From Nitrospira sp. (GTDB taxonomy: Bacteria > Nitrospirota > Nitrospiria > Nitrospirales > Nitrospiraceae): a stretch of DNA of 32,942 nt. This document shows positions 1 to 32,942 of the stretch, in pieces (position 1 is the stretch's first letter; each line of letters opens with the position of its first letter). The notes under the pieces were generated by a model. That model was not told the origin of the DNA. It ran no database searches and saw only the letters and a program-made list of their open reading frames with translations. The DNA lies in NCBI GenBank assembly GCA_016873515.1, contig VGXB01000016.1:1-32942 (forward strand), read 5' to 3'. Made by a program: the position numbers and the translations under genes.

Positions 1-66
1 CAGATAGCAGGATACTCTCTTCCAATAAGCCCAATTCTAAGGATGACCCTCAACCAAGGAGGATGA
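1..66 (+). CDS. Possible 3' end of an upstream gene (partial)
   Basis: The first reading frame is open from base 1 to a TGA at 64-66, which lies one base before the ATG of the small gene at 68. The encoded 21-residue tail carries no recognisable motif. The tight spacing would suit translational coupling with the next gene, but a 66-base open frame can arise by chance and another frame is also open here. This is only a weak suggestion that a gene runs in from the left edge. Confidence 0.25.
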   Translation, partial: QIAGYSLPISPILRMTLNQGG

Positions 67-67
67 C

Positions 68-202
68 ATGGATAGGACCTGGCTGTATCTTGGCAGCATT
101 GTTGTCGGAGCGGCGGTGCTGATATACGTAGCGATTTCCTTTGTGAGCAGCGCCAATCCTCCAGTCAGTGATCTGCGGCTAGCCTACGAGAAAAATAAGT
201 AA
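68..202 (+). CDS. Small single-pass membrane protein, 44 aa
   Basis: A perfect Shine-Dalgarno AAGGAGG at 56-62 sits five bases before ATG 68, which is the main reason to believe this short gene. The protein is 44 residues long: a short N-terminus with Trp and Tyr, one hydrophobic segment at about residues 5-27, then a hydrophilic tail rich in Ser, Pro, Arg, Glu and Lys. The positive-inside rule does not give a clear orientation. I do not recognise the family. Its size and shape resemble the small accessory subunits found beside respiratory or transporter complexes, but the partner would lie outside the window to the left, so this is speculation. Confidence 0.55.
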   Translation: MDRTWLYLGSIVVGAAVLIYVAISFVSSANPPVSDLRLAYEKNK

Positions 203-417
203 CGCTGATTCGAAGTCGGCTCGATGATGATAGGCTGAAGGGTGTGGCACGGCATACCCCCTTGCTCCCACAGCGAAAGACTGAACAACGAAGGTGTGCC
301 CACCAGCATGCGGGTCTTAGTGCCCAGCGTTGGCCGGTACACAGTACGGTACAGAGGCTCAATAGGCGAGCATAACTGAATCGGTCACAGAACCCTGCCG
401 CGGCGAAATAGATCTTC

Positions 418-648
418 CTACCGCCACAGTGCCGATGACGGCGTATCCACATAGATCATTACGATAATGATCGCGAGACTGATCACCAACCATATGTCTG
501 CGTTTTTCCCGTTTCGCTGACTCAATGCAAAGATCGCCAACAGAAACACCGCGGCTTCCGCAATATCTATAAAGTATTGAGAAAAGATCCTCAAAAAGAA
601 TCCAGCATTTATGTGACTTACCGCGTGGTTATTTTTGGTGCGTAGCAA
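418..648 (-). CDS. Possible small two-helix membrane protein, 76 aa
   Basis: The minus-strand frame encodes 76 residues with two hydrophobic segments, at about residues 30-43 and 53-68, separated by a short polar loop (SQRNGKN). This is the composition of a genuine small inner-membrane protein rather than of random translation. The start is weak: the only in-frame initiator is TTG at 648, without a Shine-Dalgarno sequence, and it lies inside the inverted repeat at 642-679. The family is unknown. The frame could also be a remnant of a longer gene or a chance open frame. Confidence 0.3.
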   Translation of the reverse strand: MLRTKNNHAVSHINAGFFLRIFSQYFIDIAEAAVFLLAIFALSQRNGKNADIWLVISLAIIIVMIYVDTPSSALWR

Positions 649-679
649 CGTGTGTGAGCAAATGCGCCTACGTTGCTAC
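642..679. repeat. Perfect 10-bp inverted repeat
   Basis: GTAGCAACGT at 642-651 is followed after 18 bases by its exact reverse complement ACGTTGCTAC at 670-679. Neither side is followed by a T-run, so it does not look like an intrinsic terminator. It covers the putative TTG start of the minus-strand ORF at 418-648, so it could be an operator for that ORF or simply a small palindromic element. Confidence 0.5.
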
Positions 680-911
680 ACAATGAAACACACCACACGG
701 CCGCGATGGATCATTTAAGTAATGCGCTGCGCCCAGTCACTAGTCGATACTGCTGCGCTATTTGCAATTAAACTACGTACGGCTTATAGACGAAAGTTAG
801 CGGCAATGGCAAAGACACACACAGCAAGAATCTGGCCTGAGCAAAGTCACGGAAACCTATGACTTAAAGTCGGTAGCACGCATCGTCTTGTGAATTGAAT
901 AGGGGAAATGT

Positions 912-3527
912 CTATTCGTCCCTCAGCCCTTCTGCCATCGGCTGTTGCGCAGCCCACCGCGCCGGGAATAATCCGGCGACAACGGTCGCTCCCCCCACTA
1001 GAAAAACCGCTTGCGCGAGCCCTCCCCAAGGAATGATCATGTGAATGGTCCAGCCAAACGATTGTTTATTGATGACGTTCACCAGTAACAGCGAGAGCGC
1101 TCCGCCTCCCACAAGACCCAGTCCGATCCCGACCACCCCTAAGTAGGCCGCCTCCCACAAGATCAATTGCGTCACCTGCCCTTCGCTCGCCCCGATGGCC
1201 CGGATCGTCGTGAACTCCCGGCGCCGTTCCAGTACGGATGTGACCAGTGTATTGATAATACCAAGCACCGCGATGATGACCGCAATAGCTTCGAGGACAT
1301 AGGTCATCAGAAACGTTCGATCGAAAATCTCCAAGATTTCAGTTCGTAGTTCGGTATTACTGATCAGCACGGGAGGAAACCGGCCGCCTCCGGCGTCCCG
1401 CAATCTGACGGCCATCGTATTCCTGACTTGATCCAGATCCACACCGGCGGCCAGATAGACCGGATAGATCGTCACCAATTCGTCATGCCAGAGCGATTGG
1501 TAGAGTGCGCGATCCATCAGGATTTTCCCGCCGTCGGTGGCGTAGTCATAGAATACTGCCACGATGGGAAACAGCTTTCTTCCTTCCGGTGTCACGATCT
1601 CAAGACGGTCACCTTCCTGCACTCCAAGTTTACCGGCGAGGATTTCAGATACCAGCACCCCACCAACGTCCGCTGCATGGTTGAGTTGCTCCGACGAGTC
1701 ACCGTGGCGCATCAGATATCGGCTCATTCGCCCATGCAAGCGCAAATCGCGAGAAACAATGGCGACTCGCTGGCCATTGACTAAGACTCGCACGTCACGG
1801 TAGGTATCGACCGCTGTGACTTCCGGGATCGATGCCAGCTCGATCAACCAGGATGAGGGCAGGCTTCGGCCTACACTTCCCGCCTCAGTTCCGCGTAACC
1901 ACAGGGAGGGAGCAACCACAACATCCGCGATCACTGTCTCGGCCACCCAGACTTCCACCGTATGACGGAAACTTCGGACCATCACCAAGACCCCGATCAT
2001 GATCGTCAATCCAACCATCAATGCAGACACCGTGACCCCATTGCGGCCTGGATTCCGCGAGGCGTGATCGATCGCAATGTCACGCATGACCCCTTGCATC
2101 TCGGGATTGAGTCCGCCTTGCCGCCTGCTGCGGGGCCACCCGCTAATACAGATTGGTGCGAGACACGATAACCCGGCCAGCAAACAGAGGGTGGCCAGAT
2201 AGCCCGGAAGTGGCACGCCATCCACCGGTCCAGCAAAACTGAGCGCTCCCGTTACCGCAAGCAACCCCAGCCCAACAAAACTCAGGCCAGCAATCTGCAA
2301 CTGATGCCCCGTTTCATAATCCCCTGGTGCCAACGCACGAGCCGCTGCCGTTCTGCCTGCTTCCAGGCTTGGGCCTAATGCACCAATCATTGAGACGAGA
2401 CACCCGACGGAAAGACCTTCGAGTGTGAAGGTCCAGAACCAACCGGATTCAAGCACATGCCCTCCACCCGACCCTACAGGCACGTAGAGATCCGAGATGG
2501 TCCGGCTCAGGAGTGCCGTCAGCTGCTGGGCCAGCACAAACCCCGTCATACTACCTAGCGCGCCTCCGATCAATCCCAGCGATGCGGCCTCAAGTAAAAA
2601 TAAAGCAGCGACACGTGTTTGCGTCATCCCGATTGCGCGATAAAGCCCGATTTCTCGTCTACGTTGGGCTACCGCGAACGCCATCGTGTTATAGATTAAG
2701 AACATCCCGACCAGCAGCCCCACCCAGCTGAGCACGGTCAGGTTCAATCGGAATGCCCGTAACATCTGCTCGACTTGATGGGTCCGGCTTGCCGGGCGTT
2801 CGACGGTGACATGCGGCGGCATGATTGCCCGTACCGCCTGCGAAATAGCTTCAAGCGACTTTCCTTCTTCAGTGAGAAGATCAATTCGATCCAGACGGCC
2901 CACCATGGCGAATGTTACTTGTGCCGCAGCAATATCCATGACCGCCAAACGATCCCACGATGAGGTTCGACCTCCAGCATCTTCCAGAATCCCGGAAACT
3001 CGGCATGTCACCAAACCAGGGCCGATTAAGAGATCGACCGTATCGCCCACTGACACATGCCAGTCTACCGCCTGCTTGCGACCCAGCAGCACCGCATTAG
3101 AATCAAGCATGGTCTCCCAGCGGCGCTCTGCCAACTGATGGCCGACACGAAACCCTCGCGAGTCAATTTCTGCAAGCAAATCCAGACCTAGTACCTGAAC
3201 CGCCCGACTTGTTGCTTCGTCACCCACCTTCACCGCCGTCTGAAGAATTACCGGAGAAGCCGCCATGACACCGGAAACGTGGCGCACGGCCGTGATCAAC
3301 CGCTCATCCAGCCCCACCTCCCCTCCGGAAATTTCCAAGGTAGTTGGTCCCGCCAGAGCTAAAACCGTCTGTTCAAATGAGTGAAGGACATCGACGTTCG
3401 CGGTGCGGACCGCCACGGAGGCAGAAACACCGAGCGCAACCCCGGTGATCGTCAGCAAGGTTCGCAGCGGACGCTGCGTGACATGCGCGATCAGAATCAG
3501 TGATAGAATTTTAAGGAAGGGACGCAT
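912..3527 (-). CDS. FtsX/MacB-type ABC transporter permease, 871 aa
   Basis: This is a large inner-membrane permease of the FtsX/MacB superfamily, the class that exports lipoproteins, lipids or small molecules or performs mechanotransmission rather than importing solutes. The protein has a first membrane helix at about residues 20-40, a long periplasmic MacB-like domain to about 255, a three-helix FtsX block at about 260-385 with the REIGLYRAIG-type cytoplasmic signature, central helices at about 410-455, then a second half with a helix near 500, another periplasmic domain and a final FtsX block at about 740-855 (RREFTTIRAIG signature). Two FtsX blocks in one chain match the YbbP/LolE-like duplicated permeases. 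The partner ATPase is most likely the LolD-type protein at 4774-5472, although a pyrD gene and a 320-base gap lie between them. The substrate cannot be inferred. Confidence 0.9.
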   Translation of the reverse strand: MRPFLKILSLILIAHVTQRPLRTLLTITGVALGVSASVAVRTANVDVLHSFEQTVLALAGPTTLEISGGEVGLDERLITAVRHVSGVMAASPVILQTAVKVGDEATSRAVQVLGLDLLAEIDSRGFRVGHQLAERRWETMLDSNAVLLGRKQAVDWHVSVGDTVDLLIGPGLVTCRVSGILEDAGGRTSSWDRLAVMDIAAAQVTFAMVGRLDRIDLLTEEGKSLEAISQAVRAIMPPHVTVERPASRTHQVEQMLRAFRLNLTVLSWVGLLVGMFLIYNTMAFAVAQRRREIGLYRAIGMTQTRVAALFLLEAASLGLIGGALGSMTGFVLAQQLTALLSRTISDLYVPVGSGGGHVLESGWFWTFTLEGLSVGCLVSMIGALGPSLEAGRTAAARALAPGDYETGHQLQIAGLSFVGLGLLAVTGALSFAGPVDGVPLPGYLATLCLLAGLSCLAPICISGWPRSRRQGGLNPEMQGVMRDIAIDHASRNPGRNGVTVSALMVGLTIMIGVLVMVRSFRHTVEVWVAETVIADVVVAPSLWLRGTEAGSVGRSLPSSWLIELASIPEVTAVDTYRDVRVLVNGQRVAIVSRDLRLHGRMSRYLMRHGDSSEQLNHAADVGGVLVSEILAGKLGVQEGDRLEIVTPEGRKLFPIVAVFYDYATDGGKILMDRALYQSLWHDELVTIYPVYLAAGVDLDQVRNTMAVRLRDAGGGRFPPVLISNTELRTEILEIFDRTFLMTYVLEAIAVIIAVLGIINTLVTSVLERRREFTTIRAIGASEGQVTQLILWEAAYLGVVGIGLGLVGGGALSLLLVNVINKQSFGWTIHMIIPWGGLAQAVFLVGGATVVAGLFPARWAAQQPMAEGLRDE

Positions 3528-3847
3528 CGATCTTTACAATCGTCCAGGAATGCACGAAGAGAGGGCCTTGCACAGATCGCCAGTTTACTTACAGCTTTTG
3601 CATCCCTTGTTAGACTCGATCGGACACAAAGCTAAAGAGCACACGATGGCAAGAACCAGAGGCGACAACGTGTTGCCAGTGGCCACACGAATCACGAGAT
3701 TGCCGCCTCGTTGGACATCAATGTCCGCACCGTCGAAGTCCATCACTTCAATACGAAACACAGGTTAACGGTTTGGAATGTCGCCAAACTTTTGCATCAA
3801 TCGCTGCAAATATGATCATTGCCGCGCGCCTTTCGCACGCAGTAACC
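3528..3847. other. 320-base gap inside the ABC-pyrD unit; one weak ORF
   Basis: Between the end of pyrD and the start of the permease there is no convincing gene. On the minus strand a frame runs from ATG 3743 (or GTG 3758) to TAA 3585-3587 and would give about 52-57 residues with a hydrophobic middle and a Cys-rich end. It has no Shine-Dalgarno sequence and no family I recognise. A forward frame through 3403-3768 is largely antisense to the permease. The gap may hold a separate promoter for the permease, but I could not identify a good one. Confidence 0.4.
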
Positions 3848-4777
3848 CTAGAGCTCTTTTATTGACCCCATGCATTCCGCGAGCGAGCGATACCCCTTCC
3901 GTACCAGCAAAGCCGTCAACTCATTCTTAAGCCGGTTGAACACCCCCAGCCCCTCTTCCACCAGCACGGTGCCGACCTGCACGGCGGATGCGCCGCACAA
4001 GACATGTTCAAACGCATCTACCCCATCCACAACACCGCCGGTCCCAATGATCGGAATGTTCCCCTGAAACAGCTTGTAGAACGCACGGACGTTCGCCAGC
4101 GCAACCGGCTTGATGATGCGGCCCCCTAATCCGCCAAATCCACCTTTCGGCTTGATCGCCACAGCTTCCCGCTCCGGATCGACGACCAGTCCGTTGCCCA
4201 CAGAATTAATCATGTTCAGAAAATCGACCCCGTGCCGTCCAATCACTTTTCCCATGACGTCATGATGGGCAGGATCAAAATATGGCGGAAGCTTCAGACC
4301 CATCGGGACCGTAATGAGACTCCGCACCCGCTTGATCACCCGCTCGGACGTGTCAGGGTCGTATCCAATTTGCGGTTTGCCCGGAATGTTCGGACATGAG
4401 AGGTTTACTTCGATAAGGTCAGGTTGCGCGGCGTTGAGCACTGCGGCAATGGTCGGAAAATCATCCTCGCAGAGTCCCGCCACACTGGCAATGACTGGCT
4501 TGCCGTATCGTTTGAGGTCAGGGATCAATTCGGCATAGGCTTGGTAGCCAAGATTTGGCAAACCCATGGAATTAATCGAGCCACCGGGAAACCCGTAATA
4601 GCGCGGTTCAGGATTTCCCTGCCTCGGTTCGACCGTCATCGACTTGGTGACGATCGCCCCCGCACCGGACTTCCCAAGCGCGACCAGCTCCTCTCTCGTA
4701 ACACAGAGGGCTCCCGCCGCGTTCATGAAGCAGTTGGGGAATCGAACGCCGGCAATCGTGGTTGATAGATCCGTCAT
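3848..4777 (-). CDS. pyrD: Dihydroorotate dehydrogenase, class 1A
   Basis: This enzyme oxidises dihydroorotate to orotate in pyrimidine synthesis. Class 1A enzymes are cytosolic FMN homodimers that classically use fumarate as electron acceptor. The assignment rests on the NLSCPN(I)PGKPQ block with the catalytic Cys, the LKLPPYFD segment, the NMINSVGNGL and IKPKGGFGGLGG FMN/substrate loops, the IIGTGGV phosphate-binding motif and the FEHVLCGASAVQVGT C-terminus, all arranged as in the Lactococcus-type 1A enzyme. The frame extends upstream to 4840, but the correct start is ATG 4777: it forms an ATGA overlap with the stop of the upstream ABC ATPase and gives a family-typical 309 residues. Its position between an ABC ATPase and an FtsX-type permease is unusual. 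Whether this is the cell's only DHOD cannot be judged from the window. Confidence 0.93.
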   Translation of the reverse strand: MTDLSTTIAGVRFPNCFMNAAGALCVTREELVALGKSGAGAIVTKSMTVEPRQGNPEPRYYGFPGGSINSMGLPNLGYQAYAELIPDLKRYGKPVIASVAGLCEDDFPTIAAVLNAAQPDLIEVNLSCPNIPGKPQIGYDPDTSERVIKRVRSLITVPMGLKLPPYFDPAHHDVMGKVIGRHGVDFLNMINSVGNGLVVDPEREAVAIKPKGGFGGLGGRIIKPVALANVRAFYKLFQGNIPIIGTGGVVDGVDAFEHVLCGASAVQVGTVLVEEGLGVFNRLKNELTALLVRKGYRSLAECMGSIKEL

Positions 4778-5472
4778 GATGGCACCGGTTCGGACACCTG
4801 CACCGTACGCTCGACCAATCGCCCATCCTGCATCGTCCAAGTATAATCGGCAGTCTGCGCTGCCTGTTCACTATGAGTAACGAGCAGCACCGTCTGCCCA
4901 CCGGCCTTTGCCAACGACTTCATGAGCATCATGATGTCCGCTCCCTGATGCGAATCGATATTGCCGGTGGGCTCATCCGCCAAGAGCAGCCGCGGCTGAT
5001 GCACCAAGGCCCTGGCGATCGCCACCCGCTGTTGTTCGCCACCGGACAACTCGCCGGGCCGATGGTGCTTCCGTCTGGTCATCCCCACCATCTCCAGCAA
5101 TTCTTCCACACGTATCGCCGCCTCACGTCCCCCCTCCCCGCGTAGGAGCAAGGGCAGTACGACGTTTTCTTCCGCCGTCAAACCAGGAACTAAATGAAAG
5201 GCCTGAAAGACAATCCCAATCGTTTCACGCCGAATCTTCGTCCATTCGGCGCTGGTAAATTGACGAGTGGATCGGCTCTCAATCAGGATCTCGCCCGACG
5301 TTGGCTGATCCAATCCTGCAATCAGATTCAACAAGGTACTCTTCCCGCAGCCGCTTGGCCCGACGAAGGCGCAGAACTCTCCCCGCCCGATTTCCAGACT
5401 GACATCGATCAACGCGGAGACGGTCGTCTCGCCACGCATATAGGTTTTTGACACCTGTGTGAGGCTCACCAT
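4774..5472 (-). CDS. LolD/MacB-type ABC transporter ATP-binding protein, 232 aa
   Basis: This is a cytoplasmic ATPase subunit of the LolD/FtsE/MacB group. It shows Walker A GPSGCGKST at about residues 38-46, a Q-loop with VFQAFHLVPGLT near 90, the signature [15 protein letters not shown] near 140, Walker [13 protein letters not shown] near 160, and the H-loop in LLVTHSEQ near 195. The length of 232 residues is typical. The FQ-F-L-P-L-TA-EN pattern is characteristic of ATPases that pair with FtsX-type permeases, so its natural partner is the permease at 912-3527. The stop codon overlaps the pyrD ATG (ATGA), implying coupled translation. No convincing promoter was seen in the 167 bases separating it from the divergently oriented comFC remnant. 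Confidence 0.92.
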   Translation of the reverse strand: MVSLTQVSKTYMRGETTVSALIDVSLEIGRGEFCAFVGPSGCGKSTLLNLIAGLDQPTSGEILIESRSTRQFTSAEWTKIRRETIGIVFQAFHLVPGLTAEENVVLPLLLRGEGGREAAIRVEELLEMVGMTRRKHHRPGELSGGEQQRVAIARALVHQPRLLLADEPTGNIDSHQGADIMMLMKSLAKAGGQTVLLVTHSEQAAQTADYTWTMQDGRLVERTVQVSEPVPS

Positions 5473-5639
5473 CGGAACGACACTCCATTCTCCACCTATA
5501 CACCATTTAGGTGAATGTGCTCAGCGCGACGCACTCGCTCTCGTATAGCACAACCGCTCAGAACGCGACAACCTTGACAGATGAGGCTCGTACCCCCTTA
5601 AAGATTCTCTCGACACCACTCCTGTCTTACAGGTGCTGG

Positions 5640-6444
5640 ATGACCCTCCCCATCTCAACATCAATTCTTGGGTTACTACGTCCGGCTGTCTGATTTCTCC
5701 TGCCGGTTGAGTGCGTGGCCTGCCATACGCCATTAATCAATGATCCGATACCGTATTTCTGCGCCACATATTGGAATAATATTGCACCGCCCAGTCTCGC
5801 ACGATGCGCGTGCCGTAACCATCCATTCGTTTCTCCCATCGCCACAACCTATAGTCCACCGCATCCCTGCCAATCATGCCATAAACGCCCCCCTCCTATA
5901 CCAAAGCCTGGACGCTCTATCTCTATCGGCTCCTTCTGCAAGATGTGCGATTTGCCTATTCAAATCCAGCGGCAAAGTCTCGCTGGCAGATCCATAACCC
6001 CGTCTCATGATCAACTGACTTCCGCCACTGGAGGCTATCGACCGGATCATCCCCGTCTCGTTGTACGCCGAGCGGCTGCGCGAGTGAGTATGCAATCAAT
6101 CGCTACTTCTCGCCGACAGGATCAACCGGACTCTCACCGTCCCGGTCTCTAGCACGGCATTGATTTGAATTGCCCTGGTACCGCCTCAGACGGCACTCTC
6201 CCGGAGAGAGCAGCTGAACGATCTCCGTGGAGCCCTTGCGGTACCACGGTCCGCTTCCATCACGGACAAATGTCTACTACTGATCGATGATGTCCTGACA
6301 ACCGGCACTACGGTAAACGTCTGCGCGAAAACTCCGTGCAAGGGTCGCTCCAGCCACGTCTTCGTCCTAACACTCGGTCGCACTGTGAACACAAATCACA
6401 TTCCCGACCCAATATTTGCTCAGCGGAAGCTTCATCTCTTGTGA
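5640..6444 (+). pseudogene. comFC: Decayed comFC-type phosphoribosyltransferase gene
   Basis: Reading the three plus frames in turn reconstructs a ComF-family protein (zinc-ribbon N-terminus plus PRTase domain, involved in natural transformation). Frame of 5640: FLLPVECVACHTPL, then DPIPYFCATYW and HPFVSPIA...CQSCHKRPP. A shift near the C-run at about 5888 leads to YTKAWTLYLYRLLLQD, and a second shift near 5943 leads to CLFKSSGKVSLADP. The same frame continues with IDRIIPVSLYAERLRE, NQSLLLADRINRTLTVPV and the PRPP-binding motif LLLIDDVLTTGTT at about 6277-6309, ending at TGA 6442-6444. In-frame stops lie at 5691-5693, 5995-5997, 6016-6018, 6085-6087 and 6166-6168. One zinc-ribbon Cys is replaced by Tyr (CATYW). 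With five stops and two frameshifts, sequencing error is an unlikely explanation. Confidence 0.82.
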
Positions 6445-6461
6445 CCTGTGTGAGGAAAAAT

Positions 6462-6816
6462 ATACCGATTTATGAATATCAGTGGCACGACTGCCGAGCA
6501 CGAAGTGCCGTGCTGATTCTCGGTCTCCGCAATCAAGCCTCGGTAACCTGTCCCCACTGTGATAGCTTCCAGATGGACCATCTGCTGCCTCAATTTTCTG
6601 CACCAAAATCCAAAGAAATACGGTTTGAATCGCTGGCGAACCCCCACGATCTTGGTGGATTGGGCGAAAACGATTCAAACAGCATGGCCCGCTTCATGAA
6701 AAAAATGGGGGACGAGACGGGGGGGAGAGGAGGGGAATGTTGGTCCGGAGATCGAGACAATGATAGACCAAACTCAAGACAGTGGCAATTTATCAGCAGG
6801 CATTAACAGTCAGTGA
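6462..6816 (+). pseudogene. Decayed FmdB-family zinc-ribbon gene
   Basis: The translation from 6462 begins IPIYEYQWHDC, matching the FmdB family opening M-P-I-Y-E-Y-x-C-x-x-C, and continues with VTCPHC (second zinc knuckle), LESLANP-like and RFMKKMGDE segments found in small FmdB regulators. Three lesions are visible. The expected ATG is ATA (6462-6464), although an AGGA Shine-Dalgarno element sits at 6453-6456. The first knuckle Cys is Trp. A run of seven G at about 6719-6725 shifts the frame: with six G the sequence would continue EEGNVGPEIETMIDQTQD and stop at 6814-6816. An alternative reading is a still-translated 118-residue variant from GTG 6450 to TAA 6804-6806. It lies 17 bases after the comFC remnant, so the two probably formed one operon and decayed together. 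Confidence 0.66.
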
Positions 6817-6838
6817 CAGGTATCGTCATACATTTTCC

Positions 6839-6866
6839 TTGACAATTTTCTGCTGATCCTTAAAAT
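6839..6866 (+). promoter_or_regulatory. Sigma70-like promoter for the HTH-mraZ-rusA unit
   Basis: TTGACA at 6839-6844 is a perfect -35 element. It is followed after 16 bases by TAAAAT at 6861-6866, which matches the -10 consensus at five of six positions. The predicted transcript would start near 6873 and read into the HTH gene and mraZ. Confidence 0.6.
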
Positions 6867-6903
6867 AAACGTACGGTCGGGAGCGGTATGATTCAATCTG
6901 GTT

Positions 6904-7125
6904 GTGATGATCATGCCTGGTCGCATGATGGAGACGTCCCCCAACAGCGAATTAATGACGTTGGTGGAGACTTGCCAATATCTCAAGATCACACCACGCA
7001 CGCTTTATCGCTACCTGCAGACCAGGCGGTTGCCGGCTTTCAAGCTCGGAAAAGAATGGCGATTTGTACGTACGGATTTAGAACAGTGGATTCGTGACCA
7101 GACCCGAAATGCCATAGACGTGTAA
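6904..7125 (+). CDS. Excisionase-family (MerR-like) HTH DNA-binding protein
   Basis: The 73-residue product contains one compact winged-helix domain of the excisionase/HTH_17 type: TLVETCQYLKITPRTLYRYLQ (recognition helix region), then RRLPAFKLGKEWRFVRTDLEQWI (the wing and closing helix). Proteins of this class bind short DNA sites as small regulators. The start is uncertain: ATGs at 6904, 6910, 6922, 6925 and 6955 are all in frame and none has a good Shine-Dalgarno. The ATG at 6888 that follows a GGGAG sequence is in a different frame. The gene lies downstream of a strong promoter and 15 bases before mraZ, so the two are probably cotranscribed. The targets are unknown. Confidence 0.85.
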   Translation: MMIMPGRMMETSPNSELMTLVETCQYLKITPRTLYRYLQTRRLPAFKLGKEWRFVRTDLEQWIRDQTRNAIDV

Positions 7126-7140
7126 ACTAGGAAATTCTCC

Positions 7141-7581
7141 ATGTTTGCTGGCGAATATCTCTGTAAGGTGGATGAGAAAGGACGATTCATTGTCCCCTCA
7201 CCCATTCGCGAACAGATCGAATCTGGAGGGCAGGCTGTCGTCTTCCTCAAAGGCCTGGAGCAGTCGCTGCTCATCTATTCCACTAAGGAATGGGAGCAAG
7301 TGCTCGAACGGACCAAGACTTCATTGGATGAAGACCAAAGCCGTCTCTTCATGCACTTTGTTGTCTCGGAAGCCGGAACATCCGAGCTCGACAAGGCTGG
7401 GCGGATTTTGATTCCAGGGCGCTTGCGGAAAATGGTCCCTGTCGATGAAGACCAAGAAGTGATTTTGATCGGCCTGTATCACCGTCTAGAACTCTGGAAT
7501 CCCAGCGAATGGCGCCGATATATTGCTCGGACGGAAGACCGCTATGAGCAAAACATGTCGAAGATCATAAATTTGTTATAG
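7141..7581 (+). CDS. mraZ: Transcriptional regulator MraZ
   Basis: MraZ is a ring-forming AbrB-fold DNA-binding protein that normally represses the division and cell-wall (dcw) cluster it heads. The 146-residue protein has the two tandem SpoVT-AbrB-like units: FAGEYLCKVDEKGRFIVPSPIRE near residues 2-24 and SELDKAGRILIPGRLRK near 83-99, the repeated D-x-K/A-G-R signature being diagnostic. The start is ATG 7141. Instead of rsmH and ftsL, the next gene is a RusA-type resolvase whose GTG shares the last base of the mraZ stop (TAGTG). The TGGG-type repeats that MraZ recognises in other bacteria were not found upstream, so autoregulation is not supported by the sequence. Confidence 0.93.
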   Translation: MFAGEYLCKVDEKGRFIVPSPIREQIESGGQAVVFLKGLEQSLLIYSTKEWEQVLERTKTSLDEDQSRLFMHFVVSEAGTSELDKAGRILIPGRLRKMVPVDEDQEVILIGLYHRLELWNPSEWRRYIARTEDRYEQNMSKIINLL

Positions 7582-8186
7582 TGCAGTTCATGCCCTTGCG
7601 CCGCCGACGCACAGGTATCCGGTCCTCTAAGATTCCAATCCGCCTGACCTCGTATCGATCGCTATTCAATCAACCGGCTGTGCCTCCCCCTGATCCATTG
7701 AACGCATTAAATGGGACGATCCCAATTACACCACGCCGCACTGCTCGAAGAATTGATATCGGACAGCCCATACCGGATGGTGCCGCACTGGTCACGGCAA
7801 ATCGACTATCGCTGACTTTGCCGATTCCTCCCAGTATCAACAAACACTATGCCACGGTGAATGGCCGGCGCCTCTTGTCCTCTGCTGGACGTGCGTACAA
7901 AGCCGAAGTGGGTCGACAAGTTTGGCTTGCCCTCGCACAATCACCTATCCGGACATCACTGATGGAACAGTTGCACTCAGGCCCGCTGGCCTTTTCCGTC
8001 CGCTTTGTGCTTATGACGCCTCTTCGGCGTGACCTCGACAGCGGCCTCAAAATCACCCAAGACGCGGTCTGCGAAGGCTTGGGACTTAATGACAACCGGA
8101 TCGTGGAGACCCATCTCTACAAGACCGTAGACAGAACGAACCCACACATCGAAGTATCCCTCTCGCTCGCTGTTGATTCCGCCTAA
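7581..8186 (+). CDS. rusA: RusA-family Holliday junction resolvase
   Basis: RusA enzymes are small homodimeric endonucleases that resolve Holliday junctions and are often of phage origin. The core begins at about residue 75 with LSLTLPIPPSINKHY. The active-site block PLRRDLDSGLK carries Asp151, Asp153 and Lys157, and GLNDNRIVE carries Asp171; the spacing closely mirrors Asp70, Asp72, Lys76 and Asp91 of the E. coli enzyme. The product is 201 residues against about 120 for RusA because of a basic, Pro-rich N-terminal extension of about 70 residues. GTG 7581 overlaps the mraZ stop by one base and ATG 7590 is the alternative; neither has a clear Shine-Dalgarno. It is probably cotranscribed with mraZ. 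Confidence 0.85.
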   Translation: MQFMPLRRRRTGIRSSKIPIRLTSYRSLFNQPAVPPPDPLNALNGTIPITPRRTARRIDIGQPIPDGAALVTANRLSLTLPIPPSINKHYATVNGRRLLSSAGRAYKAEVGRQVWLALAQSPIRTSLMEQLHSGPLAFSVRFVLMTPLRRDLDSGLKITQDAVCEGLGLNDNRIVETHLYKTVDRTNPHIEVSLSLAVDSA

Positions 8187-8385
8187 CACCGCACTGCGCC
8201 AGGCCGCCAAGGCAAAAAGAACAAACCCAGCTCGTGAGTGATTGGGACACTCATGGATTAATAGCCAATCGGGTGTGCAAGTGGCCTACAGATCATGTGA
8301 CACGTAGGCACACCCTACTCCTCATTTACATTCAATTGAGGCGGTCTACCGTCCAACACAGAATTCTTAAACCACCTGATAGACT

Positions 8386-9621
8386 TCATTCATACCTTAA
8401 GGCATCGATCGGATTGAGCCTGGCGGCTTTATTGGCGGGATAGAGGCCGAAGAACAGCCCGACGGCAATCGAGAAGGCAAAGGCGGTCGCCACGGTGTTT
8501 GGCAAAATGATCGTCGGCCAACCGGCAATTACGGACGTCACCCGGGCCCCTACGATCCCTAGGACGATGCCCAGGCAGCCCCCCACCACACTCATGGTGA
8601 TCGCTTCAATCAGAAATTGCGCCAAAATATGCCGCCGCTTGGCTCCTACCGCCATCCGCACACCAATTTCTTTGGTCCGCTCTGTCACCGACACCAGTAG
8701 AATGTTCATAATGCCAATGCCGCCGACCAGGAGAGAGATCGATGCAATGGCAAACAACATCAGCGTCAACGTCTCACTCGCTCCTTCCTGAACTTTGCCT
8801 ATTTCGACTTGAGTGCGAATAACAAAATCGTCTTCATGCCCCGGCTGTAGCCGATGGCGCTGCCGAAGGACTTCCTGAATCTGCTCGACAGCCGAGTGGA
8901 GATCCTCCGGCCGTTCCGTCGAGGCAAACACCGCTCCGACGGAACCGAGAAATTGGGTGCCCAGCACTTTGCGCTCGGCGGTGGTGAAGGGAATAAAAAT
9001 GATATCGTCTTGGTCCGTCCCTTGAGAGGACTGCCCCTTGGGCGACAGCACACCGATCACACGAAACGGGACGTTTTTGATGCGAATGATCGATCCAACT
9101 GGTTCTTCCCCTGCGTTGAACAGATTGTCAACGATCGTCTGCCCCACCAGAGCCACAGATGCTGCGCTGTCCATATCCTGTTGTGTGAATGGCCCTCCGC
9201 TAGCAAAGGACCACTCCCTGATCGTCAAATAGCTCAGGGAAACCCCATTGACCATCCCATTCCAGTTCCTATTCCCATTTACAATCTGCATCACATCGCG
9301 CTTGCCCCACCCAGTTGCAGATAACAGCGGAATACGCTTCTTGAGCTCGAGGCTGTCTGCAACCGTCAATGTCACGGCCCCCCCCTGCCCGCCTCGCACC
9401 CCCCCCGTCGTCGTGGCGCCAGGAAAGATGAGGATGACGTTGGTGCCCATACTGGCTACACGCTGAGCAACGGCCGTCTTCGCCCCTTCGCCGATACTGA
9501 CCATGGCAATGACCGCACCCACGCCGATGACGATGCCGAGCATGGTCAATCCGGCTCTGAGTCGATTACGTCCGAGAATCCGAAGAGCGGTCCACACGGT
9601 GAGGAGAATGAACACCGGCAT
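8386..9621 (-). CDS. MacB-type ABC transporter permease, 411 aa
   Basis: This is the inner-membrane permease of a MacAB-type tripartite efflux system or a related exporter. A membrane helix lies at about residues 20-45 (ITMLGIVIGVGAVIAMVSIG-type, GEGAK boundary), followed by a periplasmic MacB_PCD domain to about 285 and the FtsX block with three helices at about 290-315, 335-365 and 375-400, including the ERTKEIGVRMAVGAKRRHI cytoplasmic signature. A TTG at 9624 is possible, but ATG 9621 is preferred: it overlaps the ATPase stop as TGATG. The ATPase is a separate polypeptide, unlike E. coli MacB where ATPase and permease are fused. The outer-membrane partner (TolC-like) is not in the window. 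Confidence 0.93.
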   Translation of the reverse strand: MPVFILLTVWTALRILGRNRLRAGLTMLGIVIGVGAVIAMVSIGEGAKTAVAQRVASMGTNVILIFPGATTTGGVRGGQGGAVTLTVADSLELKKRIPLLSATGWGKRDVMQIVNGNRNWNGMVNGVSLSYLTIREWSFASGGPFTQQDMDSAASVALVGQTIVDNLFNAGEEPVGSIIRIKNVPFRVIGVLSPKGQSSQGTDQDDIIFIPFTTAERKVLGTQFLGSVGAVFASTERPEDLHSAVEQIQEVLRQRHRLQPGHEDDFVIRTQVEIGKVQEGASETLTLMLFAIASISLLVGGIGIMNILLVSVTERTKEIGVRMAVGAKRRHILAQFLIEAITMSVVGGCLGIVLGIVGARVTSVIAGWPTIILPNTVATAFAFSIAVGLFFGLYPANKAARLNPIDALRYE

Positions 9622-10334
9622 CAAACCTCTGACGACAATTGTTGCAGATCCGCCCGAGTGTTGCGGTCTAACAATACTCGCCCATCTTTGATGATAATTT
9701 CTCGATTGGCATAAGTAGCAATATCCGTTTCGTGCGTCACAAGGACGATCGTCATCCCATGTGCTTTATTCAGCTCATCAAGAATGATCATGATTTCCCG
9801 GCTTGATTCGGTATCAAGATTCCCGGTCGGCTCATCGGCTAAGAGCAGCGATGGCCCCGTAACTAATGCCCGCGCAATGGCAACTCGCTGCTGCTGTCCC
9901 CCTGAAAGTTGGGTTGGATAGTGTCTCTCACGTCCCTGGAGACCAACACGACGGAGGGCCTCCATGGCCATCACCCGCTGTTCCCTCAATGGAATACCTC
10001 GATAAAAAAGCGGCAATTGCGTATTTTCCAACGCGCTGGTACGGGGGATCAGATTGAAGTTTTGAAAAACAAAGCCGATTTGCTTGTTTCTGATCTCAGC
10101 TAACGCATCGGAGCGCAGTGCCGCCACGTTGACATTATTCAGCCAATAGCGCCCCTTAGTTGGCTGATCGAGACAGCCCAGGATGTTCATGAGCGACGAT
10201 TTCCCCGAACCGGATGCCCCCATGATCGCCACAAACTCGCCCTGCTGAATCGACAGATGCAATCCTCGGAGTGCCTGAACCTCGACATCCCCGAGACGAT
10301 AGATTTTCCACAGATCCTCGCATCGGATCAACAT
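9621..10334 (-). CDS. MacB-type ABC transporter ATP-binding protein
   Basis: This is the cytoplasmic ATPase of the MacAB-type exporter. It has Walker [11 protein letters not shown]-loop [10 protein letters not shown], signature [15 protein letters not shown], Walker [13 protein letters not shown] and the H-loop in VLVTHETD. The open frame extends upstream to 10469, but that would overlap the adaptor gene by 83 bases and prepend 45 residues lacking family character. ATG 10334, giving an N-terminus [15 protein letters not shown], places the ABC domain where it usually starts and yields 237 residues. It is 52 bases downstream of the adaptor gene and overlaps the permease start, so the three genes form one transcription unit. 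Confidence 0.92.
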
Positions 10335-10386
10335 AGCCTTCTGCTGCTCATGCGTTGCACGGGTCCCATCATCCAGGTTGCAGGTG

Positions 10387-11676
10387 CTAGAACCCGCGAT
10401 CTCGTGGTGACCGCCGTTGCCCGCCGCTGTTCCCAAATCCTGGGGGAAGTTCGCCGGATTGCCGCTCACTCCGCGATGTATCGACCCCGATAATCACTTT
10501 TTCGTGTTCAGTGATCGGTCCAGACACGACTTCTGTCCACAGACCGTCTGATATACCCGTGTCAATCATTAGCGGTTCCGGCTCCCCAGACATCCCAAAT
10601 TTCCAGATCGTTCTCGACGTCCCGCCCGACCCCATCGATGAAGCCGAGGATTTCCCGCTAGTGGTCCGGGTTTCATATTTTCCACCGAGGTCTTCCCGTC
10701 CATGGCTTTCGGTCCGTACACTTTGAGCCGGCACGAAACGCAACGCGGCGTTGGGCACTTTCACAATCTGATCCCGTTGGGCCACGATAATTGACACATT
10801 GGCCGTCATTCCAGGCTTTAGAAGAAGATCTCTGTTCTCTACCGCCAGAACCACGTTATAGGTTACGACGTTTTGCACAATGATTGGTGCCAGCCGCACT
10901 TGCCGAATCATGCCTGAAAACTGCTTCCCAGGATACGCATCGACCGTGAAGGTGGCGCCCTTGCCTTCCGTCATGCCGCCGATATCGGATTCGCTCACAT
11001 TGGTATCGACCTGCATTTTGGTCAAGTCCAAGGCAATCAGAAACAAGTTTGGCGTCGCAAAACTGGCCGCCACGGTCTGTCCAACCTCGACGTTGCGCGC
11101 CACCACAATCCCATCAACCGGCGACCGAATGACGGTGTGCCTCAACTCCAGTTCGGCCACGTGCAACGCAGCCTCCGCTTGCCGAACCTGCGAGTCAACC
11201 ACTCGTAGCTGCGCTTCTGCGCTTTCATAGTTCGTGAGCGCCATATCAACGTCGTTCTGCGACACGAATTGCTGCTCGACCAAGGCCTGCACTCGGTCCC
11301 GCTCTCGCTTGCGTTGCGCAAGATCTGATTTTGCGCGCGCCACGTTCGACCGCGCCATATCAAGATTGCTCGCTGCCTGTTCACGTCGAGCCCTAAACGG
11401 CTCAGGATCAATGACGGCCACGGTATCACCCGCCTTGACTCGTGTATTAAAATCCGCATGGAGACTCTTGACCATTCCCGACACCTGCGTGCCGACTTGA
11501 ACCGATACCACGGGGTTGATCGTCCCCATGGCACTAACTATGGACATCACGGATCCCCGCTCAACCTCGGCCGTTCGGTAGCGCACTGGATCCTTGCGCT
11601 CTCCGCTAAAAACCACATAGCCGCCGATGGCTAACCCTGCAACCACGAATCCAAAAATAATTCCGATCTGCTTCAT
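10387..11676 (-). CDS. MacA/HlyD-type periplasmic adaptor protein, 429 aa
   Basis: This is the membrane-fusion (adaptor) subunit of the exporter. An N-terminal membrane anchor (about residues 4-24, GIIFGFVVAGLAIGGYVVF) is followed by a first lipoyl half-motif near 55-95 (VSVQVGTQVSGMV, VKAGDTVAVID), an alpha-hairpin coiled coil at about 98-180, the second lipoyl half (VIRSPVDGIVVARNVEVGQTV) and the beta-barrel region to about 300 (KPGMTANVSI). The C-terminal 100 residues are Ser/Gly/Arg-rich and then include GEPEPLMIDTGISDG, typical of the MacA membrane-proximal domain. An AGGA element precedes ATG 11676. It heads the adaptor-ATPase-permease cluster. Confidence 0.92.
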   Translation of the reverse strand: MKQIGIIFGFVVAGLAIGGYVVFSGERKDPVRYRTAEVERGSVMSIVSAMGTINPVVSVQVGTQVSGMVKSLHADFNTRVKAGDTVAVIDPEPFRARREQAASNLDMARSNVARAKSDLAQRKRERDRVQALVEQQFVSQNDVDMALTNYESAEAQLRVVDSQVRQAEAALHVAELELRHTVIRSPVDGIVVARNVEVGQTVAASFATPNLFLIALDLTKMQVDTNVSESDIGGMTEGKGATFTVDAYPGKQFSGMIRQVRLAPIIVQNVVTYNVVLAVENRDLLLKPGMTANVSIIVAQRDQIVKVPNAALRFVPAQSVRTESHGREDLGGKYETRTTSGKSSASSMGSGGTSRTIWKFGMSGEPEPLMIDTGISDGLWTEVVSGPITEHEKVIIGVDTSRSERQSGELPPGFGNSGGQRRSPRDRGF

Positions 11677-11813
11677 CGTTTGATCCTATAGCCCAACCGC
11701 CACGACGAAACCATGTTATCAAGATGGCCCCAGGAAATCATCCAATAGTCTTCGGTTGAAACTAGAATACGGCTGGGAACAAGTGGAAGCGCAGCATGGA
11801 AGGACTGGACTGC

Positions 11814-13154
11814 TTATCGAGCCAACAATTGCTCCAAAAACGCCGTGGAAACATGACTTTTCTGAAAATTGGCGTCATCGAAAATTCTCCGATGGAGCGG
11901 GATCGTCGTTTTGATGCCATCGATCACGAATTCGTCGAGTGCACGCCGCATACGAGCGATGGCTTCCTGGCGATCCCGTCCATGAGTAATCAGCTTGGCG
12001 ATCATGGAGTCATAATGCGGAACCACTGTCGCACCGGACTCCATGGCAGAATCGACTCGGACTCCAAACCCTCCGGGAGCGCTATACTTGGTGATCAGGC
12101 CGGGTGATGGGGTGAACGTCTCCGGATCCTCCGCATTGATCCGACACTCAATGCTGTGACCGTTGATCATGACATCCCGCTGCCTGATCGTCAAAGGCTG
12201 TCCTGCCGCAAGGCGAATCTGTTCTTTAATCAAGTCGATGCCGGTGACCATTTCGGTAATCGGGTGCTCGACTTGAATGCGGGTATTTACCTCCATAAAA
12301 AAGAAATTCCGGTCCTTGTCGAGCAAGAATTCAATCGTCCCAACGTTCCGGTACTGCACAGCCCTGACGGCCTCGACGGCGACATAGCCGATGTCCCGTC
12401 GCAGTTTGTCATCGATCACAGGAGAGGGGGTCTCTTCCACCAACTTCTGATGCCGCCGTTGGACCGAACAATCGCGCTCACCCAGATGAATGACATGGCC
12501 CTGGTGATCGGCCAGCACCTGAACTTCGATGTGGCGCGGCTCCAGAAAATAGCGCTCCAAATAGACGCCTTCGTTGCCGAACGTGGACTTGGCTTCGGCT
12601 TGCGCGGCTCGAAAGGCCCGGCCCAAATCCTCGGCCTTGCTCACCACACGCATTCCGCGCCCTCCGCCACCTGCTGTCGCTTTAATAATGACTGGAAATC
12701 CAATCTTCTGCGCAGCGCGGAGGGCATCGTCTTCACTCTGCAACTTTCCGAGACTGCCAGGCGTGATAGGCAAGCCCCGCTGGGCCACAACCTCACGGGC
12801 CTTGGCCTTATCCCCCATCATGGCGATGTTGTCGGACGTCGGACCGATAAATTTGATCCCAATCGACTCACACACTTCGGCAAAATGCGCATTTTCTGAT
12901 AAAAACCCGTAACCAGGATGAATGGCATCCGCGCCAGTAATTTCTGCGGCGCTCAGCACGTTGGGAATATTCCGATAGCTCAACGCAGCGTCCGCGGGGC
13001 CGACACACACCTTTTCATCGGCCGCACGCACATGCAGACCCGCGGCATCGGCTTCGGAATGAATGGTCACGGTCTTGATGCCAAGCTCTTTACAGGCTCG
13101 AATCACCCGCAGCGCGATCTCTCCGCGATTGGCAACGAGAACTTTCTTGAACAC
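11814..13154 (-). CDS. accC: Acetyl-CoA carboxylase, biotin carboxylase subunit
   Basis: AccC carboxylates the biotin of AccB using ATP and bicarbonate in the first committed step of fatty-acid synthesis. The N-terminal fold KKVLVANRGEIALRVIRACKELG, the ATP-grasp glycine loop KATAGGGGRGMR, the ERDCSVQRRHQKLVEETPSP block and the catalytic MEVNTRIQVEHPITEMVTGIDL segment are all present. The open frame reaches 13205, but GTG 13154 is the better start: it gives V-F-K-K-V-L-V, is preceded by GGAG eight bases away, and yields 446 residues, the family length. It lies 28 bases downstream of accB. Neither accA nor accD is in the window. Confidence 0.96.
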   Translation of the reverse strand: MFKKVLVANRGEIALRVIRACKELGIKTVTIHSEADAAGLHVRAADEKVCVGPADAALSYRNIPNVLSAAEITGADAIHPGYGFLSENAHFAEVCESIGIKFIGPTSDNIAMMGDKAKAREVVAQRGLPITPGSLGKLQSEDDALRAAQKIGFPVIIKATAGGGGRGMRVVSKAEDLGRAFRAAQAEAKSTFGNEGVYLERYFLEPRHIEVQVLADHQGHVIHLGERDCSVQRRHQKLVEETPSPVIDDKLRRDIGYVAVEAVRAVQYRNVGTIEFLLDKDRNFFFMEVNTRIQVEHPITEMVTGIDLIKEQIRLAAGQPLTIRQRDVMINGHSIECRINAEDPETFTPSPGLITKYSAPGGFGVRVDSAMESGATVVPHYDSMIAKLITHGRDRQEAIARMRRALDEFVIDGIKTTIPLHRRIFDDANFQKSHVSTAFLEQLLAR

Positions 13155-13182
13155 CTGTTCGCTCCGATACGGGGAGAATAAG

Positions 13183-13746
13183 CTACGCAGTGGTTTTGGG
13201 ATCAATCAAGAACAAGGCCTGGCCATACTCGACCGGTGTGATGCTTTCCGCAAGAATCTTGACGATGCGCCCGTCCGTCTCAGACTCAATTTCGTTCATC
13301 AGCTTCATCGCTTCTACAATACATAACACCTGACCCTTCTTCACAAAGTCACCCTCTTCGACATAGGCATCGGCGCCCGAAGATGGAGATCGGTAAAACG
13401 TCCCAACAATGGGAGATATGATCGTCACCAATCCGGCAGTGTTCTCACGCGGTGAGCCGACCGCAGCGGCAGGGTGGGCCGAAGCCTGCGTGGCGATCAG
13501 ACCAGATTCCTGCGCAGAGACCATCACCGCTTTGGTGCCGGCTTCATGACAGACACGAATACGCACCCCATGACGTTCTAGCTCTAACTCGGTGAGATTA
13601 TTGCTGCGGAGGAGATCGATGAGATCTTGAATCTGCTTGGTCTGTCCCCCTGTCAGTAACAGGTCCTGAGACTCGGCACTCAATGGGGCTGGGAGAACAA
13701 TCGCACGAGATTTCTTCTTCGACAAGGACGATCGGCGCTTGTTCAC
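13183..13746 (-). CDS. accB: Biotin carboxyl carrier protein of acetyl-CoA carboxylase
   Basis: BCCP carries the carboxyl group between the biotin carboxylase and the carboxyltransferase. The C-terminal biotinyl domain (about residues 108-185) has the canonical EAMKLMNEIE motif with the biotinylated Lys at about residue 148 and the SPIVGTFYRSPSSGADAYVEEGD thumb region. The N-terminus is longer and more basic (MNKRRSSLSKKKSR) than usual, followed by a helical segment (QIQDLIDLLRSNNLTELELE) typical of AccB and a linker rich in Ala, Ser and Pro. The start is GTG 13746, overlapping the efp stop as GTGA, so translation is coupled to efp. The product is 187 residues. Confidence 0.96.
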   Translation of the reverse strand: MNKRRSSLSKKKSRAIVLPAPLSAESQDLLLTGGQTKQIQDLIDLLRSNNLTELELERHGVRIRVCHEAGTKAVMVSAQESGLIATQASAHPAAAVGSPRENTAGLVTIISPIVGTFYRSPSSGADAYVEEGDFVKKGQVLCIVEAMKLMNEIESETDGRIVKILAESITPVEYGQALFLIDPKTTA

Positions 13747-14303
13747 CTGACACGCTCCACATAAGATCGGGTGCGAGTATCGATCTTAATCACTGTGCCG
13801 ACTTCCAAGTAGAGCGGCACTTTAATTGTAGCACCAGTTTCAACAACTGCCGGCTTGGTTCCACCGGAAGCGGTATCTCCTCGCACGCCGGGCTTTGCAT
13901 CGACGACCTTGAGCTCGATAAAATTGGGAAGATCGACGGCAATGGGGCGATGTTCGTAAACGAGAATCCTCACAGTTATATTCTCTTTCAGTAGGTCCGC
14001 ATTCTCGCCTAACTGACCTTTTTCAAACGTCAGCTGTTCGTACGTCTCCGTATCCATGAAAGTGTACGCCACCCCGGTGGCGTAGAGAAACTGCATGGCT
14101 CGCTCTTCCAAGTCAGGTTCGTCAAAACGCTCCCCAGACCGGAAGGTCCGATCAAGGACGTTGCCAGACAAATAGCTCTTCAGCTTAGTCCGAACGAACG
14201 CGCCGCCTTTCCCAGGCTTCACATGTTGAAATTCCACAATATAAAATGGCTCACCTTCCACCATCAGGCGAACACCGTTCCGAAAATCGACAGTCGAAAT
14301 CAC
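13743..14303 (-). CDS. efp: Elongation factor P
   Basis: EF-P enters ribosomes stalled at polyproline stretches and stimulates peptide bond formation. The 186-residue protein has the three OB/KOW-type domains. The domain I loop HVKPGKGGAFVRTKLKSY places Lys32 at the tip where modification occurs in other bacteria. The second domain contains MQFLYATGVAYTFMDTETYEQLTF, and the C-terminal signature IKVPLYLEVGTVIKIDTRTRSYVERV is complete. No modification gene (epmA, earP or ymfI type) is in the window. It lies 39 bases after aroQ and overlaps accB, the efp-accB-accC order being common in bacteria. Confidence 0.97.
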   Translation of the reverse strand: MISTVDFRNGVRLMVEGEPFYIVEFQHVKPGKGGAFVRTKLKSYLSGNVLDRTFRSGERFDEPDLEERAMQFLYATGVAYTFMDTETYEQLTFEKGQLGENADLLKENITVRILVYEHRPIAVDLPNFIELKVVDAKPGVRGDTASGGTKPAVVETGATIKVPLYLEVGTVIKIDTRTRSYVERVR

Positions 14304-14342
14304 TCTATACCCCCTTCATTCCTACAATATGTCCTGCCATAT

Positions 14343-14843
14343 TCATAATTTGTGCGTCTTCGGGCCTCGTCCCAATCGGCTCCCCATTCGACCCAATTTG
14401 GGCTCATTCGATGGCAGATGCTCGCATAATCCTCGAAGTGCGAGCACGTAACCTGCTGGACCCAATCCAGAAATCTGCCCTAACACCACTCCGGAAACGT
14501 ACGAATGCCGGCGAAACTCTTCGCGCCGATAGATATTCGAAAGATGGACTTCTACGATGGGAATGTCCACGGCTGCCAACGCATCCCGTATCGCCACGCT
14601 CGTATGCGTATAGGCCGCCGGATTGATGATGATACCCTGATAGCCTCCCCGCGCCTCCTGAATCCACGTGACCAGTTCTCCCTCCAGATTCGACTGGCGA
14701 ATGTCTAGTGCCACCCCCAATTCGCCGCCGAGCTTTCGTAAGGAGGCATCGATATCCCGAAGTGTCGCCGTACCGTAGATCGATTCTTCACGGCGTCCGA
14801 GGAGATTGAGATTGGGACCATGCAGGACCAGCACACGCAACAT
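14343..14843 (-). CDS. aroQ: 3-Dehydroquinate dehydratase, type II
   Basis: AroQ converts 3-dehydroquinate to 3-dehydroshikimate in the shikimate pathway; type II enzymes are dodecameric. The motifs [15 protein letters not shown], the active-site Tyr23 in [32 protein letters not shown] and the catalytic His in [18 protein letters not shown] are all present. The frame continues upstream to 14939, but ATG 14843 begins exactly at the conserved N-terminus and gives 166 residues. A tail of about 20 residues rich in Gly, Arg and Lys extends beyond the usual C-terminus. A good promoter lies upstream, and the gene heads aroQ-efp-accB-accC. Confidence 0.95.
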
Positions 14844-14910
14844 AGTCGGATATAGCGCCTTTGATGAGATCCTGACCGCATTGACCCCTTGAGCCAATCC
14901 GGGAGGGGAT

Positions 14911-14939
14911 ATTCTAGCAGTCCATATCAGGATGGTCAA
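14911..14939 (-). promoter_or_regulatory. Sigma70-like promoter for aroQ-efp-accBC
   Basis: On the minus strand TTGACC (14939-14934) is followed after exactly 17 bases by TAGAAT (14916-14911). Both elements match five of six consensus positions. The transcript would start about 60 bases upstream of the aroQ ATG. Confidence 0.6.
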
Positions 14940-15131
14940 ACAGTTGAACTACTTGGCAAGTTTGTACCTTCATCCAGAAAAATGATTGCAGTCGCGCCGA
15001 TTCAGCTCGATATTTTCGAGCCACCGTCAAAGCTGAGTAGCGCCCACACTTTCTTTTGGAGAGAAGCCCGTCTCCACGTTTACACCGACCAGAGCACCTT
15101 GTACCAATAGGGAGATTTCCACAGCCGCCGC

Positions 15132-15642
15132 TTAGTGATCTTCAGTATCGGCCGATGCGCCCACCAATGGAACCACTAACAGGGCTGCCAAACTCAATGA
15201 TGCCGGGGAATCCCCAACAGCGGATGACTGAAATTTGGCACACAACCCCAAAACTTTTTGATCTTGATGATTGACGGCAAGCATAGCCGACAGGATTGCA
15301 GAGCGGCTTCTTTCACTCCTTGAGCCGTATAAATCTTAGTCAAGGTCCGGTGCGCACGCAGATTCTCCGGACTGAATTTGACTGCCTCTTCGAAAATGGC
15401 CACGGTTTTGACAGACTGATTCAGCTGATCATACGCTCGCCCCAGCGAGACCATAGCCATAATGCACTGCGGGTTGACTTTGAGCTCGTTCTCGAGCACA
15501 CCCGTTGCCTCATCACACATACCGGCCTTGCCCTACTCTTCCGCTAGGGGGAAAATGCCTTTGAGGCAGGCAACGTGGCAACCTCCAGGGCCAAGCAATC
15601 GATTTCCGCCACATTCAAGGACTTGTTGGCGCCGGATCTCAT
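15132..15642 (-). pseudogene. Decayed TPR-repeat protein gene
   Basis: ATG 15642 lies two bases after the coaBC stop and begins MRSGANKSLNVAEIDC, which runs into a TAG in a TTTTCCCCC run (about 15550). Shifting frame there gives PLAEE, then an in-frame TAG, then GKAGMCDEATGVLENELKVNP and a clean tetratricopeptide repeat (MVSLGRAYDQLNQSVKTVAIFEEAVKFSP, with a further partial repeat through TKIYTAQGVKEAALQSC). A second frameshift near 15295 is needed to reach AMLAVNHQDQKVLGLCAKF and a hydrophobic, Ala/Val-rich C-terminus ending at TAA 15132-15134. That is two frameshifts and one nonsense codon. The largest intact piece is 15194-15520. The original protein would be about 168 residues; its function is unknown. 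Confidence 0.7.
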
Positions 15643-15644
15643 AC

Positions 15645-16889
15645 CTACTCCGTCGTGAGAGAAAAAGGTTGGCCTATTGATCGCAATTGCAGGACTTCGG
15701 TCAAAATAGCTTCAGCTAGCCGCCGCTTTGGCATAAGTGCAAATTCTTTCTGTCCGCCGGAACGTGTTAGGATCACAGCAGCATTGTGGTCGCTGCCAAA
15801 TCCTGCACCTTCCTTCGTCACATCATTGGCCACAATCATATCGAGGCCTTTGGCGGCCAGTTTTGCTGTTGCATGAGCGATCAGCTGCTCGGTTTCCGCC
15901 GCGAACCCGATGAGAATTTGGGTGGTCCGTTTGGCAGATAACATCGAGAGAATGTCCGGCGCCGTCTCCAATTCAAGCGCGAATGCCGAACGGCTTCCCT
16001 TTTTGAGCTTGTGACCGGACTGTTGCTTGGGGCGAAAATCCGCGACGGCTGCCGCCATGATCACCACTGTGGCCCAATCAAATTGCCGAAAAAGCGCATC
16101 CGCCATCTCATAGGCTGAGACCACCGGAACGACCTTCACACCTGAAGGCGGGGTCAATGCGGTCGGCCCGGTCACCAGAATTACTTCAGCTCCTCGATCA
16201 CGAGCTGCTTCGGCAATCGCATAGCCCATCTTCCCCGACGAACGATTGGAGATGAATCTGACAGGATCAATCGCTTCTTGAGTCGGTCCTGCAGAAACCA
16301 GCACCCGCTGTCCAAGGCAATCAGCCTGTGAGACTACAGATGCCTGCAGCGCTTCAATGATTCGTGATTCAGCTGCCAGCCTCCCCTGGTGGATCCGCCC
16401 AGACGCCAGAGGGCCGACTTCAGGATCCAGCACGACGACCCCACGAGATCGAAGCGTCTTTACATGCTCAGCAACGGCGGGATGCTCCCACATGCCTCCA
16501 TCCATAGCTGGCGCAACGATCAGCGGACAACGAGCCGTGAGCAGCATGGTGGAGAGCACGTCATCCGCCAACCCTACCGCGGCCTTAGCCAGGAAATTCG
16601 CGGTCGCCGGCGCAACAATGACGGCGTGGGCACTCTCAGGCACAGTCAGATGTTTCATCTCCTCGTGAGCCTGGAAGAGATCGATCGTCACCGGTTCGCC
16701 GGACAGCACTTCGAACGTCAGCGGCGTCACAAACTTCGTTGCGCTGTTCGTCATCACGACCGATACGGACGCACCATGGCCCTTCAATCTTCGTAGCAGG
16801 GCAACTGCCTTAAAGGCAGCAATGCTGCCGGTGACGCCCAGTACAAGGCGCTTGCCATGCAGAAGAGTGGTCGATTGATCGACACCCAC
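15645..16889 (-). CDS. coaBC: Bifunctional CoaBC (PPC decarboxylase/PPC synthetase)
   Basis: CoaBC joins cysteine to 4'-phosphopantothenate and decarboxylates the product in coenzyme A synthesis. The N-terminal flavoprotein CoaC domain (about residues 10-185) shows LGVTGSIAAFKAVALLRRL, the His of MKHLTVPE, the PATANFLAKAAVGLADD block and the VAPAMDGGMW loop. The C-terminal CoaB domain shows VLVSAGPTQEAIDPVRFISNRSSGKMG, the nucleotide-binding AAAVADFRPK and MIVANDV segments. Two differences from E. coli stand out: Asp replaces Asn in the PAMN motif, and the position of the catalytic Cys loop reads LASG instead of ACGD. The start is GTG 16889, three bases after rpoZ; the length of 414 is usual. 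Confidence 0.94.
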   Translation of the reverse strand: MGVDQSTTLLHGKRLVLGVTGSIAAFKAVALLRRLKGHGASVSVVMTNSATKFVTPLTFEVLSGEPVTIDLFQAHEEMKHLTVPESAHAVIVAPATANFLAKAAVGLADDVLSTMLLTARCPLIVAPAMDGGMWEHPAVAEHVKTLRSRGVVVLDPEVGPLASGRIHQGRLAAESRIIEALQASVVSQADCLGQRVLVSAGPTQEAIDPVRFISNRSSGKMGYAIAEAARDRGAEVILVTGPTALTPPSGVKVVPVVSAYEMADALFRQFDWATVVIMAAAVADFRPKQQSGHKLKKGSRSAFALELETAPDILSMLSAKRTTQILIGFAAETEQLIAHATAKLAAKGLDMIVANDVTKEGAGFGSDHNAAVILTRSGGQKEFALMPKRRLAEAILTEVLQLRSIGQPFSLTTE

Positions 16890-16892
16890 ACG

Positions 16893-17255
16893 TTACTCCT
16901 CGACCGGAGCGTTACCTGGTTTCGCGGTATCGTCAACGTAGGTGCTCAGCTCTTTCTTGATTTCTTTGGCGGCTTCTCCCGTCATCATAGCAATGCACTC
17001 GGTTTTGCTTTCTTCCCCTCGCTTCGCTTCCTTTATTGCGTCCCGTGCTTCTTTACCAACCAGGTAAGAGATCTTGCCGCACAGAGCTTCATCGAGTGCA
17101 GCGGTCGCTTCTTTCGTGAACCGAGATGGACCGGCCGACTTTGCTCCCTGAGTCAAATATTTAGCCCGCTGTGAGGTAACGATCACCAGCCGGTGGCGTG
17201 AATCGAATTCATTGTGCGTGTACTGGGGCAACAGGCTCAGCATATCGACTATCAT
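16893..17255 (-). CDS. rpoZ: RNA polymerase omega subunit
   Basis: Omega assists assembly of RNA polymerase by holding the beta-prime subunit. The protein contains the RHRLVIVTSQRAKYLTQGA segment corresponding to the conserved helix of omega and a following acidic/alpha-helical region (TKEATAALDEALCGKISY). ATG 17255 is chosen over the upstream frame limit of 17297 because AGGAG lies seven bases before it and the product becomes 120 residues. The identification is supported by position: gmk-rpoZ-coaBC is a common bacterial order. The 40-residue C-terminal tail after the conserved region is Lys/Glu-rich and less conserved. Confidence 0.88.
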   Translation of the reverse strand: MIVDMLSLLPQYTHNEFDSRHRLVIVTSQRAKYLTQGAKSAGPSRFTKEATAALDEALCGKISYLVGKEARDAIKEAKRGEESKTECIAMMTGEAAKEIKKELSTYVDDTAKPGNAPVEE

Positions 17256-17268
17256 GGCAAACTCCTGC

Positions 17269-17991
17269 TTAGGTGGTGGTTGATGGATTTTGTTCAAGTG
17301 GCATGGGGTTTCTGTCTAGAATGAAATTCTGCTCAAACCAGTTCATATTTAGCCGTATCGTTCTCAGCTGCTCCGCGAAAAAAATGCTCTGCAACTCGCG
17401 CAAGGATTGTTCCAAATCGTCGTTTCGGACAATGTAGGAATATTCCCGGAAGCTCCACATCTCTTCCTTCACTTTCTGAAGGCGACGTTGGATGACATCC
17501 TGAGAGTCTGAGGCACGGCTCAATAGCCGCTCACGAAGCACCTCCAGGGACGGAGGAAGAATGAAAATAAAGACCGCTTCTTCAAACTTCTTCTTAAGTT
17601 GGAGCGCACCCTGCACATCGATTTCCAGCAGCACATCGACACCTTGTTCCAATTTGTCCATCAAGGCTTTTCGCGGCGTACCATACCAATTGCCGTACAC
17701 ATGCGCATGCTCCAAGAACTCGTTGCTCCCCAAGAGCTCTTGAAATGTATCTTCTCCGACAAAGTAATATTCGCGGCCGTTTATTTCTCCCTCCCGCGGT
17801 TTTCTCGTGGTATAGGAAATGGAGTGCCAGATCTCTGGGATGGATGCCACAAGCTTTTTGCAGAGGGTAGTTTTGCCCGCCCCGGACGGAGCGGACACGA
17901 TGAATAGTATCCCCCGGCGTTTCCACACGTCCTCCCTATCAACAGATGCAACATCTGATGGAATCATATCGGCTGCCATACTCCCCTTCAT
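17269..17991 (-). CDS. gmk: Guanylate kinase
   Basis: Gmk phosphorylates GMP to GDP. The P-loop SAPSGAGKTTLCKKL sits at about residues 33-47, followed by the GMP-binding SISYTTRKPREGEINGREYYFV region and the FLEHAHVYGNWYGTP and DVLLEIDVQGALQLKK motifs. A 25-residue N-terminal extension precedes the usual start. ATG 17991 overlaps the yicC stop (ATGA), favouring it over the internal Met codons. At 240 residues it is slightly longer than the usual 205-210, with extra residues at both ends. It is followed after 13 bases by rpoZ. Confidence 0.95.
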   Translation of the reverse strand: MKGSMAADMIPSDVASVDREDVWKRRGILFIVSAPSGAGKTTLCKKLVASIPEIWHSISYTTRKPREGEINGREYYFVGEDTFQELLGSNEFLEHAHVYGNWYGTPRKALMDKLEQGVDVLLEIDVQGALQLKKKFEEAVFIFILPPSLEVLRERLLSRASDSQDVIQRRLQKVKEEMWSFREYSYIVRNDDLEQSLRELQSIFFAEQLRTIRLNMNWFEQNFILDRNPMPLEQNPSTTT

Positions 17992-18866
17992 TCTACGTTC
18001 TGTACCTGTTCGCGAAGACGCTCGAGTTCAGCTCTCATCTGAATGACCGTAGTAGCCACAGCCGTATCATTCGATTTCGAATTAATCGTGTTGATTTCTC
18101 GCCCCATTTCCTGAAGGAAAAAATCTAGCGTTTTCCCCACTGGTTGAGTGCTCTGTATCGTCTGACCAAATTGTACCATATGAGCATCCAACCTGACCAA
18201 TTCTTCTGTAATGTCAGACCGATCAGCATAGAGGGCCAATTCCTGGTACAGGCGAGGAAGGTCTGGAACAGGTCCTTCCAACAACTTCTCAACTCGGCCT
18301 TTCATTCGGAGGAATGATTCCTGGACCAAAGTTGGTGCCCGTTCAGCCACTTGCCTTTTTAATCCACCAAGTGTCTCGAGATGCTTGGTGAAATCCTGGG
18401 CCAATAGTGCTCCTTCTTTTCTCCGCATCTTGACTAGGTCGTGTATCGCCAGGAGCCCAAGTTTCTCCACGAGTTTCGCGAGCTTCGGATCTTCAACCGG
18501 CTGATCCGACACACTGAGCAAGTCGGGAAACCCTGCCATAAACCCAATGTCGATGGAACCTCTGAGTTTCAAGCTGCGTTGGAGCGTGCGAAGCGTATGA
18601 TAGTACTGTTTAGCCAGCCCAGCGTCAAACTGAAAAGACCGTGTACTTCCACGATTCCCCTGCACAAACACCGTGCACTCAACACGGCCCCGAGCGCACT
18701 GTTCCTGGATAACTTTCCTGAAAGTCTCCTCAATCCTTCCGATCGATTTGGGCATGCGAATGGACGCTTCCAAAAACCGGTGATTAACCGAACGAATCTC
18801 GACAGCCACCGTCCCATCGTTCCAAACACCTTGCCGCCGGCCGAATCCAGTCATGCTTTTAATCAT
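17988..18866 (-). CDS. YicC/YloC-family endoribonuclease
   Basis: YicC-family proteins are RNases with DUF1732. The N-terminus MIKSMTGFGRRQG and RSVNHRFLEASIRMP are hallmark sequences, and the C-terminus QEMGREINTINSKSNDTAVATTVIQMRAELERLREQVQNVE matches the conserved DUF1732 end. ATG 18866 gives 292 residues, the typical length; the frame continues upstream into nth but the extra residues have no family counterpart. The ATG overlaps the nth stop (ATGA), and its own stop overlaps gmk. The yicC-gmk-rpoZ order is widely conserved. Confidence 0.93.
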   Translation of the reverse strand: MIKSMTGFGRRQGVWNDGTVAVEIRSVNHRFLEASIRMPKSIGRIEETFRKVIQEQCARGRVECTVFVQGNRGSTRSFQFDAGLAKQYYHTLRTLQRSLKLRGSIDIGFMAGFPDLLSVSDQPVEDPKLAKLVEKLGLLAIHDLVKMRRKEGALLAQDFTKHLETLGGLKRQVAERAPTLVQESFLRMKGRVEKLLEGPVPDLPRLYQELALYADRSDITEELVRLDAHMVQFGQTIQSTQPVGKTLDFFLQEMGREINTINSKSNDTAVATTVIQMRAELERLREQVQNVE

Positions 18867-19525
18867 CGATCGTGTTTCCCTTTCCACCGGCACAGTGCGC
18901 ACAAAACGCATTCTTCGCACCGCGGTCTCCGGGCCAAGCATACATATCGTCCATGCAGCAAAAGGCGCTGCGACACAGCTGTCCACTGGCGCTTGGGAAA
19001 TGCGTGTTGGAGGTCTTGTTCGATCTGTTCGGGTTTGTCCGAATCAGTCAAATCCAATCGCTTCGCCACGCGTTTCACATGCGTATCGACCACGACCACC
19101 GGCCGGCCGAATGCCGCTCCCAAGATAACATTGGCTGTTTTTCGCCCCACGCCTGGAATAGATGTTAGGGTCTTCATCGTCACCGGAATGTCACCATGAA
19201 ACCGTTCGATCACGGCGCGCGCGCATCCGATCAGATGCTTCGCTTTGTTCTTGTAAAATCCGGTCGGTTTGATCAGCCCCTCCAATTCCGCCGGTTCCGC
19301 CTGCGCCATCTCAAACGGTGTGGAATATCGTTTGAACAGGGCCGGCGTCACCTGATTAACCCGCTGATCGGTGCATTGCGCGGATAAAATCGTTGCCACC
19401 AGTAATTCCCACGGAGAGCAATAAAGCAGTTCCATCGGTGCTGCTGCCATGGATCGGAACAGAATCTTGGCAATTTCCGAGGAAGTTATTCTGGTCTGTG
19501 CTGTCCCTGAGCTTCGAGCTTTCAT
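18863..19525 (-). CDS. nth: Endonuclease III (DNA glycosylase/AP lyase)
   Basis: Nth removes oxidised pyrimidines in base excision repair. The helix-hairpin-helix LTSIPGVGRKTANVILGAAFG carries the catalytic Lys (GRKTA), followed by VVVDTHVKRVAKRLDL with the catalytic Asp. The C-terminal 4Fe-4S cluster loop has the expected Cys spacing C-x6-C-x2-C-x5-C (CLARRPRCEECVLCALC). LLVATILSAQCTDQRVN is the N-terminal family signature. ATG 19525 gives 220 residues; the frame extends to 19603 but would overlap hflX. There is no clear Shine-Dalgarno. The gene is 25 bases downstream of hflX and overlaps yicC. Confidence 0.95.
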   Translation of the reverse strand: MKARSSGTAQTRITSSEIAKILFRSMAAAPMELLYCSPWELLVATILSAQCTDQRVNQVTPALFKRYSTPFEMAQAEPAELEGLIKPTGFYKNKAKHLIGCARAVIERFHGDIPVTMKTLTSIPGVGRKTANVILGAAFGRPVVVVDTHVKRVAKRLDLTDSDKPEQIEQDLQHAFPKRQWTAVSQRLLLHGRYVCLARRPRCEECVLCALCRWKGKHDR

Positions 19526-19550
19526 CGCAGTGGTGCGATTGTGCAGCCGG

Positions 19551-21284
19551 TCATGAGCGAGATGCAAGGGCCAGCTCCCCGTTTTGAGGCTGACTCGGTA
19601 CATTACGAGTCTGTTCTCGCGAAATCCGACTCACGTGGGCATAGAGTTCAGCCAGCAATGGCCGCAAGGTGTTCAGCTGTATGGCGGAGATCCCGATCGC
19701 CTGGTAGCGCCTGCACAGTGGCCCAACCTGATCCGGCGGGAGTCGATCGCATTTATTGAGCACCCGCATGCGTGGAATCTCTTCCAGACCGAGGTCACGC
19801 AATATGTCAGCCACTGCGCTGATTTGCACATCAACATCAGCGGCTCCCGCATCGACAACATGGAGCAGCAGATCAGCCGCATGCAACTCTTCGAGCGTGG
19901 TCCGAAAAGCACCGACCAGTTCCGTGGGAAGATCTCGGATGAACCCCACTGTATCGGTCACAATGATCTCACGATCTTCGGGAAAGCGCAGCCGGCGACT
20001 GGTGGTATCCAATGTTTCAAACATGCGATTTTCCGCCGAGACCCGGCTCTTGGTCAGCACATTGAGCAACGTAGATTTCCCTGCGTTCGTATAGCCGACC
20101 AGCGACACGACCGGAAGACCGTGACGGTCTCGGCGGGCCCGGCGTTGGCCCTGATGCTTGGCAAATTGTGCAAGATCCCGTTCCAGATGGGTAATACGGT
20201 CATGAATCCGCCTGCGGTCCGATTCCAACTTTGTTTCACCCGGTCCCCTGCTTCCGATCCCTCCCCCAAGACGTGAGAGCTGCGTGCCTTTCCCCAACAG
20301 CCGTGGCAGACGATACCGTAATTGCGCGAGCTCAACCTGCACCTTTCCTTCCCGGCTGTGCGCCCGGCGGGCAAAGATATCAAGAATAAGTTGTGTACGG
20401 TCGATAACCTTGATATCGGTCATCTCGGCGATCGCGCGGGATTGGGCAGGCGAGAGGGTCTGGTCGAAAATTACCATGTTGGCGCCCTTGTGAAGAGTTT
20501 GGATCAGGACATCTTTTAATTTTCCGCTGCCCAAGAGGTACCGCTGGTGTCCGTCCGCCGTCCGCTGCGCGATGCGTTTGATGACCCGCACTCCTGCAGA
20601 ATTTGCCAGCTCGGCCAGCTCGATCAGTCGTTCTTCCTGTTCTGCCAACCCATGCGGTGATGCGCTGACCAAAATAGCCGATTCATCGCCGTCCTGAATT
20701 GATTGGTGGGTACGCGCCGCGTGCACCTCCGCTTCCAACTCTTCGATAAAGCGGTTGAACGGCAGCACACACTCGTGAAATGGGATCGTCTTCAGAACAT
20801 TGCAGAGCCGGCTATCTCCATCAGGCGGAAGAAGATGTGCGAGATGCACATGACCGGGATTCCCATCAGGCAACACCGAGAGGATGCCGATCAGGTCGAG
20901 CCGAAGGTACGCAAGATCGGTGAGCGTTTCCTGGCTCAAGGGCTGATCACGCAACTGCGTTCTGATCAGCCGGAGCCCTCGCAGCGACCGAGGCCCGGCA
21001 CGAAACTGCGCCGACGTCGCCGGCGACAGTGCGAGATTAGTTCCCACGATAATCTCTTGCACAAGCCCTCGGCGAGTCAGGACGATCGCGATGGGACGGC
21101 GAATATCGAGGGTCAGCTGGCACATCGTCTTGGCCAGCTCCGGCGTAAGAACCTTGTCATGCGGCACACGCCGACGATAGAGCCGCTCGATCGCAGATAC
21201 TTGACTTGCGCGCAGGCCCGTCAGCTGGCCGTGGACATCAGGAATGGGTAATCTCCTTGTAAGAGACCGATGGATGAACAGCAC
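19551..21284 (-). CDS. hflX: Ribosome-associated GTPase HflX (long form)
   Basis: HflX is a GTPase that splits stalled or hibernating ribosomes, notably after heat stress. The conserved glycine-rich linker GKGTQLSRLGGGIGSRGPGETKLESDRRRI precedes the G domain: G1 GYTNAGKST (about 397-405), the SRRLRFPEDREIIVTDTVGFIRDLP switch with G3 DTVG, and G4 NKCD. The protein is about 150 residues longer than E. coli HflX because of an N-terminal domain (about 1-200). The frame begins with GTG 21284, without a Shine-Dalgarno. A more attractive start is ATT at 21245-21243, seven bases after a perfect AAGGAG (21258-21253), giving I/M-P-D-V-H-G-Q-L-T-G and 564 residues. The 5' end overlaps tsaD. Confidence 0.93.
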   Translation of the reverse strand: MLFIHRSLTRRLPIPDVHGQLTGLRASQVSAIERLYRRRVPHDKVLTPELAKTMCQLTLDIRRPIAIVLTRRGLVQEIIVGTNLALSPATSAQFRAGPRSLRGLRLIRTQLRDQPLSQETLTDLAYLRLDLIGILSVLPDGNPGHVHLAHLLPPDGDSRLCNVLKTIPFHECVLPFNRFIEELEAEVHAARTHQSIQDGDESAILVSASPHGLAEQEERLIELAELANSAGVRVIKRIAQRTADGHQRYLLGSGKLKDVLIQTLHKGANMVIFDQTLSPAQSRAIAEMTDIKVIDRTQLILDIFARRAHSREGKVQVELAQLRYRLPRLLGKGTQLSRLGGGIGSRGPGETKLESDRRRIHDRITHLERDLAQFAKHQGQRRARRDRHGLPVVSLVGYTNAGKSTLLNVLTKSRVSAENRMFETLDTTSRRLRFPEDREIIVTDTVGFIRDLPTELVGAFRTTLEELHAADLLLHVVDAGAADVDVQISAVADILRDLGLEEIPRMRVLNKCDRLPPDQVGPLCRRYQAIGISAIQLNTLRPLLAELYAHVSRISREQTRNVPSQPQNGELALASRS

Positions 21285-22335
21285 TGTGCTGGAGCAACGG
21301 TCGGATGTCGACCTGACGTTCGGTTTGCGGATCGGTCATAAGCTTCTGCCAACCAACCAGCGCGATCATGGCCGCGTTATCCGTACAATACTCTGGTGGC
21401 GGCAATGCCAGCCGCACACCTTCCCGCGCACCTCGTTCGACCAGTAGTGCCCGCAATCGAGAATTCGCCGACACCCCTCCGACTACGGCCAGTGCGGAGA
21501 GGCCTGTGTGAGCAAGCGCCGCAAACGCTTTAATCACCAGCACCTGCACAATAGCCTCTTGGTAGCCCGCCGCCAGATCGGCTAGTTTCGCTGCTCGCAT
21601 ACCATCATCCAGTTTGCGCAGTGTATAAAGTAACGCCGTCTTGAGGCCGCTGAAACTGAACTCCATACTAGTCTTCCGCTGATGGAACTGCGGAAACGGG
21701 ATTGCCTTGGCATCACCCTTTCGAGCTAGCTGGTCGATCGCCGGCCCTCCGGGAAACTCCAGCCCCAACATCTGTGCACCCTTGTCAAAAGCCTCTCCCG
21801 CGGCATCATCTCTGGTGCAGCCAAGCAAGAAACACTCTCCCGTCTGATCTTTCCGATATAAGTGCGTGTGCCCTCCTGACACGACGAGCACGACACATGG
21901 GAGCGGGAACGTTGGATCACCCAGCCAAGCCGAGGCGATGTGCCCCTCCAAGTGGTTCACCCCGATCAGTGGGATGCTCAATCCATAGCTCAACGCCTTG
22001 GCATAATTCACCCCAACCAAGAGCGCGCCGGCCAATCCAGGTCCTTCAGTGACTGCAATTGCGCTGATATCGTTCAAGGACAATCGCGCCTGATTCAGAG
22101 CGTCCATGACCACACAGTTTATGTGACTGATATGAGCACGGGCCGCCAATTCCGGTACAACTCCGCCGAATTTCTCATGGACTGTTGTTTGGGACGCCAC
22201 CATGCTCGAGAGCACCGAGCCGTCATGCGCAAGAACGGCCGCAGCTGTTTCATCACACGAAGACTCGATTCCAAGCACGAACTTGAGCAGGCCCGTTTCG
22301 TGGGTTAGGGAATCAGCCGGACGGAGAGGATGCAT
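21238..22335 (-). CDS. tsaD: tRNA N6-adenosine threonylcarbamoyltransferase TsaD
   Basis: TsaD transfers the threonylcarbamoyl group to A37 of ANN-decoding tRNAs. The family start VLGIESSCDETAAAVL, the metal-binding pair in GVNHLEGHIAS, the nucleotide loop VVSGGHTHLY, and the FSFSGLKTALLY and GVSANSRLR segments are all present. The frame opens at GTG 22362, but that codon lies directly at the clpC terminator; ATG 22335 is preferred although it has no Shine-Dalgarno and still leaves about 19 residues before the family start. The gene heads a tight unit with hflX (overlapping), nth, yicC, gmk, rpoZ and coaBC. No convincing promoter was seen upstream. The partners TsaB, TsaC and TsaE are not in the window. 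Confidence 0.93.
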   Translation of the reverse strand: MHPLRPADSLTHETGLLKFVLGIESSCDETAAAVLAHDGSVLSSMVASQTTVHEKFGGVVPELAARAHISHINCVVMDALNQARLSLNDISAIAVTEGPGLAGALLVGVNYAKALSYGLSIPLIGVNHLEGHIASAWLGDPTFPLPCVVLVVSGGHTHLYRKDQTGECFLLGCTRDDAAGEAFDKGAQMLGLEFPGGPAIDQLARKGDAKAIPFPQFHQRKTSMEFSFSGLKTALLYTLRKLDDGMRAAKLADLAAGYQEAIVQVLVIKAFAALAHTGLSALAVVGGVSANSRLRALLVERGAREGVRLALPPPEYCTDNAAMIALVGWQKLMTDPQTERQVDIRPLLQHSAVHPSVSYKEITHS

Positions 22336-22361
22336 GGGTATAAGAATACCGTACTGTCGCA

Positions 22362-22404
22362 CAAAAACACCACGCCCCCTGCGGCTGTCAGCCGGAGAGG
22401 GCGT
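22362..22404 (-). terminator. Intrinsic terminator after clpC
   Basis: On the minus strand ACGCCC (22404-22399) pairs with GGGCGT (22377-22372), enclosing a second perfect stem CGGCTG/CAGCCG around a single base (22394-22382). GGTG and then five T (22367-22363) follow. It lies 33 bases downstream of the clpC stop codon and would insulate clpC from tsaD. Confidence 0.7.
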
Positions 22405-22436
22405 AGTACCACTTCGCTGATAATGATGCGTGACGG

Positions 22437-24863
22437 CTACACACCCGCCATGGCTTCCTCTTCGATAAAGGCAGGGGCACCGTCGCGCAGCACAACTTTG
22501 ACCTTACGGCTGTCCTTGAAGCGTCCCCTGATCAGTTCATCGGAGAGCGGATCGCCGATTGCACGCTGAATCGCCCTGCGCATAGGTCTGGCCCCATAGA
22601 GCGGCTCGTACCCTTCCTTGATGAGCCAGTGTTTGACATCGTCATCAACCTCTATCTCAATCCCCTTTTCCAGCAGACGGAGATTGAGCTCTCGGATGAG
22701 CATATCGAGAATACTGTACAGCTGTTCTTTCTCCAGCTGATGGAAAATCACGACTTCGTCGATCCGGTTTAAGAATTCCGGACTGAACGATTTCCGTAAT
22801 TCTCCCATCACTTCCTCCTTCTTCCGCCGGGCCGCTTCACCTTCGGTACTCTGGAATCCCAGCGAGACCCCTTTCTGGATGTTCTTGGTGCCAACATTGG
22901 ACGTCATGATGACGACGGTATTCTTGAAGTCCACCTTGCGACCAAGACTGTCGGTCAACACGCCATCATCCAAGACTTGCAGTAGCACGTTGAAGACATC
23001 CGGATGCGCCTTTTCGATTTCATCAAACAAGACCACCGAATAGGGCCGGCGCCGGACCTTTTCAGTTAACTGGCCGCCTTCCTCATAACCAACGTAGCCC
23101 GGAGGCGCGCCGAAAAGTCTGGAGCTCGTAAACTTCTCCTGATACTCGGACATATCCACACGAATTAGGGCATCTTCGCTGTTAAACAGGAACTCCGCCA
23201 GTGTTCTTGCCAGTTCAGTTTTCCCAACTCCGGTCGGTCCCATAAAGATAAACGAGCCAATAGGCTTCTTCGTTTCCTTCAAGCCGGCACGAGACCGACG
23301 AATGGCGCGCGCGACCGCAGAGATCGCTTCATTTTGGCCGATCACCCGCTTATGGAGAAATTCCTCCATCCGCAACAGCTTATTCGATTCCTCTTCTTCC
23401 AGCTTGAAAAGTGGAATGCCAGTCATCTTGGATACCACGTATGCGACGTCTTCTTTTCCGATTACTGGCTTATTCTTTTCCTGATTTTTCTTCCACTCCC
23501 GCTTGGATTCATCCAATAGCTTGCGCAGCCGCTCTTCCTCTTCCCGATACTGCACCGCCACCTCGAAATTTTGCATCGAGATTGACTGTTCTTTCTCTTG
23601 CGATACCTTCTTAAGTTCCTGCTCCATCGCCTTCAATTCGGAGGGCAATGCGTAGGCTTGCAACTTCGCGCGCGAGCCCGTCTCATCAATCAGGTCAATC
23701 GCCTTATCAGGGAAAAAACGGTCGGTAATGTACCGTTCCGATAACTTGGCGGCTTCGACAATGGCGCCTTCAGTAATCTCGACACCGTGGTGTTCCTCAT
23801 ATCGATCCCGCAATCCTTGGATAATCCGGATAGTTTCATCGATGCTGGGCGGCTGCACGTGGATCGGCTGGAACCGGCGCTTCAACGCACCGTCTTTTTC
23901 AATGTGTTTCCGGTATTCATCCAACGTCGTAGCCCCGATGCACTGGATCTCCCCTCGAGACAAGGCAGGCTTGAGCATGTTGGAAGCATCGATCGACCCC
24001 TCCGCCGCGCCAGCTCCAACCAGCGTGTGCAACTCATCGATGAAAATGATAATGTTACTGGCGTGCACGATCTCCTTCATAACCACCTTGAGCCGCTCTT
24101 CAAATTGGCCGCGATACTTCGTGCCAGCGACAAGCGAGCCAAGATCCAGCGCAATGATCCGTCGTGACAGAAGATTATCGGGAACCTCCGACTGTATGAT
24201 CCGCTGAGCCAGGCCTTCGACGATCGCCGTCTTGCCGACGCCGGACTCGCCGATGAGCACGGGATTATTCTTGCTCCGCCGGCTGAGGATTTGCAGAACT
24301 CGTTCAATTTCGTCGGACCGGCCGATCACCGGATCCAACTGACCCTCCTGGGCCAGTTGGGTCAGATCGCGACCAAATTCATCCAATGCCGGCGTATTGC
24401 TCTTTCGATCCCGCTCCCGAGGAGCGGACTTTCTCAAGAAGGTCACCGTCAATTGGCGTGCGGTGAGCAAGTTCGCACCCAGGCTACGAAGGATTTTACC
24501 CCCGATTCCTTCCTCTTCTCGCAACAACCCCAACAGGAGATGTTCACTCCCGATATGGTTATGCCCGAGCAGCCGAGCCTCTTCGACGCCATACTCGATA
24601 ACTTTCTTCACCCGAGGGCTAAAGGGGATTTCGCCAAACGTCATGGTCGTTCCCCCGCCCGGTAAATTTCGTTCAATTTCCAGTCGGATTTGCTCAGTAG
24701 ATAGGCTCATTTTCTTCAAAATCATCAACGCAATGCCGTCAGACTCCCGGAGAATCGCCAAGATAAGATGCTCAGTCCCCAGATAGTCATTCTGGTGGCG
24801 CTCCGCTTCCTCACGCGCGAGAATGATGATTTTACGACCTTTGTCCGTGAATCGTTCGAACAT
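22437..24863 (-). CDS. clpC: ATP-dependent Clp protease ATP-binding subunit ClpC
   Basis: ClpC is a two-ring AAA+ unfoldase that feeds ClpP and disaggregates proteins. The N domain has two Clp_N repeats (residues about 1-140: [20 protein letters not shown]). The first AAA+ domain has Walker A GESGVGKT at about 205-212 and Walker [11 protein letters not shown] at about 271-280. A UVR-type middle segment ([18 protein letters not shown]) lies near 430-450 and distinguishes ClpC from ClpA/ClpB. The second AAA+ domain carries GPTGVGKTE and [16 protein letters not shown], followed by the D2-small domain. The 808-residue length is normal. GGGAGGAG precedes ATG 24863. No ctsR, mcsA or mcsB is adjacent, so the Firmicutes-type regulation is not evident. 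Confidence 0.97.
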
Positions 24864-24928
24864 CCTATCTCCTCCCGTGGATGAACGTACGGCCCCTCTC
24901 GATCTAACTCATGGAAATACTTGGTCTC

Positions 24929-24957
24929 AGTTTAACCACAGGATCTATAAGAGTCAA
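24929..24957 (-). promoter_or_regulatory. Sigma70-like promoter for clpC
   Basis: On the minus strand TTGACT (24957-24952) is followed after 17 bases by TAAACT (24934-24929). The predicted start lies about 60 bases upstream of the clpC ATG. No CIRCE-type inverted repeat or CtsR-type heptad repeat was recognised around it. Confidence 0.5.
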
Positions 24958-25044
24958 GGTTGAGAGAAAACGTTCGCCAACTTCAGATGCCGACAGAACT
25001 CACCTTGCTCATCTTTTCACGACACCTGTGGGCGCCTCTTCGCG

Positions 25045-25073
25045 TTGACAGTCCGGAATCGTCCCGATAGAAT
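25045..25073 (+). promoter_or_regulatory. Sigma70-like promoter for nadK
   Basis: TTGACA at 25045-25050 is followed after exactly 17 bases by TAGAAT at 25068-25073, close to the full consensus. Transcription would start near 25080, giving a leader of about 30 bases before the ATG at 25111. Confidence 0.65.
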
Positions 25074-25110
25074 CCTCCACCATTTTATCCAACCGTCATC
25101 TCTATCCACC

Positions 25111-25971
25111 ATGAAAAACAAAAGCATTGGCATTCTGACAAAGCCAAAGTTCCCGGAAGTCACACCCACTCTACAAGGAGTGGTTGCGTGGCTCCGTGAA
25201 CGCACGATCACTGTTCTACTTGATACCATCTCTGCGGCATTATTGAATGAAACTGGCGGAATTCAGAAGACGCAATTGGCCGGGAAAGTCGACGTATTGC
25301 TCGCCTTGGGCGGTGACGGCACGATCATCAATGCCGCGCGGCTGGCGGCCGAACGAGGCATTCCCATCCTTGGCGTCAACATGGGCGGCCTCGGGTTCTT
25401 GACAGAGGTGCGGCTGGATAATCTCTATCCGTCGCTTGAACGTGTCTTTGCTAACGATTATATCCTCGACGACCGACTCATGTTGCAAACACATGTCCAT
25501 CGCCACGGGGAAACGGTCGCACGGGGCATTATGCTCAACGACATCGTTGTCAGCAAAGGCACTCTCGCCCGCATGATTGAATTGCGGATTACCATTCAGG
25601 GTCAATTCGTAACGAACTTGCGGGGCGATGGCTTAATCCTCAGCACACCGACCGGCTCCACAGCCTATTCCCTATCGGCCGGAGGCCCCATCATCAACCC
25701 GGCGGTTCAGTCCATCATCCTGACGCCGATCAGTCCGCACACGCTGACTCATCGGCCGCTGATCGTCCCTGGAAATGTCGAAATCGAAGTGACGCTAACC
25801 AGCAAAGACGACGGAGCGATGGCCACGCTCGATGGCCAAGTCGGCATTGCCATGACACAGGGCGATACGGCGGTGGTGCTGGCTTCCGAAAACCGAACCA
25901 AGCTGATTCGGTTCCCGGAAAGCCACTACTACGAGGTGCTGCGTGAAAAACTGAAGTGGGGAGATGGCTAA
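25111..25971 (+). CDS. nadK: NAD kinase
   Basis: NadK phosphorylates NAD to NADP. The catalytic LALGGDGTIINAAR motif (GGDGT), GVNMGGLGFLTEV, MLNDIVVSKG and the glycine-rich LRGDGLILSTPTGSTAYSLSAGGPI signature identify the family. ATG 25111 gives 286 residues, the typical size. The frame is open upstream to 25045, but that codon lies inside the predicted promoter. There is no clear Shine-Dalgarno before ATG 25111. The gene is divergent from clpC and convergent with the flavoprotein gene, from which it is separated by 20 bases. Confidence 0.96.
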   Translation: MKNKSIGILTKPKFPEVTPTLQGVVAWLRERTITVLLDTISAALLNETGGIQKTQLAGKVDVLLALGGDGTIINAARLAAERGIPILGVNMGGLGFLTEVRLDNLYPSLERVFANDYILDDRLMLQTHVHRHGETVARGIMLNDIVVSKGTLARMIELRITIQGQFVTNLRGDGLILSTPTGSTAYSLSAGGPIINPAVQSIILTPISPHTLTHRPLIVPGNVEIEVTLTSKDDGAMATLDGQVGIAMTQGDTAVVLASENRTKLIRFPESHYYEVLREKLKWGDG

Positions 25972-25991
25972 CGAAGGGCGGCCTTCAACTG

Positions 25992-27344
25992 TTATGCCTT
26001 GCTCGTCTCGATCACTCTGATCATATCCCAGTTATTCGCGTATTTGAACTCTCCAATATAATCCGACTGCCCCGTGTAGGCTTCTTCCGCCATTTGAAGT
26101 CTCCGCAGTCCCTTGACGTCGACAGGCTGACTCTTCCTGGACTTCAAGATATTGTGCAGCGTATCCAAAACAACTTTAGCCTGATTGCAGACTGATTTAG
26201 TCGCCAGATAGCGTCCCACAACTTCTGCGCACCAATCACCATCTCGCTTGGCGACGCCAACAAGACCTTCGCTGGCTTTTCTGGCCCACCCTGCAAGAAA
26301 CACCCCCTCGAGAACTTTTCCCGTCGCTTCGTCGTATACCTGAAAGAGTGCATCATCCGGGTCATTTCCCGTCTTGCTGGGGTTTGTGACGAAGAGGCCT
26401 CCTTTATGGGGAAGCCCAACGGATTCGTCGACCTTGTCACCGACCGCAAACACCACAGCATCGCACGGAAATTCATAATACTGCTTCAGCCCGATTGCGA
26501 TCGTATCTTCCCCCTTGGAAACGAGTCGATTGTCTTCCATTTCAAGACCGCGCACACGATTATTACTATCGACAAGAATTCGCTTCGGCGAGGCCAGGAA
26601 TTGGAAGCTCATTTTCGTTTCACTCACCTTCGGTTCACACTTTGTGAATTCGCCAGTCAGCCCCTTGAAAACCTCATCGGCCTTCTGTCCAACCGCCGCC
26701 ATGCGATCCTTGATACGATCGAATTCTTTTTGAATTCCTTCCAGATCCATGTTGTTACACACCGCTCGAATCTCCTTGGGATTGTATTTGCGTTCGACTG
26801 GACCGCGGCGTACGATGGCCGACACACGCTCCACCTTCTTATAGCGGATGAGCCAATGGGCAATATCGACCATGACATCCCCCGCTCCGATCACCGCCAC
26901 ATGTTTGCCCATGTCGAATGGACGATCGCCGAAACCAGGTAATCGATTGAAGTGATAGACTACGTCTTTTGCATGGTACACACCCTTGGCTGAATCCCCT
27001 TCGACTCCGATCGCCTTGGTCCCCTGCGCACCAATCGTGAATACTACCGCGCTGGCGCCAAGCCCCTGCAGATCCTCGACAGTCAGATCCTTGCCGACTC
27101 CGATCGTGACGTTCCCCAAATAATGCACATTCGGTTGCTCCAACAAATCCCAATATTGTTTCCTGAGGCCACCACGGAGCTTCAGCTTGGAAGGGAAAAT
27201 CCCATATTCCGCCAGTCCGCCGAACTTAATATCGCGGTTCAGAATAATGACTTCGTGGCCGGCCTTGGCTAACGTTCCAGCAACTGCCATGCCAGCCGGC
27301 CCGGCACCCACCACGATAATTACATGCACATTTGTTGCAGTCAT
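25992..27344 (-). CDS. Adrenodoxin-reductase-like FAD/NAD(P)H oxidoreductase
   Basis: The 450-residue protein has two dinucleotide-binding folds. The FAD site is near the N-terminus (VVGAGPAGMAVAGTLAKAGHEV, about residues 11-32), followed by FGGLAEYGIFPSKLKLRGG typical of GltD/FprA-type reductases. The NAD(P) site is VIGAGDVMVDIAHWL, corresponding to the GxGNVAxDxAR motif of ferredoxin/adrenodoxin-NADP reductases. The C-terminal block VFLAGWARKASEGLVGVAKRDG resembles the FprA family GWIKRGPxGVIGTNKxD motif. It probably transfers electrons between NADPH and a ferredoxin or another small carrier; the partner is unknown and no ferredoxin gene is adjacent. GAGGA precedes ATG 27344. Confidence 0.86.
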   Translation of the reverse strand: MTATNVHVIIVVGAGPAGMAVAGTLAKAGHEVIILNRDIKFGGLAEYGIFPSKLKLRGGLRKQYWDLLEQPNVHYLGNVTIGVGKDLTVEDLQGLGASAVVFTIGAQGTKAIGVEGDSAKGVYHAKDVVYHFNRLPGFGDRPFDMGKHVAVIGAGDVMVDIAHWLIRYKKVERVSAIVRRGPVERKYNPKEIRAVCNNMDLEGIQKEFDRIKDRMAAVGQKADEVFKGLTGEFTKCEPKVSETKMSFQFLASPKRILVDSNNRVRGLEMEDNRLVSKGEDTIAIGLKQYYEFPCDAVVFAVGDKVDESVGLPHKGGLFVTNPSKTGNDPDDALFQVYDEATGKVLEGVFLAGWARKASEGLVGVAKRDGDWCAEVVGRYLATKSVCNQAKVVLDTLHNILKSRKSQPVDVKGLRRLQMAEEAYTGQSDYIGEFKYANNWDMIRVIETSKA

Positions 27345-27957
27345 ACTGTTGTTCCTCTGAATTTTGTATTAGGTATATAGAATTAGGTGCGGGGGGTTCA
27401 ACACATGAAAAATTTTAACATAACCAGTTTTTGACTGTCAAAGAGCAACGCGGCAGGTACTCACATTCCGCTTGGTGCACGCGACATTCCATAGTCGAAT
27501 GGACCTGTCATGCGCGCGAAGATGCGAGCATCATAGGGGAGATCTCTCTTTGCGCCAAGAGGTCTTTTCTGCGGCCACCGGCTTCATGGGAACGAAACAG
27601 CTGGTCCTCGAAGCCTGGTATGGCGCCACAGCAACAGAAGTGTTTTTGCTGCTCAGATCATGGCGCCGACAACGTAGCTTTAATTCCAAGTCTTCAAAGA
27701 ACTCCCTGCACTTGCTGATTAGAATAGTCCTGCAGATAACCGCGCCATCGTCCCTGATCTTGCCAGATATTGGATATTGCAACTTCCATACGAGTGATTC
27801 GAGCGTAGGCATGAGGATGCACATAATAATTCGTCAGTTTTAATATCGAAGTCAGTGAGATGGACGTCCCCGGAGAACCACCAAGCTTGCATCCCGCCTT
27901 GACATTCTTGAGCAAATACCCCCATTACATAGTCTCGATTTATTAGATAGGCCCTCT
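27345..27957. other. 613-base gap without an assignable gene
   Basis: This stretch separates the divergent flavoprotein and glycosyltransferase genes. Several short frames overlap in all directions. The most protein-like is a minus-strand frame at 27694-27915 (73 residues from TTG) with an aromatic, mixed-polarity C-terminal half (HPHAYARITRMEV, IWQDQGRWRGYLQDYSNQQ), which could be a small gene or a fragment of a decayed one. I do not recognise its family and it has no Shine-Dalgarno. TTGACA at 27899-27904 could be a -35 element for the glycosyltransferase, but no good -10 follows at normal spacing. Confidence 0.4.
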
Positions 27958-28992
27958 ATGTCTCCGTCCCTCACCCCAAATCTATCCCGTGATTCCGCCT
28001 CGCCCATTTTAGGCGAGGGGGGCTCTCTCATCATCCGATGTCACCACGTCACCAACCCTGCCGAAATACCCACCGCTGAAGTATTGGAACCGGACGAAGC
28101 CATTGTTGTGGGAACCTTCGAGCTCGCCGAAACTTTAATCGCACACGGGATCGATAGCGCCCAGATAGCCGTGAGCAGCCTACCTTCTTCAGACCCGGCC
28201 TGCCCCGGTTATGTTCGAGATGCGTTGAGCGGCAATCTGGCCCCCCTTGTCCCATTTTGTTTCAATCGGTCGAGCCTGGTTATTTTGCCTACCTATAATG
28301 AACAACAAAATCTCCCTGCCATGATCGAAGCCATTAGGACCTATCTCGCCACCGATATCCTGGTTGTGGACGACAATTCACCGGATGGCACTGGGCTGCT
28401 GGCTGACAAACTCAGCCAGCAGCACACCTCGGTGCATGTCCTGCATCGGGCTCAAAAACAAGGTCTGGGACCGGCCTATATCGCAGGCTTCCAGTGGGCA
28501 CTCACCCGCCACTATCAGTTGATTATTGAAATGGATTGCGATTTCAGCCATGCGCCTTGGGACTTGCCTCGTATGGTTCACAGGAGCGCGACTGCTGATT
28601 TGGTCATCGGTAGCCGATATATTCCAGGCGGGGGAACGGAAAACTGGACCCAACGCAGACGCCTGGTCTCACGATTGGGCAACGCCTATGCCAGCATGTT
28701 TCTCGGTTCGACCCTTCATGATTGGACCGGAGGATTTCGCTGCTTCCGCCGAGAATTATTAGCGGAGATGAACTTGCCTGCAGTCAAGGCAAAGGGCTAT
28801 GTCTTTCAAGTAGAAATGGCCTGGCGGGCCCGTCAAACCGGTGCAGTGATCGCTGAGCTGCCGATCCGCTTCAGAGACCGTCTTCGCGGCCAAAGTAAAC
28901 TTGGCTGGCCTACGATCATCGAGGCGGTCAAGGAAGTCCCGCGTATGTACTGGCGGCAATCGGTCTACCGCAAGTATCCGTTCCAGCCTTAG
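27958..28992 (+). CDS. Family 2 glycosyltransferase, DPM1/polyprenol-phosphate mannosyltransferase-like
   Basis: The catalytic domain occupies about residues 100-335: VILPTYNEQQNLPAMIEAI, the nucleotide-binding VVDDNSPDGTG, the metal-binding EMDCDFSH, the DLVIGSRYIPGG loop and DWTGGFRCFRRELL, all typical of dolichol/polyprenol-phosphate mannose synthases. C-terminal membrane helices are absent, as in soluble DPM1. It would transfer a sugar from a nucleotide donor to a lipid phosphate at the membrane. About 100 residues precede the domain. The first 25 or so are encoded by a palindromic repeat-like element, and residues about 30-85 (including EPDEAIVVGTFELAETLIAHG) resemble no family I know. 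The true start may lie downstream of ATG 27958, but no later in-frame ATG occurs before the catalytic domain. Confidence 0.86.
   Translation: MSPSLTPNLSRDSASPILGEGGSLIIRCHHVTNPAEIPTAEVLEPDEAIVVGTFELAETLIAHGIDSAQIAVSSLPSSDPACPGYVRDALSGNLAPLVPFCFNRSSLVILPTYNEQQNLPAMIEAIRTYLATDILVVDDNSPDGTGLLADKLSQQHTSVHVLHRAQKQGLGPAYIAGFQWALTRHYQLIIEMDCDFSHAPWDLPRMVHRSATADLVIGSRYIPGGGTENWTQRRRLVSRLGNAYASMFLGSTLHDWTGGFRCFRRELLAEMNLPAVKAKGYVFQVEMAWRARQTGAVIAELPIRFRDRLRGQSKLGWPTIIEAVKEVPRMYWRQSVYRKYPFQP
27966..28026. repeat. Repeat-like palindromic element within the glycosyltransferase 5' end
   Basis: A C-rich strand with CCCTCACCCC is followed by CCTCGCC (27998-28004) and its exact reverse complement GGCGAGG (28012-28018) around a 7-base loop. 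This resembles the dispersed extragenic elements with CCCTCACCCC and GGCGAGGGG arms seen in many genomes. No second copy was noticed in this window, so its repetitive nature is an inference. Confidence 0.35.
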
Positions 28993-29000
28993 CCACGGAT

Positions 29001-29747
29001 CTAAAATACATTGGAAGTGCGGGAATTGCGCACAGGATCTGTTCTCCCGATCTTGTTCAAATCGATCACCAATTCATCTCGTGTATTGGCAAAGAGATCG
29101 TCAATATAACTGCTTTCCTGGACAGTGACGGCATCAACCAGCTCAAAGAAGAGATCGAACTCCTTTGCAGCGATCGGTCGCATCGGATACCGCCGGTCGT
29201 AAATCATCCCATAGGCAGGGATCCCGTAGATGCTCCGACAATTCCCTAACAGAAGGTGCAATTTATTCTCCTTTACATACATCCCACCAGATGTAATCGT
29301 CCGACGCATCAAGGTGAGCGGCTGGCTCAAATAAAATGTCACTCGCTCGTTGTATTGGGCCTGAGCCAGGCCATTCGCTACCTGGCCTGACAATAGTGCT
29401 AGCTGATCCTCCGTAAAGACTGGAACGAGCGGCGCGTCGCCTTGAAGCCACCGTTGCGGCATAATGCGATGTTCTTGAACCTTGAGGCTCGACAAGATCG
29501 TCCACAATCTCTCTTTCTCTAATGCTGCGGGATGGGAAAAATGGCCTTGCGGCCATTCCGGCAACACCGTCTTATCCTCTTCCAGACGCACATAGTTGAC
29601 CGGATCTTCATAGATAACACGTGACGGGACATGCGGAATGGCACAACCGGCCAAAAGGATCAGTGCTGAAAGCACAGTCCTGAGTGCTAAGACACGGCAA
29701 TACGTGGGCCACCGGGAAAATTCTTTCGTGTGACGCTCATTGCTCAT
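29001..29747 (-). CDS. Hypothetical lipoprotein, 248 aa
   Basis: The N-terminus carries a lipoprotein signal: basic residues to about 23, a hydrophobic stretch VLSALILLAG and Cys35 as the lipobox cysteine (L-A-G-C), with Ala at +2. The mature part of about 214 residues is mixed alpha/beta with no motif I recognise (LPEWPQGHFSHP near 63-74, GGMYVKENKLHLLLGNCRSIYGIPAYGMIYDRRYPMRP near the middle). The region around residues 150-190 looks well structured and may be the conserved core. It is the last gene of the rimI-DUF465-tatC-propeller-cyclophilin unit, 10 bases after the cyclophilin gene, and it converges with the glycosyltransferase gene. Its function is unknown. Confidence 0.8.
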   Translation of the reverse strand: MSNERHTKEFSRWPTYCRVLALRTVLSALILLAGCAIPHVPSRVIYEDPVNYVRLEEDKTVLPEWPQGHFSHPAALEKERLWTILSSLKVQEHRIMPQRWLQGDAPLVPVFTEDQLALLSGQVANGLAQAQYNERVTFYLSQPLTLMRRTITSGGMYVKENKLHLLLGNCRSIYGIPAYGMIYDRRYPMRPIAAKEFDLFFELVDAVTVQESSYIDDLFANTRDELVIDLNKIGRTDPVRNSRTSNVF

Positions 29748-29757
29748 AACTCAGCAC

Positions 29758-30267
29758 TTACTCCGTAATGGTGACAGTCATTTCGATACGTTCAAGGGGA
29801 TTATCCCGGCCATCCCGTTTCATGCTCACAACCTTGTCCGCCACGTCCATCCCATTAATGACTTCGCCGAATACCGTGTATTGCCAATCCAAAAAGTTGG
29901 CATCCGCCACACAGATAAAAAACTGTGAACCGGCACTGTCCGGGTTGTTGGATCGTGCCATCGAGACGATGCCACGCATGTGCGGCTTACTGTTGAACTC
30001 AGCTTTGATCTTGTAACCTGGCCCCCCCATGCCGTGCATCGATCGATCAGGGTTCTTGCTATTGGGGTCCCCACCTTGAATCATGAACCCAGGGATGATC
30101 CGATGAAAGGTCGTGCCATTGTAAAACCCCTCTTGAGACAGCTTTACAAAGTTCTTGACGTGGCCAGGTGCCACATCGGGGAAAAATCCGACTACGATTT
30201 CTCCCATCGACACCCCTTTGCTGGCTACGGCAATTCTTGCCTGAGCTGTTCCCGTCATATCAGCCAT
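29758..30267 (-). CDS. Peptidyl-prolyl cis-trans isomerase, cyclophilin type
   Basis: Cyclophilins catalyse proline isomerisation during folding. The active-site segment YNGTTFHRIIPGFMIQGGDP, the GPGYKIKAEFNSKPHMRGIVSMARSNNPDSAGSQFFIC block and the LDWQYTVFGEVINGMDVADKV C-terminus match PpiB-type enzymes. Length is 169 residues. There is no signal peptide, so it is probably cytoplasmic despite its place among envelope genes. It lies 27 bases after the propeller gene and 10 bases before the lipoprotein gene. Confidence 0.95.
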   Translation of the reverse strand: MADMTGTAQARIAVASKGVSMGEIVVGFFPDVAPGHVKNFVKLSQEGFYNGTTFHRIIPGFMIQGGDPNSKNPDRSMHGMGGPGYKIKAEFNSKPHMRGIVSMARSNNPDSAGSQFFICVADANFLDWQYTVFGEVINGMDVADKVVSMKRDGRDNPLERIEMTVTITE

Positions 30268-30294
30268 GATATCGATCCTTTCGCATTAACTGTC

Positions 30295-31335
30295 TTATCG
30301 AAAGAGAAACGGCGGCGGTGCCATACCCATCTCAAGCCCTTGATTGATAGCGATCCAGGTTAATCCATCGTCGCTACGGAACACGCCCGCGCTGGTCCCC
30401 GCATAATAGCGTCCGTCTCCGGACGCGATTAAGGACTGAATCGATGGGCTTGTCAGACCCTTGTTGACTGGCACCCATTGTTTGCCCTTGTCCACAGTCT
30501 TGAAAATGCCATTCCCCGTGGCGACGATCACGCCATGATCAACCAGTGCGATTCCGCGAATGGAATCATTTGGCAATGCCCGACTGATTCCTCGCCATGT
30601 CAGACCACCGTCCGCGCTGTGAAATACTCCGCCATCGTACGTGCCTACTAAAATCCCCAGTTCTTGGTTTACGACAATCACTCGGATGAAATTCTCGATC
30701 ATCCCTTCATGATTCTTCAATCCCGCCTGCAGACGTACCCAGCCGGATGAATTACGCTTGAATCGCAGAATACCCTTGCCAGACGTTCCGGCGTACAAGG
30801 TCCCATCCGAAGAGCGCGCCAGGGCATGTACAAGGACATCCTCCAGTCCCGTTGTGACAACTGACCACCGATCCTCCAACTCATGCAGCCGGTAGACGCC
30901 ATCTGCGGTCCCCGCATACAACTCCTCATCCACGGCCATGAGCGCCTTGACTTCCAAGCGCTTTAGACCTGCATTCACCGACTGCCACGTCTTACCTTCG
31001 TCGCGCGAGCGAAATATCCCACCGCGAAAGGTGCCGACATACACAATCCCTGGTGTGGTCACAGTCACGCTCAAGATATACGGATCCGTAATGCCGTTTC
31101 CGACCGGTTTCCAGATTCCGCCACGATCCAGTGAGCGAAAAAGCCCATGACCGAAAGACCCCGCGTACACTGCCCCATTTCCTGCAATCGCTAAGGCCTG
31201 GATGCTGGTAGCCGATTGATCAAACACTCCAGCCGGCAGTTCTTCCGCATGTGCGCCAACGGCAGTACCATTCACAAGCAGCAACATCGCAACGCAGATT
31301 CTTACTCTCGACACGTTCAAATCTGCCGCTCTCAT
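30295..31335 (-). CDS. Secreted beta-propeller protein with Asp-box/BNR-like repeats, 346 aa
   Basis: The first 30 residues form a probable Sec signal peptide (VRICVAMLLLVNGTAVGAHA). The rest consists of about seven repeats of roughly 42 residues, each containing an Asp-box-like turn such as GLFRSLDRGGIWKPVG, GIFRSRDEGKTWQSVN, GVFHSADGGLTWRGIS, GIFKTVDKGKQWVPVN and GVFRSDDGLTWIAIN, which predicts a beta-propeller as in BNR and Ycf48-like proteins. No sialidase catalytic residues were sought or claimed. The start ATG overlaps the tatC stop (ATGA), so it is translated together with the Tat translocase gene, but it has no twin-arginine motif. The role is unknown; periplasmic assembly or sensing are possibilities. 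Confidence 0.88.
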   Translation of the reverse strand: MRAADLNVSRVRICVAMLLLVNGTAVGAHAEELPAGVFDQSATSIQALAIAGNGAVYAGSFGHGLFRSLDRGGIWKPVGNGITDPYILSVTVTTPGIVYVGTFRGGIFRSRDEGKTWQSVNAGLKRLEVKALMAVDEELYAGTADGVYRLHELEDRWSVVTTGLEDVLVHALARSSDGTLYAGTSGKGILRFKRNSSGWVRLQAGLKNHEGMIENFIRVIVVNQELGILVGTYDGGVFHSADGGLTWRGISRALPNDSIRGIALVDHGVIVATGNGIFKTVDKGKQWVPVNKGLTSPSIQSLIASGDGRYYAGTSAGVFRSDDGLTWIAINQGLEMGMAPPPFLFR

Positions 31336-32117
31336 CGCACTCGATTCCCTGCTGTTCCCATCGGCAAATCAGGATCAATCGGTAGATCGATGGGGCCTTC
31401 ACCCCGACTACGGCCAAATAGCCGGGCTCCGAGAATACCAACTTCATACAGCACCATTAATGGCACCGCCATCAGCATCATAGTGAACAGCGTCGCATCC
31501 GGTGTCACGATTGCCGAGAGAATGAGACTGGACAAGATGGCATGTTTCCGATACTGCGCGAAGCCTCGCGCTGAGGCTGCCCCTGCCGCGGCGAGAAGCG
31601 TCATGACCAGCGGCAACTCAAACGCACAACCGAAGACCAGCAAGAACTTCACGTTAAAATCGATGTACGTGCCGACGCTTAACTGCGGCGTCACATCCCG
31701 GTCCAATCCGAAACTCACAAAAAAATCGATCACGAGTGGAAGAATCACAAGATTGCAAAACACTAGCCCCAACGCGAAGAGACCGCCAGCCAGACAAAAG
31801 AGTGGAATGGCCCATCGCTGTTCCTGCACCAACAGAGCCGGCTCGACGAATTTCCAAAACTGATAAAAGACGACAGGCAGGCTCAGGATCACCGCCGCCA
31901 ACAATGACACTTTAATTGAGGCAAATAGCGCTTCAGTCGGCCCGTAGAACACCAGCTGATTCTGGAAAGGACGGTTCAACCATGCCACCATGTCTGAGGC
32001 AAATGAAAAGGTGAGGATTAACGAGCCCAAGATGGTACATCCAATGAGAATCAATCGGCGCTTGACAGTTTGAATATGCGCAGCAAGCGGATTGATAATC
32101 TTGTCCATGACAAGCAT
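31332..32117 (-). CDS. tatC: Sec-independent protein translocase TatC
   Basis: TatC is the receptor for twin-arginine signal peptides in the inner membrane. The 261-residue protein has six predicted helices: about residues 20-40, 70-95, 105-130, 150-170, 190-210 and 215-235. Conserved family features include the N-terminal amphipathic segment, the periplasmic GPTEALFASIKVSLLAA region, LPVVFYQFWKFVEPAL and FELPLVMTLLAAAG. The frame starts at 32117; Met4 at 32108 is an alternative and neither has a strong Shine-Dalgarno. No tatA or tatB gene is adjacent. It overlaps the propeller gene and follows the DUF465 gene after 36 bases. Confidence 0.95.
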   Translation of the reverse strand: MLVMDKIINPLAAHIQTVKRRLILIGCTILGSLILTFSFASDMVAWLNRPFQNQLVFYGPTEALFASIKVSLLAAVILSLPVVFYQFWKFVEPALLVQEQRWAIPLFCLAGGLFALGLVFCNLVILPLVIDFFVSFGLDRDVTPQLSVGTYIDFNVKFLLVFGCAFELPLVMTLLAAAGAASARGFAQYRKHAILSSLILSAIVTPDATLFTMMLMAVPLMVLYEVGILGARLFGRSRGEGPIDLPIDPDLPMGTAGNRVR

Positions 32118-32153
32118 CCCGCCACCAGCAGAGCCGGCGATGGAACGGTTCCT

Positions 32154-32396
32154 TCAATGTGCAGCAGGTTGCAATCCGTGTTCCCGATATCGGCGAATCA
32201 GTTCCGCCAGCTTGTCCTTCTTGACCAATTTTTCTTTCTGCATGCGCCTTTTTTCAAGTTCTTCAGCCGGAGTTAGAACATGCCGCTTTTGCAATTCATT
32301 CAGCTTACGATCTAACTGATGGTGTAAACGTTGCAGTTCGCAAAATTTCGAGCTGCAAAGACGAAGTCGTTCGAGAATTGCATCATCTGTCAACAT
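32154..32396 (-). CDS. DUF465-like (YdcH-type) coiled-coil protein, 80 aa
   Basis: This short, highly charged protein is predicted to be almost wholly helical. The pattern LQRLHHQLDRKLNELQKRHVL followed by a Lys/Glu-rich helix (EELEKRRMQKEKLVKKDKLAELIRRY) resembles DUF465/YdcH, which is characterised by an H-x-x-L-D-x-x-I/L start and a KKxKLxLKDxI end. The function of the family is not established. The gene lies 20 bases after rimI and 36 bases before tatC. Confidence 0.75.
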   Translation of the reverse strand: MLTDDAILERLRLCSSKFCELQRLHHQLDRKLNELQKRHVLTPAEELEKRRMQKEKLVKKDKLAELIRRYREHGLQPAAH

Positions 32397-32416
32397 GCGA
32401 CACCTCCTGGATTAGG

Positions 32417-32942
32417 TTAGCGTGCTGCGACAGAACCACTTTCTTTCGGGAACAAACGGGAATCCCGCACATTCTCCGGCACGACAAGAGGAACCAATTC
32501 CATCAGCACGGCATCTTCAATAGGATTCGTGTAATACTGGTGGCGAGTGCTGATCGACACAAAACCCAGTTTCCGATACAGACCCTGCGCAACTTTATTC
32601 GAAGCCCGCACCTCCAATACCGCCCGGCTCGCCGCAAGTTCTACGCCCATACGAACTGCCTCAAGCGCGAGGGACTGTCCGATTCCTCCCCGACGCATCG
32701 ATGGCTGCACAGCTAGATTCATCAAACGAAGCTCTTCGAACACAATCCAAAAACAGTGGTAGCCAATCAGAGACTCAGTGGTCTTTCCCTCTTTGCATCC
32801 AACTGCGACGCGAACATGGGCAAACTGATTACCGGTCAATTCTGCCTCCATCATTTTGCGCGTCCACGGGGCCGAGAAGCAAGTTTCTTCTAATTGCATA
32901 ATGTCCGTTAGCATATCAGCCGTGGCTGGTATGATCCGGAAG
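32417..32942 (-). CDS. rimI: RimI-type ribosomal protein alanine N-acetyltransferase (5' end beyond the window)
   Basis: RimI acetylates the N-terminal alanine of ribosomal protein S18. The GNAT motifs are clear: CFSAPWTRKMMEAEL, the acetyl-CoA pyrophosphate loop VQPSMRRGGIGQSLA (Q/R-x-x-G-x-G/A) and EVRASNKVAQGLYRKLGF. An ATG exists at 32914, but the frame stays open to the window edge and the extra residues (FRIIPATAD) match the usual N-terminus of the family, so the real start lies beyond 32942 and this entry is truncated. The C-terminal tail after about residue 145 (VVPENVRDSRLFPKESGSVAAR) is longer than in E. coli RimI. It is followed after 20 bases by the DUF465 gene. Confidence 0.88.
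   Translation of the reverse strand, partial: FRIIPATADMLTDIMQLEETCFSAPWTRKMMEAELTGNQFAHVRVAVGCKEGKTTESLIGYHCFWIVFEELRLMNLAVQPSMRRGGIGQSLALEAVRMGVELAASRAVLEVRASNKVAQGLYRKLGFVSISTRHQYYTNPIEDAVLMELVPLVVPENVRDSRLFPKESGSVAAR

Follow-up and report, generated by a model that had tools for sequence, protein, structure and literature searches.

A comFC pseudogene at its ancestral locus in a small Nitrospira genome with broken comEC and dprA

The window, the whole 32,942-nt stretch of Nitrospira DNA analyzed here, carries what we are confident is a true comFC pseudogene at the ancestral locus of a genome-reduced Nitrospira, in which natural transformation most likely ceased to be maintained as the genome shrank. 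The genome to which the window belongs (G000) measures 1.98 Mb in 83 contigs and is scored 99.84% complete, and because comFC, comEC and dprA are all broken in it, natural transformation is very probably gone rather than rerouted. The preliminary description of the locus had allowed either for the absence of transformation or for its use of another protein, and the broken comEC and dprA favor absence. The features concerned are as follows, with positions in the window unless another locus is named.

4774–5472, minus strand: ABC-transporter ATPase gene, flanking, open; synteny anchor, named from its sequence
5640–6444, plus strand: comFC pseudogene, full length, in three reading frames (translation, homology, codon-position neutrality)
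5691–5693, plus strand: first in-frame stop (TGA) of the comFC relic (piecewise reading)
5888–5946, plus strand: stretch of the relic with both frameshifts (C run at 5888–5893; second indel at about 5943–5946)
5995–6168, plus strand: stretch of the relic with four further stops, at 5995, 6016, 6085 and 6166 (piecewise reading)
6274–6312, plus strand: PRPP-binding motif LLLIDDVLTTGTT, readable in the relic (translation; PF00156)
6462–6816, plus strand: fmdB pseudogene (FmdB-family zinc ribbon), directly after comF (homology, codon positions)
6925–7125, plus strand: small helix-turn-helix gene (PF12728), flanking, open
7141–7581, plus strand: mraZ-like gene, open; synteny anchor, named from its sequence
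14985–15642, minus strand: TPR-repeat gene, broken into three pieces (comparison with the sister genome)
L151:3041–3584 (contig C30 of G000): remnant of comEC, about 540 bases long, between glmM and mtnA (homology)
L128:9130–10240 (contig C9 of G000): dprA with two stops and a frameshift, between rng and topA (piecewise reading)

The comFC relic runs from an ATG at 5640 to its natural TGA stop at 6442–6444, as read from a six-frame translation of 5480–7145 and piecewise, and as assembled it contains two frameshifts and five in-frame stops (TGA 5691, TAA 5995, TGA 6016, TGA 6085 and TGA 6166); the single open reading frame required of a functional ComFC is absent from the window. In tblastn searches at E ≤ 1e-3, every one of 30 ComF proteins from relatives aligned with the window, each in one to three pieces (best E 3.4e-65). 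TIGR00201 locates the relic at E 6.5e-13, reading through three TGA and one TAA; its score falls short of the curated cut-off, which holds for all 59 genomes searched with this model. The PRPP-binding motif is still readable, and the piece at 6202–6435 matches PF00156 at E 0.0022, below Pfam's cut-off. In the zinc finger, one Cys is replaced by Tyr (FCATY vs FCxxC in relatives) and another is displaced (CACR vs CARC), leaving no complete Cys finger, as expected of a dead copy. The relic combines a ComF-family match, a PRPP loop and the orthologous position. Like the ComF family (TIGR00201; Helicobacter pylori ComFC, PMC9005727), it has a Cys-rich N-terminal part and the PRPP loop, with full-length similarity to open Nitrospira ComF orthologues, but unlike the family it cannot be translated. 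The preliminary description was right about the coordinates of the full-length ComF reading, the number of frameshifts and stops and the intact PRPP motif; it had counted one lost zinc-ribbon Cys, where we find two affected. It had also proposed a search of the whole genome for a second comFC copy, and the family search of G000 at E 0.001 returned only the relic.

The relic occupies exactly the ancestral place of comF between the ABC ATPase and mraZ. Of 30 loci of relatives within the genus and the order, 28 have comF flanked by the ABC ATPase/pyrD pair on one side and mraZ on the other (the exceptions are L016 and L021); the small helix-turn-helix gene is present in 19 of the 30 and an fmdB match in 10. 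The names pyrD, mraZ, rusA, macA/B, glmM, mtnA, rng, topA, ftsH and folP were read from the sequences, without a family search. Between the ABC ATPase and comF, the sister locus L037 contains two additional stretches, of about 170 and 180 bases (5000–5280 and 4790–4990), that are absent from the window and from L038–L040.

ComFC works in other bacteria at the same step as the ComEC channel, helping incoming single-stranded DNA across the inner membrane, and connects this DNA to recombination; ComEC and DprA are required in naturally transformable species (PMC9005727). In H. pylori, according to the same source, DNA entry is blocked when ComFC is lost, the integration of DNA delivered to the cytoplasm is impaired, and the membrane association of ComFC depends partly on ComEC; the ComFC proteins of two other species are reported to interact with DprA. 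The family search of the window's genome returned no PF03772 match for the ComEC channel. What stands between glmM and mtnA matches residues 58–122 of one relative's ComEC and residues 704–847 of another's, so that the channel domain is gone and both ends can still be recognized. A ComEC match was found in 75 of 79 Nitrospira genomes (absent from G000, G015, G029 and G086) and in 48 of the 49 with a completeness of at least 90% and a contamination of no more than 5%, where the window's genome is the sole exception; the match is partial in G003, G006, G013, G085 and G089, and that of G020 (67% complete) contains three stops. DprA (PF02481) is matched in 76 of the 79 genomes, all except G071, G086 and G096; the main match is split in two only in the window's genome, and that of G090 contains one TAA. 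No intact DprA was found in the window's genome, where the open C-terminal piece matches TIGR00732 below the cut-off. Because this C-terminal part retains a third-position bias (21/26/54), the death of dprA may be the more recent one, or part of the gene may persist. Pilus-type ATPases are also scarce, with a single family-level T2SSE match (PF00437, E 4.4e-27) vs 3–13 in each of the other 78 genomes. Two candidate losses in the sister genome G071 were set aside as uninformative: topA, the neighbor of dprA in the window's genome, was likewise not found there, and the homology of its truncated comEC reaches to within about 120 bases of a contig end.

Across the genus, comF is usually present and open. 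At E 0.001 it is matched in 73 of the 79 genomes (not in G002, G015, G020, G074, G085 and G095), only partially in G067 and G075, and with stops inside the match only in the window's genome. Among the best 80 of 178 loci from a PyrD scan, comF is open in 69 and disrupted at L037, L060, L069, L104 and L115, and at L050 it is interrupted by the contig end. Five of these 80 loci have no comF match, of which L042, L067, L078 and L112 begin at or beside the comF place and only L108 spans it. We infer from identical match places that L037 belongs to G071 and L060 to G067; the comF of both is disrupted, with no internal stop in the family match. The genomes of L060, L069 and L115, all MAGs, have a disrupted comF yet keep ComEC and DprA matches without stops, and G002 (at least 90% complete) keeps ComEC and DprA matches without a comF match, so the state of comF alone does not prove the loss of transformation. 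The preliminary description had taken comFC loss to suggest that transformation is absent; the wider loss of the module agrees with this, and the three genomes show that a broken comF is weaker evidence by itself.

The fmdB gene directly downstream of comF is also dead in the window, having lost its start codon and one zinc Cys and acquired a frameshift near its end; the sister's copy matches TIGR02605 above the cut-off. When the window was compared with the sister genome in single frames, three genes were broken (comF, fmdB and the TPR-repeat gene, which in the sister is one intact 224-aa frame at L130:8342–9016) and, by our count, 20 others could each be aligned in a single frame along most of the gene. 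Open reading frames cover 0.828 of 13 stretches of the window's genome (L135–L147, 260 kb), vs 0.860 in G071 (100 kb) and 0.897 in G105 (83 kb); the value for G108 is 0.888. The lower coverage relative to the two sister genomes suggests more decaying genes and looks like erosion in progress. Together with the broken TPR gene, and with the 9 of 51 compared orthologues that are broken, split or incompletely matched, it is what would be expected if comF and fmdB had been lost to general genome erosion rather than because transformation itself had stopped being worthwhile. We consider this reading the less likely one, since three transformation genes at three separate loci were hit in a genome that is nearly complete by score, and coverage is higher in three pieces of that genome selected for the genes they carry (0.920, 0.909 and, for the window itself, 0.888). 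General erosion and a loss of transformation upkeep are compatible readings.

Six other phosphoribosyltransferase-domain genes are open in the window's genome, and one of them could in principle let transformation persist after the death of comFC. We regard this as very improbable, as none of the six reaches E 0.001 with the ComF model, the ComEC channel has no match beyond the remnant at the comEC locus, and dprA is broken.

To place the loss in time, we used a tree of three concatenated proteins, built from the 70 of the best 80 loci (of 178) with sufficient length. On it, the window groups first with L037 (support 1.0) and next with L038 and L039, close relatives in which comF is open. Changes unique to the window are spread evenly over the codon positions of comF (26/25/24 at positions 1/2/3; 75 in 801 columns), as opposed to 55/38/154 in its open neighbors (p = 1.25e-5; six neighbors were taken in and macB left out), and those in fmdB, at 15/10/11, also differ from the neighbors (p = 0.0015). 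The even spread identifies the decay of comFC as neutral and not assembly noise, and the rate of change in comF, 0.094 per site, is close to the neighbors' third-position rate of 0.087, such that comF was probably drifting along most of the branch that leads to the window. The changes unique to L037, by contrast with those of the window, number 2/1/15 in comF and 41/12/95 in its neighbors, which do not differ (p = 0.26), and this copy was probably under purifying selection on its own branch until recently. Because L037 also has none of the window's five stops, most of the decay of comFC is younger than the split between the two. L037 comF carries one frameshift, in the C run and in the opposite direction to the window's; the run itself differs in length between the two (L037:4522–4529 vs 5888–5893 in the window) and is likely a slippage hotspot in both sister lineages. 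A frameshift common to the two was considered and rejected, as run lengths and shift directions differ. The claim of the preliminary description that comFC was lost in this lineage is borne out by the neutrality on the window's branch, by the single broken copy in a genome of such high completeness, and by the open comF of L038 and L039. That the lesions are instead assembly or consensus errors in an intact gene, as the 83 contigs and the placement of one frameshift in a C run (where errors are typical) might suggest, is the least probable reading of all, given the even spread of 75 changes over codon positions, the 20 other window genes that match the sister in one frame, and the breakage of comEC and dprA on two other contigs.

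All three genes are disabled where they stand: stops interrupt both comFC and dprA, together with two frameshifts in the former and one in the latter, and an internal deletion has removed the channel domain of comEC. In our preferred reading, of a lineage that stopped maintaining transformation, this upkeep would have ceased during genome shrinkage (pilus-type ATPases, too, are almost absent), and comFC and the downstream fmdB would then have drifted at an approximately neutral rate. That the ancestor was transformable, that its descendant is not, and the order of losses are all inferences; the literature searched held no demonstration of transformation in any Nitrospira.

A comparable pattern appears in a distant clade. 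L104, a Baikal record, retains comF residues 201–268, whereas L108 retains approximately residues 2–61 at its locus (a weak protein match, E 4e-6), backed by a DNA match of 81.5% across 211 bases, the comF start among them. As different ends of comF are retained, and as comF is open in L094, a close relative and the sister of L104 (support 1.0), the losses were probably separate. G108, the 1.8-Mb genome of L108, in which comF was examined at the locus only, has no ComEC or DprA match, which together with the comF stub suggests a parallel loss. The same two matches are absent from G107, the 1.7-Mb genome of L104, but this is weak evidence because the assembly is partly masked: three of the five contig pieces examined are all N and a fourth is N for 7,500 of 20,000 bases; for L104 we therefore rely on the comF remnant. 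G109, the 2.3-Mb genome of L094, has ComEC and DprA matches, both without stops. We tentatively raise the possibility that loss of comEC, comFC and dprA is a recurrent step in Nitrospira genome reduction, taken in the window's lineage and separately in the clade of L108 and L104, and that the C run of comF in the window's own clade may have been the slippage site at which decay set in twice.

A lineage with a disrupted comEC has been described in Piscirickettsia salmonis, where comEC is broken up by transposable elements but dprA and other genes are intact (PMC12955456); the window's genome differs in that all three genes are broken, comEC by internal deletion. Its small size resembles that of the streamlined Great Lakes Nitrospira, which have about half the usual genome size (median 1.83 Mb) and are reported to lack pilus motility (PMC9239080). 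Those genomes are described as having few pseudogenes and a higher coding density, in contrast to the lower open-reading-frame coverage of the window's genome compared with two relatives, and competence, ComEC and DprA do not appear in the main text of that report. Our literature searches returned no account of competence loss in Nitrospira, which does not prove that none exists.

The death of comFC described here is a familiar kind of event, a pseudogene in a genome that is shrinking. As an instance it is new, well supported and specific to this lineage, and it belongs to the loss of an entire module. Most of the Nitrospira genomes examined keep this module (comF in 73, comEC in 75 and dprA in 76 of 79), which implies that they benefit from it. 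With comF, comEC and dprA all dead in one lineage, beside close relatives that keep them, there is a natural experiment that asks whether DNA uptake was lost before or after genome shrinkage and whether homologous recombination was reduced with it; population metagenomes could address both questions.
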